Source: Streptomyces rishiriensis
Lineage (GTDB): Bacteria > Actinomycetota > Actinomycetes > Streptomycetales > Streptomycetaceae
Length of the DNA stretch: 64,000 bases
Reading direction: 5' to 3'
Assembly: GCF_030815485.1 (NCBI RefSeq)
Contig: NZ_JAUSWV010000002.1
Span: 4,774,001 to 4,838,000 of the forward strand
Shown here: positions 1 to 64,000 of the stretch, piece after piece
Layout of the letters: every line of letters begins with the position of its first letter
Numbering within the stretch: position 1 is the stretch's first letter
Notes under the pieces: model-generated
Database searches by the model: none
Told to the model about the DNA's origin: nothing
The model's input: only the letters and a program-made list of their open reading frames with translations
Translations under genes and position numbers: made by a program

Positions 1-311
1 TCCGCCGCCTCCGTCACGTCGAAGCGGAACATCAGGACGCCGTTGGCCCCACGCGCGCGTGCCTGCTCGACGAGGCGCTCCATGGCCTGGTTGCGGGTCT
101 CGACGAGGGTCTTCGTCAAGCCCTTGAGCTCGCCGCCGATCATCGACTTGAGGCCGGCGCCGATCTGGCTGCCCAGGTGCCGTGAACGCACCGTCAGCCC
201 GAAGACCTCGCCGATGACCCGCTCCACCCGGAACCCGGGTACGTCGTTCGTGGTGACGACCAGTACGTCCGGCTCGGGGCCCTGCCCGCCGCCGTAGTCT
301 TCGATGCCCAT
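1..311 (-). CDS. YbjQ/UPF0145 family protein (partial, 3' end outside window)
   Basis: The reverse strand reads an open frame from ATG at 311 to the window edge (103 codons). The protein begins MGIEDYGGGQGPEPDVLVVT and continues with a segment around VPGFRVERVIGEVFGLTV, then KSMIGGELKGLTKTL and ARGANGVLMFRFD. This is the pattern of the YbjQ (DUF74/UPF0145) family, small proteins that form pentameric rings; their function is not firmly known, although they are often labelled heavy-metal binding. The C-terminus lies beyond base 1. It is divergent from the DedA gene. Confidence 0.85.
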   Translation of the reverse strand, partial: MGIEDYGGGQGPEPDVLVVTTNDVPGFRVERVIGEVFGLTVRSRHLGSQIGAGLKSMIGGELKGLTKTLVETRNQAMERLVEQARARGANGVLMFRFDVTEAA

Positions 312-453
312 GGCTCACAGCTTCGTCCCAGCGGGGCCCACAGTGCATCCCGGAGGCGTCCGTGGAACCTGGGGCGGACCCGTTGCGTTGATAGCTTTGT
401 GCGGCTGCACCATGGACGCCGTACCTTCCCCCACCCATCAGGAGCCCGGAACC

Positions 454-1479
454 GTGACGACGATCGCCCTCGGACCGAGCTGGCTGGACCCCAACTACCT
501 GCTCGACAACTTCGGTCTCTGGGGCCTGTTGCTCATCGTCTTCGCGGAGTCCGGCCTGCTGATCGGGTTCTTCCTGCCCGGTGACTCCCTGCTGTTCACC
601 GCCGGCCTGCTGATCACGTCGAACCAGCTGGACTTCCCGCTGTGGGGCGCGGTCGCCCTGATCTGCCTCGCCGCCGTCCTCGGCGACCAGGCGGGCTACA
701 TGTTCGGCAAGAAGGTCGGGCCGTCGCTGTTCAACCGGCCGGACTCCCGGCTGTTCAAGCAGGAGAACGTCACCAAGGCGCACGAGTTCTTCGAGAAGTA
801 CGGCCCGAAGTCCCTGGTCCTGGCCCGCTTCGTGCCCATCGTGCGCACGTTCACGCCGATCATCGCCGGTGTCAGCGGCATGCGGTACCGCTCCTTCCTG
901 GTCTTCAACGTCATCGGCGGCGTCCTGTGGGGCGCGGGTGTCACGCTGCTCGGCTCCTGGCTGGGCAACATCGACTTCGTCAAGAAGAACATCGAAGCGA
1001 TCCTCATCCTGATCGTCCTCGTCTCCGTGGTCCCGATCGCCATCGAGTTCCTGAGGGCCCGCTCGAAGGCCAAGAAGAACCCGCAGCAGACCCCGGCGCG
1101 GACTCCCGGGCAGCAGCAGCACCAGCAGGCCCCGGTCATGGACGACGCGACGACCCAGCTCCGCCGGATCGACCAGCCCGACGAGCAGTACCGGCACGAG
1201 CAGCAGTACCAGCCCGACCAGCAGCACCAGTACGGCCACCAGGGCCAGTACCAGGGCCACGGCCAGAACCAGGGCCAGCATCACGGTCAGAACCAGGGCC
1301 CGGCTGAACAGCACGACTACTACGGTCAGCAGCAGTACCCCCAGCAGCAGCCGTACCCGCAACAGCAGCCGTACCCGCAACAGCAGCAGTACCCCCAGGA
1401 CTGGCAGCAGCAGCCCCAGCAGCAGCCGTACGGCGCTCAGCAGAACAGCCAGTACCCCTACGACGACCAGGGCTACTAG
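454..1479 (+). CDS. DedA family membrane protein with Gln/Tyr-rich C-terminal tail
   Basis: The DedA/SNARE-associated (VTT) family comprises polytopic inner-membrane proteins linked to lipid flipping and envelope homeostasis. Family hallmarks are FAESGLLIGFFLPGDSLLF near the N-terminus and GPKSLVLARFVPIVRTF followed by AGVSGM in the middle; about five hydrophobic segments span residues 20-230. I chose GTG 454 because GGAG (441-444) sits 9 nt upstream; in-frame ATGs at 304 and 412 would add a non-conserved N-terminus and 304 would overlap the divergent gene. From about residue 250 the protein becomes an extreme low-complexity tail of Q, Y, P, G and H with repeated QQPYPQQ units, not typical of the core family. 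It converges on the exporter gene with only 4 bp between stops. Confidence 0.9.
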   Translation: MTTIALGPSWLDPNYLLDNFGLWGLLLIVFAESGLLIGFFLPGDSLLFTAGLLITSNQLDFPLWGAVALICLAAVLGDQAGYMFGKKVGPSLFNRPDSRLFKQENVTKAHEFFEKYGPKSLVLARFVPIVRTFTPIIAGVSGMRYRSFLVFNVIGGVLWGAGVTLLGSWLGNIDFVKKNIEAILILIVLVSVVPIAIEFLRARSKAKKNPQQTPARTPGQQQHQQAPVMDDATTQLRRIDQPDEQYRHEQQYQPDQQHQYGHQGQYQGHGQNQGQHHGQNQGPAEQHDYYGQQQYPQQQPYPQQQPYPQQQQYPQDWQQQPQQQPYGAQQNSQYPYDDQGY

Positions 1480-1483
1480 AGGC

Positions 1484-3145
1484 TCAGAAGCCTCGCGTCC
1501 GCTTGGCGGCCCGGCGCTTCTCGGCGGAGCCGATCCGCAGGAACAGCCGCGAGATCTCGGACCCGAGGTTCACGCCGATCGCGATGGCCATCGCCAGCGC
1601 CGCGGCCTTGGTGATCGACACCAGCCCCGCGTCCAGCTCGTTCTGCGCGATGGCTAGCAGCCCGAAGTAGGTCGCAGAACCCGGCAGCAGAGGGCCGATC
1701 GCGGCGGTGGTGTACGGCAGGGCGGAAGCGAACCGGTACCGCGAGAGCAACTGCCCGAACAGCCCCACGACGCCCGCCGCGACGGCCGTCGAGGCGACCG
1801 GCGAGATCTCCCCGGCATAGTGCATCGCGCCGTACACCGACCACGCCACACCGCCGTTCAGGGTGACGGCCAGCACGGTGGACCGTTCCTGTTGGAGCAG
1901 CACCGCGAAGGTCAACGACAGCAGCATCGACGCGCCGATCTGCCACAGCGGCCGCTCGGTGATCCCCAGGGCCGCGTCGGGATTCAGATGCGCGCCGAGC
2001 TGCACACCGACGTAGAGCATCACCAGGACGCCCGCCACGATGCCCACGAAGAAGTACATGACCTCCAGCAGGCGCGCGGCCGCGGTGATGTAGAAACCGG
2101 TCAGACCGTCCTGCACGCCCGCCACCAGCGCCCGTCCGGGCAGCAGCGCGAACAGCCCGCCCGTGATGACCGCGGACGCCTTCACATCGACGTCCGCCAG
2201 TGTCAGCGCGATGCCGATCGCGGCCGGCGGCATCGCGGCGACCAGGAACTGGTAGAACTCCGGCAGCCCGCGCCCCGCGCAGAGCCACGCCAGCCGGTCA
2301 CCCAGCATCGCGCCGAGCGCCGCCGCCACGAACACGACCAGGTCGCCGCCGACCAGCACCGAGGCCGCGCCCGCGAGCAGTCCGCTCGCCGAGGTCAGCA
2401 CCCATCCCGGGTACGGATGCCGGTTGCGGCGCATCTCCGCGAGCCGCCGGTAGGCCTCTTCCAGGGAGAGATGGCTCTCCGGGTCGCTCAGGTCGTCCAC
2501 GAGCCGGAAGACGGCCGCCAGGCGTGTGTAGTCGGTGCCCCGGCGCCGGACCGTCCGGGACGCCGTCACCGGGTCCTCCACGAGCGACGGCTGGTACGAG
2601 ATCGACAGCAGGGTGAACGTGACGTTGGGTTCGCAGCGGTCGAGCCCGTAGGAGCGGCAGACCGCGAACATCGCGGCTTCCACGTCCTCGGCGCCCTCGC
2701 CGCCCGCGAGCAGCAGCTCGCCGATGCGCAGCGTCAGGTCGAGCACGCGCGGGACGGCCGGACCGCCCTCCTCGGCCTTCGGCCCCGGCTCCGGCGCGGG
2801 CCGGTCGGACACCGGCATCCGCAGCATCGTGCGCATCCGGTCCTGCCAGGGCAGGTCCTTGATCAGACTCACCACCGGCACGCCCTCGGCCGGTGTGAAG
2901 GCGGCCGGAGCCTGGCGGGCGCTGTACGTGCTCGGCAGGCTGAACGCCGATCCCTCGCCCTCCGCGGCGGCGGGCGGGCCCACGTCCAGCCCGTTCGGGA
3001 CGGCGAACTCCGACGTGGTCTCCGGCTCACCGCCCGTTCTGGGGACGGCCAGCCCCGCCGGGATCGCGAACTCGGACGTGATCTCGGGGTCGAACCCGCT
3101 CCTCGCCTCGTCCGACTGCGGCTTGCGGTCCTCCGCCTCCGACAC
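1484..3145 (-). CDS. ThrE-type threonine/serine exporter family protein
   Basis: 553 residues from a GTG start (3143-3145) with AGGGAG about 9 nt upstream. The first ~135 residues are polar and look disordered. Next comes a soluble ThrE-like domain (DUF1212; RVLDLTLRIGELLLAGGEGA, then YGLDRCEPNVTFTLLS), followed by about ten hydrophobic helices, including the second module (DUF3815-like, ENELDAGLVSITKAAALAMA). Proteins with this two-module layout resemble Corynebacterium ThrE, a proton-motive-force-driven exporter of Thr and Ser at the membrane. Substrate is inferred only from the family. The gene ends 4 bp from the convergent DedA gene and is co-directional with ppa but separated from it by a strong palindrome. 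Confidence 0.88.
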   Translation of the reverse strand: MSEAEDRKPQSDEARSGFDPEITSEFAIPAGLAVPRTGGEPETTSEFAVPNGLDVGPPAAAEGEGSAFSLPSTYSARQAPAAFTPAEGVPVVSLIKDLPWQDRMRTMLRMPVSDRPAPEPGPKAEEGGPAVPRVLDLTLRIGELLLAGGEGAEDVEAAMFAVCRSYGLDRCEPNVTFTLLSISYQPSLVEDPVTASRTVRRRGTDYTRLAAVFRLVDDLSDPESHLSLEEAYRRLAEMRRNRHPYPGWVLTSASGLLAGAASVLVGGDLVVFVAAALGAMLGDRLAWLCAGRGLPEFYQFLVAAMPPAAIGIALTLADVDVKASAVITGGLFALLPGRALVAGVQDGLTGFYITAAARLLEVMYFFVGIVAGVLVMLYVGVQLGAHLNPDAALGITERPLWQIGASMLLSLTFAVLLQQERSTVLAVTLNGGVAWSVYGAMHYAGEISPVASTAVAAGVVGLFGQLLSRYRFASALPYTTAAIGPLLPGSATYFGLLAIAQNELDAGLVSITKAAALAMAIAIGVNLGSEISRLFLRIGSAEKRRAAKRTRGF

Positions 3146-3204
3146 TCAGCAACGCTCCCTGAACGACACGTTCCGTACTACGCCTCAGTATGCGCACAGA
3201 CGCG

Positions 3205-3240
3205 CGGAAGGGCCGCACGCGTACGCGTGCGGCCCTTCCG
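3205..3240. terminator. 36-bp perfect palindrome downstream of ppa
   Basis: Arms of 18 bp (3205-3222 and 3223-3240) are exact reverse complements with no spacer; the centre is ACGCGTACGCGT. It lies 21 bp past the ppa stop and 59 bp upstream of the exporter start, so it most likely terminates ppa transcription. There is no T run, which is usual in Streptomyces. Confidence 0.75.
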
Positions 3241-3261
3241 CAGCATCAGACGACAAAGGCC

Positions 3262-3753
3262 TCAGTGGCCGCCCTGGTCCTTGAAACGCTTGTAGGACCG
3301 CTCGATCTCGGCCTCGGCCTCGGTGCGGCCGACCCAGTCGGCGCCCTCGACGGACTTGCCGGGCTCCAGGTCCTTGTAGACCTCGAAGAAGTGCTGGATC
3401 TCCAGGCGGTCGAACTCCGACACGTGGTGGATGTCCCGCAGGTGCTCCACGCGCGGGTCGGTCGACGGGACGCACAGCAGCTTGTCGTCCCCGCCGGCCT
3501 CGTCCGTCATCCGGAACATGCCGATCGCGCGGCAGCGGATCAGGCAGCCCGGGAACGTCGGCTCGTCCAGGATGACCAGCGCGTCGAGCGGGTCGCCGTC
3601 CTCGCCGAGAGTGTTCTCGACGAATCCGTAGTCGGTCGGGTAGGCGGTCGAAGTGAAGAGTCGACGGTCCAGGCGGATCCGACCGGTCTCGTGGTCCACC
3701 TCGTACTTGTTCCGCGAACCCTTCGGAATCTCGATCGTGACGTCGAACTCCAC
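3262..3753 (-). CDS. ppa: inorganic pyrophosphatase (family I)
   Basis: Hydrolyses PPi to two phosphates in the cytoplasm with Mg2+, pulling biosynthetic reactions forward. The signature DGDPLDALV (D-x-D-P-x-D metal-binding aspartates) is present, as are KYEVDH and [13 protein letters not shown]. The frame can be opened at ATG 3777 or 3768, but GGAGGAG lies just before GTG 3753 (6-nt spacer), giving the 163-residue product beginning [12 protein letters not shown] that is normal for actinobacterial enzymes. Divergent from the carboxypeptidase gene. Confidence 0.96.
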
Positions 3754-3838
3754 CGGTGGCTCCTCCATGATCAGCACATAGTTCTGGTGGTTAAGTGTCC
3801 CTCACGCCACAGTGTGATCGCGAAAGGGGCTGGTGTTC

Positions 3839-5494
3839 GTGCCAGAGCTGAGGCCTTGGCGGGCCGTGAGACCGCACATGGTGCGGGTCGCGGACGCCGT
3901 ACGACCGCGTCTGGCACGGACCGCAGGGATCGTACGACCTCGTCTCGCACGGGTGACGGCGGCCGCGAAGCCGCAGGTGGCACGGCTCACACAGGCGGCG
4001 AAGCCGCGGCTCGAGCGGATCACGAAGGCCGGTCCGAACACCAGGTCCTGGCAGTACACCGCGGGTGCGGCGACCGCCGGGCTGGCACTGGCCGCCGGTG
4101 TGGTGACCGTCGCCGGCCCCTGGGACTCCACCGGTCAGCGTACGGCGGAGCGCGACCGGGCAGCCGCCCTGGAACGGGTGGGTGGCACAGATCACGGCCG
4201 AACGGACGATTCGTCCGGTACCTCCGACACGGCGGCCGGAGCGCCGCGTCCGGCGCCGAGCGCAGCCTCCGTCCTCACGGGCCTCGGCGGCACCGCCAAC
4301 GCCGTGAAGTCCGCCCCGGACGCCCTTCCCGCCGGCACGGGCATCGCGGGCGTCCTGGACCCCCTCCTGGGCGATCCGGCCCTCGGCGCCCGGCGGACCG
4401 CCGTCGTCGTCGACGTGGCCACCGGCAAGCGGCTGTACGGCTCCGGCGCCGACTTGGCGCTGACCCCGGCGTCCACCACGAAGATCGCCACCGCTGCCGC
4501 CGCGCTCTCCGCGATGGGCGGCGACCACCGCCTCACCACCCGCGCCGCGCTGGAACCCGACACCGAGGAAGTCGTCCTCGTCGGCGGCGGCGACCCCACC
4601 CTGACGGCGCGCGCGGACGCCGAGGGCTGGGCCGACCTGCGCACCCTCGCCGCTTCCACGGCCGCCGCCCTCAAGAAGAGCGGTCTCACCAAGGTGACGC
4701 TCTCGTACGACACGACGCTGTTCGCCGGAACCCGGATTCACCCCATCGGGGTCAACCCCAACCTCGCCCCGGTCACCGCCCTGTCCGCCGACGAGGGCCG
4801 TACCGACGACTCCACCAGCGGCCCGACGACCCGGGTGAGCGACCCGGCGGCCGACGCGACCGTCAAGTTCGGCGAGTTCCTGAAGGCCGCCGGCATCAAG
4901 ACCTCGGCCCCCGGGCCCTCCAAGGCCACCACGCGCGCGAAGACCCTCGCCACGGTGTCCTCGCCCCCGCTGTCCGTCCTGGTCGAACGGATGCTGACCA
5001 ACAGCGACAACGACATCGCCGAGGCTCTCGCCCGCCAGACCGCCGTCGCGACCGGTGGCCGCGCCGACTTCGCCGGCGCGGGGAAGGCCGTCCAGGCCCA
5101 ACTGAGGAAGCTCGGACTGCCGTTGAAAGGCGTCCGGATCAAGGACGGCAGCGGACTCGACCGCGAGGACCGGCTCACGGCGAACCTTCTGGCCGCCCTC
5201 CTGGTCAAGGCCGGCGACGCCACCCGGCCCGAGCTGCGCCCCGTCCTCACCGGCCTCCCCGTCGCGGGCTTCACCGGCACCCTGACCAGCCGCTACACCG
5301 AGGGCGCGGCCGGTGTCGTGCGCGCCAAGACCGGCACCCTGACCGGTGTGAACACCCTCGCCGGCACGGTCGTCGACCAGGACGGCCGTCTCCTCGCGTT
5401 CGCCCTCCTGGCCGCCGGCACGACCGACCCGGCGGCGGCCCAGGCGGCGCTGGACCGGGCGGCGACGGCGCTGGCGGGGTGCGGCTGCCGCTGA
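3839..5494 (+). CDS. dacB: D-alanyl-D-alanine carboxypeptidase/endopeptidase (PBP4 family, S13)
   Basis: A penicillin-binding-protein-type serine peptidase that trims or cleaves peptidoglycan cross-links outside the membrane. Catalytic motifs are S-T-T-K (residues ~212-215), S-D-N (~389-391) and K-T-G (~497-499), in the order and spacing of family S13. Start: GTG 3839 has AAAGGGG 9 nt upstream; GTG 3833 would leave only 3 nt. Before a single hydrophobic anchor (YTAGAATAGLALAAGVVTVAG, residues ~75-95) lie five consecutive 11-residue basic repeats (residues ~11-65), unusual for the family. Between anchor and catalytic domain is an Ala/Gly/Thr-rich linker. About 551 aa in all. It is the first gene of a + strand series leading to folE. 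Confidence 0.92.
   Translation: MPELRPWRAVRPHMVRVADAVRPRLARTAGIVRPRLARVTAAAKPQVARLTQAAKPRLERITKAGPNTRSWQYTAGAATAGLALAAGVVTVAGPWDSTGQRTAERDRAAALERVGGTDHGRTDDSSGTSDTAAGAPRPAPSAASVLTGLGGTANAVKSAPDALPAGTGIAGVLDPLLGDPALGARRTAVVVDVATGKRLYGSGADLALTPASTTKIATAAAALSAMGGDHRLTTRAALEPDTEEVVLVGGGDPTLTARADAEGWADLRTLAASTAAALKKSGLTKVTLSYDTTLFAGTRIHPIGVNPNLAPVTALSADEGRTDDSTSGPTTRVSDPAADATVKFGEFLKAAGIKTSAPGPSKATTRAKTLATVSSPPLSVLVERMLTNSDNDIAEALARQTAVATGGRADFAGAGKAVQAQLRKLGLPLKGVRIKDGSGLDREDRLTANLLAALLVKAGDATRPELRPVLTGLPVAGFTGTLTSRYTEGAAGVVRAKTGTLTGVNTLAGTVVDQDGRLLAFALLAAGTTDPAAAQAALDRAATALAGCGCR
3869..4033 (+). repeat. five tandem 11-codon repeats in the dacB 5' region
   Basis: The encoded units are RPHMVRVADAV, RPRLARTAGIV, RPRLARVTAAA, KPQVARLTQAA and KPRLERITKAG. 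Each starts R/K-P, has R at position 6 and hydrophobic residues at positions 4, 7 and 11. The period of 11 residues equals three helical turns, so an amphipathic basic helix is likely on the cytoplasmic side of the anchor. Confidence 0.9.
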
Positions 5495-5604
5495 CGGGCC
5501 GCGGCCCCGGCGCCCCCGAGCCGTCCCCGGTCCCGACCCTGACATCTCCCTGACCGGTCTCCCATGGCCTGCCCCCAATGGCGGCGCTCACGTACGGTTG
5601 ACGC

Positions 5605-6738
5605 ATGACGAGCATCGGTGGCGCTGCTTCTTCGGGGATGGTCGACTGGAATCTCGCGGTGGCGACCGCGACCCGGCTCGTTCGGCCGGGACCGGAGGTC
5701 AGCCGTGACGAGGCGCGTGCCGTCGTCGCGGAACTGCGCCGACACGCCAAGGCCTCGGAGGAACACGTCCGGGGCTTCACTCGTATGGGCACCGAGGCCA
5801 TCCACGACACCCCGGTCCTCGTCGTCGACCGCCCGGGCTGGGTGGCGGCGAACGTGGCGGGTTTCCGCGAGATCCTCAAGCCCCTCCTCGACAAGATGCA
5901 GGAACGGCGCGGCAACACCCCCGGCGGCGCGGTCCTCGGCGCCGTCGGCGGCAAGGTCACCGGCGTGGAACTCGGAGTGCTGCTGTCCTTCCTGTCCTCC
6001 CGCGTCCTGGGTCAATACGAGACCTTCGCCCCCGCCACGCGTGAGCTCCCCGCCGGGGCCAATGGCGGCGGCCGTCTGCTGCTCGTCGCGCCGAACATCG
6101 TCCACGTGGAACGCGAACTCGACGTCGAGCCCCACGACTTCCGGCTGTGGGTGTGCCTCCACGAGGAGACGCACCGCACCCAGTTCTCGGCCGTGCCCTG
6201 GCTGCGGGACCACCTCGAGGGCGAGATCCAGTCGTTCTTGGGCGAGACCGACGTCGACCCCATGACGTTCCTGGAGCGGGTCAGGGAAGCGGCGCAGTCC
6301 CTCGCCGGCGGCCGGCCCGAGGGCGAGGAGGACGACGGCGGCCGCTCCCTGGTCGAACTGGTGCAGACGCCCGCCCAGCGGGAGATCCTGACCCGTCTGA
6401 CCGCCGTGATGTCCCTCCTGGAGGGGCACGCCGACTTCGTCATGGACGGAGTGGGCCCGGAAGTCGTGGCGTCCGTCGCCGAGATCCGCGAGAAGTTCCA
6501 GCAGCGCCGCGCCAAGGGCGCCTCCCGACTGGACATCGCGCTGCGCAAGTTGCTCGGCCTGGACGCCAAGCTCAAGCAGTACCGGGACGGCGAGCGCTTC
6601 GTGCGGGCCGTCGTCGACCAGGTCGGCATGGACGGCTTCAACCGCGTATGGACCTCCCCGAACACACTTCCGACCAAGGCCGAGATCGCCCAGCCCGCGG
6701 AGTGGGTCGCACGGGTGCACCGCAAGGCCGAGTCATGA
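5605..6738 (+). CDS. zinc-dependent metalloprotease-like protein (DUF2342, F420-biosynthesis-associated family)
   Basis: 377 aa from ATG 5605. A thermolysin-like zinc motif H-E-E-T-H is at residues 186-190 (context VCLHEETHRTQF), with further conserved-looking stretches such as LEGHADFVMDGVGPEVV, where the E and D could complete a metal site. This matches an actinobacterial family (DUF2342) annotated as putative zinc metallopeptidase or as associated with coenzyme F420 biosynthesis by gene co-occurrence; no activity is established to my knowledge. It has no signal peptide, so is probably cytoplasmic. The gene sits between dacB and tilS on the same strand. Confidence 0.82.
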   Translation: MTSIGGAASSGMVDWNLAVATATRLVRPGPEVSRDEARAVVAELRRHAKASEEHVRGFTRMGTEAIHDTPVLVVDRPGWVAANVAGFREILKPLLDKMQERRGNTPGGAVLGAVGGKVTGVELGVLLSFLSSRVLGQYETFAPATRELPAGANGGGRLLLVAPNIVHVERELDVEPHDFRLWVCLHEETHRTQFSAVPWLRDHLEGEIQSFLGETDVDPMTFLERVREAAQSLAGGRPEGEEDDGGRSLVELVQTPAQREILTRLTAVMSLLEGHADFVMDGVGPEVVASVAEIREKFQQRRAKGASRLDIALRKLLGLDAKLKQYRDGERFVRAVVDQVGMDGFNRVWTSPNTLPTKAEIAQPAEWVARVHRKAES

Positions 6739-6931
6739 ACCCGCCGGTACGACGGTGGACCGTATCCGGCCGACGGCAGGCGAACGCCCCTTCAATCACC
6801 CGTCCGAGGGACCGTGAGCCCTTGGCAGGCGTGCAATGCTCGGGGAACGCCCCGGTTCTGTCACCATCTACACACTCTGCGTGACCGAACCTCGGGTTCA
6901 CCCCCGACAACTTCATGAAGGGAACCGGACA

Positions 6932-7963
6932 GTGGGTCCCCATCCTGCGGTCGCGGCGATACGCCTGGCGGTCCGCCGCGTACTCCACGACATCCTCAAC
7001 GACCACCCCGCCCCCGAGACAGGCTCCCACGAGCGACCGGCACCGCCGCTCGTGCTCGTGGCGTGTTCCGGTGGCGCCGACTCCATGGCGCTCGCCTCCG
7101 CCCTCGCCTTCGAGGCACCCCGGCTCGGCATCCGCGCCGGCGGTGTCACCGTCGACCACGGCCTCCAGCCCGGCTCCGACCTGCGCGCCGAGGAAGTCGT
7201 CCTGCGCCTGCGCGAACTCGGCCTCGATCCCGTCGAGGCCACGGCCGTGACCGTCGGCCGCGAAGGCGGTCCCGAGGCCGCCGCTCGCGACGCGCGCTAC
7301 GCCGCCCTCGACGCAGCCGCCGTCCGCCACGACGCCGTCGCGATCCTGCTCGGCCACACCCGTGACGACCAGGCGGAAACCGTACTGCTCGGCCTCGCCC
7401 GCGGCTCCGGCATCCGCTCCCTGTCCGGGATGGCGGCCGTCTCCGGAGGTCCGGGGGCCGCCCGCCGCTACCGCCGCCCCTTCCTCCAGCTCGACCGGCA
7501 GACCGCCCGCAAGGCCTGCATGGTCCAGTCCCTGCCCGTCTGGGACGACCCGCACAACGCCGACCCGGCCTACACCCGCTCCCGGCTGCGCCACGAGGGG
7601 CTGCCCGCCCTGGAGAAGGCCCTCGGCAAGGGCGTCGTCGAGGCTCTCGCCCGTACGGCCCAGCTCTCCCGTGACGACGCCGACGCCCTCGACGCCTGGG
7701 CGGGCCAGGCCGAGTCCTCGGTACGGGACGCCGCCGGTCTTCTGGAGTGCGCCAAGCTCTACGCCCTGCCGCCCGCCGTACGCCGTCGGATCCTGCGCCG
7801 CGCCGCCATCGAGGCGGGCGCTCCGGCCGGTTCCCTCTTCGCCCGGCACATCGAGGAGGTCGACCGGCTGATCACCGGTTGGCGCGGCCAGGGGGTCATC
7901 AATCTCCCCGGCAAAGTCCTCGCCCAGCGCCAGGGTGGCAGACTGGTGATTCGGCAAGGCTGA
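6932..7963 (+). CDS. tilS: tRNA(Ile)-lysidine synthetase
   Basis: TilS ligates lysine to C34 of the CAU-anticodon tRNA-Ile using ATP, switching codon recognition from AUG to AUA. The N-type PP-loop SGGADS is at residues 46-51, followed by [20 protein letters not shown], characteristic of TilS. Start: GTG 6932 has GAAGGGA 8 nt upstream; the frame continues back to 6836 but that extension (rich in T, Y and H) has no family resemblance. 343 aa is short for TilS, as expected for actinobacteria. Followed at 72 bp by hpt. Confidence 0.93.
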
Positions 7964-8035
7964 ATCCGGGCCCTCCGGCAGGACCGCTTACGTGGTCGTG
8001 GGCGGTCCCGGTGGCCGCTGGGACAACCGAAAGTG

Positions 8036-8596
8036 ATGCGGGTGGACGCGAAAGACATGGGCACCGACCTCAAAGAGGTGCTCATCACCAAGGAAGAGAT
8101 CGACGCGAAGCTGGTCGATCTGGCCGCGAAGATCGATGCGGAGTACGCGGGCAAGGACCTGCTCATCGTCGGTGTCCTCAAGGGCGCCGTGATGGTCATG
8201 GCCGACCTCGCCCGATCCCTGTCCACCCCCGTCACCATGGACTGGATGGCCGTGTCGTCCTACGGCGCGGGCACCCAGTCCTCCGGTGTCGTGCGGATCC
8301 TCAAGGACCTGGACACCGACATCAAGGGCCGCCACGTCCTGATCGTCGAGGACATCATCGACTCAGGTCTGACGCTGTCCTGGCTGATCTCCAACCTCGG
8401 CTCGCGCGAGCCCGCCACCCTCAAGGTGTGCACGCTGCTGCGCAAGCCCGAGGCCGCCAAGGTCGCCATCGACGTCGAGTGGGTCGGCTTCGACATCCCC
8501 AACGAGTTCGTCGTCGGCTACGGCCTCGACTACGCCGAGAAGTACCGCAACCTCCCGTTCGTCGGTACGCTCGCGCCCCACGTCTACGGCGGCTGA
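8036..8596 (+). CDS. hpt: hypoxanthine phosphoribosyltransferase
   Basis: Salvages hypoxanthine/guanine with PRPP to IMP/GMP. The PRPP-binding motif VEDIIDSGLT is at residues ~104-113, with VLKGAVMVMADL upstream and VGFDIPNEFVVGYGLDYAEKYRNLP near the C-terminus, which are family hallmarks. ATG 8036 gives the usual MRVDAKDMG start; a GTG directly before it (8033) is also possible. 186 aa, full length. The order tilS-hpt-ftsH is widely conserved in bacteria. Confidence 0.95.
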   Translation: MRVDAKDMGTDLKEVLITKEEIDAKLVDLAAKIDAEYAGKDLLIVGVLKGAVMVMADLARSLSTPVTMDWMAVSSYGAGTQSSGVVRILKDLDTDIKGRHVLIVEDIIDSGLTLSWLISNLGSREPATLKVCTLLRKPEAAKVAIDVEWVGFDIPNEFVVGYGLDYAEKYRNLPFVGTLAPHVYGG

Positions 8597-8782
8597 AACC
8601 CGAAGGGCCCAAGCCCCGAACGAAGATCGGGAACCTCGGCGGGCCTTTCACCGTTGGAGCATGCAGACGGGTGCGCCAGCCTTCCCGTGCGGCTCCGCGC
8701 GACGAAGCTGGGGTACCGTCAGAAGAACTGTCTTATCAAACTCACTATGGCAGGAGGGACGGGGCGACACCGCTCCGTATGG

Positions 8783-10822
<2,040 letters not shown>

Positions 10823-10857
10823 TCAGGCTCCCGGGTGCCCCACCAGGCCCGGAATGG

Positions 10858-10900
10858 ATGCCGCGCCCCCCAGGTTCTAGCCTGGGGGGCGCGGCATTTT
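10858..10900 (+). terminator. intrinsic terminator after ftsH
   Basis: Perfect 17-bp arms (10858-10874 and 10881-10897) enclose a 6-nt loop TTCTAG and are followed by TTT. It separates ftsH from folE, so folE probably has its own promoter in the 70 bp that follow. Confidence 0.88.
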
Positions 10901-10973
10901 CGTCCGACGTCCGTCGGTGCCGCGATGAGGCGCGTGACCCACACGCGCGACCCGCACAGGAACGAGGCACCAC

Positions 10974-11579
10974 ATGACCGACCCCGTGACGCTGGACGGC
11001 GAGGGCGCCATCGGCGAGTTCGACGAGAAGCGCGCCGAGAACGCCGTACGCGAGCTGCTGATCGCGGTCGGCGAGGATCCGGACCGCGAGGGCCTCCGGG
11101 AGACGCCGGCGCGGGTGGCGCGGGCGTACAAGGAGATATTCGCGGGGCTCTGGCAGCAGCCGGAGGACGTGCTGACGACGACCTTCGACCTGGGGCACGA
11201 CGAGATGGTGCTCGTGAAGGACATCGAGGTGTTCAGCACCTGCGAACACCACCTGGTGCCGTTCAGGGGCGTCGCCCACGTCGGCTACATCCCGTCCACC
11301 ACGGGGAAGATCACCGGCCTGTCCAAGCTCGCCCGTCTCGTGGACGTCTACGCGCGCCGTCCGCAGGTGCAGGAACGTCTCACCACGCAGATCGCCGACT
11401 CCCTGATGGAGATCCTGGAGCCGCGCGGGGTGATCGTCGTCATCGAGTGCGAGCACATGTGCATGTCCATGCGGGGCATCCGCAAGCCCGGCGCCAAGAC
11501 CATCACCTCGGCGGTGCGGGGACAGCTGCGGGACGCGGCGACGCGCAACGAGGCGATGAGCCTGATCATGGCCCGCTGA
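10974..11579 (+). CDS. folE: GTP cyclohydrolase I
   Basis: Converts GTP to 7,8-dihydroneopterin triphosphate, the first step of tetrahydrofolate synthesis. 201 aa; zinc ligands are visible in [10 protein letters not shown] and [12 protein letters not shown], and [21 protein letters not shown] is the family core. ATG 10974 follows an ACGAGG-type site. The remaining pathway genes (folP, folB, folK) lie on the opposite strand and converge on this gene. Confidence 0.97.
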
Positions 11580-11604
11580 CGGGCCTGCGTCCACCCGGGC
11601 GACG

Positions 11605-12090
11605 TCACGCCGGTGACGTCGCCCCCTTGTCCTGGTCGTCGTCCTCGGGCAGTTTGCAGACGCGCTCCAGGAAGATGGCCGCCGCTATGACCGCGATCCC
11701 CGCCAGAACCGAGAAACCGGCGTAGATCGCCTGGTCGCGGCGGGCGGGGATGTCCAGGGACTCCAGCAGGAAGACGCCCGTCCCGCCGTACATGCCGGAG
11801 ACGAGGGCGGCCACCAGCGCGCTGGACTGGCCGAACACGACCGCGCGGGCCGCCATCAGGGGATCGACACCCTTGGCCTCGGGGCGGCGCTCACGCTGGG
11901 CCTTGAGACGGGCGCGCAGCGACAGCGCGGTGGCCGTGAGCACCACGGCGATCAAAGCGAGGACGATGGGCGCGGCCAGCGGGACGCTGGGGAGGGTCCC
12001 GACCGAGTTCCAGAGGCGGGCGCCCGCCCAGGACAGGATCGCGGCCACGCCGAACACGCCGGCCAGCACCCTGATGCGCAGCTCTCTCAC
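11605..12090 (-). CDS. DUF3180 family membrane protein
   Basis: 161 aa from a GTG start. Four hydrophobic segments are visible: residues ~8-25, 38-58, 85-107 and 123-145. It matches the DUF3180 family, actinobacterial membrane proteins that regularly sit downstream of folK; function unknown. It is the last gene of the folP-NTF2-folB-folK unit and is separated from folK by 72 bp with a 9-bp hairpin, so its expression may be partly attenuated. Confidence 0.85.
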   Translation of the reverse strand: MRELRIRVLAGVFGVAAILSWAGARLWNSVGTLPSVPLAAPIVLALIAVVLTATALSLRARLKAQRERRPEAKGVDPLMAARAVVFGQSSALVAALVSGMYGGTGVFLLESLDIPARRDQAIYAGFSVLAGIAVIAAAIFLERVCKLPEDDDQDKGATSPA

Positions 12091-12112
12091 GGTGTCCCTT
12101 CAACTCCCCCGA

Positions 12113-12139
12113 GCCCGCGGGCATGGACATCCCGCGGGC
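12113..12139 (-). terminator. hairpin between folK and DUF3180 gene
   Basis: Arms GCCCGCGGG (12113-12121) and CCCGCGGGC (12131-12139) flank a 9-nt loop. With no T run it is more likely a partial terminator or processing site inside the operon than a full stop. Confidence 0.45.
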
Positions 12140-12162
12140 AGTGGTCCTGTCGACCTTAACGA

Positions 12163-12774
12163 CTACTCGGGCAGGTGGAGTTCCAGGTCCTTGCGTGCCG
12201 CGACGCCCTCGCGGGTCACGGTGTCGAGCAGACCGGCGACCGTGCCGCGGCCGGGCAGCTGGGCCTCGGGCTCCACGTCGTGCCAGGGAGCGAGGACGAA
12301 GGCGCGTTCGTGGGCGCGGGGGTGGGGGAGCGTGAGGCGCGGATCGTCGTCCACGACGTCGGCGTACGCGACGATGTCGACGTCGAGCGTGCGCGCACCC
12401 CAGCGTTCGTCCCGCACCCGGTGGAAGGCCTCCTCGACCGCGTGGGCCCGCTCCAGCAGGGAGGACGGCGGGAGGGTCGTCTTCAGCACGACCACCGCGT
12501 TGAAGTACGACGGCTGACTGCCGGGCTCGACGCCCCACGGCTCCGTCTCGTACACCGGGGAGACGGCCTTGATCCGTACGCCCGGGGTGTCCTCGAGGGC
12601 GTCGATGGCGCCCTGGAGGGTCTCCAGGCGGTTGCCGAGGTTGGAGCCGAGGGCGATCACGGCCCGTTGCGGGTTGTGCAGGGTGGTGTCGGCGGCGTCG
12701 ACCTTCTCGACGACGGAGGCCGGCACCGGCTGTACGGTCGGGTCGCTCTGACCCTCGGCGAAGAACGCGGTCAT
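12163..12774 (-). CDS. folK: 2-amino-4-hydroxy-6-hydroxymethyldihydropteridine pyrophosphokinase
   Basis: Transfers pyrophosphate from ATP to 6-hydroxymethyl-dihydropterin, giving the substrate of FolP. Family motifs are ALGSNLGNRLETLQGAI, SPVYETEPWG and RTLDVDIVAYAD (with the Mg2+-binding D-x-D), then LPHPRAHERAFVLAPW. 203 aa, including a ~35-residue N-terminal extension before the core. ATG 12774 overlaps the folB stop (ATGA), so translation is probably coupled. Confidence 0.95.
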   Translation of the reverse strand: MTAFFAEGQSDPTVQPVPASVVEKVDAADTTLHNPQRAVIALGSNLGNRLETLQGAIDALEDTPGVRIKAVSPVYETEPWGVEPGSQPSYFNAVVVLKTTLPPSSLLERAHAVEEAFHRVRDERWGARTLDVDIVAYADVVDDDPRLTLPHPRAHERAFVLAPWHDVEPEAQLPGRGTVAGLLDTVTREGVAARKDLELHLPE

Positions 12775-13130
12775 ACTCGGCTCCGGATGATGGTGACGGT
12801 CACGTCGTCGAAGGGGACCGTGATCGGGGCGTCGGGTTTGTGGACGCAGACCTCGACCTCCTGAACCTCTTCGTGCTTCAGACAGGCCTGGGCGATGCGC
12901 TCGGCGAGCGTCTCGATGAGGTCGACGGGGTCACCCTGGACGACGGCCACGACATCCTCCGCCACGATGCCGTAGTGGACGGTCTTCGCCAGGTCGTCGT
13001 CGGCCGCGGCCGGTCGGGTGTCCAGGCCCAGCACGAGGTCCACGATGAAGGTCTGGCCCTCCTCGCGTTCCTTGGGGAACACGCCGTGGTACCCGCGGGC
13101 CTTCAGGCCGCGCAGCGCGACACGATCCAC
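12771..13130 (-). CDS. folB: dihydroneopterin aldolase
   Basis: Cleaves dihydroneopterin to 6-hydroxymethyl-dihydropterin and glycolaldehyde. The 119-aa product begins MDRVALRGLKARGYHGVFPK, where the last lines up with the family motif (GxHGxxxxER); KTVHYGIVAEDV and PVDLIETLAERIA follow. Start GTG 13130 has AGGAG 8 nt upstream; the frame runs open farther 5' but without family similarity. It is preceded by a 278-bp spacer that may hold a structured leader, and overlaps folK by 4 bp. Confidence 0.94.
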   Translation of the reverse strand: MDRVALRGLKARGYHGVFPKEREEGQTFIVDLVLGLDTRPAAADDDLAKTVHYGIVAEDVVAVVQGDPVDLIETLAERIAQACLKHEEVQEVEVCVHKPDAPITVPFDDVTVTIIRSRV

Positions 13131-13408
13131 GCGAATCACTCCTGCAGTCGTCGGTTTGGGCCGGTGCGTCCGGGTGCGGTCGGCGCCCCGGCCTGGAACG
13201 AATCTACCCGCGAGCACGGACAGAGCCGGGCACCGGCGACGGTGGCCCGGGCCGGAGCCAGGACTTTTCACCGGGCGTTTCCCTTACGGGACCCGGCTGC
13301 TCACGGGCTGGTAGCCGCCCCTACCCGCGGTTCGTGATTCCAACCACTTCTTGGTCCCTGCGGGGCATCTCAGGGCTTCCTGTCCCTTCCTGCGGACCGC
13401 CTACCCGT
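13131..13408 (-). ncRNA. possible structured leader before folB, partly cobalamin-riboswitch-like
   Basis: No gene is seen in these 278 bp inside an otherwise tightly packed operon. On the minus strand there is a hairpin CCGGG/CCCGG with an inner TCCC-GTAA-GGGA stem-loop, then CCCGGTGAAAAGTCC and, shortly after, GCCACCGT. This order resembles the core of cobalamin riboswitches (AAGGGAA, CGGTGAAAATCC, GCCACTGT), but I cannot find the usual 3' B12-box element (GAGACCTGCC). A structured leader is plausible; the class is speculative. Confidence 0.22.
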
Positions 13409-13930
13409 TCAGGAGGGGTTCTCGTCACTCTCGGAGTCCTCGGGGCTGTCGGCCTCGTCGCTCTCCGTCAGTACCGGGGAGGCGTGGTGCGACCACAGTT
13501 TCCAGCCGTCGGAAGTGCGGCGGAACACGTTGGTTGCCACCACCAGCTGGCCGACGAGCGGCCCGAGCTCCTCGCCGTCCTCCGGCGCGGGACCGCCGCT
13601 GAGGATGTTCTCGGTGCAGTTCACCAGCGCGGTGTCGCCGGTGACGGAGACATGCACGTCGGTGAGGAAGAACTGGATGTAGTCGGTGCTCGCCATGATC
13701 AGCGCGTACGACCGCAGCACCTCGCCCCGGCCGGTGAGCACCGGCCAGCCGGGGTGCACGCAGGAGACCACGCCGACGTCCGCCGGGTCGTGATACGTCT
13801 CGTCCACGCCCAGGTCGGCCGGGGTGAGCCAGAGCGCCGACACGCCGTCGAAATCGCCTTGTTCCAGCGCCTCGTAGAAGGCGGCGTTGGCGGCCTCGAC
13901 CTGCTCGACGTCGGTGTCGGGGGTGCTCAC
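13409..13930 (-). CDS. NTF2-like/SnoaL-fold protein in the folate operon
   Basis: 173 aa from GTG 13930, which overlaps the folP stop (GTGA). The core looks like an NTF2/SnoaL-type cone fold: VEAANAAFYEALEQGDF, ALWLTPADLG, HPGWPVLTGRGEVLRSY, FFLTDVHVSVTGDTALVNC and SDGWKLWSHHASPVL. The first and last ~15 residues are acidic. No catalytic set is obvious. In related actinomycetes I recall the same gene between folP and folB, suggesting a role linked to folate, such as ligand binding or damage removal, but this is only contextual. Confidence 0.82.
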   Translation of the reverse strand: MSTPDTDVEQVEAANAAFYEALEQGDFDGVSALWLTPADLGVDETYHDPADVGVVSCVHPGWPVLTGRGEVLRSYALIMASTDYIQFFLTDVHVSVTGDTALVNCTENILSGGPAPEDGEELGPLVGQLVVATNVFRRTSDGWKLWSHHASPVLTESDEADSPEDSESDENPS

Positions 13931-14907
13931 CGGGCTCCTTCCGCGCCGTTCGTGCCGCGCCCGCCGTGGTGTGCGTCCGGTGTCGCGGGTCCGCCCATGG
14001 CGTGATGCGCCGGGCGTGGTGCGCCCGCGCCGGGCGCGACGCTCTCGGTGCGCGCCCCCTCCACCGCGCGGGCGACCCGTACCGCGTCCGCCGTCGCGCG
14101 CACCTCGTGCACGCGGACCGCCCAGGCGCCTGCCTGCGCCGCGAGGGCCGAGACGGCGGCGGTGGCGGCGTCGCGCTCGCGCGCGGGCGGCGGTGCGCCC
14201 TCAGGGCCGGCCAGGACACGGCCGAGGAACCGCTTGCGGGAGGCCGCGACGAGCAGCGGGTGACCGAGCGCGTGCAGCCGGTCCAGGTGGGCCAGCAGGG
14301 ACAGATCGTGATCGGCCTCCTTGGAGAAGCCGAGGCCCGGGTCGACGACGATGCGGTCGGGGGAGATGCCGCCCGCAAGGACGGCGTCCACGCGCGCGTG
14401 CAGTTCGTCCACGACCTCGGCGACGACGTCGGCGTAGACGCCCCTGACGTTGCCGCCCTCGAGGAAGCCGCGCCAGTGCATGACGACGAAGGGGGCGCCC
14501 GTGTCCGCGACGGCCGGGATCATCGCCGGGTCGGCGAGACCGCCGCTGACGTCGTTCACGAGGGCGGCGCCGGCCGCGAGGGCCTGGGCGGCGACGGAGG
14601 CGCGCATCGTGTCGACGGAGACGACGACACCCTCGGAGGCGAGGGCGCGGACCACGGGGACGACCCGGCGCAGTTCCTCGGTCTCGTCGACCCGGCTGGC
14701 GCCGGGGCGGGTGGACTCGCCGCCGACGTCCACGAAGTCCGCGCCCTCGGCGACGAGCTGGAGGCCGTGTTTGACGGCGGCCGTCGTGTCGAACCAGCGG
14801 CCGCCGTCGGAGAAGGAGTCGGGGGTCACGTTGACGACTCCCAGGACCGCGCAGCGGTCCCATTCCGGAAGGCCGACGACGCGCCCGCGTCCGCTCTGCT
14901 TGCTCAT
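13927..14907 (-). CDS. folP: dihydropteroate synthase
   Basis: Condenses hydroxymethyl-dihydropterin pyrophosphate with p-aminobenzoate to dihydropteroate; the sulfonamide target. Motifs: GVVNVTPDSFSDGG, DVGGESTRPGASRVDETEEL, NDVSGGLADP, DPGLGFSKEADH. Start ATG 14907 (MSKQSGRGRVVGL) was chosen because the open frame upstream lacks similarity and is low-complexity. The 326-aa protein has a His/Gly/Pro-rich tail of ~40 residues beyond the TIM-barrel end (AVRVHEVRATADAVRVARAV). First gene of the minus-strand folate operon. Confidence 0.95.
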   Translation of the reverse strand: MSKQSGRGRVVGLPEWDRCAVLGVVNVTPDSFSDGGRWFDTTAAVKHGLQLVAEGADFVDVGGESTRPGASRVDETEELRRVVPVVRALASEGVVVSVDTMRASVAAQALAAGAALVNDVSGGLADPAMIPAVADTGAPFVVMHWRGFLEGGNVRGVYADVVAEVVDELHARVDAVLAGGISPDRIVVDPGLGFSKEADHDLSLLAHLDRLHALGHPLLVAASRKRFLGRVLAGPEGAPPPARERDAATAAVSALAAQAGAWAVRVHEVRATADAVRVARAVEGARTESVAPGAGAPRPAHHAMGGPATPDAHHGGRGTNGAEGAR

Positions 14908-15044
14908 GCGTTCAGCGTAGGCCCAGGACCGGGCCGCGCCGCGGTGCGGCCCGGGTGCAAGCCCCGGAGCCGGGAGGAGGCGGGGCCGCCTCCCGGGCCG
15001 GCCGGTGGTCCCGGCCCGCGCCCGCCGGGCCGGCAGCGCCGCGG

Positions 15045-16880
15045 CTACGCCGCCCGTACGTCTCGCTCCGCCACCGCGTGCGTACACACGCGTGCCGCCG
15101 CGGAACGGCGGCGCAGGAAGCGCGGCAGCGGGAGGGCGAGGTTGACGAAGCCCTCGGCCTGCATGGCGGCGAAGCCGATGCGAGGGAGGTCGCCGGAGGC
15201 CCGGTAGACGACGAAGCGGGGCTCCCAGCGCGGCTGGAACTTGGCGTTGAACTTGTACAGCGACTCGATCTGGAACCAGCGGGAGAGGAACACCAGCAGC
15301 CCGCGCCAGGCCCGCAGTACCGGGCCCGCGCCGATCTTCTCGCCGCGGGCGAGCGCCGCGCGGAACATGGCGAAGTTCAGCGACACGCGCACGATGCCGA
15401 ACTTCGGGGCGGCCTGGAGGGCGGCGACGATCAGGAGTTCGTTCATGCCGGGGTCGGCCGCGCGGTCGCGGCGCATCAGGTCCAGGGAGGCGCCGTCCGG
15501 GCCCCAGGGCACGAAGTGCAGGATCGCCTTGAGATCGCCGTACTCGCCCGGGACCTCGTCGGCCTTGTGCGCGGTGGCGATGAGGCAGTCGCCGTCGGCC
15601 GCGTCGCCGACGCGGCCCAGGGCCATCGAGAAGCCACGCTCGGTGTCGGTGCCGCGCCAGTCCTCGGAGGCCCGCCGGATGCGCTCCAGTTCGGCCTCAC
15701 CGAGGTCACGGACGCGCCGTACCCGGGTCTCGTAACCGGCGCGGTCGATGCGCTTGACCATTTGGCGCACGTTGCGCATCGCGCGGCCGGCCAGGGAGAA
15801 ATCCGCTACGTCCACCACCGCCTCGTCACCCAGCTCGAGCGCGTCGAGGCCGGTCTCACGGGTCCAGACCTCGCCGCCCGTCTCCGAGCAGCCCATGACG
15901 GCGGGCGTCCAGGAGTGGGCCTTGGCCTCGTCCATGAAGCGTTCGATGGCGCCGGGCCAGGCCTCGACGTCGCCGATGGGGTCACCGCTGGCGAGCATCA
16001 CGCCGGAGACGACGCGGTAGGTCACCGCCGCCTTGCCGCTGGGGGAGAAGACCACGGCCTTGTCACGGCGCAGCGCGAAGTGACCCAGGGAGTCACGCCT
16101 GCCGTGCTTGTCCAGCAGGGCGCGCAGGCGCACCTCGTCCTCCTCCGTGAGGCGGGCGGCCGGGTGCTCGGGGCGGAAGGCGAAGTAGATCGTGGTGACC
16201 GCGGTGATCCAGCCGAGGGCGCCGAGGGAGAAGGCGACCGTCCACGAGGTGTTGCCCTGGTAGTCGACCGGGCCCTCGAATCCGAAGAGGCCGTACAGGA
16301 CGTGCGTAATGCGATCGGCCAGGCTCGGGTCGCCGATCAGGCGGTTGGGGTGGACGCTGACGATGACCAGTCCCAGAGCGAGGGAACCGGCGCCCATGAG
16401 GACGAAGTTGGCGAGCGCGCGCCAGCGGCTGCGCGGGTCGGGCAGCGCCGCGAACTGGTCGCGGTGCAGCAGCAGCGGTGCCAGCAGCGCGACCGAGATG
16501 AGCGCGCCCACGATCGAGTGCCGGTACACGAACTGGGCCACCGCGCCCGCCGGCAGCAGCACCACCGCCGCGCGCCACGCGCGCCGCTTGCCCCGCCTGA
16601 GGCCGTGGGCGAGCAGCAGCAGCAGGACGCCCGCGCTGAGGGACAGCGCGGCCGCGAACGGCCCGAAGGAGCCCGGCAGCACCTCGGCGAAGGAGTGCAT
16701 ACGGCTGTGCCGGAACCGCGGGAAGACGCCCGCGGCGACGTCCAGCAGACCGACCAGGGCGCAGGCTCTGGCGACGAGCGCGGGAACGGACTCGGGGCGC
16801 GGACCTCGCACTATCTGCCGCACCCGGCTTGATCGGTGCGGAACCCCGCCCGACATTTCCCCATCTTGAGTGACAGACAT
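15045..16880 (-). CDS. MprF-like phosphatidylglycerol lysyltransferase domain (DUF2156) membrane protein
   Basis: About 611 aa: roughly seven hydrophobic helices in residues 20-240, then a cytoplasmic DUF2156 domain of tandem-GNAT type (~270-590) with DPIGDVEAWPGAIERF, LDALELGDEAVVDVADFSL, FVPWGPDGASLDLMRRD and LSRWFQIESLYKFNAKFQP. Homologues transfer Lys (or Ala) from aminoacyl-tRNA to phosphatidylglycerol, lowering negative surface charge and giving resistance to cationic peptides. The amino acid used cannot be told here. I prefer ATG 16880 (MSVTQDGEMSGG); ATG 16931 is also open. Divergent from the esterase gene. Confidence 0.88.
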   Translation of the reverse strand: MSVTQDGEMSGGVPHRSSRVRQIVRGPRPESVPALVARACALVGLLDVAAGVFPRFRHSRMHSFAEVLPGSFGPFAAALSLSAGVLLLLLAHGLRRGKRRAWRAAVVLLPAGAVAQFVYRHSIVGALISVALLAPLLLHRDQFAALPDPRSRWRALANFVLMGAGSLALGLVIVSVHPNRLIGDPSLADRITHVLYGLFGFEGPVDYQGNTSWTVAFSLGALGWITAVTTIYFAFRPEHPAARLTEEDEVRLRALLDKHGRRDSLGHFALRRDKAVVFSPSGKAAVTYRVVSGVMLASGDPIGDVEAWPGAIERFMDEAKAHSWTPAVMGCSETGGEVWTRETGLDALELGDEAVVDVADFSLAGRAMRNVRQMVKRIDRAGYETRVRRVRDLGEAELERIRRASEDWRGTDTERGFSMALGRVGDAADGDCLIATAHKADEVPGEYGDLKAILHFVPWGPDGASLDLMRRDRAADPGMNELLIVAALQAAPKFGIVRVSLNFAMFRAALARGEKIGAGPVLRAWRGLLVFLSRWFQIESLYKFNAKFQPRWEPRFVVYRASGDLPRIGFAAMQAEGFVNLALPLPRFLRRRSAAARVCTHAVAERDVRAA

Positions 16881-17092
16881 CGCATCCCGTAGTTCCGCGA
16901 GAGACCTTCGACCCGGGCCCGATTCGGGCATCCGGCGACATTGCGCCCTCTAGGACGGTGTCTTGAGGAGAGAGGTTCACTCGTCTTCTCAAAGCCACTG
17001 AAAAGGCCAAGGAAAGTCCGGGACAAGCCCTCGCGAAGGAGTCGGGGGGAGCGGGCGGGATCCCGGACGGAGAGCAGGCAGGAAATCACCGC

Positions 17093-18220
17093 ATGGGGCT
17101 CACGAGCGACAAAACGCTGCTGCTGTCAGTGCTGTTCGCCTTACTGCTGTTCGTCGGCACGGTGTGGCTGTGGCCGAGGCTGGCCCGGACCGGCTGGCGG
17201 GCGGTCAGCGGGCGGGTCGGGCTGCTGCTCGCCACCCAGTTGGCGCTGTTCGTGTCGGTCGGCCTCACCGCCAACCAGGCGTTCGGCTTCTACGCCAGCT
17301 GGGCGGATCTGTTCGGCCGGGAGACCGACCAGGGCGTGGTCGTCGACCACGCGGCCGGTGGCGCCCCGGCGGGGCCGCTGCGGGTGCTCGACACGCGGGG
17401 CGTGGACAGTGGCGGCGGCGGGCGTCCGCAGTTCGGCGGACAGATCCAGAAGGTCGCCGTCAACGGACGTACGACTCATATAGCCACACCGGCGTACGTG
17501 TATCTGCCGCCGGAGTACTTCGACCCGCAGTACCGCACGCGTACGTTCCCCGCGGCCGTCGTCCTCACGGGCTACCCCGGAACGGCGGAGGCGCTCGTGG
17601 ACAAGCTGCACTACCCGCGCACCGCGCGGCAGCTCGCCAGGGACGGGCGCATGCAGCCGATGATCCTGGTGATGCTGCGGCCGACCGTGGCGCCGCCGCG
17701 GGACACCGAGTGCGTGGACATCCCGGGCGGCCCGCAGGCCGAGTCGTTCTTCGCCAAGGACCTGCCGGACGCCGTGACGGCCCACTACCGGGTGGGTCGC
17801 AAGGCCGGCAGTTGGGGCATCGTCGGGGACTCCACGGGTGGCTACTGCGCGCTGAAGCTGGCGATGCACCACCCGGAGGTCTACGCGGCGGGCGCGGGCC
17901 TGTCGGCGTACTACAAGGCGCCGAGCGATCCGACCACCGGCGACCTCTTCCACGGCAACACCACCCTGCGCAACGAGGCGGATCTGCACTGGTTTCTGAA
18001 GAATCGTTCCGCTCCCGCCACCTCGTTGCTCGTCACCAGCAGCCGGGTCGGAGAATCCAACTTCAAGGCCACGCAGAAGTTCATAGAGCTGGCGAAGGCC
18101 ACGGGCACGACCAGGATCTCGTCGATCATCCTGGAAAGCGGCGGGCACAACTTCAACACCTGGCGGCGGGAGATCCCGCCGACCCTCGAGTGGATCAGCG
18201 GACGGTTGAGCGACCGGTGA
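17093..18220 (+). CDS. membrane-anchored alpha/beta-hydrolase (esterase D/antigen-85-like fold)
   Basis: 375 aa from ATG 17093 with AGGAAA 8 nt upstream. Two to three hydrophobic segments lie in residues ~8-70. The rest is an esterase domain (PF00756 type): a nucleophile elbow G-D-S-T-G-G within WGIVGDSTGGYCALKLA, an acid likely in the region after SLLVTSSRVGE, and a terminal His in ESGGHNFNTWRREIP. The catalytic domain is expected outside the membrane. Related proteins include mycolyltransferases and many unassigned esterases; the substrate here is unknown. Confidence 0.85.
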   Translation: MGLTSDKTLLLSVLFALLLFVGTVWLWPRLARTGWRAVSGRVGLLLATQLALFVSVGLTANQAFGFYASWADLFGRETDQGVVVDHAAGGAPAGPLRVLDTRGVDSGGGGRPQFGGQIQKVAVNGRTTHIATPAYVYLPPEYFDPQYRTRTFPAAVVLTGYPGTAEALVDKLHYPRTARQLARDGRMQPMILVMLRPTVAPPRDTECVDIPGGPQAESFFAKDLPDAVTAHYRVGRKAGSWGIVGDSTGGYCALKLAMHHPEVYAAGAGLSAYYKAPSDPTTGDLFHGNTTLRNEADLHWFLKNRSAPATSLLVTSSRVGESNFKATQKFIELAKATGTTRISSIILESGGHNFNTWRREIPPTLEWISGRLSDR

Positions 18221-18536
18221 GCGCCCGACGCCCGACGCCGGGAGCCGGCGGTGGACATCGGACGTCGGTGACGGGGCCGACGCCCGTCGCGGCGAGGGTC
18301 GGTGGGCGTCGGGGGGCCCGGGACCGGGGGCCCTGGGCGGCGTCGCGGGCCGGTAAGGGTGGGCGGCCGACCGGGGTTCATGAGGGCTGCCCGGGGCGCC
18401 CCGACGAGAAATGATCTTGCTTCTTGTCGAATTCCGTGACCGCTCTGTTTCCTGATGCCGTGTGAAGACTTCGGTATGGCCGCCTTTTTGCGGGGCGGGG
18501 CGCCAACATTCGCCTACGCGCGGTAAGTTTCTGGCC
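18221..18536. other. intergenic region with G-rich inverted repeats
   Basis: 316 bp without a convincing gene. A 9-bp stem CCGACGCCC (18277-18285)/GGGCGTCGG (18304-18312) with an 18-nt loop probably helps end esterase transcription. A very G-rich run follows (18311-18340). From ~18410 the base composition drops, and this is where a promoter for the downstream gene would be expected; no consensus boxes could be assigned. Confidence 0.4.
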
Positions 18537-20168
18537 ATGCCACGTGGACGTCACCGCCATTCCCCGCCTTTGCACAGGCTGCTGCCTCCCTCGGCAATCG
18601 CAGGCGTCTCCCTTGTCTGCGCCCTCGGTCCCTGGGTGTTCACGGAACCCATGGCGCTCCGCGGTCTGGCCGCGGCTGCCGCGGCGACGGCGATCCTCGG
18701 CGCGTACGTGATGCGCCGCTGGGACATGCAGGCCGGCAAACAGGTCGCCGACCTGGCACGCGCGCGTGCCAGTGACGAGTGGCGCTACGAGGAACGGGTC
18801 GCCGAGCTGGAGAGCGACCTCGACGAATCACGTGAGCTGCGCGTCAAGCTGGAGCAGCGCCTGCGGGCCAAGCGCACCGAACTGGCGGGTCTGCGCAACG
18901 AGCACGCCGCGCTGCTGCGCCGCTACGCCACGGCCGAGACCGAGCGGGCCAGCGCCCTGGAGGGCCGCCGGCTGCTCGAGATAGAGGCGGCTCCCACGCC
19001 CGCGCTGCCCGCCGCACGCGCGGCGCGGGACGCCGAGCCGACCGGCACGGTCGTCGCGCGGGACGCGGAGGACACCGACGACGGCGAGGTCACCGAAGGC
19101 GCGGACGCCGACGAGGCGGCGGCCGAAGCCCAGGGGACGGTCGAGGAAGCCGCGTCCGACGGCTCTGTCGACCCCGGTACCCCCGACGACTCCGCCGATG
19201 GCGCCGAACCGGTCGCGGAGACCGATGGCGCCGAGGAGACCGAGAAGACCGAGGAGGAGCCGACGGCTGCGGCGGTCTTCTCTCCCGAGGGGTCCAAGCT
19301 GTTCCTGCGGGCCCAGGCGGCCCTGGACCGGTTCGACACCGACGGCGTCCAGGCGACGACGGCCGGGCACAGCGCCGAGGAGGCGCCCGCGCAGGCGACT
19401 TCCGCGGACGTCGGCGCCACAGCCGGCGGCGACACGGAGGCCGCGCAGGAGGACGAGGCGCAGGGGAAGCCCGAGGCGGTCGACGAGCACACGCGCGCGA
19501 CCGCCCCCCACGCAGCTGCCGAGGCCGACGCGGTCTCGGAGGACCGGAGCCCGGAGGGTCAGGCCGGGGTCCACCGGACTCCGGACCACCACCAGGCTCC
19601 GGACGATCCGGCTTCCACCGCTGCGGAAGCGGACGAGGCGGAGGGCAACGCGGCGGAACCGGCGGCCCCGGAAGCTTCCGAGGTCGGCGGACACGTGGAC
19701 CACACGGAGAGCGAGCGGCCCGCGCCGCCGGTGCATCCCGCTCCCTCGGGCCTCGCCGCCCTCTCGGGCACCGGCGTCTCCGCCCCCGTCGCCGCCGCGG
19801 GGACCGGTGCGCTCGTCCCCCGTCCCGCCGGCGCCGTTGAGCGCCGTCCCTCCGGCCACTTCGCCGTGCCGACCGCCGTGGCCGTCGTACCGGCCGCGTA
19901 TCCCGTACGGCGTCCGACGGCCGAGGGCGGCTTCGACTTCTTCGGGACCAAGGGCGATTCGACGCCTCAGGCCCTGGAGGCGGTGCAGAACGAGGACCTG
20001 GCCGATGTCGTCGGCCAGGAGGCCCTCGCCCTGCACAAGGCCGAGTCCGAGGCGGAGTTCAAGCCGCTGGACGAGGCGGCGCGCGGTATCGGTCAGGTGA
20101 TCGACCTGACCGCGCACGACGAGACGGAGCACATCGACCTTCAGGGACTGCGCAGCGCCGTCTCCTGA
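18537..20168 (+). CDS. membrane-anchored coiled-coil protein with acidic low-complexity region
   Basis: 543 aa if started at ATG 18537 (MPRGRHRHSPPLHRLLPPSA); ribosome site weak, and a start farther upstream is open. Two hydrophobic helices lie at ~residues 18-60, then a heptad-rich coiled coil (~70-150: VAELESDLDESRELRVKLEQ and onward). A long Glu/Asp/Ala-rich disordered stretch covers ~155-400, and a more ordered C-terminal part follows (FDFFGTKGDSTPQALEAVQN, then QVIDLTAHDETEHIDLQ). I do not recognise a known function; the layout would suit a structural or scaffold protein at the membrane. Confidence 0.8.
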   Translation: MPRGRHRHSPPLHRLLPPSAIAGVSLVCALGPWVFTEPMALRGLAAAAAATAILGAYVMRRWDMQAGKQVADLARARASDEWRYEERVAELESDLDESRELRVKLEQRLRAKRTELAGLRNEHAALLRRYATAETERASALEGRRLLEIEAAPTPALPAARAARDAEPTGTVVARDAEDTDDGEVTEGADADEAAAEAQGTVEEAASDGSVDPGTPDDSADGAEPVAETDGAEETEKTEEEPTAAAVFSPEGSKLFLRAQAALDRFDTDGVQATTAGHSAEEAPAQATSADVGATAGGDTEAAQEDEAQGKPEAVDEHTRATAPHAAAEADAVSEDRSPEGQAGVHRTPDHHQAPDDPASTAAEADEAEGNAAEPAAPEASEVGGHVDHTESERPAPPVHPAPSGLAALSGTGVSAPVAAAGTGALVPRPAGAVERRPSGHFAVPTAVAVVPAAYPVRRPTAEGGFDFFGTKGDSTPQALEAVQNEDLADVVGQEALALHKAESEAEFKPLDEAARGIGQVIDLTAHDETEHIDLQGLRSAVS

Positions 20169-20184
20169 GGCGTCCCCGGGCGTC

Positions 20185-21714
20185 CTACGACATCCACCGG
20201 TCGGGCCGGGCGTCCAGGCGCCCGGTCCGTGACCGCTCGGCCTGACCCCGGAGCAGCTCCTCGGCCTCCTGCGCGTCCCTCAGCCGAGCTGTGACGGTTT
20301 TGTCGGCCCCCGTGTCCACATGGACGTCCGCAAGCCGCCACAGGCGCTGCCAGGGGCCCTGCGTCAGCCGCACGCTCTGCACCTTGGCGTGCGGGACGAG
20401 CGCCAGGCTGCGGCGCAGCAGGCCGTGCCGGGTGGCGAACACCGCGTCCGTGACGGCGATCCCGTAGCCCCGCCACCACAGCGGCACACACCGCCCGGCC
20501 CGCCGCGGCGGGCGCGACAGCGAGGTGGCGGCCGGGACGCTCACCCCGGGCAGCACGCGCGCGACGACGGCCTCCGCGGCCGCGCGCGGGGCGACCGGGA
20601 CCAGTACGGAGTTGGCCGAGCCGGCCACGTCGAGCTCGACCCGGACCCAACCGCGCCGCCGCCACAGCAGCGGCTGCACGATCCGCACCGTCTGCACCCG
20701 CCCGGGCGGCACCGTCTCGTGCGTACGGTCCAGCAGCCCGTGGTCGATCCGCAGCCCGTCCGGCGACTCGCCGACCGTCCAGTCGTACTCGCCGACGAAC
20801 CGTCCCACGCTGCTCGCGCCCGCCGCGCCGAGCAGCGGCACGCCCGTCGCGAGCACCGTCCACACGCTGTGGGTGGCCAGCCACAGCACCGGCGGCACCA
20901 CGAGCGCGGCGACCAGCGCGCCCCAGGTCGCACCCGTCAGTACCAACGCGATCGCCAGCTCGCGCGCCGGGACGCGCAACAACTCGCGCGCGGGCGCCTC
21001 GCCCACCTCGTGTGCCGTCTCCGGCGCGAAACCCGCCGCCCGCGCGAGCAGCTCCGCCCGCAGCACCCGGGCCTCCTGCTCGCCCAGGAAGGCCAGTTCG
21101 TCCTTCTTCTCGGCGCCGACCACGTCGAGCCGGAGCTTCGCGACACCCGCGATCCGCGCCAGGAGCGGCTGACTGACGTCGATCGCCTGGATGCGCTCCA
21201 GCCGGATGTGCGCGGCGCGCCTGAACAGCAGGCCGGTCCGGATCCGCAGCTCGCTGTCGGTCACCGAGAAATGGGTGAACCACCACGTCAGGAAGCCGTA
21301 GAGGGAGGCCGCGGGAACGAGGACGGCGAGCGCGATCAGCAAGGTCGTCGTGGTCAGCCGGGTCAGCTGCGCCTGCGCCTGGTTCGGATCGTGCACGGCC
21401 CACCCGACGAGGACCGCGATCGGCGCCCACGCCCGCCGAAAAGGGGTCACGGGGTGCAGCCGACGCTCGGCGACGGACCGTTCGGGTCGGTTGCCGGCCG
21501 GGTCCGTCGTCTCCGTGACATCTGCGGCAGGCGCATGTGCGGTGCCCGAGGTGCCTGGGTCGCTGCCGGTGTCTTTGGTGTCTTTGGTGCCGGTGGTGCC
21601 GGTGGTGCCGGTGGTGCGTCGGGTGTTCGGCGTGTCGGTGAGGTGCGTGGCGTCTGCGGTGGGGGGCACGTCGGGTACCTCGGGTACGCCGTCCTCGACG
21701 CCCCGCGTCGTCAC
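20185..21714 (-). CDS. PH-domain (bPH2/YdbT-like) membrane protein
   Basis: 509 aa from GTG 21714, which overlaps the stop of the upstream PH-domain gene (GTGA). The first ~85 residues are a Thr/Gly/Asp-rich linker encoded by short repeats. Then come paired hydrophobic helices ([20 protein letters not shown]) followed by a bacterial PH module ([40 protein letters not shown]). The pattern occurs again near [20 protein letters not shown] and [20 protein letters not shown], so about three PH modules. YdbS/YdbT pairs are widespread; in Bacillus they have been linked to resistance to bacteriocin-type stress. Exact role here unknown. Confidence 0.88.
21574..21620 (-). repeat. short tandem repeats coding Thr-Gly/Thr-Lys-Asp runs
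   Basis: On the plus strand GGTGTCTTT is repeated twice and GGTGCCGGT three times in succession. They encode the alternating T-G-T and K-D-T units near the N-terminus of the PH-domain protein, a variable linker. Confidence 0.7.
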
Positions 21715-22214
21715 AGGCCCGCCGATCGGGCCTCGCCGAGCTGGGTGAGCCGGTCGCGCAGCCGTTCCGCCTCGGCCGGGTCCAGGCCGGGGATGGTCGC
21801 GTCGGTCGCGGCGGCCGCCGTGTGCAACTGGACGCTGGCCAGCCCGAAGTGCCGTTCGACGGGCCCGGAGGTGACCTCGACGAGCTGCATGCGCCCGTAC
21901 GGCACGACGGTCTCCTCCCGCCACAGCACGCCCCGGCTGATCAGCAGGTCGTCGGCCCGCTCGGCGTACCGCCAGGAGTGCCAGTTGCGGCCGAGCAGCA
22001 CCCAGCCCCATCCGATGCCGACCAGGGGCAGCAGGGCGAACGCCGCCCACGCGGGGCCGACGAGCAGCCCGAGCAGCAGCCCGGCGCCGACGGCCGCAGA
22101 CCCCAGCCACACCACCAGCAGCAGCCGACGCATCCGCAGCAGTCCCGGCGGCAGCCCGATCCACACCGGTCCGGCCGCCGTCGTCCCCGCGCCACCCGGG
22201 CTCCCCGTTTCCAT
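21711..22214 (-). CDS. PH-domain (YdbS-like) membrane protein
   Basis: 167 aa from ATG 22214 ([10 protein letters not shown]). Two hydrophobic helices ([20 protein letters not shown] and [17 protein letters not shown]) precede one bacterial PH module ([40 protein letters not shown]). It precedes and overlaps the larger PH gene, forming the usual small-plus-large YdbS/YdbT pair that likely works as one membrane complex. Divergent from nuoD2 with only 43 bp between starts, so promoters must overlap. Confidence 0.87.
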
Positions 22215-22257
22215 ACCGTCAGCGTACGTAGGCGAGCGCGTAGGGGAGACTGTGCCC

Positions 22258-23409
22258 ATGACTCCTACGACGGAGACCACGGTCGGGATCGGCGGTGCCG
22301 CGGAGAGCACCGACATGGTGCTCAACATCGGCCCCCAGCATCCCTCCACACACGGTGTGCTGCGTCTGCGGCTCGTCCTGGACGGTGAGTGCATCCGGCA
22401 GGCGGAGCCGGTGATCGGCTATATGCACCGTGGCGCGGAGAAGCTGTTCGAGGCACGCGACTACCGCCAGATCGTCATGCTGGCCAACCGCCACGACTGG
22501 CTGTCGGCGTTCTCGAACGAGCTGGGCGTGGTCCTCGCGGTGGAGCGGATGCTCGGCATGGAGGTCCCCCCGCGCGCGGTGTGGACCCGCACCCTCCTCG
22601 CGGAGCTGAACCGGGTGCTGAACCACCTGATGTTCCTGGGGTCCTACCCCCTGGAGCTGGGCGGCATCACCCCGGTCTTCTACGCCTTCCGTGAGCGCGA
22701 GGTGCTGCAGAACGTGATGGAGGAGGTCTCCGGCGGGCGCATGCACTACATGTTCAACCGGGTCGGCGGCCTCAAGGAGGACGTGCCGGCCGGCTGGGCC
22801 GCACGCGCGCGTGGCGCTGTCGCCGCCGTGCGCTCGCGCATGGACGTCTTCGACGATCTGGTGCTCGGCAACGAGATCTTCCGCGGGCGCACGCGGGACG
22901 TGGGAACGCTCGCGCCGGAACACGTGCACGCGTACGGCGTGAGCGGGCCGATCGCGCGCGCCTCCGGTGTCGACTTCGACCTGCGCCGCGACGAGCCCTA
23001 TCTCGCGTACGGGGAGCTTCAGGACACCCTGAAGGTGGTGACCCGGACCGAGGGGGACTGCCTCGCGCGCTTCGAGTGCCTCCTGGAGCAGACGCGGAAC
23101 GCGCTCGACCTCGCGGACGCCTGCCTGGACCGTCTGGCGGAGCTGCCGCCCGGCCCGATCAACCAGCGGCTCCCCAAGGTCCTCAAGGCGCCCGAGGGGC
23201 ACACGTACGCGTGGACCGAGAACCCCCTCGGCATCAACGGGTACTACCTCGTCAGCAAGGGCGAGAAGACGCCGTACCGGCTGAAGCTCCGCTCGGCCTC
23301 GTACAACAACATCCAGGCCCTCACCGAACTGCTGCCGGGCACGCTGGTCTCGGACATGGTGGCGATCCTGGGGTCGATGTTCTTCGTGGTCGGGGACATC
23401 GACAAGTAG
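22258..23409 (+). CDS. nuoD2: stand-alone NADH-quinone oxidoreductase subunit D paralogue
   Basis: 383 aa from ATG 22258 with TAGGGGAG upstream. It aligns along the 49-kDa/NuoD family: [79 protein letters not shown], and C-terminal [20 protein letters not shown] with the usual end VVGDIDK (normally the GE(V)DR terminus). In complex I NuoD forms part of the quinone pocket. No other nuo gene is nearby. His32 of the pocket is kept, but the position of the quinone-contacting Tyr (T. thermophilus Nqo4 Y87) is Trp81 and its Asp139 is Glu133. Arg58 matches bovine NDUFS2 Arg85, the residue methylated by NDUFAF7, whose homologue is the next gene. Confidence 0.92.
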
Positions 23410-23463
23410 GCGGGCGACGCGACGCAGGTGGGCCGCGGCGGCGGAGGAGGCCGTCGCGGGAGG

Positions 23464-24573
23464 TCAGCCGGTCTCGGGTCCCGGGCCCAGCGGGTCGGGG
23501 ATGCCGACCGGCTGGAGCAGCCATCCGAAGCCGCCCAGTCCGCCCGGCGCCAGGAGCTCGGCGGCCTCGCCGGCGCTCGCGAGGGCGCGCACGTACGCGG
23601 AGGGGTCCGTGGACGCCAGTGCCAGCGGAGGGCGGGCGCCGGTGATGCCCAGGGCGCGCAGCGCGGCGCGTTGCGTGAGCAGGCGCGCGCAGGCGGGTTC
23701 ACGCGCCGCGCCCCTCCCAGCCGTTGGTGCCGCTGCCGCTGCCGCTGCCGCTGCCGCTGCCGCTGCCGCTGCCGCTCCGGCCTCAGCGCACGCGTCCAGC
23801 GCGACATGGGCCGTGATGTCGCAGGAACCGTCCGGCACGGGTGCCGTCTCGCGTCCCTCCCGGAAGCCGGTGAGCGTTCCGAACGGGGGGCGCGCGTCCG
23901 CCGTGTGTCCGTAGTCCACCGCCACCGCGAGCCCGGCCTCGACGCGGGAGACGGCAGACGCCCACGCCGTGTCCCGGGGCAGCCCGATCTCCGCCCGCAC
24001 CCCCTCCTCGCCCGCCGTCGGCCACCACCGCGCGAGCCACTCCGCCTCCGCGCCGGACACCCGATCCCCGAGCCGCTCGGCCCCGGTGTCCCGCACGAGC
24101 ACCAGTCGGGCCACGCCCGCGGAGTCCACCTCGGCGACCTCGAGGGGCACGTTGTCCAGCCACTCGTTGGCGAACAGCAGTCCGGTGAGCCGCTGCGGGG
24201 GCTCGGGCAGCCACTCGATCCGATGAGGGAGACCGGCGGGGCGGCCGGCGACCTCGACGGCGCACGCGCGCGTGCGGGCCGCCACATCGGCGGGGAGCGC
24301 GGCCAGCACACCGGTGACCAGTTCGCCCCGGCCGGCGGCCATGTCGACGAAGTCGAGCGACGCGGGACGGCCCAGCGCCTCGTCGACCCGGCACAGCAGC
24401 CCGGCCACGGCCCCGGCGAACAGCCGCGACGCGTGCACGGACGTACGGAAGTGTCCGACCGGTCCCTCGGAGCGCCGGTAGAAGCCGCCCGTTCCGTCCA
24501 CGCCGTACAGGGCCGCCTGCGTCGCCGCCCGCCAGCCACGCCATCCGCCCGAGCCCGTCCCGTCGTCCTCCAC
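23464..24573 (-). CDS. SAM-dependent methyltransferase of the NDUFAF7/MidA (DUF185) family
   Basis: 369 aa. Family features: [20 protein letters not shown] (reduced form of the N-terminal FTSPHVS-type motif), the SAM loop [34 protein letters not shown] (ANE-x-x-D motif), [15 protein letters not shown] and [19 protein letters not shown]7 in mitochondria dimethylates a NuoD-homologue arginine during complex I assembly. Here the gene lies 54 bp from, and convergent with, nuoD2, making NuoD2 an obvious candidate target. A 16-Ala run from a hexanucleotide repeat interrupts the protein near residue 270. Start taken at GTG 24573; other starts upstream were not apparent. Confidence 0.87.
23729..23776 (-). 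repeat. (GCCGCT)8 hexanucleotide repeat encoding poly-Ala
   Basis: Eight perfect copies of GCCGCT on the plus strand, read on the minus strand as alternating Ala codons. Length changes of one unit add or remove two alanines without frameshift, so length variation between strains is expected. Confidence 0.95.
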
Positions 24574-24691
24574 CCGGTCAGACTAGGCGTACAGGTGATC
24601 ACGGCATCCACCTTGCGGAGTACGCGCGCCCGGACCGGATCGGCCCTCCGGTTGACCCCTGCACGCATCGGGCTTCCCTACGCTGGGTTAC

Positions 24692-25894
24692 GTGCAGCGC
24701 CTCTATGACTTCCTCCGCAGACACCCGACCGGGGTCGACGCCTTCTGGGCCCTCGTCCTGTTCGGGATCTCCGCGGCCGCCGGGACCGCGGGACAAGATC
24801 GCGGCGGCACCGACTCCATGGCGCTGCTGGTGCCGGTCGTGTTCCTGTTGTGCCTGGTCATCGCGTTGCGTCGGCGTATGCCGGAGCAGATGCTCGTGCT
24901 CGCCGCGGCGCTCGGACTGGCTCAGCTGGTGCTGAACGTCGGGGTCACGGCCGCCGACTTCGCCCTGCTGGTGATCGTCTACACGGTCGCCGCGAACGGT
25001 GCCCGCTGGGCCTCCCGTCTCGCCCTGGTCATGGCGCTGAGCGCGGCCACCCTGGCGCAGGTGCGCTGGCCGCACGAGAACGCCAGCGTGCCGGGCCAGG
25101 TCGCGGTCATCGTCTTCCAGACGGTGCCGTTCGCCCTCGCCTGGGTGCTGGGCGACTCCATCCGCACCCGTCGCGCGTACTTCGCGCAGCTGGAAGAGCG
25201 CGCGGCCCGCCTGGAGAAGGAGCGCGAGGCGCAGGCGAAGGTCGCGGTCGCCGCCGAGCGCGCCCGCATCGCGCGAGAGCTGCACGACGTCGTCGCGCAC
25301 AACGTGTCGGTGATGGTGGTGCAGGCCGACGGCGCCGCCTATGTCCTCGACGCCGCGCCCGACCAGGCGAAGAAGGCCCTGGAGACGATCTCCTCCACGG
25401 GCCGCCAGGCCCTCGCCGAGATGCGCCGCCTGCTGGGCGTGCTGCGTACCGGCGAGCACCAGGAGGGCGGCGAGTACGTGCCGCAGCCGGACGTCGAGCA
25501 GATCGAGGACCTCGTCGAGCAGTGCCGCGGCTCGGGCCTGCCCGTGGACTTCAAGGTCGAGGGCACGCCACGGCCGCTGCCCAGTGGCGTCGAGCTGACC
25601 GCGTACCGCATCGTCCAGGAGGCGCTGACGAACACGCGCAAGCACGGGGGGCCCAACACGGGCGCGAGCGTGCGCCTGGTCTACTTCGACGACGGCCTCG
25701 GCCTGCTCGTCGAGGACGACGGCAAGGGCGCCCCGCACGAGCTGTACGGCGAGGGCGGCGCCGACGGCGCGGGTCACGGCCTGATCGGCATGCGCGAGCG
25801 GGTCGGCATGGTGGGCGGCACCCTGGACGCGGGCCCGCGGCCCGGCGGAGGATTCCGCATCAGCGCGCTGCTCCCGCTCAAACCCGCGCACTGA
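24692..25894 (+). CDS. NarL-family sensor histidine kinase (HisKA_3)
   Basis: 400 aa from GTG 24692. About five hydrophobic segments fill residues 10-155, followed by a short coiled coil (LEERAARLEKEREAQAKVAV) and the HisKA_3 dimerisation helix with phospho-acceptor His in ARIARELHDVVAHNVSVMVV. The C-terminal HATPase has N/D boxes (VQEALTNTRKHGGPNTGASV) and G boxes (DDGKGAP, GHGLIGMRERVGMVGG). The gene is followed after 116 bp by its response regulator. Signal unknown; the sensor part is membrane-embedded without a large extracellular domain. Confidence 0.93.
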   Translation: MQRLYDFLRRHPTGVDAFWALVLFGISAAAGTAGQDRGGTDSMALLVPVVFLLCLVIALRRRMPEQMLVLAAALGLAQLVLNVGVTAADFALLVIVYTVAANGARWASRLALVMALSAATLAQVRWPHENASVPGQVAVIVFQTVPFALAWVLGDSIRTRRAYFAQLEERAARLEKEREAQAKVAVAAERARIARELHDVVAHNVSVMVVQADGAAYVLDAAPDQAKKALETISSTGRQALAEMRRLLGVLRTGEHQEGGEYVPQPDVEQIEDLVEQCRGSGLPVDFKVEGTPRPLPSGVELTAYRIVQEALTNTRKHGGPNTGASVRLVYFDDGLGLLVEDDGKGAPHELYGEGGADGAGHGLIGMRERVGMVGGTLDAGPRPGGGFRISALLPLKPAH

Positions 25895-26010
25895 AGCCGA
25901 CGCACGCCCCTGGTGACACCTGTCACGTCCCTCGGGGCCACTCGTACCGGTTGACGGAAACCGAAGAACCCGAAGAAACAGCAGAAACAGCAGAAACGGA
26001 AGAGGACTCG

Positions 26011-26682
26011 ATGGCGATCCGCGTGATGCTCGTCGACGACCAGGTGCTGCTGCGCACCGGGTTCCGGATGGTGCTCGCCGCCCAGCCGGACATGGAGGTC
26101 GTGGCGGAGGCGGGCGACGGCGTCGAGGCCCTCCAGGTGGTGCGTTCCACGGCGGTCGACGTCGTGCTCATGGACGTCCGCATGCCGAAGCTGGACGGTG
26201 TGGAGGCCACCCGGCGCATCTGCGCCGAGCCCGAACCGCCGAAGGTGCTGATCCTGACCACCTTCGACCTGGACGAGTACGCGTTCTCCGGACTGAAGGC
26301 GGGCGCCTCCGGCTTCATGCTCAAGGACGTGCCGCCGGGCGAGCTCCTCGCCGCCATCCGCTCCGTGCACAGCGGTGACGCGGTGGTCGCTCCGTCCACC
26401 ACCCGCCGCCTGCTCGACCGGTTCGCGCCGATGCTGCCCACCACCGGCAGGGAGCCCCGCCACAAGGAGCTGGAGCGGCTCACGGAGCGGGAGCGCGAGG
26501 TCATGGTGCTGGTCGCCCACGGGCTGTCCAACGGGGAGATCGCGGCCCGGCTGGTGCTGTCCGAGGCGACCGTGAAGACACACGTGGGTCGCATCCTGAC
26601 CAAGCTGGGGCTGCGCGACCGGGTCCAGGTGGTGGTCCTCGCGTATGAGACCGGGATCGTCCGGGCCGGCGGCCACGGCTGA
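26011..26682 (+). CDS. LuxR/NarL-type response regulator
   Basis: 223 aa from ATG 26011 with AGAGGA upstream; the frame is open far 5' but that is a shadow of the kinase gene. The receiver domain has the acidic pair in LVDDQVLLR, phospho-acceptor Asp in VVLMDVRMPKLDG, Thr in LTTFDLDEYAF and Lys in FMLKDVPPGE. The C-terminal LuxR helix-turn-helix is LTEREREVMVLVAHGLSNGE to EATVKTHVGRILTKLGLRDR. It is the partner of the adjacent kinase. Targets are unknown. Confidence 0.95.
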   Translation: MAIRVMLVDDQVLLRTGFRMVLAAQPDMEVVAEAGDGVEALQVVRSTAVDVVLMDVRMPKLDGVEATRRICAEPEPPKVLILTTFDLDEYAFSGLKAGASGFMLKDVPPGELLAAIRSVHSGDAVVAPSTTRRLLDRFAPMLPTTGREPRHKELERLTEREREVMVLVAHGLSNGEIAARLVLSEATVKTHVGRILTKLGLRDRVQVVVLAYETGIVRAGGHG

Positions 26683-26700
26683 CCCGCGCGGGCCCAGGCC

Positions 26701-26760
26701 CATGAGAGTCCGCACGGGCCCATGAGAGTCCGCACGGGCCCATGAGAGTCCGTGCGGGTC
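26701..26760. repeat. three 20-bp tandem repeats after the response regulator gene
   Basis: CATGAGAGTCCGCACGGGCC occurs twice exactly (26701-26720, 26721-26740) and a third time with a few changes (26741-26760). The array starts 18 bp after the stop codon and runs into the hairpin at 26750-26776. Confidence 0.93.
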
Positions 26761-26776
26761 CACGTGACCCGCACGG
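26750..26776. terminator. bidirectional hairpin between convergent genes
   Basis: Arms CCGTGCGGGTC (26750-26760) and GACCCGCACGG (26766-26776) pair perfectly over 11 bp with a 5-nt loop. It lies between the convergent response regulator and ArsR-type genes and can serve both. Confidence 0.7.
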
Positions 26777-26796
26777 GTCCGGCGGGTCGCCGACGG

Positions 26797-27903
26797 TTAG
26801 CGGAGCATCCCTTCCAGGAAGTCGCTGCCCAGTCGGGCCACCACCGTCACGTCGAGCTGGTGCAGTACGTAACGACCGCGCCGACGGGTGGTGAGCAGGC
26901 CCGCCTTCCTCAGGACCGCGAGGTGCCGGGATATCTCGGGGGCCGTCATGCCGTGCACCTGGGCCAGCTCGGTCGTGGTGTACGCGCTGCGGGCCAGCAG
27001 GCGGCAGATCCGCATCCGCACGGGGTGGGACAGCGCCGTCATCCGCAGGGTCAGCTGCTCCACCGAGGGCGGTGAGGCCAGCTCCGGCGAGCCGACCGGG
27101 TAGTGCAGCACGGGCTGCCAGCCGTACCGGTGCAGCACCATCAAGTGCGGCCAGCCGAGGCTCGTCGGCACCAGCAGCAGGCCGCCGTCCCCCGTGGCGC
27201 TGCGGCCCTGGACCAGCTTGTCCACGGTGATGCGCGCGGCGTCCGCGTCGAGCGTCACCGCCGAGGAGACCGAGGCGAGGGCCTCCGCCAGGCCCTTGCG
27301 GCGCAGGAGATCCGTCTTGTAGCGGGCGTCCGTGGCGAGCGGGAGGCGCACCCGGGCCCATACGTCGGCGAAGAACGCCTCGTCGCAGTCCTTCAGGAAC
27401 TGCCTCAGCCAGGCACGCACCCGGGGCGGGTCGTCGAGCAGCCGCTGGGTGAACCGCACCTGCCGCGGACCGCGTGTGGCCGCCAGTTCGAAGGCGCGCC
27501 GGCGCAGCTCGGGGTCGGCGAGCACGCTGGGGCTCGGTACGTCGTACCCGGGCGCGCAGGTGAACTCCAGTGCCGAGTCCACGAACTGCTCGTCCGTCAG
27601 CTTGTCCAGGAGGTCGAGCTCCTCGGCGAGCGAGGCCCCGGGGAGTGTGCTTCTGCCCGGGATGCCCGCGTACGGCAGGAAGATGTCCGAGTACGTCGTC
27701 CGCCACAGGAAGTCGGCCTCGCACATCCGGTCCGCCAGATGCGAGTCGAGCCCGGCGGTCACACCGGTGACCCAGCCCTGGAGGCCGGGATGGTGCCCCG
27801 GCTCGGACAGCGCGTGCAGCGCCATGCCGAGCTCGGCCAGGGGCGACGGCACGACCGCGACCCTCTCCGGCCGCAGCCCCGCGATGTCGATGCTCAGGCT
27901 CAT
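26797..27903 (-). CDS. ArsR/SmtB-type regulator with N-terminal DUF5937 domain
   Basis: About 368 aa. The long N-terminal part (MSLSIDIAGLRPERVAVVPS through ~residue 240) matches the DUF5937 domain found in actinobacterial regulators, probably the sensory or dimerisation part. The C-terminal 100 residues are a winged helix: LTLRMTALSHPVRMRICRLL, YTTTELAQVHGMTAPEISRH, LAVLRKAGLLTTRRRGRYVL. No metal-binding Cys cluster is seen. ATG 27903 fits family starts; GTG 27918 is the alternative. A 25-bp palindrome 38 bp upstream is a likely autoregulatory operator that also serves the divergent small gene. Confidence 0.88.
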   Translation of the reverse strand: MSLSIDIAGLRPERVAVVPSPLAELGMALHALSEPGHHPGLQGWVTGVTAGLDSHLADRMCEADFLWRTTYSDIFLPYAGIPGRSTLPGASLAEELDLLDKLTDEQFVDSALEFTCAPGYDVPSPSVLADPELRRRAFELAATRGPRQVRFTQRLLDDPPRVRAWLRQFLKDCDEAFFADVWARVRLPLATDARYKTDLLRRKGLAEALASVSSAVTLDADAARITVDKLVQGRSATGDGGLLLVPTSLGWPHLMVLHRYGWQPVLHYPVGSPELASPPSVEQLTLRMTALSHPVRMRICRLLARSAYTTTELAQVHGMTAPEISRHLAVLRKAGLLTTRRRGRYVLHQLDVTVVARLGSDFLEGMLR

Positions 27904-27940
27904 GACCTCATGGTGCACCCCACCACTGACAACGCGGTCC

Positions 27941-27965
27941 TCGATTGACGGCCGCCGTCAATCGA
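27941..27965. promoter_or_regulatory. 25-bp palindromic operator, probably for the ArsR-type regulator
   Basis: TCGATTGACGGC and GCCGTCAATCGA form 12-bp perfect arms around a single central base. An AT-containing ATTGAC/GTCAAT dyad close upstream of the regulator start is typical of ArsR-family autoregulation sites. This is inferred, not tested. Confidence 0.7.
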
Positions 27966-28207
27966 CGCGACGACGGGCACGGGCCGGGCGCAGGCTGCAC
28001 AGGCCGGGGCAGTCGGGGCAGCCGGGGAGCAGCCCTCCGGACTTCCTCCCGCACGCCCTCTCCTGCCCGGGCCACGTCCGGACCACCTCCTCCCCTGTCC
28101 AAGCCCGCCCGAGCCACCTCCGAGCCACCGCCCGAGGCCCGTGCGAGGCCCGTCCGGGTCACGTCCAGAACCTGGCCGACCCACGTTCGTTCCGAGAGGG
28201 ATCAGTC
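27966..28207. other. intergenic region between ArsR-type gene and small gene
   Basis: Together with the operator it makes a 304-bp divergent spacer. It has imperfect CGGGCC/GGGCAG-type runs and several shadow frames but no frame with a plausible start and ribosome site. A ribosome site AGAGGGA (28194-28200) at its end belongs to the small gene. Confidence 0.4.
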
Positions 28208-28417
28208 ATGAGCATCACCCAGCAGTACGCCCTCGACACCTACCGCGCGTGGCGGCACGGCGCGCCCGCCGTGCCCGCGCCGGGCGCCCACGACTGGCAG
28301 GTGATGCGTGAACTGCGCGACTACCGGCAGTTCCGCGCGGTCCTCGCGGGCCGACCCGCCCACGGGCGGCTGCGGCGGGCGCTGGCCCGTCGACTGCGCC
28401 CGCGTCCTACCTGCTGA
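28208..28417 (+). CDS. small conserved-looking protein of unknown function (69 aa)
   Basis: ATG 28208 is preceded by AGAGGGA at a good distance. The 69-aa product (MSITQQYALDTYRAWRHGAP at its start) is basic, lacks hydrophobic helices and ends in an Arg-rich segment. Its 3' end overlaps the convergent aldolase-like gene by 11 bp. Divergence from the ArsR-type gene across a palindromic operator suggests it is a regulatory target. Confidence 0.65.
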   Translation: MSITQQYALDTYRAWRHGAPAVPAPGAHDWQVMRELRDYRQFRAVLAGRPAHGRLRRALARRLRPRPTC

Positions 28418-29585
28418 CCACCTCGGCCACCCGGCCCGCGAAGTCCACGACCGCCCCCCTCACGTCGTCCGCCGTCCACGTCAGTCCGGCGGCGCTGACG
28501 GTGACCTCGGTGTACGACAACCCCGGCCCGCCGCGGCTCCAGGCGCCCGCGAAGAGCATCTCCTTCGTCCGCTCGGCCTGGAGCACCGCCGCTTCGGAGA
28601 GCACATCGGCCTCGTACGGCAGCCACACCTGGAACTCGTGCGTATGCGGCACCTCGGGGTGCACGCGCGCCCACGGCACGCCCGCCGCGGCGAACCCCTC
28701 GCGCAGCGCGGCGGCCACCACGCGCGCGTGGACGACGTAGTCGGGCAACCGGGGCAGTTCCCGCTCCAGGCCGACGAGCGCCGCCAGGGCGGTGGGGAAC
28801 TGCTGGAAGACCGCCCCGCCGTAGCGGTGCCGCCACGTCCTCGCCTCCTCCACCAGCGTCTTCGGGCCGGCGAGCGCGGCCCCGCCGAAGCCGTCGAGTG
28901 ACTTGTAGAACGACACGTAGACACTGTCGGCCAGGTCCGCTATCTCCCGCAGGGGCCGGCCGAAGTGATGGGTCGTCTCCCACAGACGCGCACCGTCGAA
29001 GTGCACCACCGCGTCACGCTCGCGTGCCGCCTCCACGACCTCGGTCAGCTCCTCCCAGGAGGGGAGCACATAACCGGCGTCCCTGAGGGGCAGCTCCAGC
29101 ATCAGCGCCCCGAAGGGCTCCTCGAAGGCCCGCACCTCCTCGGCGGTGGGCAGCCGGGGCTCGCGCGTCAGCCGGACCGTGCGCAGTTCACTGACGGCGC
29201 TGAACGCGCCCCGCTCCCACACCTCGGGATGACTGAGCGCGTGCAGCGCGACCGTGGGGTTGCCGGTGCGTCCGGCCCAGCAGCGCAGGGCGACCTGCTG
29301 AGCCATCGTGCCGGTCGGGAAGAAGGCGGCGGCCTCCGTGCCCAGCAGACCGGCGACCCGCTCCTCCAGGGCCGCCACGACACCGTCGCCATAGAGGTCG
29401 GCGGGCTCGTCCAGGTCGTGGACCTGCGGCGCGGCCTCGTGCAGCAACGCGAGCCGGTCCCGCAGGGTGCCCCGGGCGCCGTCGCGCGACAGGACGCGCT
29501 CCGCCGTCCGGTAGGCGGCCGCCCGCCGCTCCCGCAGGCGCTGCCGCGCCGACTTCTCCTCGCCGTGTTCCGCCGTGTTCGTCAT
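28407..29585 (-). CDS. PLP-dependent threonine aldolase/beta-eliminating lyase family enzyme
   Basis: 392 aa from ATG 29585 (MTNTAEHGEEKS); ATG 29597 is also in frame. Fold-type I PLP enzyme: AAAFFPTGTMAQQVALRCWA, HFDGARLWETTHHFG with the Asp contacting the pyridine nitrogen, and the Schiff-base Lys in YVSFYKSLDGFGGAALAG. These are features of low-specificity L-threonine aldolases (Thr to Gly plus acetaldehyde). The substrate has not been shown and related enzymes may act on other beta-hydroxy amino acids. Confidence 0.87.
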   Translation of the reverse strand: MTNTAEHGEEKSARQRLRERRAAAYRTAERVLSRDGARGTLRDRLALLHEAAPQVHDLDEPADLYGDGVVAALEERVAGLLGTEAAAFFPTGTMAQQVALRCWAGRTGNPTVALHALSHPEVWERGAFSAVSELRTVRLTREPRLPTAEEVRAFEEPFGALMLELPLRDAGYVLPSWEELTEVVEAARERDAVVHFDGARLWETTHHFGRPLREIADLADSVYVSFYKSLDGFGGAALAGPKTLVEEARTWRHRYGGAVFQQFPTALAALVGLERELPRLPDYVVHARVVAAALREGFAAAGVPWARVHPEVPHTHEFQVWLPYEADVLSEAAVLQAERTKEMLFAGAWSRGGPGLSYTEVTVSAAGLTWTADDVRGAVVDFAGRVAEVVSR

Positions 29586-29781
29586 GTCCCGGATCATGCC
29601 GTGCGGCGGCCCGCCGGGTCACGGGCGTTTCCGGCCCCGCCCGCCCTCTGGGCCGCAGGTCGGGAACGGGTGGGATTACCCACAGCCTGTGGACGACCGG
29701 ACGCTCCCCGGACGGATAGCGTTAACATGACGAGAAATCGTCCGGTACCCGGAGCGGACTGGAACGGAAGGCCTCCGTCGC

Positions 29782-30747
29782 GTGAGTACAGCCCAACAGC
29801 CAGACCCCAGGGACCGCCCCGCGCGGCTCGCCGTCGGCGTGGTCGGCGCCGGCCGGGTGGGCCCCGCCCTGGCCGCGTCCCTCCAACTCGCCGGGCACCG
29901 CCCGGTCGCCGTCTCCGGCGTCTCCGACGCCTCCAGGCGGCGAGCCGCGCTGCTGCTGCCCGACGTGCCCGTCCTCCCGCCCGCCGAGGTCCTCCAGCGC
30001 TCCGACCTGGTGCTGCTGACCGTCCCCGACGACGCCCTGCCCGGGCTCGTGGAAGGCCTCGCCGAGACCGGCGCCGTACGCCCCGGCCAGTTGATCGTGC
30101 ACACCTCGGGGCGGTACGGCGCGAAGGTCCTCGACCCGGCCCTGCGCGCGGGCGGGCTGCCGCTGGCCCTGCACCCGGCGATGACCTTCACGGGCAGTGC
30201 CGTCGACGTGCAACGGCTGGCGGGCTGCTCCTTCGGCGTCACCGCGCCCGACGAGTTGCGGCTGGCCGCCGAGGCCCTGGTCATCGAGATGGGCGGCGAG
30301 CCGGAGTGGGTCGCGGAGGAGAGCCGGCCGCTCTACCACGCGGCCCTCGCCCTGGGCGCGAACCACCTGGTCACGCTGGTCGCCCAGTCCATGGAACTGC
30401 TGCGGGCGGCCGGTGTGGAGGCTCCCGACCGGATGCTCGGCCCGCTGCTCGGCGCCGCCCTCGACAACGCGCTGCGCTCCGGCGACGGCGCCCTCACCGG
30501 CCCCGTCGCGCGCGGGGACGCGGGCACCGTCGCCGCGCACGTCGCCGAGCTGCGTGAGCACGCCCCGCAGACCGTGGCCGGCTACCTGGCGATGGCCCGC
30601 GCGACCGCCGACCGCGCGCTCGCCCACGGGCTCCTCAAGCCCGAACTCGCCGAGGACCTCCTCGGGGTACTCGCCGACGAGACCCACGGCACCCCCGGAC
30701 ACCCCGGTGCCCCCGGCACGCACGGCTCCGAAGGAGACGCCGGATGA
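29782..30747 (+). CDS. Rossmann-fold dehydrogenase-like protein (DUF2520), candidate ketopantoate reductase
   Basis: 321 aa from GTG 29782. N-terminal NAD(P)-binding fold with [20 protein letters not shown] (GxGxxG), [20 protein letters not shown] and [20 protein letters not shown], then a helical DUF2520 dimerisation domain ([20 protein letters not shown]), similar in layout to 6-phosphogluconate/ketopantoate dehydrogenases. The stop overlaps panC (ATGA) in an operon of CoA and NAD biosynthesis. As panE function is needed between panB and panC, this is a natural candidate, but it is inference from context. The tail has H-G-T-P-G repeats. Confidence 0.88.
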
Positions 30748-31745
30748 CCACCACCCTGTTGCGCACCGCCGCCGAACTGCACGCACGCACGCGTGGCGGC
30801 CGCCGGGCCGTCGTGATGACCATGGGCGCCCTGCACGAGGGCCACGCCACCCTCGTCCGTACCGCCCGGGAACTCGCCGGCCCGCACGGCGAGGTCGTCG
30901 TCACGGTCTTCGTCAACCCGCTCCAGTTCGGCAAGGGCGAGGATCTCGACCGCTACCCGCGCACCCTGGACGCCGATCTCGCGCTCGCCGAGCAGGCCGG
31001 CGCGGACGTCGTGTTCGCCCCGTCCGTGGACGAGGTCTACCCGGGCGGCGAGCCCCAGGTCCGCATCACCGCGGGCCCCATGGGCGAGCGGCTCGAGGGC
31101 AGCTCCCGCCCGGGACACTTCGACGGCATGCTCACCGTCGTGGCCAAGCTGCTGCACCTCACCCGGCCCGACACCGCTCTGTTCGGGCAGAAGGACGCCC
31201 AGCAGCTCGCCCTGATCCGCCGTATGACGCGGGATCTGAACTTCGGTGTGGAGATCGTCGGCGTGCCCACCGTGCGCGAGGAGGACGGGCTGGCCCTGTC
31301 CAGCCGCAACCGCTATCTGTCCGCCGCGGGCCGACGCACCGCGCTGGCGCTCTCCCAGGCCCTGTTCGCGGGCCGCGACCGGCACGCCGCGCAGGAGGCA
31401 CTGCGGGCACGCGCCCGTCAGGTGCCCGCCACCCGCGCGCGTGCCGAGGCGCTCAGCGCCATAGGGGAGTCCCGCGCGGCGGCCGACACACACGCCGTCG
31501 CCAAGGCCGCCCCCGGCGACCCGGCGGCCATTCGCGCGGCGGCCCGCCAGGTCCTCGACGAGGCCGCCCGGCTGGACCCGCCGCTGGAACTGGACTACCT
31601 CGCGCTGGTCGACCCCTCGGACTTCACGGAGATCACCGAGATCGAGGACGACTTCACCGGCGAGGCCGTCCTCGCCGTCGCCGCCAGGGTCGGGACGACC
31701 CGGCTGATCGACAACCTCCCCCTCACCTTCGGAGCCGCCTCGTGA
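30744..31745 (+). CDS. panC: pantothenate synthetase (pantoate-beta-alanine ligase)
   Basis: Joins pantoate and beta-alanine with ATP to make pantothenate. Nucleotide-binding HIGH-type motif in [20 protein letters not shown], then [40 protein letters not shown] and the LSSRNRYLS loop (KMSSRN-type). 333 aa, full length. ATG 30744 has GAAGGAG 7 nt upstream and overlaps the previous stop. Its stop overlaps nadB (GTGA). Confidence 0.96.
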
Positions 31746-33457
31746 CCAGCACAGGCATACGACTGCACGCGCCCGCGCCCGGCTGGAACATCACCGCGGA
31801 CGTGGTGGTCGTGGGCTCCGGCGTCGCCGGTCTGACCGCGGCCCTGCGCTGCGAGGCCGCCGGCCTGACGACGGTCGTCGTCACCAAGGCCCGGCTCGAC
31901 GACGGCTCCACCCGCTGGGCGCAGGGCGGCATAGCCGCGGCCCTGGGCGAGGGCGACACACCCGAACAGCACCTGGACGACACACTGGTGGCGGGCGCGG
32001 GCCTGTGCGACGAGGACGCCGTACGCATCCTCGTCACCGAGGGCCCCGCCGCCGTGCGCCGGCTGATCGAGACCGGCGCCCACTTCGACGAGTCCGAGGA
32101 AGGCGGCCTGGAGCTCGCCCGCGAGGGCGGCCACCACCGGCGCCGCATCGCGCACGCGGGCGGCGACGCGACCGGCGCGGAGATCTCCCGCGCCCTCGTC
32201 GAGGCGGTGCGCGCGCGTGGTCTGCGCACCATCGAGAACGCACTCGTGCTGGACCTGCTCACGGACGCCGCCGGCCGCACCGCCGGTGTCACCCTGCACG
32301 TCATGGGCGAAGGCCAGCACGACGGTGTGGGCGCCGTGCACGCCCCCGCGGTCGTCCTGGCGACCGGCGGCATGGGCCAGGTGTTCTCCGCCACCACCAA
32401 CCCGTCGGTGTCCACCGGCGACGGCGTGGCGCTCGCCCTGCGCGCGGGCGCGGAGGTCTCCGACCTGGAGTTCGTCCAGTTCCACCCGACCGTGCTGTTC
32501 CTCGGGGCGGACGCCGAGGGCCAGCAGCCCCTGGTCTCCGAGGCGGTACGCGGCGAGGGCGCCCACCTGGTCGACGCGGACGGCGTGCGCTTCATGGTGG
32601 GGCAGCACGAGCTGGCCGAGCTGGCGCCCCGGGACATCGTCGCCAAGGGCATCACGCGCCGCATGCAGGAGCAGGACGCCGAGCACATGTTCCTCGACGC
32701 CCGCCACTTCGGCGCCGACATGTGGGAGCACCGCTTCCCGACGATCCTGGCCGCCTGCCGCGTCCACGGCATCGACCCGGTCACCGAGCCCGTCCCGGTC
32801 GCCCCTGCGGCCCACTACGCCTCCGGTGGCGTGCGCACCGACTCCCACGGCCGGACGACCGTGCCGGGCCTGTACGCGTGCGGCGAGGTCGCCTGCACCG
32901 GCGTGCACGGCGCGAACCGGCTCGCGTCGAACTCCCTCCTGGAGGGCCTCGTCTACGCCGAGCGCATCGTCACCGACATCGTGTCGAGCCGGACGGACGA
33001 CGGCCTGCACGCGCGGGTGCCCGTGCCGGTCGAGCACCCGGAGAAGCCGGCGCACCCGCTCCTCGCCGCGGAGGCCCGGTTCGCCATCCAGCGGATCATG
33101 ACCGACGGCGCGGGCGTCCTGCGCTCCGCCGACTCCCTGGAGAGGGCGGCCGGCCAGCTGGTGCGGCTGCATGCCGAGGCCCGTGACGCCCTCGACGAGA
33201 ACGGCAAGACGGCCGAGCCCGGCGTCGACACCTGGGAGGCCACCAACCTCCTGTGCGTGGCGCGGGTCCTGGTCGCCGCCGCCCGGCAGCGCGAGGAGAC
33301 CCGCGGCTGCCACTGGCGCGAGGACCATGCCGACCGAGACGACGCGAACTGGCGCCGCCACATCGTCGTACGGCTGAATCCGGACCGCACGCTCGCCGTA
33401 CACACCACCGATACCGCAGACTTCCCCCCGACCCGGCAGCACCTCCAGGAGCAGTGA
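31742..33457 (+). CDS. nadB: L-aspartate oxidase
   Basis: Flavoenzyme oxidising L-aspartate to iminoaspartate for de novo NAD synthesis. 571 aa: FAD-binding [53 protein letters not shown], and the C-terminal active-site region [20 protein letters not shown] and [20 protein letters not shown], as in the succinate dehydrogenase/NadB family. GTG 31742 overlaps panC. nadA is not in the window, so quinolinate synthase must be encoded elsewhere. Confidence 0.96.
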
Positions 33458-33462
33458 CAGAC

Positions 33463-34464
33463 GTGAGCACCCCCGACCTTCCCCTCGCCCAGAGCGGCGG
33501 CTGCGGCGACGGCTGTGCCTGTGGCGCCGACGCAGACACCGATTTCGCCGGCGAGGGATACGCCGAATACGCGGAGTGCGGGCTCGACCCCGCGCTCGCC
33601 CAACTGCTGTCCGACGCCGGACTCGACCCCGTGGAGGTCGAGGACATCGCCAACGTCGCCATCCAGGAGGACCTGGCCCACGGCGTGGACGTGACCACCG
33701 TCGCGACCATTCCCGAGGAGGCGGTCGCCACCGCCGACTTCACCGCGCGGGAGGCGGGCGTGGTGGCGGGCCTCAGGATCGCCGAGGCGGTCGTCTCGGT
33801 CGTCTGCACGGACGAGTTCGAGGTCGAGCGGCACGTGGAGGACGGTGACCGGGTCGAGGCGGGACAGAAGCTGCTGTCCGTCACCACCCGCACCCGTGAC
33901 CTGCTCACCGCCGAGCGCAGCGCGCTCAACCTGTTGTGCCGGCTGTCCGGCATCGCCACCGCCACGCGCGCGTGGACGGACGCCCTGGAGGGCACCGAGG
34001 CACGCGTGCGGGACACCCGCAAGACGACACCTGGCCTGCGCTCCCTGGAGAAGTTCGCCGTCCGCTGCGGCGGAGGCGTCAACCACCGCATGTCGCTGTC
34101 CGACGCGGCGCTGGTCAAGGACAACCACGTGGTCGCCGCGGGCGGCGTCGCCCAGGCCTTCCAGGCCGTGCGGGAGACGTTCCCGGACGTCCCGATCGAG
34201 GTCGAGGTCGACACCCTGCACCAGCTGCGCGAGGTCGTCGACGCGGGCGCCGACCTGATCCTGCTGGACAACTTCACGCCCGCGGAGTGCGCCGAGGCCG
34301 TCGGCATCGTCGGCGGGCGCGCCCTGCTGGAGGCGTCGGGCCGGCTCACCCTGGTCAACGCCAAGGCCTACGCGGACACCGGCGTCGACTTCCTCGCCGT
34401 GGGCGCCCTGACGCACTCCTCGCCGATCCTGGACATCGGTCTGGATCTGCGAGCGGCGGAGTAG
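33463..34464 (+). CDS. nadC: nicotinate-nucleotide pyrophosphorylase (carboxylating)
   Basis: Quinolinate phosphoribosyltransferase: quinolinate plus PRPP to nicotinate mononucleotide. Motifs: RSALNLLCRLSGIATATRAW, RDTRKTTPGLRSLEKFAVRC, GGGVNHRMSLSDAALVKDNH, EVEVDTLHQLREVVDAGADL. 333 aa versus ~280 for the usual enzyme because of a ~45-residue N-terminal extension with a compact Cys group, GGCGDGCACGADADTD. Start: GTG 33463 is 11 nt from AGGAG; GTG 33454, overlapping the nadB stop, is only 2 nt away. Followed by coaX after 16 bp. Confidence 0.95.
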   Translation: MSTPDLPLAQSGGCGDGCACGADADTDFAGEGYAEYAECGLDPALAQLLSDAGLDPVEVEDIANVAIQEDLAHGVDVTTVATIPEEAVATADFTAREAGVVAGLRIAEAVVSVVCTDEFEVERHVEDGDRVEAGQKLLSVTTRTRDLLTAERSALNLLCRLSGIATATRAWTDALEGTEARVRDTRKTTPGLRSLEKFAVRCGGGVNHRMSLSDAALVKDNHVVAAGGVAQAFQAVRETFPDVPIEVEVDTLHQLREVVDAGADLILLDNFTPAECAEAVGIVGGRALLEASGRLTLVNAKAYADTGVDFLAVGALTHSSPILDIGLDLRAAE

Positions 34465-34480
34465 GGAACGGGGACCGGCC

Positions 34481-35278
34481 ATGCTGCTGACGATCGACGT
34501 GGGCAACACGCACACCGTGCTCGGCCTGTTCGACGGTGAGGACATCGTCGAGCACTGGCGGATCTCCACCGACGCCCGCCGGACCGCGGACGAACTGGCC
34601 GTGCTTCTGCAGGGGCTGATGGGGACGCACCCGCTCCTCGGCGAGGAACTGGGCGACGGCATCGACGGGATCGCGATCTGCGCGACCGTGCCCTCCGTAC
34701 TGCACGAGCTGCGCGAGGTGACGCGGCGCTACTACGGCGACGTCCCCGCCGTGCTGGTCGAACCCGGCGTGAAGACGGGTGTGCCGATCCTCTTCGACAA
34801 CCCCAAGGAGGTCGGCGCCGACCGCATCATCAACGCGGTCGCGGCGAACGAGCTCTACGGCGGCCCTGCGATCGTCGTCGACTTCGGCACGGCAACGACG
34901 TTCGACGCGGTCAGCGCGCGCGGCGAGTACGTCGGCGGGGTCATCGCCCCCGGCATCGAGATCTCCGTCGAGGCGCTGGGCGTCAAGGCCGCACAGCTCC
35001 GCAAGATCGAGGTGGCCCGGCCGCGCAGCGTCATCGGCAAGAACACGGTCGAGGCGATGCAGTCCGGGATCGTCTACGGGTTCGCCGGGCAGGTCGACGG
35101 CGTGGTGACCAGGATGGCCCGCGAGCTGGCGGACGACCCGGACGAGGTCACGGTGATCGCGACGGGCGGGCTGGCACCGACCGTGCTCGGCGAGTCCTCC
35201 GTGATCGACGAGCACGAGCCCTGGCTGACGCTGATCGGACTGCGCCTGGTGTACGAGCGCAACGTGTCCCGTATGTGA
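34481..35278 (+). CDS. coaX: type III pantothenate kinase
   Basis: Phosphorylates pantothenate, the first step from vitamin to CoA; type III enzymes need a monovalent cation and resist CoA feedback. ASKHA-fold motifs: LLTIDVGNTHTVLGLFDGED, VGADRIINAVAANELYGGPA, VVDFGTATTFDAVSARGEYV, GGVIAPGIEISVEAL. 265 aa, full length. It is the last gene of the DUF2520-panC-nadB-nadC-coaX operon. Confidence 0.96.
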   Translation: MLLTIDVGNTHTVLGLFDGEDIVEHWRISTDARRTADELAVLLQGLMGTHPLLGEELGDGIDGIAICATVPSVLHELREVTRRYYGDVPAVLVEPGVKTGVPILFDNPKEVGADRIINAVAANELYGGPAIVVDFGTATTFDAVSARGEYVGGVIAPGIEISVEALGVKAAQLRKIEVARPRSVIGKNTVEAMQSGIVYGFAGQVDGVVTRMARELADDPDEVTVIATGGLAPTVLGESSVIDEHEPWLTLIGLRLVYERNVSRM

Positions 35279-35505
35279 GCGCGACCGCCTCCGTGGACGA
35301 GCGGAGGCGGTCGGACGCGGTCGGAGGCAGAACAGGGCCGCCGAGGCTCGGTGAGTCGCGGTGGACGGGGGCGGCGCGCGGGGGCGGATGGCCCGTTGGT
35401 CCTCGGCGGATCGGATACCGGTGCGTGGGCCACCGGGGCGGATCGCCGACGCGCCACACCCGTCCCTTATGTCGAATTTGTCTGATTAGCGCGTATCGTC
35501 ACGGC

Positions 35506-36225
35506 ATGCCCACGCCCTATGGATCCCGCGGCGGCATGGCGTTCGGCACGGAGGAGCTGCGTGTGCTCCGCCGCGCCCTCGCCCTCGCCCTCCACCCCGG
35601 CCCCGTCTCCGCCGAGGACATCCAGGACTGTCATCGCCTCGCCGAGTCCCTCGACGAGGCGGTGCGCGAGGCCGCCCGACTGCGGGCCTTCCTGGTGGCC
35701 GATCTCGCCCGGTACCGCGCCGCCCTCCCCGGCACCGCCGCCGGCTACCTCACGCTTCTCGAAGAGGTACTGCCGACCGGCTACCGCCCCGAACCCGACG
35801 ACCTCGCCGCTCTGCGCGCCCTGCGCGGCAACCCCACGGCCGCCGCCCTCCTGGGTCGCTGCCAGATGCTCGCCGAACGGGACGTACGCGCCCGCCTGGC
35901 ACGCCGGGCGACCCGCAGGGCCCCGGAGGCCGCTCCCACCGTCCCGGCGTCCCGTACCCGGCTTCTGGCCCTTCCCGGGGGCCTCTCCGGGGACAGCTGC
36001 GCCCGTCCGTCCCTCGCCGCCGACGATCCCGGCGGCCGGCCGGTCGAGGAACCGCGCAGGAAGCCGACCGGCAAGCCCGCCACGCCCGCTCCCGGACCGG
36101 TTCCCGTCGAGCCCGCCCCGGAGCCGGGCCGACGGCCCGTTCCCACGCCGGGCGAGGTCTTCCCGCGCCGCAGACCGACCCCGCCGCCCGCCAACCCGGA
36201 GCAGCAGAGGCTCGCGGCAGGCTGA
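35506..36225 (+). CDS. conserved hypothetical protein with Pro-rich tail
   Basis: 239 aa from ATG 35506 (MPTPYGSRGGMAFGTEELRV), chosen because upstream codons look non-coding and the flanking DNA (35461-35500) is lower in GC. The first ~130 residues are helical and Leu/Arg-rich (LRVLRRALALALHPGPVSAE, LRAFLVADLARYRAALPGTA), the rest is a Pro/Arg-rich, probably disordered tail. No TM or signal peptide. I do not recognise the family; homologues are probably confined to actinomycetes. Confidence 0.75.
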   Translation: MPTPYGSRGGMAFGTEELRVLRRALALALHPGPVSAEDIQDCHRLAESLDEAVREAARLRAFLVADLARYRAALPGTAAGYLTLLEEVLPTGYRPEPDDLAALRALRGNPTAAALLGRCQMLAERDVRARLARRATRRAPEAAPTVPASRTRLLALPGGLSGDSCARPSLAADDPGGRPVEEPRRKPTGKPATPAPGPVPVEPAPEPGRRPVPTPGEVFPRRRPTPPPANPEQQRLAAG

Positions 36226-36276
36226 CACGCACGACCCCGCCCCGGTGTTCCGTGCCGCCCTGGCTACCCTGGAGCC

Positions 36277-36456
36277 ATGGACTACGTCTCCGCGCTCGTG
36301 CCTCCCGTCGTCATGGCCGTGTTCTTCATCGGTGTGATCAGGGTGATCGTGAAGACCCAGGGCGGCGCCAACAAGGCCAAGGAGGACGCGGCCGTCGACG
36401 CCGTCCTCGCGCGCGCGGACGGCGCCCGTCAGGCCGCCGCGAGCCCCGACGCCTGA
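36277..36456 (+). CDS. small single-pass membrane protein (59 aa)
   Basis: ATG 36277 opens a 59-codon frame: an N-terminal hydrophobic helix (ALVPPVVMAVFFIGVIRVIV, residues ~6-25) followed by a charged Lys/Ala/Glu/Asp-rich tail with KAKEDAAVDAVLARAD. Codon use fits the neighbours. It is closed by a strong intrinsic terminator 30 bp downstream, which supports a real short transcript. Function unknown. Confidence 0.8.
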   Translation: MDYVSALVPPVVMAVFFIGVIRVIVKTQGGANKAKEDAAVDAVLARADGARQAAASPDA

Positions 36457-36485
36457 CCGGCCCGCGACACTCCCGCACAGCTCCT

Positions 36486-36520
36486 GGCGTGCGGCTCTTT
36501 CCGGAGCCGCACGCCCTTTT
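36486..36520 (+). terminator. intrinsic terminator with T tract
   Basis: Stem GGCGTGCGGCTC (36486-36497)/GAGCCGCACGCC (36504-36515), loop TTTCCG, followed by CTTTTT. A textbook Rho-independent terminator for the small membrane protein gene. Confidence 0.92.
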
Positions 36521-36591
36521 TGTTCCCGTTTGCCGATGAAAGCGCACGTCCGGCACGCGATTGGCGAGATCTCCCACTATTGTTCTGAACT

Positions 36592-37044
36592 GTGCCTCGC
36601 CCATTGGGAGAACTCGAAGACGCGGTCATGACGCGGGTGTGGAAGTGGAACCGCCCGGTGACCGTTCGAGAAGTCCTGGAAGACCTTCAGCAGGAACGGT
36701 CCATCGCCTACACCACGGTGATGACCGTTTTGGACAATCTCCATCAGAAGGGCTGGGTCCGCCGTGAAGCCGAAGGCCGGGCCTATCGATATGAGGCGGT
36801 CTCGACCCGGGCCGCCTACGCGGCCGCCCTGATGAACGACGCCTGGGCGCAGAGCGACAACCCCGCCGCCGCTCTCGTCGCCTTCTTCGGGATGATGAGC
36901 GAGGAACAGCGGTACGCGCTGCGCGACGCCGTACGTATGGTCCAGGGCCCGGAAACTGCCGGACCCGCGACTGCGGGGAGTCCGGAGAGTACGCGGAGTA
37001 CCGGTGAGAACCCCGGCTCGGCGACGGAGGCCGACGGGCGATAG
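36592..37044 (+). CDS. BlaI/MecI/CopY-family transcriptional regulator
   Basis: 150 aa from GTG 36592. The winged helix is clear: LGELEDAVMTRVWKWNRPVT, VREVLEDLQQERSIAYTTVM, TVLDNLHQKGWVRREAEGRA. It includes the typical C-terminal dimerisation helix (NPAAALVAFFGMMSEEQRYA) and a polar tail. Family members repress beta-lactamase or copper genes and are released by a membrane M56 peptidase; none is adjacent, so this is an orphan. No ribosome site is visible before the start, so the mRNA could be leaderless. Confidence 0.9.
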   Translation: MPRPLGELEDAVMTRVWKWNRPVTVREVLEDLQQERSIAYTTVMTVLDNLHQKGWVRREAEGRAYRYEAVSTRAAYAAALMNDAWAQSDNPAAALVAFFGMMSEEQRYALRDAVRMVQGPETAGPATAGSPESTRSTGENPGSATEADGR

Positions 37045-37053
37045 CGTCCCCAC

Positions 37054-37602
37054 ATGTCAGCAGAGAGTCCCTCGGCCGAGAACCCCGAAGTCACCGCTAA
37101 AGCCATCACCGTCCGCCGGGCCCGCACCGGCGATGTCTCCGCCGTGCGCGGTCTCCTTGACGCCCACGTCCGCGGCGGCATCCTGCTCGACAAAGCGACG
37201 GTGACGCTTTACGAGGACATCCAGGAGTTCTGGGTCGCCGAACGCGACGACAACGCCGAGGTGGTCGGCTGCGGCGCCCTCCACGTGATGTGGGAAGACC
37301 TGGCGGAAGTCCGCACTCTCGCGGTGAAGCCGGGCCTCAAGGGCGCGGGCATCGGCCACCGGTTGTTGGAGAAGTTGCTCCACACCGCGCGCTGGCTCGG
37401 GGTTCGACGCGTTTTCTGCCTGACCTTCGAAGTCGACTTCTTCGGCAAGCACGGCTTCGTCGAGATCGGTGAGACGCCGGTCGACACCGATGTCTACGCG
37501 GAGCTGCTGCGTTCCTATGACGAGGGCGTCGCGGAGTTCCTCGGACTCGAACGAGTGAAACCGAACACCTTGGGCAACAGCCGGATGCTTCTGCATCTGT
37601 GA
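37054..37602 (+). CDS. amino-acid N-acetyltransferase (ArgA-like GNAT)
   Basis: 182 aa from ATG 37054. A GNAT fold with acetyl-CoA loop VKPGLKGAGIGHRLLEKLLH, preceded by AVRGLLDAHVRGGILLDKAT and followed by VFCLTFEVDFFGKHGFVEIG. This closely resembles the short stand-alone N-acetylglutamate synthases of actinobacteria (mycobacterial ArgA type) that start arginine biosynthesis from Glu and acetyl-CoA. No kinase-like domain is present, as expected for that type. Located 9 bp after the BlaI-like gene. Confidence 0.88.
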   Translation: MSAESPSAENPEVTAKAITVRRARTGDVSAVRGLLDAHVRGGILLDKATVTLYEDIQEFWVAERDDNAEVVGCGALHVMWEDLAEVRTLAVKPGLKGAGIGHRLLEKLLHTARWLGVRRVFCLTFEVDFFGKHGFVEIGETPVDTDVYAELLRSYDEGVAEFLGLERVKPNTLGNSRMLLHL

Positions 37603-37716
37603 TCGTCGACGTCCATTCACACCGAGCCGCCTTGCCCGGGTTCCCTATGTCCGAAACGCGCACGTTTCCGGGCGAGGAGCGGGCTGCGGGCCCCCGCCGG
37701 GGGTTTGTGTTTTCCC

Positions 37717-37733
37717 AGCAAAAGCGGTTTGCT
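37717..37733. promoter_or_regulatory. inverted repeat in AT-richer lsr2 upstream region
   Basis: AGCAAA (37717-37722) and TTTGCT (37728-37733) flank 5 nt. The stretch 37700-37765 is clearly lower in GC than its surroundings and ends with CATATAAC, a reasonable -10-like element. Since Lsr2 binds AT-rich DNA, this may be an autoregulatory region; speculative. Confidence 0.4.
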
Positions 37734-37828
37734 TTCCGACGTACTGCTGTACTGCATATAACAGGGCGCGGCTAAACGGCGGATGCCGCGGACCCCCGGC
37801 CCTCACGTTTTCGATGAAAGGAAATCCG

Positions 37829-38164
37829 GTGGCACAGAAGGTTCAGGTCCTTCTTGTCGACGACCTCGACGGCGGCGAGGCGGACGAGACCGTGACGTTC
37901 GCGCTGGACGGCAAGACGTACGAGATCGATCTCACGACTACCAATGCGGACAAGCTCCGTGGACTTCTCGAGCCCTACGTGAAGGGTGGCCGGCGTACCG
38001 GTGGCCGTGCTTCCGGCGGCCGCGGAAAGGCACGCGCCGCCACCGGTGGCAGCCAGGACACCGCGCAGATCCGCGCGTGGGCCAAGGAGAACGGTCACGA
38101 GGTCAATGACCGCGGCCGCGTTCCGGCGTCCATTCGCGAGGCTTACGAGAAGGCCAACGGCTGA
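37829..38164 (+). CDS. lsr2: Lsr2 nucleoid-associated protein
   Basis: 111 aa from GTG 37829 with GAAAGGA 7 nt upstream. The N-terminal dimerisation domain (MAQKVQVLLVDDLDGGEADE, TVTFALDGKTYEIDLTTTNA) is joined by an Arg/Gly-rich linker to a C-terminal DNA-binding domain with the AT-hook-like R-G-R in NDRGRVPASIREAYEKANG. Lsr2 is the actinobacterial H-NS analogue: it bridges AT-rich DNA and silences acquired genes and many biosynthetic clusters. The gene's last 22 bp overlap a convergent gene. Confidence 0.96.
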   Translation: MAQKVQVLLVDDLDGGEADETVTFALDGKTYEIDLTTTNADKLRGLLEPYVKGGRRTGGRASGGRGKARAATGGSQDTAQIRAWAKENGHEVNDRGRVPASIREAYEKANG

Positions 38165-38784
38165 GCGCTGGCGCGCCACAGCCGGACACGGTGACATTGC
38201 GTCGCCAGCGTGTCCACCAGCCGTACGAGATCGGGGGCGCCCCCAACGCCCCCCAGTGCCGACATCGTCGGCAGCGAGGCCTCGGTCTCGAACCCTGCCA
38301 CGGGGGGCCGCAGCCAGACGGCGGCCCCCTGCACCGCCCCGGAGCGGTGCGGGCCCGGAGTGCGGCCCTGGCTCGCGCCGGGGGGCGGCAGCGGAGCCTC
38401 GATGACCTCGCCCGCGCCGATCGCCGTCAGATCCAGGGGCAGCGCGCCCCACTCCAGCCACTGGAGGATCCCCGGCACCTCCTCCGAGCCGCCCGCCGCG
38501 ATCAGCAGCCGCATCCGGTCGCCCCGCACGGCCACCGGCGATCCCGGCGCGAGTCGCCGCAGCGCCGGGAGGCCCGCCTCGGCCGGCACGTCCAGCACGT
38601 CGAAGCGCTCGCCCACCGAAAGTCGTACCGGCTCGCCGGGCACCGTCGGCCAGCCCAGTTCGTTCTCGTACCAGCCGCGGAGCCGGTCGGCCGGATCGTC
38701 CGGGTCGAGGGGGCGTCGGGGGAGGGGGACCGTGAGGATCGCGGCGGCGGCCGAGCAGACAGCCGACGGGACTGAGCCAACCAT
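38143..38784 (-). CDS. conserved hypothetical protein, weakly PrimPol-N-like
   Basis: 213 aa if started at ATG 38784; the frame is open to 39231, but third-position GC falls sharply upstream of 38784, so the extension is probably not coding (ATG 38954 is a fallback). Readable blocks are RLSVGERFDVLDVPAEAGLP, GSPVAVRGDRMRLLIAAGGS and LQWLEWGALPLDLTAIGAGE. These recall short actinobacterial proteins annotated as bifunctional DNA primase/polymerase N-terminal-like, though no catalytic acids can be assigned. Stops with TAA inside the 3' end of lsr2, antisense by 22 bp. Confidence 0.6.
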   Translation of the reverse strand: MVGSVPSAVCSAAAAILTVPLPRRPLDPDDPADRLRGWYENELGWPTVPGEPVRLSVGERFDVLDVPAEAGLPALRRLAPGSPVAVRGDRMRLLIAAGGSEEVPGILQWLEWGALPLDLTAIGAGEVIEAPLPPPGASQGRTPGPHRSGAVQGAAVWLRPPVAGFETEASLPTMSALGGVGGAPDLVRLVDTLATQCHRVRLWRASAQPLAFS

Positions 38785-39214
38785 GCCAAGTGCAACCGCC
38801 GAAAAGGCCCGCGAGTTACGCTGGGTGTTTGTACGGATGCGCCCGGTGTCGACAAACGGGGCGTGTGGGGGCGGCGGGAGGCGGAAGGTTGTTCGCCCAT
38901 AGCGGAGGGGACCGGTGCCCACGGCATGGACTGTCGGTTGCAGCGGGTAAGACATCCCTAGTGGGAGGGGGCGACACGCAGGAAAGGCCGTCTCACGTTC
39001 GCCATCGGCGTACTGGCGACTGGGGTAACTGCCTGGCCTGCGGGAACATCGTCTCGCACCATCGGGTTGGAGCAGATGTCGGCGTTCGGGGTCAGGAGGC
39101 CATCGACGGTGTCGGCAGTTGGAATGAGCGGTCCCCGCTTGCGGGACTAAGCTGCGGAAGGACAGGGAGGGGAAGTTCCCCCCACTGCCTGACCGCTCTG
39201 AGGAGCGATTAACG
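38785..39214. other. upstream region of clpC
   Basis: 430 bp without a convincing gene between the divergent hypothetical gene and clpC. It holds the ClgR-type box at 38997-39014, a GC-poorer patch around 38800-38900, and the sequence AGGAGCG before the clpC start. The short frame at 38790-39212 is a shadow with poor codon use. Confidence 0.5.
38997..39014 (-). promoter_or_regulatory. ClgR-type operator upstream of clpC
   Basis: Read on the minus strand, AGTACGCCGATGGCGAAC fits the ClgR consensus WNNWCGCYNANRGCGWWS, as I remember it from corynebacteria and streptomycetes, at every position. ClgR activates clp protease genes. The site lies ~200 bp before the clpC start codon. Sequence match only; binding is inferred. 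Confidence 0.7.
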
Positions 39215-41743
<2,529 letters not shown>

Positions 41744-41766
41744 CCCTTCGGGGGCTGAGCGGAGAA

Positions 41767-41796
41767 AGGGGCCGGTGCTTCACAGCACCGGCCCCT
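41767..41796 (+). terminator. intrinsic terminator after clpC
   Basis: Stem AGGGGCCGGTGCT (41767-41779)/AGCACCGGCCCCT (41784-41796) pairs perfectly over 13 bp with loop TCAC, 24 bp past the clpC stop. Confidence 0.88.
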
Positions 41797-41824
41797 CTCG
41801 CATGCGTTCCGCGGGTACCGCGCG

Positions 41825-41881
41825 GCCTTGCGGGCTCTTGCGGGTCTTGCGAGCTCTTGCGGGTCTTGCGGTCTTGCGGCC
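41825..41881. repeat. degenerate 8-10-bp tandem repeats (CTTGCGGG type)
   Basis: CTTGCGGG-like units (CTTGCGGG, CTCTTGCGGG, TCTTGCGAG, CTCTTGCGGG, TCTTGCGG, TCTTGCGG) fill the spacer between the clpC terminator and the acid phosphatase stop codon. Confidence 0.9.
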
Positions 41882-42523
41882 CTACGACAGCTGGCCGTCG
41901 TAGTCCGGCAGCTTGTACGTCGTCTCGGCGTGGCCGCCGGAGAGGTCGGTGGCGCTGTTGCCGATGTTCGCGATGATCGTGTAGCCCTTGTTCTCGATGG
42001 CGACGCGCTGGGCGGTCTTGTAGGCGGCGACGTCCTTGAAGAGGTCGAGGAAGCCGCGCACGTAGAGGCCGGAGACCGTGTAGCCGACGTTCTTGAGGTT
42101 GTAGTCGGTCACCCCGGCGATGATGCCGGGGCGGGCGGTGACGAAGAACAGGGAGACGCCGTGCTCCTGGGCGTACCTGGCCACGTCGAGGACCGGCTTG
42201 TTGGCGGGCTGGGGGTAGCTGAAGCCGAAGTCGGTCTCCAGCGTGGTGTTGTCGATGTCGAGGACGATCGCCTGCTTCTCACCCGGCCTGGTGGCGGCTA
42301 TGCGCTGCTTCAGCGTCGGCAGCGCCTGATCCATCACGGCCTGGCAGTCCTGCTGCCAGGTCGCGTAGTCGACGTCCTCAGCGGCTGCGGCTGCGGCTGC
42401 GGTGGTGATGGAGGTGCCGGTGGCCGTCGCGGCCTGGGCGCCGGCCGGGACGGCCATCGCCGTGACGGCTGCCGTCGCCACGGCGGTCATGGCGATGCGG
42501 CGCGTCCAGCTGCCTCTGGTCAT
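41882..42523 (-). CDS. secreted HAD-family acid phosphatase (class B/subfamily IIIB)
   Basis: 213 aa from ATG 42523 with AGAGGAC 8 nt upstream. An N-terminal signal peptide (RRIAMTAVATAAVTAMAVPA, cleavage near AQA) precedes the HAD domain with catalytic DxDxT in AIVLDIDNTTLETDFGFSYP, motif II Thr in LFFVTARPGIIAG and C-terminal YTIIANIGNSATDLSGGHAE (motif IV acid). These enzymes release phosphate from small phosphomonoesters outside the cell. The twin Arg is not a full Tat motif, so Sec export is likelier. Divergent from the M23 gene across a long spacer. Confidence 0.9.
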   Translation of the reverse strand: MTRGSWTRRIAMTAVATAAVTAMAVPAGAQAATATGTSITTAAAAAAAEDVDYATWQQDCQAVMDQALPTLKQRIAATRPGEKQAIVLDIDNTTLETDFGFSYPQPANKPVLDVARYAQEHGVSLFFVTARPGIIAGVTDYNLKNVGYTVSGLYVRGFLDLFKDVAAYKTAQRVAIENKGYTIIANIGNSATDLSGGHAETTYKLPDYDGQLS

Positions 42524-43041
42524 GTGTGGGGTCCTCTCGCGTCCATGCGCTGCCGGTGTCGTGAGCATGCTGATCGCTGGGAATGGCTGGAGGGGAACCA
42601 GCGGGTTACTGGACGGTAGAGGCAGATGAGAGCCCGGTCACAGACCCGTGCACACGAACGTGAGCGGGGTCACAAGTGCCCTGCGAGGTAAGGGAGTAGT
42701 CGCCGTCACATTCCGAAGTCCCGTACAGGGGGCGGCCGGTGACATGGCGCACAGGCGATGAGGACCCTACTAGCTCGCGTAGTCGTAACCTGAATCGGAA
42801 TAAATCGGGCTAATCTGCCTGGGCTCCGGATCCGCGTTCCAGCCCCCGACGTGGGCGACTGTCGGGTGTGTCCGTAAAGGGGCTTCTGTCAAGAAGTATG
42901 AAGTTTTGGGGTGAAGTACTAGGTTCCGTCGTACATCACACGTTTGGGGGTCTGTGGGCCTCGGGGTTACCAAGGGATGGCCACTTCGGCGGAGGTTCCC
43001 GCCGGGTGGTTTCTTCTGTCCCCGTCCCCATGAGGTCTTCG
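42524..43041. other. long divergent spacer between acid phosphatase and M23 peptidase genes
   Basis: 518 bp without a convincing gene. The middle (about 42765-42960) is markedly poorer in GC than the rest of the window, with AT-rich patches such as GAATCGGAATAAATCG and GAAGTATGAAGTTTTGGGG. This looks like two promoter regions plus a long M23 5' leader. I looked for a c-di-AMP (ydaO) riboswitch, known upstream of several streptomycete wall hydrolases, and did not find its conserved core. Short frames here have atypical codon use. Confidence 0.5.
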
Positions 43042-43626
43042 ATGTTCCAGCGCGTCACGTTCCGTTCTTCCCGTACGTCCCAGCTCCGCACTCGCATGGC
43101 CGTCGGCGCCGTCGCCCTGGGCGCCTCGGTCGTGCTGGGGACCGGAGTGGCGTCCGCCGCTGCGCCTGCCGCCGCGCCCGCGGCCGCCAAGACGGCCGCC
43201 TCGGCCGCTTCCTGGATCGACCCGGTGAAGAAGTACACGCTTTCCGCGGGCTACGCCCAGGCCGGTGCGATGTGGCAGTCCACCCACAGCGGTCAGGACT
43301 TCGCCGTGCCGAGCGGCACCAAGGTCATGGCCGCGCACGGCGGCACCGTGGTCAAGGCCGGTGGCAACGGCGCCGGTGACGGCCCCGCCTACGGCAACGC
43401 CATCGTGATCAAGCACGCCAACGGCGTGTACTCGCAGTACGCCCACCTGTCGCACATCAACGTCAAGGTCGGGCAGATCGTCAAGACGGGCCAGAAGATC
43501 GCCCTGTCCGGCAACACGGGCAACTCCAGCGGTCCCCACCTGCACTTCGAGATCCGTACGACCGCGAACTACGGTTCGGCGATCAACCCGGTCACCTTCC
43601 TGCACAGCAAGGGCGTGAAGGTCTGA
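43042..43626 (+). CDS. secreted M23 family metallopeptidase
   Basis: 194 aa from ATG 43042 (MFQRVTFRSSRTSQLRTRMA), preceded by GAGG at 7 nt; ATG 43030 is an alternative. A signal peptide with hydrophobic core AVGAVALGASVVLGTGVASA is followed by an Ala/Pro linker and an M23 (LytM/lysostaphin-like) domain: zinc ligands are in HSGQDFAVPSGT (H and D) and GPHLHFEI (HxH second His), with YSQYAHLSHINVKVGQIVKT between. It should cut peptidoglycan cross-bridges during growth or sporulation. Converges on the TetR gene with 11 bp between. Confidence 0.93.
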   Translation: MFQRVTFRSSRTSQLRTRMAVGAVALGASVVLGTGVASAAAPAAAPAAAKTAASAASWIDPVKKYTLSAGYAQAGAMWQSTHSGQDFAVPSGTKVMAAHGGTVVKAGGNGAGDGPAYGNAIVIKHANGVYSQYAHLSHINVKVGQIVKTGQKIALSGNTGNSSGPHLHFEIRTTANYGSAINPVTFLHSKGVKV

Positions 43627-43637
43627 CGCCGAGGTGA

Positions 43638-44225
43638 TCAGGCGCCCTGGTGCGCCTGTGTCACCAGATCGATGGCGACCTCGAGGACGGCTGCGCGCTT
43701 GTCCTCGGGGTCGCCTTCGAGGTCCTGGAGGAAGAACATGCCGGCGTGCAGCGTGAAGATGGCGCTCACGCAGCGGACCTGGTCGGTGAGGGGCGCGTCC
43801 GGGTCGATGACGATGTCGCGCAGACTCCGCATGCGGTCCTTGAACGAGTCGCCGATCTGCAGTTCCCGCACTGTCGCCTGGTTCTCCTGCATGAAGCGGA
43901 AGAGCGGGGTGGCCTCGGAGAGGGCCCGGCTGTAGCGCCGGATGAGTTCCTGCTTGGTGTCCAAGGTGTGCGGCTGGCTCCTGCCCCAGTCGATGAGGTC
44001 TTCGATCGGCTTCGTCAGATCCGTGAAGATGCCGACGATGATCTCTTCCTTGGTCTTGAAGTGGTAGTACAGGGCCGCCTTGGTGACGTCCAGGCGCTCC
44101 GCGATCTCGCGGAGCGAGGTCTTCTCGTAGCCCTGCTCGGCGAAGAGTTCGAGTGCAACGTCCTGGATGCGCTGGCGGGTGTTACCGCGCCGCTGCTGCT
44201 TCGTGCCGTCCATGGTGACGTCCAT
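43638..44225 (-). CDS. TetR-family transcriptional regulator
   Basis: 195 aa from ATG 44225 (MDVTMDGTKQQRRGNTRQRI) or ATG 44213. The N-terminal helix-turn-helix is typical: IQDVALELFAEQGYEKTSLR, EIAERLDVTKAALYYHFKTK. The ligand-binding half (~60-195) is helical without a recognisable specificity. Divergent from the DHA2 efflux gene, with three operator-like copies in the 165-bp spacer, so it most likely represses the pump and itself. Confidence 0.94.
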   Translation of the reverse strand: MDVTMDGTKQQRRGNTRQRIQDVALELFAEQGYEKTSLREIAERLDVTKAALYYHFKTKEEIIVGIFTDLTKPIEDLIDWGRSQPHTLDTKQELIRRYSRALSEATPLFRFMQENQATVRELQIGDSFKDRMRSLRDIVIDPDAPLTDQVRCVSAIFTLHAGMFFLQDLEGDPEDKRAAVLEVAIDLVTQAHQGA

Positions 44226-44250
44226 TCTCGTGGTCTTAGCGCTCCGCTTG

Positions 44251-44355
44251 AACTTACTTGCCGTCCGGCTAGTCAGAGGCGGTAACTTACTTGACGCCCG
44301 GCTAGTTGCAGGTCTACCTTCCCAGTGTAGTGAACTAGCCGGGCGGCAAGTAAGT
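44251..44355. promoter_or_regulatory. three operator-like repeats between TetR and efflux genes
   Basis: Copies at 44251-44274 and 44284-44307 are direct (AACTTACTTG followed by a CCGGCTAGT end), and a third at 44333-44355 is inverted (AACTAGCC then GGCAAGTAAGT). Each has an imperfect dyad with ACT/AGT ends. Position and multiplicity suggest TetR operators controlling both genes; inferred. Confidence 0.8.
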
Positions 44356-44390
44356 GGCCGACCGGGGGGAAGCCCAGGGGAGTGGCAGAC

Positions 44391-45971
44391 ATGGCGGACA
44401 CGAAGACGGCGGGGACCGAGGCCGAGAAACAGCCTCGTAGCGTGCGGGTCGTCCTGCTCGCGCTGATGATCACAATGATGCTCGCGATGCTCGACAACAT
44501 GATCGTGGGCACGGCGATGCCGACGATCGTCGGCGAACTCGGTGGGCTCGAACATCTTTCGTGGGTCGTGACCGCGTACACCCTCGCGACCGCGGCCTCC
44601 ACCCCGATCTGGGGCAAGATCGGCGACATGCACGGGCGCAAGGGCGCCTTCATGACATCGATCGTGATCTTCCTGGTCGGCTCCGCGCTGAGCGGCATGG
44701 CCCAGAACATGGGCGAACTGATCGGCTTCCGCGCGATCCAGGGCCTCGGCGCCGGTGGTCTGATGGTCGGCGTCATGGCGATCATCGGTGACCTCATCCC
44801 GCCGCGGGAGCGCGGCAAGTACCAGGGCATGATGGCCGGCGTCATGGCGCTCGCCATGATCGGCGGACCGCTGGTCGGCGGCACCATCACCGACAACTGG
44901 GGCTGGCGCTGGTCCTTCTACATCAACCTGCCGCTCGGCGTGGTGTCGCTGGCCCTCATCAGCGCCGTCCTGCACCTGCCGAAGAAGCGTTCGCAGTCGC
45001 GGATCGACTACCTGGGCGCCACCCTGCTGACCGTCGGCATCACCTCCATCGTCCTCGTCACCACCTGGGGCGGCTCCGAGTACGCCTGGTCGTCCGCGCG
45101 GATCATGGAGCTCATCGGGATCGGCGTCGCCTCGCTCATCGGGTTCGTCTTCTGGCAGACCAGGGCCGCCGAGCCGATCGTGCCGCTGCACATCTTCCGC
45201 AGCCGCAACTTCACCCTGATGTCGATCATCGGCTTCGTCACCGGCTTCGTGATGTTCGGCGCCACCCTCTTCCTGCCGCTGTACCAGCAGTCGGTGCAGG
45301 GCGCCTCCGCGACCAACTCCGGTCTGCTGCTCCTGCCGATGCTCGGCGCCATGCTGGTCACCTCGATGGTGGCGGGCCGGGTGACCACGAACAGCGGCAA
45401 GTACAAGATCTTCCCGCTCGTCGGCAGTGTCGCGATGGTCATCGGCCTGTACCTGCTGTCCACCATGGACACCGGGACCAGCCGCTTCACCTCCGGTGTG
45501 TTCATGGCCGTCGTCGGTCTCGGCATGGGCTGCCTCATGCAGATCACGATGCTGGTCGCGCAGAACAGCGTCGAGATGAAGGACATGGGCGTCGCGTCCT
45601 CGTCGACCACCCTCTTCCGTACGCTCGGCTCCTCCTTCGGAGTCGCGATCATGGGCGCGCTCTTCAACAACCGCGTGCAGGACGTCATGTCCGAGCGGGC
45701 CGGCGCGCTGGGTTCGAAGATCACCGAGCAGTCCGCGCAACTGGACGCGGCCAGCCTGGCCAAGCTGCCCGTTGCGGCCCGGGAGGCGTATCAGCACGCG
45801 GTCTCGGCCGGTACCCACTCGGCGTTCCTGCTGGGAGCCGTGGTCGCGGTCATCGCCCTGGTGGCGGCGGTGTTCGTCAAAGAGGTTCCGCTCAAGGGAG
45901 CGGGTCCGCAGAAGGACGGCGAGGAGCCGGATGCGGCCGCGACGCAGCCGCCCCTGGTCGACGCCGTCTGA
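44391..45971 (+). CDS. DHA2-family MFS drug efflux permease
   Basis: 526 aa, 14 predicted TM helices (EmrB/QacA type). Family motifs: LDNMIVGTAMPTIVGELGGL (motif D1), GKIGDMHGRKGAFMTSIVIF (motif A), GGPLVGGTITDNWGWRWSFY (motif C region). Such pumps export cationic drugs and other toxic compounds by proton antiport. Start: AGGGGAG lies 8 nt before ATG 44391, whereas GTG 44382 overlaps that site. Regulated, by inference, by the divergent TetR gene; followed by a strong terminator. Confidence 0.94.
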   Translation: MADTKTAGTEAEKQPRSVRVVLLALMITMMLAMLDNMIVGTAMPTIVGELGGLEHLSWVVTAYTLATAASTPIWGKIGDMHGRKGAFMTSIVIFLVGSALSGMAQNMGELIGFRAIQGLGAGGLMVGVMAIIGDLIPPRERGKYQGMMAGVMALAMIGGPLVGGTITDNWGWRWSFYINLPLGVVSLALISAVLHLPKKRSQSRIDYLGATLLTVGITSIVLVTTWGGSEYAWSSARIMELIGIGVASLIGFVFWQTRAAEPIVPLHIFRSRNFTLMSIIGFVTGFVMFGATLFLPLYQQSVQGASATNSGLLLLPMLGAMLVTSMVAGRVTTNSGKYKIFPLVGSVAMVIGLYLLSTMDTGTSRFTSGVFMAVVGLGMGCLMQITMLVAQNSVEMKDMGVASSSTTLFRTLGSSFGVAIMGALFNNRVQDVMSERAGALGSKITEQSAQLDAASLAKLPVAAREAYQHAVSAGTHSAFLLGAVVAVIALVAAVFVKEVPLKGAGPQKDGEEPDAAATQPPLVDAV

Positions 45972-45983
45972 CCAGCTGGTGAA

Positions 45984-46022
45984 CGCAGGCCCCCCGGCGC
46001 TGTCCGCCCCGGGGGGCCTGCG
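45984..46022 (+). terminator. intrinsic terminator after the efflux gene
   Basis: A 14-bp perfect stem (45984-45997 with 46009-46022; outer part CGCAGGCC/GGCCTGCG) encloses an 11-nt loop, 12 bp after the stop codon. Confidence 0.85.
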
Positions 46023-46536
46023 GTCTGTGCGCCCGGGGCGGAACCCCTCTCCCGGCGCTGAGACGAGGGGGACTGTCGGTCGCGGTCGCCCGTGTAGCCC
46101 TCCGTTCCATGGACGGCGGACGGAATGCGGCAGCTCGGCGGTTGAGCAACGGCGGCCCTGCGGCTCTGCGGCTCTGCGGCTCTGCGGCCCTGCGGCCCTG
46201 CGGCCGGCCAAGGACGCCATGGAGCGCGACCGGGCCGGGGCCCATCCCGGAACTCAGTCCGGCTGCGCTGAGGACGCGCGCCGACGGCCCCTGCTGCTTC
46301 CTCTCACCACCGGGCGCTGCCCAGCCGTACTACGAGTCGGCGGCCAGCCGTCAGGGCATCACCGGGCGCTGCCCAGCCACACCATGAGTCGGCTGCCGGC
46401 CGTCTGGGCATCACCAGGCACTGCCCAGCCCGTGCTACGAGTCGGCGGCCAGCCGTCAAGGCATCACCGGGCGCTGCCCGGCGTCAGGGGATGACCGGGC
46501 GCTGCCCAGCCACGCCACGAACCCCGGCGGAAGCCG
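46023..46536. other. intergenic region filled with tandem repeats
   Basis: No gene is supported between the efflux terminator and the cseC stop. It is dominated by a 9-bp repeat array (46154-46205) and a ~52-bp array (46308-46550). Shadow frames crossing it inherit their periodic sequence from the repeats. Confidence 0.7.
46154..46205. repeat. 9-bp tandem repeats (GGCTCTGCG/GGCCCTGCG)
   Basis: Six or so successive units of CTCTGCGGC or CCCTGCGGC form a short minisatellite in the spacer between the convergent efflux and cseC genes. Confidence 0.92.
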
Positions 46537-46550
46537 TCAGGGCATGACCG
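46308..46550. repeat. ~52-bp tandem repeat array running into the 3' end of cseC
   Basis: The marker CACCGGGCGCTGCCCAGCC recurs at 46308, 46360, 46412 (CACCAGGCACTGCCC), 46465, 46493 and 46546, i.e. periods 52, 52, 53, 28 and 53 bp. Each full unit also contains GAGTCGGC and CCGTCAGGGCAT. The last unit covers the cseC stop codon and its final codons. Confidence 0.9.
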
Positions 46551-47880
46551 GGTAGCTTCCCGTGTTCGTCGGCGCGTGCTCGGGCAGCCACAGGACGGCG
46601 ACGGCGCCCTCGGCGGGTATGTGCTCAGGAGCTCCCGCGGGCCGTACGTTGCGGAAGGTCAGCCGGGCGCCGAGGACCCGTGCCTGGCCCGCCGCGATGG
46701 TGAGGCCGAGGCCGTGTCCGTGCCCGGCCCGGTCGGCGCTGCCGGTGCGGAAGCGGCTGGGCCCCTCGGCGAGCAGGTCCTCGGGGAAACCGGGGCCGTG
46801 GTCGCGGACCCGGATGACCCGGCCCTCGACGGTGACCTGGATCGGCGACTTGCCGTGCCGGGCCGCATTGGCCAGCAGGTTGAACAGCACGCGCTCCAGG
46901 CGTCGCGGGTCGGTCGTGACCATCGACTCGTGCACCACCCGCACCTCGACGTCTGGGTCCTTGGCCGCCACCCGACGGGCCACGAACTCGCCCAGCACGA
47001 TGTCCTGCAGTTCGGCGCGTTCCGAGGCACCGTCGAGACGGGCCACCTCCAGCACGTCCTCGACCAGGGTGCGCATCGCCTTCGCCCGGTCCAGGACCAG
47101 TTCGGTGGGCCGACCGGGCGGCAGCAGCTCGGCGGCCGTCAGCAGTCCCGTCACCGGGGTCCGCAGCTCGTGGGCGATGTCGGCGGTGACCCGGCGCTCG
47201 GCCTCCAGCCGCTCCTGAAGCGTGTCCGCCATGGCGTCCACCGCGCTCGCCAGATCGTCGGTCTCGTCCCGGACGACCCCGCCGATGGCGTCTCGCACCC
47301 GGACGTCCGACTCGCCCCTGGCGACCTGGTTCGCCGCGGCAGCCGCCTTGCGCAGCCGGCGCGAGAGCTGCCCGCCGATGAGCACGCCGAGCGCGCTGCC
47401 ACCGAGCACGACCGCGATGGAACCGATCACCAGAGCCTGGTCGAGATCGTTGAGGATGTCCGTGCTGCGGTCGGTGAAGCCGGTGTGCAGGGACAGCACG
47501 TGCCCGTCCTTGACGGGCACGGCCGCCCAGATGTCCGGCACCCCGCCCGCGTGGTCCGAGACGAAGGTGGCCCTGCGGCCGTCCTGGACCTTCTCCCTCA
47601 GCGATGGCGGCAGTCTGGAGTCGTCGATCTTGATGTTGGGGAAGTTCGGCCGCCCCGACTGCTCGTAGTTGCGCTGGGCGATCCGCACGCGCTCGTCGGC
47701 GAGATCGCGCGCGTTGTCGAGCATGGACACGCGTGCGGCGTTGTGCACGACGAGACTGAGCGCGATCGCCACCAGTGCGCCGACCAGCGCGATCGCCGCA
47801 CTCAGCTTCCATCGCAGCCCCGTACGGATGCCCACGCGCTCCCCGCGAGCCGGAACCAGCTGCCGGATCATCCCCCGCAT
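46537..47880 (-). CDS. cseC: sensor histidine kinase CseC
   Basis: 447 aa. TM1 (WKLSAAIALVGALVAIALSL), an extracytoplasmic sensor of ~110 residues, TM2 (LVIGSIAVVLGGSALGVLIG), a HAMP linker, then HisKA with phospho-acceptor His in VTADIAHELRTPVTGLLTAA and a HATPase with ERVLFNLLANAARHGKSPIQ and RDHGPGFPEDL. As last gene of the sigE-cseA-cseB-cseC set, it senses cell-wall damage and, through CseB, activates sigE transcription. The gene lies 25 bp after cseB. Its stop codon is embedded in a tandem repeat array. Confidence 0.93.
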   Translation of the reverse strand: MRGMIRQLVPARGERVGIRTGLRWKLSAAIALVGALVAIALSLVVHNAARVSMLDNARDLADERVRIAQRNYEQSGRPNFPNIKIDDSRLPPSLREKVQDGRRATFVSDHAGGVPDIWAAVPVKDGHVLSLHTGFTDRSTDILNDLDQALVIGSIAVVLGGSALGVLIGGQLSRRLRKAAAAANQVARGESDVRVRDAIGGVVRDETDDLASAVDAMADTLQERLEAERRVTADIAHELRTPVTGLLTAAELLPPGRPTELVLDRAKAMRTLVEDVLEVARLDGASERAELQDIVLGEFVARRVAAKDPDVEVRVVHESMVTTDPRRLERVLFNLLANAARHGKSPIQVTVEGRVIRVRDHGPGFPEDLLAEGPSRFRTGSADRAGHGHGLGLTIAAGQARVLGARLTFRNVRPAGAPEHIPAEGAVAVLWLPEHAPTNTGSYPVMP

Positions 47881-47905
47881 CCTCCTGCCCCTGCCCCTGC
47901 CCCGC

Positions 47906-48607
47906 TCAGGCTTTCAACTTGTAGCCGAAACCGCGGACCGTCTCGATACGGTCCTGGCCGATCTTCGCCCGCAGCCGCTGTACATGGACGTCGACGACCC
48001 GGGTGTCGCCGCCCCAGCCGTAGTCCCACACCCGCTCCAGCAGTTTGTCGCGCGAGAGGACCGTGCCCGGAGCGGAGGAGAACTCCAGCAGCAGGCGCAT
48101 CTCGGTCGGGGTCAGCGCCACGGGCTGCCCGGCACGGCGTACCTCCATGCCCTCCGTGTCGATCTCCAGATCGCCGAACGACAGCACACCGCCGGCCGTG
48201 GAGGCGGCGGGCTCGGTGCGGTCGCCGCCGCCCGCGTGGCCGAAGCGGCGCAGCACGGCGCGGATCCGGGCCACCAGCACGGCCCCGTCGAAGGGCTTGG
48301 TCACGTAGTCGTCGGCGCCGGCCTCCAGGCCGAGGACGACGTCGATGGAGTCGGCCCGCGCCGACAGCATGATCACCGGCACGGTGGACTCGTCCCGGAT
48401 GCGCCGGCACAGGCTCACGCCGTCCAGTCCGGGCACCATGACGTCCAGCAGCGCGATGTCCGGGCGGTCGGCCCGGAACGCCTCCAGGCCCGACAGGCCG
48501 TCGGGCATCGCGGTGACCGCGAAGCCGTCCCGCTCCAGGGCGAGCTGGGTGGCCTCGCGGATGACGTCGTCGTCCTCGACGAACAGGACGTGGGTCTGGT
48601 CTGCCAT
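47906..48607 (-). CDS. cseB: response regulator CseB (OmpR family)
   Basis: 233 aa from ATG 48607. Receiver: acidic pair in LFVEDDDVIREATQ, phospho-acceptor Asp in IALLDVMVPGLDG, Lys in ADDYVTKPFDGAVL. C-terminal winged helix (VALTPTEMRLLLEFSSAPGT, LLERVWDYGWGGDTRVVDVH, RIETVRGFGYKL). Phosphorylated CseB activates the sigE promoter. Unlike other junctions in this operon, 300 bp separate it from cseA. Confidence 0.94.
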   Translation of the reverse strand: MADQTHVLFVEDDDVIREATQLALERDGFAVTAMPDGLSGLEAFRADRPDIALLDVMVPGLDGVSLCRRIRDESTVPVIMLSARADSIDVVLGLEAGADDYVTKPFDGAVLVARIRAVLRRFGHAGGGDRTEPAASTAGGVLSFGDLEIDTEGMEVRRAGQPVALTPTEMRLLLEFSSAPGTVLSRDKLLERVWDYGWGGDTRVVDVHVQRLRAKIGQDRIETVRGFGYKLKA

Positions 48608-48907
48608 CCCGGTGCTCTCAGTTCTCGTATGCGGTCTCGTGTGCGTGCGGGTCGTCAGTCTGACGGGCCTCCGCCCGCGCCCGGTCGGTCACCTGTCGGC
48701 GAACTGTCGGGTGTGTCCCTTGCTTGGACGCGTGGAGCGCGGCGAGCGTTCACTTCGCGCGCGATCCGGTCCGTTCTCCGTGTTGTCCGTGCCCCGCCTG
48801 TCCTGTCCGCCCCCGTCTCTCCCTGTCCGTCCCCCCATTGATCGGAACGAGCGGTCCGAACGGTTCACGCCGCGGGAAAGTTTGTCGGCAGGACTCGTCG
48901 CGGCAGG
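48608..48907. other. 300-bp spacer inside the sigE-cse operon
   Basis: No gene is visible between cseA and cseB. On the minus (transcribed) strand it is purine-rich, with runs such as GGGAGAGACGGGGGCGGACA near 48800-48830 and repeated GGACA units. It could hold an internal promoter for cseBC or an RNA processing region; no promoter boxes are convincing. Confidence 0.45.
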
Positions 48908-49573
48908 TCAGCCGGTCTCCGGCGCCACCGTCGGCTCGTCACCGACGACGCTGCTGTAGTCGTTGTGCCAGCTGTACTCCTTCACGAAGCGGCCCCCGGT
49001 CCAGCGGTACGTGACCACGTTCTCCCCCGACGGGTCGGAGACCGGGTCGCCCTTCTCGTACACCTGCTTGGTCACCACGAGGTCGCCCCGGTCCATCTCC
49101 GCGTAGACGGGCGGCTCCTCGGCCCGGAACACGTTCCGGTAGCCGCCGTCGTCGTCGTCCTTCCGGTACACGTACGAGCCCACGCCGACGATGTCACCGC
49201 AGGTGAGCACGTTGACGATGATGTCGTCGCCGGTGCCGCCGGTGAGGTCGCCGTACGACACGTCGACCGGGTACTCGTCGCCGACGCACGGCTGCAGCTC
49301 GCGCTTGACCTCCGCCGAGACCCCGGGGTCGTCCTTGACCAGCCGGACCGCCTTCGTCCGGTCGGGGGGGCCGGTGGAGGCGTCCGACGGAGCGGTGGTG
49401 GCGCCCGCCACCGCGTCGGAGTGAGCCGGACCCTCGTCACGGGTGCCGGTGCCGCCGGTGGCGCAGGCGGAGACGCAAAGGGCGAGGGCGGCGAGCACGG
49501 ACATCGCCGTGATCGCCGCCTGGATGGTGCTTCGGGCCGGTGTGGGCCCGGCCTCGGTCAGGCCGCCGCGCAA
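48908..49573 (-). CDS. cseA: lipoprotein CseA
   Basis: 221 aa from a TTG start (49573) that lies 16 nt inside sigE, with GAGGAG and GGGAG just upstream; this suggests coupled translation. A signal sequence ends in lipobox V-S-A-C (LAALALCVSACATGG), so the mature protein is lipidated and faces outside. The rest (PCVGDEYPVDVSYGDLTGGT, VNVLTCGDIVGVGSYVYRKD) has two Cys that may pair. CseA is a negative modulator of the SigE response in S. coelicolor, probably acting through CseC. Rare start codon may keep its level low. Confidence 0.92.
   Translation of the reverse strand: MRGGLTEAGPTPARSTIQAAITAMSVLAALALCVSACATGGTGTRDEGPAHSDAVAGATTAPSDASTGPPDRTKAVRLVKDDPGVSAEVKRELQPCVGDEYPVDVSYGDLTGGTGDDIIVNVLTCGDIVGVGSYVYRKDDDDGGYRNVFRAEEPPVYAEMDRGDLVVTKQVYEKGDPVSDPSGENVVTYRWTGGRFVKEYSWHNDYSSVVGDEPTVAPETG
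49535..49553 (-). terminator. candidate attenuator hairpin just after sigE, inside cseA
   Basis: GGCCGG (49535-49540) and CCGGCC (49548-49553) form a 6-bp stem with a 7-nt loop, beginning 5 nt past the sigE stop. In S. coelicolor most sigE transcripts are reported to end right after sigE; this hairpin is a candidate for a similar effect here, though short and without T run. Confidence 0.35.
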
Positions 49574-50100
49574 CGCTCCCGCTCCTCACGCTCCAGCGCG
49601 CGTGCGTCCAGATCGCGCGCCTCCAGCTCCTCACGGAGCCGGGCGAGCGCCCGGTGCAGCGTGCTCTTGACCGTTCCTGCCGACATACCGAGGGCGGCGG
49701 CCGTCTCCTCCGTGGACATCTGCTCCCAGTGTCGCAGCACCACGACGCTGCGCTGCTTCGGAGCGAGCACCTTCATCGCGTCCATCAGCAGTGCGCGGTC
49801 GGCGTGCTGCTCGGTGGAGTCGTTCACGCAGGCGTCCGGGAGCTGCTCGGTCGGAACCTCTTCGAGCTTGCGGGCCCGCCACCACTCGGTCCTTGTGTTG
49901 ATCATGACCCGGCGCAGGTAGGCGTCCGCGAGCCGCTTGTCCGCGATGCCGTCCCAACGGCCGTACGTCCGGGCCAGCGCGGTCTGGAGGAGGTCCTGCG
50001 CGTCGACCGGGTCCGGGACCAGCCGCCGCGCGCTGCGCAGCAGCGCGTCCTGCCGCGTGCGGACGTATTCCTCGAACTCGAGCACCTCGCCCTGGGCCAT
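49558..50100 (-). CDS. sigE: RNA polymerase ECF sigma factor SigE
   Basis: 180 aa from ATG 50100 with GGAGG 9 nt upstream. Region 2 (FEEYVRTRQDALLRSARRLV, DAQDLLQTALARTYGRWDGI, DAYLRRVMINTRTEWWRARK) and region 4 (APKQRSVVVLRHWEQMSTEE, TAAALGMSAGTVKSTLHRAL) are complete. This SigE-type factor lacks a dedicated anti-sigma gene beside it and is instead controlled by the CseB/CseC two-component system encoded downstream, directing cell-envelope stress genes. The neighbour order and CseA lipoprotein make the assignment firm. Confidence 0.95.
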   Translation of the reverse strand: MAQGEVLEFEEYVRTRQDALLRSARRLVPDPVDAQDLLQTALARTYGRWDGIADKRLADAYLRRVMINTRTEWWRARKLEEVPTEQLPDACVNDSTEQHADRALLMDAMKVLAPKQRSVVVLRHWEQMSTEETAAALGMSAGTVKSTLHRALARLREELEARDLDARALEREERERCAAA

Positions 50101-50411
50101 GGTCAACCGCCTCCGATTCCCCGTACCGGCGGACTGCCGCCGCCGGTTCACTGCTTGTGGTCTGTAGCCCTCGTGGTCCTGCCGGGTACGCGAATGAAGC
50201 TACGGAGGTGTTGTCACGGCGTTGTCCGAGGCAGCCTGCGGCCAGCGCTCAGCTGTCCGTCGGTTGTGTAACGGAAAGAGGTTTGGGGTAGAGACCCAGG
50301 CCGAATGGCTCGCTTATGGGGTGTTTCGTCCGGACGTCGGACGTGACGGAAGCCCGACGGCGGCTGTCACGAAGCTGTGTACCTGTGAACTGACCGTGCG
50401 TCAGGTCGACC
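50101..50411 (-). promoter_or_regulatory. sigE upstream region
   Basis: 311 bp between mutY and sigE, both minus strand. No gene is seen. The CseB-dependent sigE promoter should lie here; AT-richer stretches occur around 50270-50330. A GACGTC-centred palindrome (TCCGGACGTCGGA area, ~50330-50345) and the 10-bp AGGTCGACCT at 50403-50412, next to the mutY stop, are the visible symmetric elements. Confidence 0.4.
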
Positions 50412-51344
50412 TCAGGTCAGCGGCAGGCGGTACAGACCGCCCGGGAGCGGCTCCACGAGTCCGTCCGCGACGAGGCCGTCCAGCGCACGCGCGCGTTGCA
50501 CCGGCTCGTGCCACACGCGGTCCAGGGCGGCCTGCGGCACGGGGGTGTGCGCTTCCCGCAGCACGGCGAGCAACTTGCCCCTGACCTGCCGGTCGGTGCC
50601 CGCGTACGTCTGGCCCCGGCGCGGGGGGCCGTCGTGCTCCGGCTTGCCCGCGAGCCGCCAGGCGCACTGTGCGGCGATAGGGCAGCGCACACACGTCTCG
50701 TTCTTCGCCGTGCAGATCAGTGCGCCGAGCTCCATGGACGCGGCGGCCCAGCGTGCGGCGGTCGGCTCGTCCTCGGGCAGCAGGGCGCGGGCCAGCTTGC
50801 GCTCGGCCGCCGTGGTGGCGTTCGGCGGGTACCGCACGCCCGTGACGGCCCGCGCGAAGACACGGCGGACGTTGGTGTCAAGGACGGCGTGCCGCTGCCC
50901 GTAGGCGAAGGAGGCCACGGCCGCGGCCGTGTACTCGCCGATGCCGGGCAGCGCGAGCAGCTGCGCGTGGCCCGACGGTACGTCGCCGCCGTGCCGTTCC
51001 GTTATCGCGACCGCCGCGCCGTGCAGCCGCAGGGCGCGGCGCGGGTAGCCGAGCCGCCCCCACGCGCGTACGGCCTCGCCCGGGGCCTCCGCGGCCAGGT
51101 CGGCGGGGCGCGGCCAGCGTGCGATCCACTGCTCGTAGACCGGCAGGACACGGCTGACCGGTGTCTGCTGGAGCATGAACTCGCTGACCATCACGCCCCA
51201 GGCGCCGGCCTCGGGGCGCCGCCAGGGCAGGTCGCGGGCGTTCTCGTCGAACCAGTCGATCACCGGGGAGTGCAGATCCGCCCCGGTGGCGTCGAGGTCG
51301 GCGCGGGCGGGGGAAGGGTGCGGGGGCTTCGTTGGCGCAGTCAT
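50412..51344 (-). CDS. mutY: A/G-specific adenine glycosylase
   Basis: Removes adenine mispaired with 8-oxoguanine. 310 aa from ATG 51344. Helix-hairpin-helix-GPD region LLALPGIGEYTAAAVASFAY with the catalytic Asp in HAVLDTNVRRVFARAV, and a complete [4Fe-4S] Cys set C-x6-C-x2-C-x5-C in CTAKNETCVRCPIAAQC. FMLQQTPVSRVLPVYEQWIA is the conserved substrate-contact helix. The C-terminal 8-oxoG-recognition domain is short compared with E. coli MutY, as usual in actinobacteria. Confidence 0.95.
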   Translation of the reverse strand: MTAPTKPPHPSPARADLDATGADLHSPVIDWFDENARDLPWRRPEAGAWGVMVSEFMLQQTPVSRVLPVYEQWIARWPRPADLAAEAPGEAVRAWGRLGYPRRALRLHGAAVAITERHGGDVPSGHAQLLALPGIGEYTAAAVASFAYGQRHAVLDTNVRRVFARAVTGVRYPPNATTAAERKLARALLPEDEPTAARWAAASMELGALICTAKNETCVRCPIAAQCAWRLAGKPEHDGPPRRGQTYAGTDRQVRGKLLAVLREAHTPVPQAALDRVWHEPVQRARALDGLVADGLVEPLPGGLYRLPLT

Positions 51345-51590
51345 GGCCCTTCCGATCCTGCCATGCGGACCGGGGCACGCGCGCGTACCGCCACTCGCCC
51401 GGGTGGGCCTCTGCGCACACGTCACGCGCGCGTGACAGCGCCCGTGGCCAGAGGTGCGACGGGTGTGATCGGCACGGCGGCGTGTCCGCGCGATCCGAAG
51501 TCGGGTACAGGGGAAACGGTTTCCGGGATGATGATCCGGAAAAGTTGCGCTCCAGGCGGCGGGTGGGGCCTGCGAAGCCGTCGATCTCTC

Positions 51591-51605
51591 GTACAGTTTG
51601 CGCCG
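51591..51605 (+). promoter_or_regulatory. candidate promoter giving a leaderless mRNA
   Basis: TACAGT (51593-51598) has -10 character and ends 6 nt before GTG 51605, so transcription may begin at the start codon itself; no ribosome site is visible. A -35-like CTGCGA is ~17 bp upstream. Leaderless genes are common in actinobacteria, but this is inferred. Confidence 0.4.
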
Positions 51606-52453
51606 TGGGATCACTGCGCAATCCGGTCGGGCCGCTTCCCTCCTCCATTTACTGGCGTCGGAGGGTCGTACTGCTGTCCGTGTTCGCCTTGTTGGCGCTC
51701 CTGACCCTGTGGGTGGTGACCTCGGGCGGGGGCGGCAAGAAGAACGGTGCCGACGGCGGCGGTGGCAAGAATCCCGCCTCCTCCATCACGCCGGGGCCGT
51801 CCGGATCGGGCCCCGCGATCAGTCAAAAGCCGGGCGGGCGCGACGAGTCGAGCGACGGCACCTCCAGTGGGTCCGGTTCCGGTTCCGGCTCGGGTTCCGG
51901 CGCGGACGGCGGCGCCGGCTCGGGTGGCTCGGGCGGTGACTCGGCGGGGGCCGGCGGTATCGACGACGGCGCCAACGGCAGCGGCAGTGGCAGCGGTGGC
52001 AGCGCCGGCACCGGCGGTACCGGTACGACGCTGCCGGCCGGGACGACCCTGCCCAACTGCACCGCAGGCGCGGTCACGTTGACCCTGCGCAGCGTCCAGA
52101 ACTCCTACTCGCCCCTCCAGACCCCCACGTTCCAACTGATCGCGAAGAACGCCTCGGGGAGCGACTGCAAGGTCGATCTCGGGCCGAAGGCCGCGGTGTT
52201 GACGATCACCGAGACGGGCGGCGACGACGCCTACTGGTCGTCCGCCGACTGCCCCAAGGCGGCCGGGAGCCTGCTGTACCGGGTGCCGGCCGGGCAGAGC
52301 TTCACGTACACCGTGAAGTGGGACCGCAAGCCGAGCGCCCCGGAGTGCGCGACGCCTCCGGCGGGGGCGGCGGGAGCGGGTACGTATCTCGTGGAGGCGA
52401 AGGCTCCGGGGTTCGCCAAGGCCCAGACGTCCTTCGTGCTGAAGGCCGACTAG
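51605..52453 (+). CDS. membrane-anchored extracellular protein with Gly/Ser-rich linker
   Basis: 282 aa from GTG 51605. One TM helix (VVLLSVFALLALLTLWVVTS, residues ~20-40), then a ~110-residue Gly/Ser/Asp-rich flexible linker with [10 protein letters not shown] runs, then a ~120-residue globular domain (NCTAGAVTLTLRSVQNSYSP to AKAQTSFVLKAD) with four Cys that probably form two disulfides and an immunoglobulin-like beta pattern. The globular part resembles secreted actinobacterial domains of unknown role; function not assigned. Divergent from mutY, convergent with disA. Confidence 0.82.
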   Translation: MGSLRNPVGPLPSSIYWRRRVVLLSVFALLALLTLWVVTSGGGGKKNGADGGGGKNPASSITPGPSGSGPAISQKPGGRDESSDGTSSGSGSGSGSGSGADGGAGSGGSGGDSAGAGGIDDGANGSGSGSGGSAGTGGTGTTLPAGTTLPNCTAGAVTLTLRSVQNSYSPLQTPTFQLIAKNASGSDCKVDLGPKAAVLTITETGGDDAYWSSADCPKAAGSLLYRVPAGQSFTYTVKWDRKPSAPECATPPAGAAGAGTYLVEAKAPGFAKAQTSFVLKAD

Positions 52454-52546
52454 GTCGACCGGGCCGACAAAGCCGACAAGTGAGACCGGGCCGACAAGGT
52501 CGACAAGCCCGACACGTGAGACTCGGTCCACGAGTCGGGCTCGGTC

Positions 52547-52574
52547 GGCCTGGGCGGGCCGGCCCGCCCAGGCC
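52547..52574. terminator. 28-bp perfect palindrome between convergent genes
   Basis: Arms GGCCTGGGCGGGCC and GGCCCGCCCAGGCC (52547-52560, 52561-52574) are exact complements with no spacer. With the second palindrome at 52606-52629 it separates the convergent membrane protein and disA genes. Confidence 0.75.
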
Positions 52575-52605
52575 TGCCGCTCCTGGTCAGGACCGGCCGG
52601 GCGTA

Positions 52606-52629
52606 CCGGTCCCGTCCGGACGGGACCGG
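52606..52629. terminator. 24-bp perfect palindrome abutting the disA stop
   Basis: CCGGTCCCGTCC and GGACGGGACCGG pair exactly. It ends at the base before the disA stop codon complement (52630), so it can act as disA terminator. Confidence 0.75.
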
Positions 52630-53754
52630 CTAGACGTACCGCTCCAGGATCGACGACTCCGCCAGCCGTGACAGGCCCTCGCGGACGCTGCGGGCCCGTG
52701 CCTCGCCCACGCCGTCCACCGTCTGGAGGTCGTCGACGCTCGCGGCGAGGAGCTTCTGAAGGCCGCCGAAGTGCTCGACGAGACGGTCGATGATGGCGCC
52801 GGGCAGCCGCGGCACCTTCGCCAGCAGGCGGAAACCGCGGGGCGAGACCGCCGAGTCGAGCGCCTCGGGTGATCCGGTGTAGCCCAACGCGCGGGCCACG
52901 GTGGACAGTTCGAGGAGTTCGGCGTGGCTCAGCGCGTCCAGCTCGTACAGCGCCTCGTCGACCGTGCGGGAGCGCTTGGCCGTGGGCTCGGGCACGTAGT
53001 CCCGGACCACCAGCTCGCGCTCCGGCTCCACGCCCGCGATCAACTCGTCGAGCTGGAGGGCGAGCAGTCGTCCGTCCGTGCCCAGTTCGACCACGTATTC
53101 GGCGATTTCGGTGGCGATGCGGCGCACCATCTCCAGACGCTGCGCCACCGCGGAGACGTCCCGGACCGTCACCAGGTCCTCGATCTCCAGCGCTGACAAC
53201 GTTCCCGCGACCTCGTCCAGGCGGAGCTTGTAGCGCTCCAGGGTCGCCAGCGCCTGGTTCGCGCGGGACAGGATCGCCGCGGAGTCCTCCAGGACGCGGC
53301 GCTGTCCGTCGACGTACAGGGCGATCAGACGCATGGACTGGGAGACCGAGACGACCGGGAAGCCGACCTGCTTGCTGACCCGGTCCGCCGTACGGTGCCG
53401 GGTGCCCGTCTCCTCCGTGTGGATCATGGGGTCCGGCACCAGCTGTACGCCGGCCCGGAGGATCTTCGACAGGTCGGAGGAGACGATGATGCCGCCGTCG
53501 AGCTTGCACAGCTCACGCAGACGCGTGGCCGCGAACTCCACATTCAGGACGAACCCGCCCGTGCACATCGCCTCGACCGTCTTGTCGGAGCCCAGCACGA
53601 TGAGTCCGCCGGTGTTGCCGCGGAGGATCCTCTCCAGGCCGTCACGCAGGGCCGTGCCGGGAGCCACCGCGCTCAGCGCGGCGCGCATCAGCCCGTCGGC
53701 ACCGGAACTCCCACCGGACTTTCCGGGAGCTGCCGCCCGGTCGTTGGCTGCCAC
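52630..53754 (-). CDS. disA: DNA integrity scanning diadenylate cyclase DisA
   Basis: Makes c-di-AMP from two ATP and scans DNA for branched structures. 374 aa from GTG 53754 with GGAGG 6 nt upstream. DAC domain residues ~1-150: catalytic motif D86-G-G (DGA in most homologues; Gly at the third place appears usual in Streptomyces) and R119-H-R121 in [21 protein letters not shown] coiled linker then leads to C-terminal HhH DNA-binding repeats ([20 protein letters not shown]). In streptomycetes c-di-AMP controls ion balance, osmotic stress and wall hydrolases. Downstream of radA with 80 bp between, probably co-transcribed. Confidence 0.97.
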
Positions 53755-53834
53755 TGCACTCCTCCGGTCACAGGTCTGGGACGCCCCCGTTTCGCGCACT
53801 CGTTTCGTACGGACGGGCGAGACCAGGGCAAAGT

Positions 53835-55244
53835 CTACCGGCGCTCCTCCGCCTCCCGTGGGGCGTCTCGCCGACGGGAGCGCGGCAGGACCCGCAGGGC
53901 GTCCCCTATGTCCGCGACTTCCAGGACCTTCATGCCCGTGGGGATCTTGCCGGGATCGCCCGGCACGAGCGCGTGCGTGAAGCCCAGACGGTGGGCCTCC
54001 GAGAGCCTGCGCTGGACGCCCGTGACCCGTCTGACCTCGCCCGCGAGGCCGACTTCGCCGATCGCGACCAGGTTCTTCGGCAGCGGGGTGTCGCTCGCGG
54101 CGGAGGCCAGGGCGAGGGCGATCGCCAGGTCCGCGGCGGGCTCCGAAAGCTTCACTCCGCCGACCGTCGCCGAGTAGATGTCCCGCTTTCCCAGGGCGCT
54201 GATCTTGCCGCGCTGCTCCAGCACGGCCAGCATCATCGAGACCCGGGAGGTCTCCAGGCCGGACGTGGTGCGGCGGGGTGAGGGGATCTGTGAGTCGACG
54301 GTGAGGGCCTGTACTTCGGCGACCAGGGGGCGGCGGCCCTCCAGGGTGACGGTCAGACAGGTACCCGGGACCGGTTCGTCACGTCGGGTCAGGAAAAGTC
54401 CGCTCGGGTCGGCAAGGCCCGTAATGCCCTCGTCGTGCAGTTCGAAGCAGCCGACCTCGTCGGTGGCGCCGTAACGGTTCTTGACGCCGCGCACCAGGCG
54501 CAGGCGCGCGTGGCGGTCCCCCTCGAAGCTCAGCACGACGTCCACGAGGTGTTCGAGGAGTCGGGGGCCGGCGATCGCGCCGTCCTTCGTGACGTGGCCC
54601 ACCAGCAGCGTGGACATGCCGCGCTCCTTGGATACGCGGATCAGGGCGCCGGCGACCTCGCGGACCTGGGCCATGCCGCCGGGCGCCCCGTCGATCTCCG
54701 GGGAGGCCACGGTCTGCACGGAGTCCATGATCAGCAGTGACGGTTTCACCGCGTCCAAGTGACCCAGCACGGCCGACAGATCGGTCTCGGCGGCCAGATA
54801 CAGGTGGTCGTCGATGGCGCCGATGCGGTCGGCGCGCATGCGGACCTGAGAGGCCGACTCCTCACCGGTCACATACAGCGTGCGGTGTTCGTCGCTCGCC
54901 GACTTGGCCGCGACGTCCAGCAGCAGTGTCGACTTGCCCACGCCCGGCTCGCCGGCCAGGAGTACGACCGCCCCCGGCACCAGTCCGCCGCCCAGCACGC
55001 GGTCCAGCTCGGGTACACCGGTGGGACGGGCGGTGGCCGTCCGCCCGTCGACCTGGCCGATCGGCAGGGCGGACGTGGTGACGCGGCCCGGTGTCGTCGT
55101 ACGGACCGCGGGCGTGCCGTACTCCTCGACCGTCCCCCAGGCCTGGCACTCGGGGCAGCGGCCGAGCCACTTGGCCGTCTGCCAGCCGCACTCCGTGCAG
55201 CGGTAGGACGGACGGTCCTTGGTGGTCTTCGTACGGGCAGCCAT
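53835..55244 (-). CDS. radA: DNA repair protein RadA
   Basis: RadA/Sms branch-migration ATPase in recombination. 469 aa from ATG 55244 ([20 protein letters not shown]); upstream in-frame sequence lacks similarity. C4 zinc finger [20 protein letters not shown] (residues ~14-34), Walker A in [20 protein letters not shown], the RadA-specific KNRYG in [20 protein letters not shown], and a Lon-protease-like C-terminal domain ([20 protein letters not shown]). radA next to disA is a widely kept pair; in Bacillus RadA restrains DisA activity. Confidence 0.96.
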
Positions 55245-55518
55245 GGGGAAACCGTAGCCGCCACCACCGACAGCCGGACGCGCCTGTGGACAACGGGCCC
55301 GCCGGGTGCCCGTCCCGAGTGCCCCGTCGTCGCCTCGCGCGGCCCGCGCCCTACGGAAGAAGGCAGGCCCCCCTTGCGATCCGGCCACGTCCCGTCACGA
55401 ACGAGCCACCGGACCTCCCTTTGCCGTCCCCTTATGGAGGATCGTTTCACCCGTACGGATTAAAAGGACTCAAGGGACAAGAAGACCTAGTTCCGCGCCG
55501 CCTACGGTCGCACGGGTG

Positions 55519-57294
55519 ATGAGCAGCAGCCCGGAAACCTCGACCCGCACGACCGGCGCACACCGGGCGCACCGGGAGGCGCGCGACGGCGCCGCGGCGC
55601 GCACGCTCGCGCAGCGACTTCCCGCGCGCTACGAGCCCTACCTGGACGGCCTGTTCACCTACTGCCTGTCCGTCCTGTGCGACCACGAAACGGCCACCGC
55701 CGCCCTGGGAGACGTCCTCGCGTTCGCCGAACGGCGCGGCCAGCGCGGTCCCGACGCGGCGGGCGACCGCCGGGCGTGGCTGTACGCGCTGGCCCGCTGG
55801 GCGTGCCTGCGCAAGCTGACCGAGGCCAAGCAGCAACGTCAGGGTGCGCAGAAACGTCAGGCCACGCACGCCGCGGCCCGCGACGGCGCCCGTCGGCAGC
55901 CGGGCGCGAAGCCCGCGACGGCCACGAGCACCGCGGCGTCGGCAGGCCCGTCCGCCTCCGACGAGACCCGGGAGCAGCGCCGGCGTGAACTGACCCGGCT
56001 CGCCTGGCCGGAGGCCGCCGGCACCACCCCGGAACAGCGCGAGGCGCTCGAACTCGCCGTACGCCACCACCTCGCCCCCCATGAGGTCGCCGCCGTCCTC
56101 GGCAAGGACCTGGCCGCCGCCCGGGAACTGCTCGCCTCGGCAGCCTGCGAGGTCGAGCGCACCCGCGCGGCACTCGCCGTCGTCGAGACCGGCGGCTGTC
56201 CCGGTGTGGTCCGTCTCACCGGCGAGAACCAGCTGGTGCTCAGCGCCGCCCTGCGCCGCGAGCTCGTCCGGCATGTCGACGACTGCCCGCGCTGCCGCCG
56301 GGCCGCCGAGCGCGCCGTGCCCGGCCGCTGGCCCGGCGCCGGTGTCACCCCCGCCGAGCTGCCCGTCCTGCCGGCGCCCCGCGCGGAGCTGCACAGGGCC
56401 ATGACGCACCTCCCGCGCGCGCGGGGAGCCGCCGCGCCGCGCTACGACCGGCGGGGCTTTCCGATGGATCCCAAGGACCGGGCCGCCCGCCGCGAGCGGC
56501 TCCGCGCGCGTGCCGTCACCACGACCGTGGTCGCCACCGTCGTCGCCGCTCCCGTGCTCGCCCTGTGGGCGGCCTACCGGGGGACACCGACGGGGGAGGG
56601 GGCCGAGGGCCGCTCGGCCAGCGCCAGCGAGGCGCACGGCCCGGACAACCTCGACGGCGAGACGGTCGGCGGCTACGAGAACGCGGGAAACGCCAGCACC
56701 CGCCCCGGCGCCGGCCTCCCCAAGGGCGACGGACCGGATGTCTCCGTCGAGGTCGTCAGCGTCACGGGAGTCGGCCGAGGCGCCGCAGGCAAGCTCTCGG
56801 TGACGGCCGCCAACACCGGTGACACCACCCTCATCACCCTCACCGCGGCCGCCGACGGCGACGGGCCGGTCCGCTGGTCGGCCACCACGGCGGCCTCCTG
56901 GCTGTATCTGAGCCGCTCCACGGGTTCGCTGAAACCCGGCGAGTCGGTGACGGTCAAGGTGTACGTCGACCATCTGCGCGAGCCCTCCGGCCACTGGCAC
57001 GCGCGCGTGGCCGTCGCCCCGGCGGGCGCCGTCGTCTCCATCGAGGGCTACGGCAGGGCGCCCGTCCCCTCGGACCCGGGCAACGGTCCCGGTCCGGGCG
57101 GCCCCGGCGGTCCGCCCCCGTCGTCCGACCCGGAGCCCACGCCCACGGCGCCGTCCTCCCCGGACCCGACTCCGACCGATCCGCCGTCCTCTCCCGACCC
57201 GGAGCCCACGTCGGGCGAGCCGTCGCCGACCGCCTCGGAGGACTCGACCCCGCCGTCCGACGACAGCGACCCCCCGAGCCCGCAGACGTCGTAG
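55519..57294 (+). CDS. membrane protein with sigma-like, zinc-anti-sigma-like and BACON-like parts
   Basis: 591 aa from ATG 55519 (GTG 55516 possible). Residues ~15-95 resemble a degenerate sigma region 2 (RYEPYLDGLFTYCLSVLCDH, AWLYALARWACLRKLTEAKQ); ~150-215 resemble region 4 (TPEQREALELAVRHHLAPHE, VAAVLGKDLAAARELLASAA). Then H-V-D-D-C-P-R-C, an HX3CX2C motif like zinc-binding anti-sigma domains. One TM helix (VVATVVAAPVLALWAAYRG) leads to an external beta domain similar to BACON repeats (LSVTAANTGDTTLITLTAAA, WLYLSRSTGSLKPGESVTVK), ending in a Pro/Ser/Asp-rich wall-spanning tail. Possibly a signalling remnant; function unknown. Confidence 0.85.
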   Translation: MSSSPETSTRTTGAHRAHREARDGAAARTLAQRLPARYEPYLDGLFTYCLSVLCDHETATAALGDVLAFAERRGQRGPDAAGDRRAWLYALARWACLRKLTEAKQQRQGAQKRQATHAAARDGARRQPGAKPATATSTAASAGPSASDETREQRRRELTRLAWPEAAGTTPEQREALELAVRHHLAPHEVAAVLGKDLAAARELLASAACEVERTRAALAVVETGGCPGVVRLTGENQLVLSAALRRELVRHVDDCPRCRRAAERAVPGRWPGAGVTPAELPVLPAPRAELHRAMTHLPRARGAAAPRYDRRGFPMDPKDRAARRERLRARAVTTTVVATVVAAPVLALWAAYRGTPTGEGAEGRSASASEAHGPDNLDGETVGGYENAGNASTRPGAGLPKGDGPDVSVEVVSVTGVGRGAAGKLSVTAANTGDTTLITLTAAADGDGPVRWSATTAASWLYLSRSTGSLKPGESVTVKVYVDHLREPSGHWHARVAVAPAGAVVSIEGYGRAPVPSDPGNGPGPGGPGGPPPSSDPEPTPTAPSSPDPTPTDPPSSPDPEPTSGEPSPTASEDSTPPSDDSDPPSPQTS

Positions 57295-57323
57295 GGGACG
57301 GCAGCCGCAGACGTCACAGCACC

Positions 57324-57350
57324 GCGGACGGCCGGGACCCGGCCGTCCGC
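57324..57350. terminator. 27-bp inverted repeat between convergent genes
   Basis: GCGGACGGCCGGG (57324-57336) and CCCGGCCGTCCGC (57338-57350) pair over 13 bp around a single base. It serves the BACON-type gene and possibly the convergent Cys-rich gene. Confidence 0.8.
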
Positions 57351-57398
57351 AGGTGTCGACGAATACTCCGGAACGTCGGCCGGTCAGCCCGTCGCCCG

Positions 57399-58301
57399 TC
57401 AGCCCGACGCGGTCGGCGGACCCGCCGGGTCCGCCGGATGCGGGGCCAGCAGCGGGAGCTGTGAGGAGAGGCGCTGTTCGCACAGCTCGACCAGGCGGTC
57501 GTAGCCGGCCTTGCCCATCAGCTCGGTCAGCTCCGGACGGTAGGAGACGTACACCGGGTCGCCGGCGCCGTGTGCCGAGGTCGCGGACGTGCACCACCAG
57601 TGCAGGTCATGGCCGCCCGGGCCCCAGCCGCGGCGGTCGTACTCACCGATCGAGACCTGGAGCACGCGCGTGTCGTCGGGCCGGTCGATCCAGTCGTAGG
57701 TCCGGCGCACCGGCAGCTGCCAGCAGACGTCCGGCTTGGTCTCCAGCGGCTCCCGGCCCTCCTTGAGGGCCAGGATGTGCAGCGAGCAGCCCGCGCCGCC
57801 CGCGAACCCCGGGCGGTTCTGGAAGATGCACGAGCCGTTGAACGGGCGGGTCTGGCGGGAACCCTCGTCGTCCTCCGAGACCCAGCCGTCCCGGACGCCC
57901 TCGTCGTGGTGCTGCCAGATGTCGGGCGTGAGCCGCGCCACGTGTCCGGCGACGCGCTTCTCGTCGTCCTCGTCGGAGAAGTGGGCGCCCAGCGTGCAGC
58001 AGCCGTCGGCCGCGCGGCCCGGCTGGATGCCCTGGCAGCCGCTGCCGAAGATGCAGTTCCAGCGAGAGGTGAGCCAGGTCAGGTCGCATCGGAAGATCTG
58101 CTCGTCGTCCGCCGGGTCGGGGAACTCCACCCACGCCCGCGCGAAGTCCAGACCCTTCTCGTCCGCGGCCGGAGCCTTCGCCGCCGACGCCTGCACTGTC
58201 GCCGCCTGGGCCTTGTTCGACTTCTTCGGTGGCTTCACCGGCTTCGCCCGCGAAGAACCGTCGGTCGATTTGTCGGTCTTCGCCTTGTTCGTCTTTGGCA
58301 C
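57399..58301 (-). CDS. Cys-rich conserved protein, YkgJ/DUF3109-like
   Basis: 300 aa from GTG 58301 ([20 protein letters not shown]). A Lys/Ala-rich N-terminus of ~45 residues precedes a Cys/Trp/His-rich domain: [72 protein letters not shown]. Clusters of this kind bind zinc or iron-sulfur in YkgJ-type proteins. No signal peptide or TM. Role unknown. Divergent from the Ppx/GppA gene with 71 bp between starts. Confidence 0.78.
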
Positions 58302-58372
58302 TTGTCCAGGGTAAGTCGCCGGCAGCCGCTTCGGGCACGGCCAGGGGCGCTGTGGGCAGTAGCGTTCCCTAC

Positions 58373-59305
58373 ATGAGACTCGGTGTCCTCGACGTGGGAT
58401 CGAACACGGTGCATCTTCTGGTGGTGGACGCACACCCCGGTGCGTGCCCCCTGCCCGCGCACTCGCACAAGGTGGAACTGCGCCTTGCCCAACTTCTCGA
58501 CGAGGACGGCGCGATCGGCCCCGAGGGCGTCGACAAACTCATCGCCGTGATCCAGGAGGCGCTCCAGGCCGCCGAGGACAAGGGCGTGGAGGACCTGCTG
58601 CCGTTCGCGACCTCCGCCGTGCGCGAGGCCAGCAACGCCGACGACGTCCTCGCGCGCGTGCAGGCCGAGACCGGCGTCGAGCTCCAGGTCCTCGCCGGCG
58701 CCGAGGAGGCCCGGCTCACCTTCCTCGCCGCCCGCCGCTGGTTCGGCTGGTCCGCCGGGAAGCTGCTCGTCCTGGACATCGGCGGCGGCTCCCTGGAGAT
58801 CGCCTACGGCATCGACGAGCAGCCCGACGCGGCCGTCTCGCTGCCGCTCGGCGCCGGCCGGCTCACCGCGGGCTGGCTGCCCGGCGACCCGCCCGACGCC
58901 GAGGACATACGGGCTCTGCGCCGCCACGCCCGTGCGCAGATCGCCCGGACGGTGGGGGAGTTCAAGCGCTTCGGCGCCCCCGACCACGTCGTCGCCACCT
59001 CGAAGACGTTCAAGCAGCTCGCCCGCATCGCCGGAGCCGCGCGTTCCCTCGAGGGCCCGTACGCCCAGCGGCAGCTCAAGCGGGAGTCGCTCGAGGCCTG
59101 GGTGCCCCGCCTGGCCGGCATGACCACGGCCCAGCGGGCGGAACTCCCGGGCGTCTCCGAGGGCCGCGCCGGCCAGCTCCTCGCGGGTGCGCTGGTCGCG
59201 GAGGGCGCGATGGACCTCTTCGGCGTCGAGCAGCTGGAGATCTGCCCCTGGGCGCTCAGGGAAGGCGTCATTCTGCGCAGACTCGATCACATGGCGTCGG
59301 AGTGA
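58373..59305 (+). CDS. Ppx/GppA family phosphatase (exopolyphosphatase-like)
   Basis: 310 aa from ATG 58373. ASKHA-fold ATP/phosphate loops: [20 protein letters not shown] (phosphate 1) and [20 protein letters not shown] (phosphate 2), plus [20 protein letters not shown] typical of the family. Members cleave terminal phosphate from polyphosphate or pppGpp. At 310 aa it has only the catalytic N-terminal domains, like the short actinobacterial Ppx1 type. Which substrate it uses cannot be told. Confidence 0.92.
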
Positions 59306-59454
59306 CGGGCGTGCCGGGCACGCGGTCGTGACGGGGCCGGCTTCGGCGCGCGGGGCGCGAGCGACCAGGGCGTACACCCACCCGCCGGTGGCGAACACCA
59401 CAACGGCGGCCGGGGCCCCGCACCCGGGCGACCGCACCCCGTAACCTGTCCCCC

Positions 59455-60312
59455 ATGGCAGAGCCAGTCGTGCGGATCCCGGACGCGAAGGTCGCCCTGT
59501 CGACGGCCTCGGTCTACCCGGAGTCGACGGCGACGGCCTTCGAGATCGCCGCGCGCCTCGGATACGACGGCGTCGAGGTCATGGTCTGGAACGACCCCGT
59601 CAGCCAGGACATCGACGCGCTGCGCAGACTCAGCGACTACCACCGGATCCCCATCCTCGCCGTCCACGCCCCCTGCCTGCTCATCACCCAGCGGGTGTGG
59701 TCGACCGACCCGTGGACCAAGCTCCAGCGGGCCCGCGCGGCGGCGGAGAAGCTCGGCGCGTCCGCGGTCGTCGTCCACCCGCCGTTCCGCTGGCAGCGCC
59801 AGTACGCGCGGGACTTCGTCACCGGCATCTGGCGGATGGCGGACGAGACGGACGTACGGTTCGCCGTCGAGAACATGTACCCCTGGCGCTACCGCGACCG
59901 CGAGATGCTCGCGTACGCGCCCGACTGGGACGTCACGAAGGACGACTACCGGCACTTCACCATCGACCTCAGCCATGCCTCGACGGCCCGCGCGGACGCG
60001 ATGCAGATGATCGACCGCATGGGCGACCGCCTGGGCCACGTCCACCTCGCCGACGGAAACGGTTCGGCCAAGGACGAGCACCTGGTCCCCGGCCGTGGCG
60101 CCCAGCCCTGCGCCGAGCTGCTGGAACGGCTCGCGCTGACCGGCTTCGACGGGCATGTCGTCATCGAGGTCAACACGCGGCGCGCGATGTCGAGCGCCGA
60201 ACGTGAGGCCGACCTGGCGGAGGCGCTGGCCTTCACGCGCCTGCACCTGGCCTCCGCCTCGTCGACGGCCTCGTCGGCTCCGTCCCCCGGGGCGAAGGTG
60301 CCCCGCCGATGA
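59455..60312 (+). CDS. sugar phosphate isomerase/epimerase-like TIM-barrel protein
   Basis: 285 aa from ATG 59455. AP-endonuclease-2-type TIM barrel: [106 protein letters not shown]. His, Glu and Asp residues at strand ends fit a divalent metal site. The family includes xylose-isomerase-like enzymes; the substrate is not known. The stop overlaps the next gene (ATGA), suggesting co-expression with the TetR regulator. Confidence 0.88.
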
Positions 60313-60914
60313 CCGGCGTCACCGCCCGCAGGCGCGGCCGCCCCCCTCGTACGGAGTCGGCCGACACCCGGGACCGCATCCTGACGGCCGCCCGCGAGGA
60401 GTTCTCCGAGCGGGGCTACGACAAGACGTCCGTCCGCGGTATCGGGAAGGCCGCCGGGGTGGACCCGGCGCTGGTGCACCACTACTTCGGCACCAAGGAA
60501 CAGATCTTCGAGGCGGCCATCGAGGTCGCCTTCGCCCCCGCGCTGAACGCCCCGGAAGCGGTCGCCGACGGCCCGTTGGACGAGGTCGGGGAGCGGCTCG
60601 CCCGCTTCCTCTTCGGTCTCTGGGAGAACCCCACGAGCCGTAAGCCCCTGCTGGCCATCGTGCGTTCCGCCGTGAACAACGACACCGCGGCCGCCGTCTT
60701 CCGCCGCCTGGTCGCCTCCCAGCTGCTGCGCCGGATCGCCTCCCAGGTCGATCTGCCGGACGCCGAGCTGCGCGCCGAACTGGCGGCCGCGCAACTGGTG
60801 GGCTGCGCGATGCTGCGGTACGTGATCAAGGTGGAGCCGCTGGCCTCGGCGGACCTGGAGCTGATCATCGCGCGCGTGGCGCCGGTCGTGCAGGGGCACC
60901 TGACCGGACCGTGA
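60309..60914 (+). CDS. TetR-family transcriptional regulator
   Basis: 201 aa from ATG 60309, overlapping the isomerase-like gene by 4 bp. Helix-turn-helix: [40 protein letters not shown]. The C-terminal ligand domain ([40 protein letters not shown]) matches a TetR subgroup common in actinobacteria. Target may include its own operon or the following ilvD; unproven. Confidence 0.92.
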
Positions 60915-61039
60915 GCCACGCCCCGAGGGTGAGACATATGTCCCGCCATACGGACACCGTGTCCGACACCTGGATGACCGGCGTACGCTCGTTAGCAGTC
61001 AGAAGTCTCTGATCGCAGTCTCTGAAGGAGCGAGCGACG

Positions 61040-62893
61040 ATGCCCGAGCTGAGGTCCCGCACAGTCACCCACGGCCGCAACATGGCGGGCGCCCGCGCCC
61101 TTATGCGCGCCTCCGGTGTACCCGGTGCGGACATCGGCCGGAAGCCGATCATCGCGGTGGCGAACAGCTTCACCGAGTTCGTGCCCGGCCACACGCACCT
61201 GCAGCCGGTCGGCCGGATCGTCAGCGAGGCGATCACCGCGGCCGGCGGCATCCCGCGCGAGTTCAACACGATCGCCGTCGACGACGGCATCGCGATGGGC
61301 CACGGCGGCATGCTCTACAGCCTGCCCTCCCGCGACCTGATCGCGGACAGCGTGGAGTACATGGTCGAGGCGCACTGCGCCGACGCCCTGATCTGCATCT
61401 CCAACTGCGACAAGATCACGCCGGGCATGCTGAACGCCGCCCTGCGCCTGAACATCCCCACCGTCTTCGTCTCCGGCGGCCCGATGGAGTCCGGCCGAGC
61501 CACCCTCGTCGACGGCACCGTCCGCACGCTCGACCTGGTCGACGCGATGTCCGAGGCCGTGAACGAGAAGATCTCGGACGAGGACATCCTCCGCATCGAG
61601 GAGAACGCCTGTCCGACCTGTGGCAGCTGTTCCGGCATGTTCACCGCCAACTCGATGAACTGCCTGACCGAGGCCATCGGCCTCTCCCTCCCCGGCAACG
61701 GCTCGGTGCTGGCCACCCACACGGCCCGCAAGGCGCTGTACGAAACCGCGGGGCGCACGGTGATGGACATCACCCGCCGCTACTACGAGCAGGACGACGA
61801 GACGGTCCTGCCCCGCAACATCGCCACCACGGCGGCCTTCGAGAACGCGATGGCCCTCGACATCGCGATGGGCGGCTCGACCAACACGATCCTGCACCTC
61901 CTCGCCGCCGCCCAGGAGGCGGGCGTCCCGTTCGGCCTGGAAGAGATCAACGAGGTCTCGCGCCGCGTGCCCTGCCTGGCGAAGGTCGCGCCGAACGTCG
62001 CGAAGGACCGCACGTACTACATGGAGGACGTGCACCGCGCCGGCGGCATCCCCGCCCTCCTCGGCGAACTGCACCGCGCGGGCCTGCTCAACGAGGACGT
62101 GTTCTCGGTCCACAGCCCGTCCCTGGCGGACTGGCTCAAGACCTGGGACGTCCGAGGCGGCTCCCCCTCGCCCGAGGCGCTCGAAATGTGGCACGCGGCC
62201 CCCGGCTGCGTCCGCTCAGCCGAGGCCTTCTCGCAGTCCGAGCGCTGGGAGGCGCTGGACGTGGACGCCGAGGGCGGCTGCATCCGCTCCGCCGAGCACG
62301 CCTACAGCAAGGACGGCGGCCTCGCGGTGCTGCGCGGCAACCTCGCCGTCGACGGCTGCGTGGTCAAGACGGCCGGCGTCGACGAGTCGATCTGGACCTT
62401 CGAGGGCCCGGCGGTCGTCTGCGAGTCGCAGGAGGAGGCCGTCGAGAAGATCCTCAACAAGCAGGTGACGCACGGCGACGTCGTCGTCATCCGCTACGAG
62501 GGTCCCAAGGGCGGCCCGGGTATGCAGGAGATGCTCTACCCGACGTCCTTCCTCAAGGGCCGCGGCCTCGGCAAGACCTGCGCCCTGATCACCGACGGCC
62601 GGTTCTCCGGCGGCACCTCGGGCCTGTCGATCGGCCACGCCTCGCCCGAGGCGGCCTCCGGCGGCACCATCGCCCTCGTCGAGGACGGCGACCGCATCCG
62701 CGTCGACATCCCGAACCGCACGATCGAGCTCCTCGTCGACGACGCCGAACTGGCGCGGCGCGAGGCGGCCCTCGGCGGCGTCTACGCCCCGAAGAACCGC
62801 GAGCGCAAGGTGTCCGCCGCCCTGCGCGCCTACGCCGCGATGGCGACGAGCGCCGACAAGGGCGCGGTGCGGGACGTGTCGAAGCTGGGCTGA
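61040..62893 (+). CDS. ilvD: dihydroxy-acid dehydratase
   Basis: Dehydrates 2,3-dihydroxy-isovalerate/methylvalerate to the keto acids of valine and isoleucine synthesis. 617 aa from ATG 61040 with GAAGGAG 8 nt upstream. Fe-S and metal motifs: [40 protein letters not shown], and C-terminal [20 protein letters not shown]. The three Cys fit the family's cluster ligands. The gene appears monocistronic with a hairpin after it. Confidence 0.97.
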
Positions 62894-62929
62894 CGCCACC
62901 CGGCAGCCCGTCCGGGCAAGCGCTGAGGT

Positions 62930-62962
62930 GAGGGCCGTCTCCACGGTACGGAGGCGGCCCTC
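62930..62962 (+). terminator. terminator-like hairpin after ilvD
   Basis: GAGGGCCGTCTCC (62930-62942) pairs with GGAGGCGGCCCTC (62950-62962) over 13 bp with one T-G wobble; loop ACGGTAC. Confidence 0.75.
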
Positions 62963-63010
62963 GGCGCGTCGTACGACCAGCCCGCCGTGAGCAGTCTCCT
63001 CGCAGCCGGC

Positions 63011-63063
63011 TCCCACCGGTCCGCTGTCACCGGCCGCTGTCACCGGCCCGCTCTCACCAGTCC
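63011..63063. repeat. degenerate 13-14-bp tandem repeats at the 3' end of the beta-propeller gene
   Basis: Four units of the form TGTCACCGGCCCGC start near 63011, 63024, 63037 and 63051. The last unit covers the stop codon (63054-63056) and final Trp codon of the gene. Confidence 0.85.
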
Positions 63064-64000
63064 GCCGGGTTGCGGCCGTCCACGGCGAAGACCGTTCCGT
63101 CGGGGGCGCCGGCGTAGACGTGGCCGTCGACCGCCTCGGGCGCGGGGAGTGTGGCCACCACCTCGTCCGAGTTGGCGCCCAGCCGCAGCGCGGTCTGCCC
63201 GACGAGCTTGCCCTTCTCGGCATCCACGGCGAGGAGCCGCCCGTCGGCGGCGCTGAAGTAGACGTGGTCCCCGTCGGCGGCGGGCACCGAACCCCGGCTC
63301 ACCGCCGTCTGGAGCGACCACACCTGCTTGCCCAGGACCGTGTCGACGGCCACGAGCGATCCGTCGAAGGCCAGGAGATAGACCCGGTCGCCCTGCACGG
63401 CGGCCCGTGCCTCCACAAGCCCGACGCCCAGCCTCACCCGCAGCGACACCTTGTCCTGCGGGTAGTAGCGGACCACGGCGTCGACCGTGCCGTAGTCGTC
63501 GCCCTGGGACAACAGGACGAGGCTGCCGTCCGCGGTGCCCACGAGACGCATCGTGCCGCTGAGCCGCTCGTCCCACCGCACCTTCCCGGTCGTGGGATCC
63601 ACGGCCGTGATCCGGGTGTACCCGTCGTCCGACGTGCTCGACGCGTACGCCAGCGGATCCTTCGGGAACGCCGTGAAGTACGGCTCGCTCAGCCCCGGGA
63701 TGCGCCGGCTCCACATCGACTTGCCCGTCGCGGCGTCCACCCCGGTCACCGTGTCGTCGGCGGCGGTCAGCAGCAGGGTGCCGCCGACGCTCCGGACACC
63801 CGGGTAGTCCGCCAGATCGCGCTGCCAGCGCGTGGCACCCGACGCCGGGTCGAGCGCCTCCAGCCGCTTGCCCGAGTGCGTGATCACCTGAGCCAGTCCG
63901 CCCGCGAGCACCGGAGCCTGGCTCGGCCCGTCGTCGTCGGTGAGGACATGCCGCCACAGCACCCGGCCGTCGGACGCGTCCAGCGCCGACACCAGCCCCG
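63054..64000 (-). CDS. PQQ-like beta-propeller protein (partial, N-terminus outside window)
   Basis: The frame is open from the window edge to TGA at 63054-63056 (315 codons seen). About seven propeller blades recur with the YVWD-like pattern: LSALDASDGRVLWRHVLT, LEALDPASGATRWQRDLA, VTGVDAATGKSMWSRRIP, ITAVDPTTGKVRWDERLS, LVAVDTVLGKQVWSLQTA, LLAVDAEKGKLVGQTALR, VFAVDGRNPADW. In Streptomyces such C-terminal propellers are often the sensor half of Ser/Thr kinases (AfsK type) or stand-alone lipoproteins; which applies here depends on the unseen N-terminus. Confidence 0.88.
   Translation of the reverse strand, partial: GLVSALDASDGRVLWRHVLTDDDGPSQAPVLAGGLAQVITHSGKRLEALDPASGATRWQRDLADYPGVRSVGGTLLLTAADDTVTGVDAATGKSMWSRRIPGLSEPYFTAFPKDPLAYASSTSDDGYTRITAVDPTTGKVRWDERLSGTMRLVGTADGSLVLLSQGDDYGTVDAVVRYYPQDKVSLRVRLGVGLVEARAAVQGDRVYLLAFDGSLVAVDTVLGKQVWSLQTAVSRGSVPAADGDHVYFSAADGRLLAVDAEKGKLVGQTALRLGANSDEVVATLPAPEAVDGHVYAGAPDGTVFAVDGRNPADW

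Follow-up and report, generated by a model that had tools for sequence, protein, structure and literature searches.

A Streptomyces membrane protein linked to radA combines an apparently repurposed ECF sigma module, a zinc anti-sigma domain and an outside BACON-type domain

The ECF52 sigma factors, reported to be exclusive to Actinobacteria and represented by SCO4117 of S. coelicolor, combine in one chain a sigma domain, a zinc finger, a transmembrane (TM) helix, a proline-rich stretch, and a carbohydrate-binding module outside the cell (PMC5826349). For SCO4117, a strain that expresses the truncated sigma part shows milder effects than the null strain (PMC5826349). The ECF48 and ECF53 groups are C-terminal fusions with a zinc finger and one or two TM helices, and their activation is expected to occur by proteolysis (PMC8999054). 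Glycosyl hydrolase or carbohydrate-binding domains are predicted in some members of ECF52 and ECF53 (PMC10766802). Such fusions of ECF and anti-sigma parts are on record, but have been little tested. Two further systems are relevant to the comparison: PhyR-NepR, in which sigma mimicry is an established mechanism (PMC8999054), and RsrA, whose zinc ligands are Cys11, His37, Cys41 and Cys44 (PMC4960319).

The gene of interest lies in a 64,000-nucleotide stretch of the Streptomyces rishiriensis genome (contig NZ_JAUSWV010000002.1, positions 4,774,001–4,838,000; hereafter, the window). A preliminary description of this gene proposed a single protein that joins sigma-like, zinc anti-sigma-like, TM and BACON-like parts. 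This order stands: evidence from profiles, folds, zinc ligands and hydropathy confirms that the open reading frame consists of (i) a sigma2-like domain, (ii) a sigma4-like domain, (iii) a ZAS module, (iv) one TM helix, (v) a BACON-type beta-sandwich, and (vi) a Pro-rich tail (Table 1). The two sigma-like domains are separated by a variable linker (residues 107–155). At the aligned start position, 78 of 81 loci (the window's included) have ATG, and the remaining three GTG.

Table 1. Positions of the gene, its predicted parts and its upstream elements (window coordinates)
Feature	Position	Strand	Evidence
Conserved upstream block, consensus TGAGGGATCGTTTCACCCGTACGGATTAAAAG, 53–84 bases before the ATG	55435..55466	+	near-ortholog alignment
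Possible Group II (BldM-WhiI) site, differing at one base from TGnnCCGnnCGGGTGA	55447..55462	-	consensus match
Whole gene, 591 aa membrane protein	55519..57294	+	start position kept among orthologs
Sigma region 2-like domain, residues 36–106	55624..55836	+	profile matches, fold matches, alignments
Sigma region 4-like domain, residues 156–224	55984..56190	+	profile and fold matches, alignments
Position of the -35 recognition helix, residues 198–215, net charge -1	56110..56163	+	alignments
ZAS module, residues 227–265, ligands C227, H252, C256, C259	56197..56313	+	ligands in 81/81
Basic juxtamembrane stretch with YDRRGFP, residues 306–331	56434..56511	+	dN/dS 0.06 (306–352)
Single TM helix, residues ~332–352, N-in	56512..56574	+	hydropathy, positive flank
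Extracellular BACON_2/NEW3/PapD-like beta-sandwich, residues 407–514	56737..57060	+	Pfam and fold matches
Pro-rich C-terminal tail, 75 residues, 27 Pro	57067..57291	+	composition

Like ECF52, the window protein carries a zinc finger, a TM helix and a Pro-rich extension behind its sigma domain. The outside module differs: SCO4117 has a module of the smart00776 type (NPCBM in Pfam), while the window protein has BACON_2 instead. In addition, the same genome contains a separate ECF52-like gene, L122 (NPCBM, E = 1.8e-30; Sigma70_r2, E = 5.6e-12), which falls outside the clade of the window protein, but as one sequence on a long branch. Given the different outside module and the presence of L122, straight membership of ECF52 was set aside. 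ECF48 and ECF53 were compared by their descriptions alone, the available portions of which mention neither a BACON domain nor a loss of sigma contacts.

Besides the window protein, the genome encodes three more sigma fusions: the ECF52-like protein (NPCBM), a CAP-bearing protein, and a third in which no outside domain was recognised. The CAP-bearing protein (L112, also L127; G000:C2:622531-623727) is a sigma-ZAS fusion with a YkwD-like outside domain. The third protein (L113, also L128; G000:C2:6093991-6094740) is a sigma-ZAS fusion whose C-terminal part has no Pfam match at E values up to 0.05. Both L112 and L113 belong to the same wider clade as the window protein (96/92), and resemble it in having sigma domain and ZAS site in one chain and, by eye, a TM helix. 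They differ from it in their clear Sigma70_r2 scores (57.1 and 56.4, cut-off 24), and in that the acidic pair of region 2.2 is kept and the -35 helix is basic. With ECF48/52/53-type fusions on record and three more in this genome, the fusion as such is known; the linkage of a sigma module to an outside domain, as in the earlier proposal, has been described for ECF52 (PMC5826349, PMC8999054). The variation here lies in the repurposed sigma module in combination with a BACON domain. No description of this protein was found among the papers listed in searches of a mainly open-access literature.

Taken together, sequence evidence and fold matches support the sigma fold of the window protein well. 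An hhalign comparison of 33 family members (a profile of low diversity, Neff 1.5) with ten stand-alone ECFs encoded in this genome gave a probability of 96.7 and an E value of 4.3e-10, over an alignment spanning residues 37 to 206. This significant match bears out the earlier reading of the N-terminal half (residues 1–230) as sigma-derived. The NCBIfam sigma model NF009166 is matched at E ≤ 0.1 by all 33 scanned members, the window protein included (best E = 1.7e-8). The window protein itself matches NCBIfam sigma models weakly, and shows no sigma domain in Pfam at E values up to 1. On TIGR02937 it scores 13.8 bits, short of the curated cut-off of 42.9, and so lies at the lower end of a gradient that runs from 80.0 bits (L109, a fused ECF) through 43.0 bits (the L105 long gene); the L101 long gene is absent from the TIGR02937 matches.

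Two structure models were built from 42 and 40 near orthologs (pLDDT 64 and 70). The model of residues 32–301 alone (pLDDT 70, pTM 0.46) resembles ECF sigma factors, in line with the fold expected from the preliminary description: its leading PDB matches include SigH, RpoE, SigL, AlgU, BldN, SigK and SigW. The best Foldseek E value is 0.0076 (none is below 0.001), and the best VIA Z score is 8.8, a size that is middling for helical models. When the whole protein was used for the fold search, matches fell on the BACON part only. The sigma-like chains of PhyR are among the weak profile and fold matches, and are no better than true ECF matches. In both the fold and the homology of its sigma2 and sigma4 domains, the window protein is of ECF type. 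A stand-alone ECF sigma gene is also present in the window (49558–50151, minus strand) and served as one of the controls.

Among near orthologs, the rate of amino acid change differs between the parts of the protein. Mean NG86 dN/dS was calculated over all 3240 (dependent) pairs of 81 genes, including nine loci (of the 80 other than the window's) that are cut by contig ends. Values are 0.20 (sigma2), 0.75 (linker), 0.13 (sigma4, residues 156–226), and 0.22 (ZAS); they continue with 0.40 for residues 266–305, 0.06 for the juxtamembrane stretch and TM helix (306–352), 0.67 for residues 353–405, 0.41 for BACON, and 0.49 for the tail. The low values in the sigma domains argue that the sigma-like half is kept by selection, and the module appears to be repurposed rather than decaying. 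The preliminary description of a "worn" sigma factor is therefore apt for the -35 helix and, in the vicinity of the window, for the acids of region 2.2 (see below), but not in the sense of decay (dN/dS 0.20 and 0.13). A decaying pseudogene or a chance open reading frame is ruled out by dN/dS together with conservation at 80 other loci.

The protein is widespread. At least 593 stretches in the genome collection were matched, at least 500 of which encode a relative; the nearest 80 were kept, and the record title names Streptomyces in 79 of them and 'Actinobacteria bacterium OV320' in the other. Of the 21 genomes in a panel that included the window's own, 19 had a match, and the two misses are genomes of the same genus (79% and 98% complete). 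Within its own genome (9.07 Mb, E up to 1), the only match of the window protein is itself.

Sigma contact positions were compared in a panel of 38 proteins, with 11 stand-alone ECFs and four fused proteins (L109, L112, L113 and L122) as controls. The stand-alone set is without three further weak ECF matches of the same genome; several of the SH and LG rows of the panel are near-identical, and the helix stretch of LG_L106 and LG_L107 contains an insertion. Residues 198–215, taken to occupy the sigma4.2 position of the ECF -35 recognition helix, have a net charge of -1 in 80 of the 81 near orthologs, and of -2 in one. All eight Streptomyces-side proteins have a charge of -1. Among the 15 radA-linked proteins from other genera, 14 have a negative charge; SH_L105, a tandem paralog, stands apart at +6. 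Charges of +2 to +6 are seen in all 11 stand-alone ECFs of the same genome, and of +1 to +3 in all four other fused proteins. The basic -35 recognition helix typical of ECFs is hence absent from the window protein.

The acidic contact of region 2.2 is absent as well. The acids of the DAED motif contact the RNAP beta' subunit (PMC8999054); at this position (residues 58–61), the window protein reads TATA. No near ortholog (0/81) has an acid at position 60, and three of 81 have one at position 61, where an acid is found in 11/11 stand-alone ECFs and 4/4 other fused proteins. Acid 61 is kept in two of eight Streptomyces-side proteins and in 10 of 15 radA-linked proteins of other genera, and so the loss of region 2.2 acids is not lineage-wide. 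The lineage is thus marked by its acidic -35 helix, whereas the change in region 2.2 came later and is patchy. Sequence comparison shows a sigma fold and zinc site kept under purifying selection, a -35 helix that has turned acidic, and, in the window's own branch, a region 2.2 whose acids are mostly gone.

On the survival of the -10/-35 contact residues, a point raised in the preliminary description, the outcome is mixed: the helix is acidic in 81/81 and acid 61 present in 3/81, but the next acid, at position 65, is kept in 80/81, and region 2.3–2.4 is basic in Streptomyces-side proteins (+4 to +6). Because of this basic region and its WLYALAR core, some contact with DNA or RNAP may remain. 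Nor is a non-standard helix proof of inactivity, since the GTVKSR motif of sigma4 is also absent from fused relatives that are presumed active. The protein could be a working ECF sigma factor with unusual contacts, one that its own ZAS keeps inactive until proteolysis frees it, a mechanism suggested for ECF52. It has the architecture of ECF52/SCO4117, for which the milder effect of truncation than of the null has been described (PMC5826349). Strong conservation of both sigma regions (dN/dS 0.20 and 0.13), the WLYALAR core with a basic region 2.4, acid 61 in 10/15 relatives of other genera, and acid 65 also speak for a working sigma. We nevertheless regard this as unlikely, given a helix that is net-negative in 81/81 near orthologs and 14/15 radA-linked relatives, and a TIGR02937 score far under the cut-off. 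The window protein is probably not a promoter-specific sigma factor, and its cytoplasmic half presumably no longer directs transcription.

The TATA sequence raises a variant of the same idea, namely a sigma factor switched by phosphorylation. Thr60 lies at the position of the phosphorylated Thr of Vibrio parahaemolyticus EcfP, in which STTA replaces DAED and the loss is made good by phosphorylation (PMC8999054). While Thr60 is present in 75 of the 81 near orthologs, it is found in three of six more distant Streptomyces-side proteins and in none of 15 proteins of other genera, and the -35 helix is acidic regardless of Thr60; we consider a phospho-switch highly improbable. The sigma-like part also contains four cysteines (49, 54, 96 and 210; positions 55663–56148) that are invariant in 81/81 near orthologs. 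Possibly, these are buried, or linked to redox or metal.

Immediately downstream of the sigma-like domains, the HX3CX2C motif was earlier read as a ZAS signature. H252, C256 and C259 are indeed conserved, and are joined by a fourth ligand, C227, that was absent from the earlier note. All four are present in 81/81 near orthologs, are the only invariant columns across 14 members of the fused set, and as CHCC zinc ligands place the module among ZAS domains. Their arrangement, C-x24-H-x3-C-x2-C, compares with a spacing of x25 in RsrA; the ZAS of the window protein differs from the RsrA type in being fused behind a sigma-like domain and before a TM helix. Scores for zf-HC2 (PF13490) are 14.6 for the whole protein and 18.3 for the segment, both below the cut-off of 22.2.

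The TM helix has a Kyte-Doolittle peak of 1.92 and an N-side flank with a charge of +6. Because there is one TM helix with this flank, the BACON part is placed outside the cell. The juxtamembrane YDRRGFP sequence (residues 309–315; 56443–56463) is a motif of the FDxxGFP type, seen by eye also in distant members including L109; it is perhaps a partner or protease site. Residues 407–514 match BACON_2 (PF19190; E = 5.4e-7, 29.9 bits, cut-off 25), while the ortholog L003 falls below the cut-off (22.9). The model of this part has nine strands and, as far as residue 510, block pLDDT values between 75 and 96. Its fold matches are led by a GH115 accessory domain and include PapD/MSP-type sandwiches. 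Gathering score and beta-sandwich fold together identify the part as a BACON domain; a match in fold gives no information on a ligand.

The BACON stretch and the Pro-rich tail continue through the aligned near orthologs. This is consistent with a protein that works mainly in the envelope, by means of its outside domain, and whose cytoplasmic half is a mere anchor or scaffold. Such a division of labour is quite unlikely, however, because constraint is stronger on the sigma and ZAS parts than on either BACON (dN/dS 0.41) or the tail (0.49), and because the zinc site is invariant.

Our preferred explanation, held at a confidence just short of even, is that the repurposed ECF-ZAS fusion acts not as a sigma factor, but as a membrane-tethered partner switch made of a pseudo-sigma and a ZAS part. 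From the anatomy of the protein, we infer that these two parts would be bound to one another at the membrane. The pair might then be opened in one of two ways: the BACON-type domain senses a ligand or the state of the wall, or the chain is cut close to the TM helix. One exposed face would capture a partner: the pseudo-sigma part another ZAS anti-sigma factor, or the ZAS part a real ECF. Capture of either partner would shift an ECF regulon. Partner switching is itself a tentative step, which we regard as possible and somewhat doubtful. The earlier suggestion of a decoy for another anti-sigma factor gains from the changed contact residues, which favour a putative decoy or switch over a working sigma factor.

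The switch proposed for the window protein shares with PhyR a sigma fold that is not used for transcription. Unlike the window protein, PhyR is a response regulator with NepR as its binding partner, and the window protein matches PhyR weakly. If the proposal is true, PhyR-type sigma mimicry would have a transmembrane counterpart in a widespread Streptomyces protein. Relatives with more or less intact sigma domains are available for comparison, so that the family lends itself to a study of how a transcription factor evolves into a switch that works by binding proteins.

The genomic neighbourhood of the gene is shared beyond Streptomyces. In eight genomes from other genera of the order, radA adjoins the gene in all eight, and gppA lies on its other side in seven (the eighth is a short contig). 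Of the Streptomyces-type loci tested, eight of eight have radA and seven of eight gppA. Loci of the other genera contain tandem short and long paralogs, both of which were read in seven of eight cases; in the eighth, the long gene is at a contig end. Among the tandem loci L101–L107, the long radA-linked paralogs match the BACON segment, and the short ones are without such a match. The gap between radA and the gene is 274 bases in the window, 275 in L002, and 200 in L067; gaps of this size leave no room for a short paralog.

In a midpoint-rooted tree, the Streptomyces genes group with the long genes (support 99/97), and support of 96/92 separates the fused set from both the ECF52-like gene and the stand-alone ECFs. 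L109, a fused ECF that was not found beside radA, is placed as a neighbour with weak support (82/78). More speculatively, and with considerable doubt, these genes may encode a lineage of sigma mimics tethered to the membrane. In this view, an ECF-ZAS fusion ceased to recognise promoters and turned into a hub that senses the outside and acts as an anti-anti-sigma or trans-acting anti-sigma factor; it would be radA-linked in the genomes examined across the order, perhaps expressed in development under BldM, and would tune other ECFs by partner switching.

Alignment of near orthologs also revealed the conserved block upstream of the gene. It is nearly invariant: TCACCCGTA is found in 80/81 near orthologs, and TCACCCGTACGGATTA in 52/81. 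A 19-base core of the block occurs at one place in the genome at up to two mismatches. Nine of ten other genomes of the same genus contain the 32-base block, on the expected side of the gene, with 0, 0, 1, 2, 4, 6, 7, 9 and 10 mismatches; the tenth locus, L089, is without the gene start. The block was not found in four radA-linked loci of other genera or in L109 (best 13 to 15 mismatches), and a search of Rfam with positions 55250–55560 gave no match at E values up to 1. Operators for GlnR, PhoP and others were compared with the block by eye and discarded, and a link to Streptomyces CisA (PMC12237407) was considered and dropped.

Within the block lies the possible BldM-WhiI site, judged by the published consensus TGnnCCGnnCGGGTGA (PMC4125116). 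The main text of that paper does not mention radA, disA, BACON or sven3. At up to one mismatch, the window contains two BldM-WhiI sites against 1.38 expected, so the match alone is not above chance; genome-wide there are 261, and 58 for a reversed control. Because such matches are common, and because the invariant block is longer than a BldM-WhiI site, developmental control is at this stage a lead, based on a tentative resemblance of the upstream block to a BldM site.
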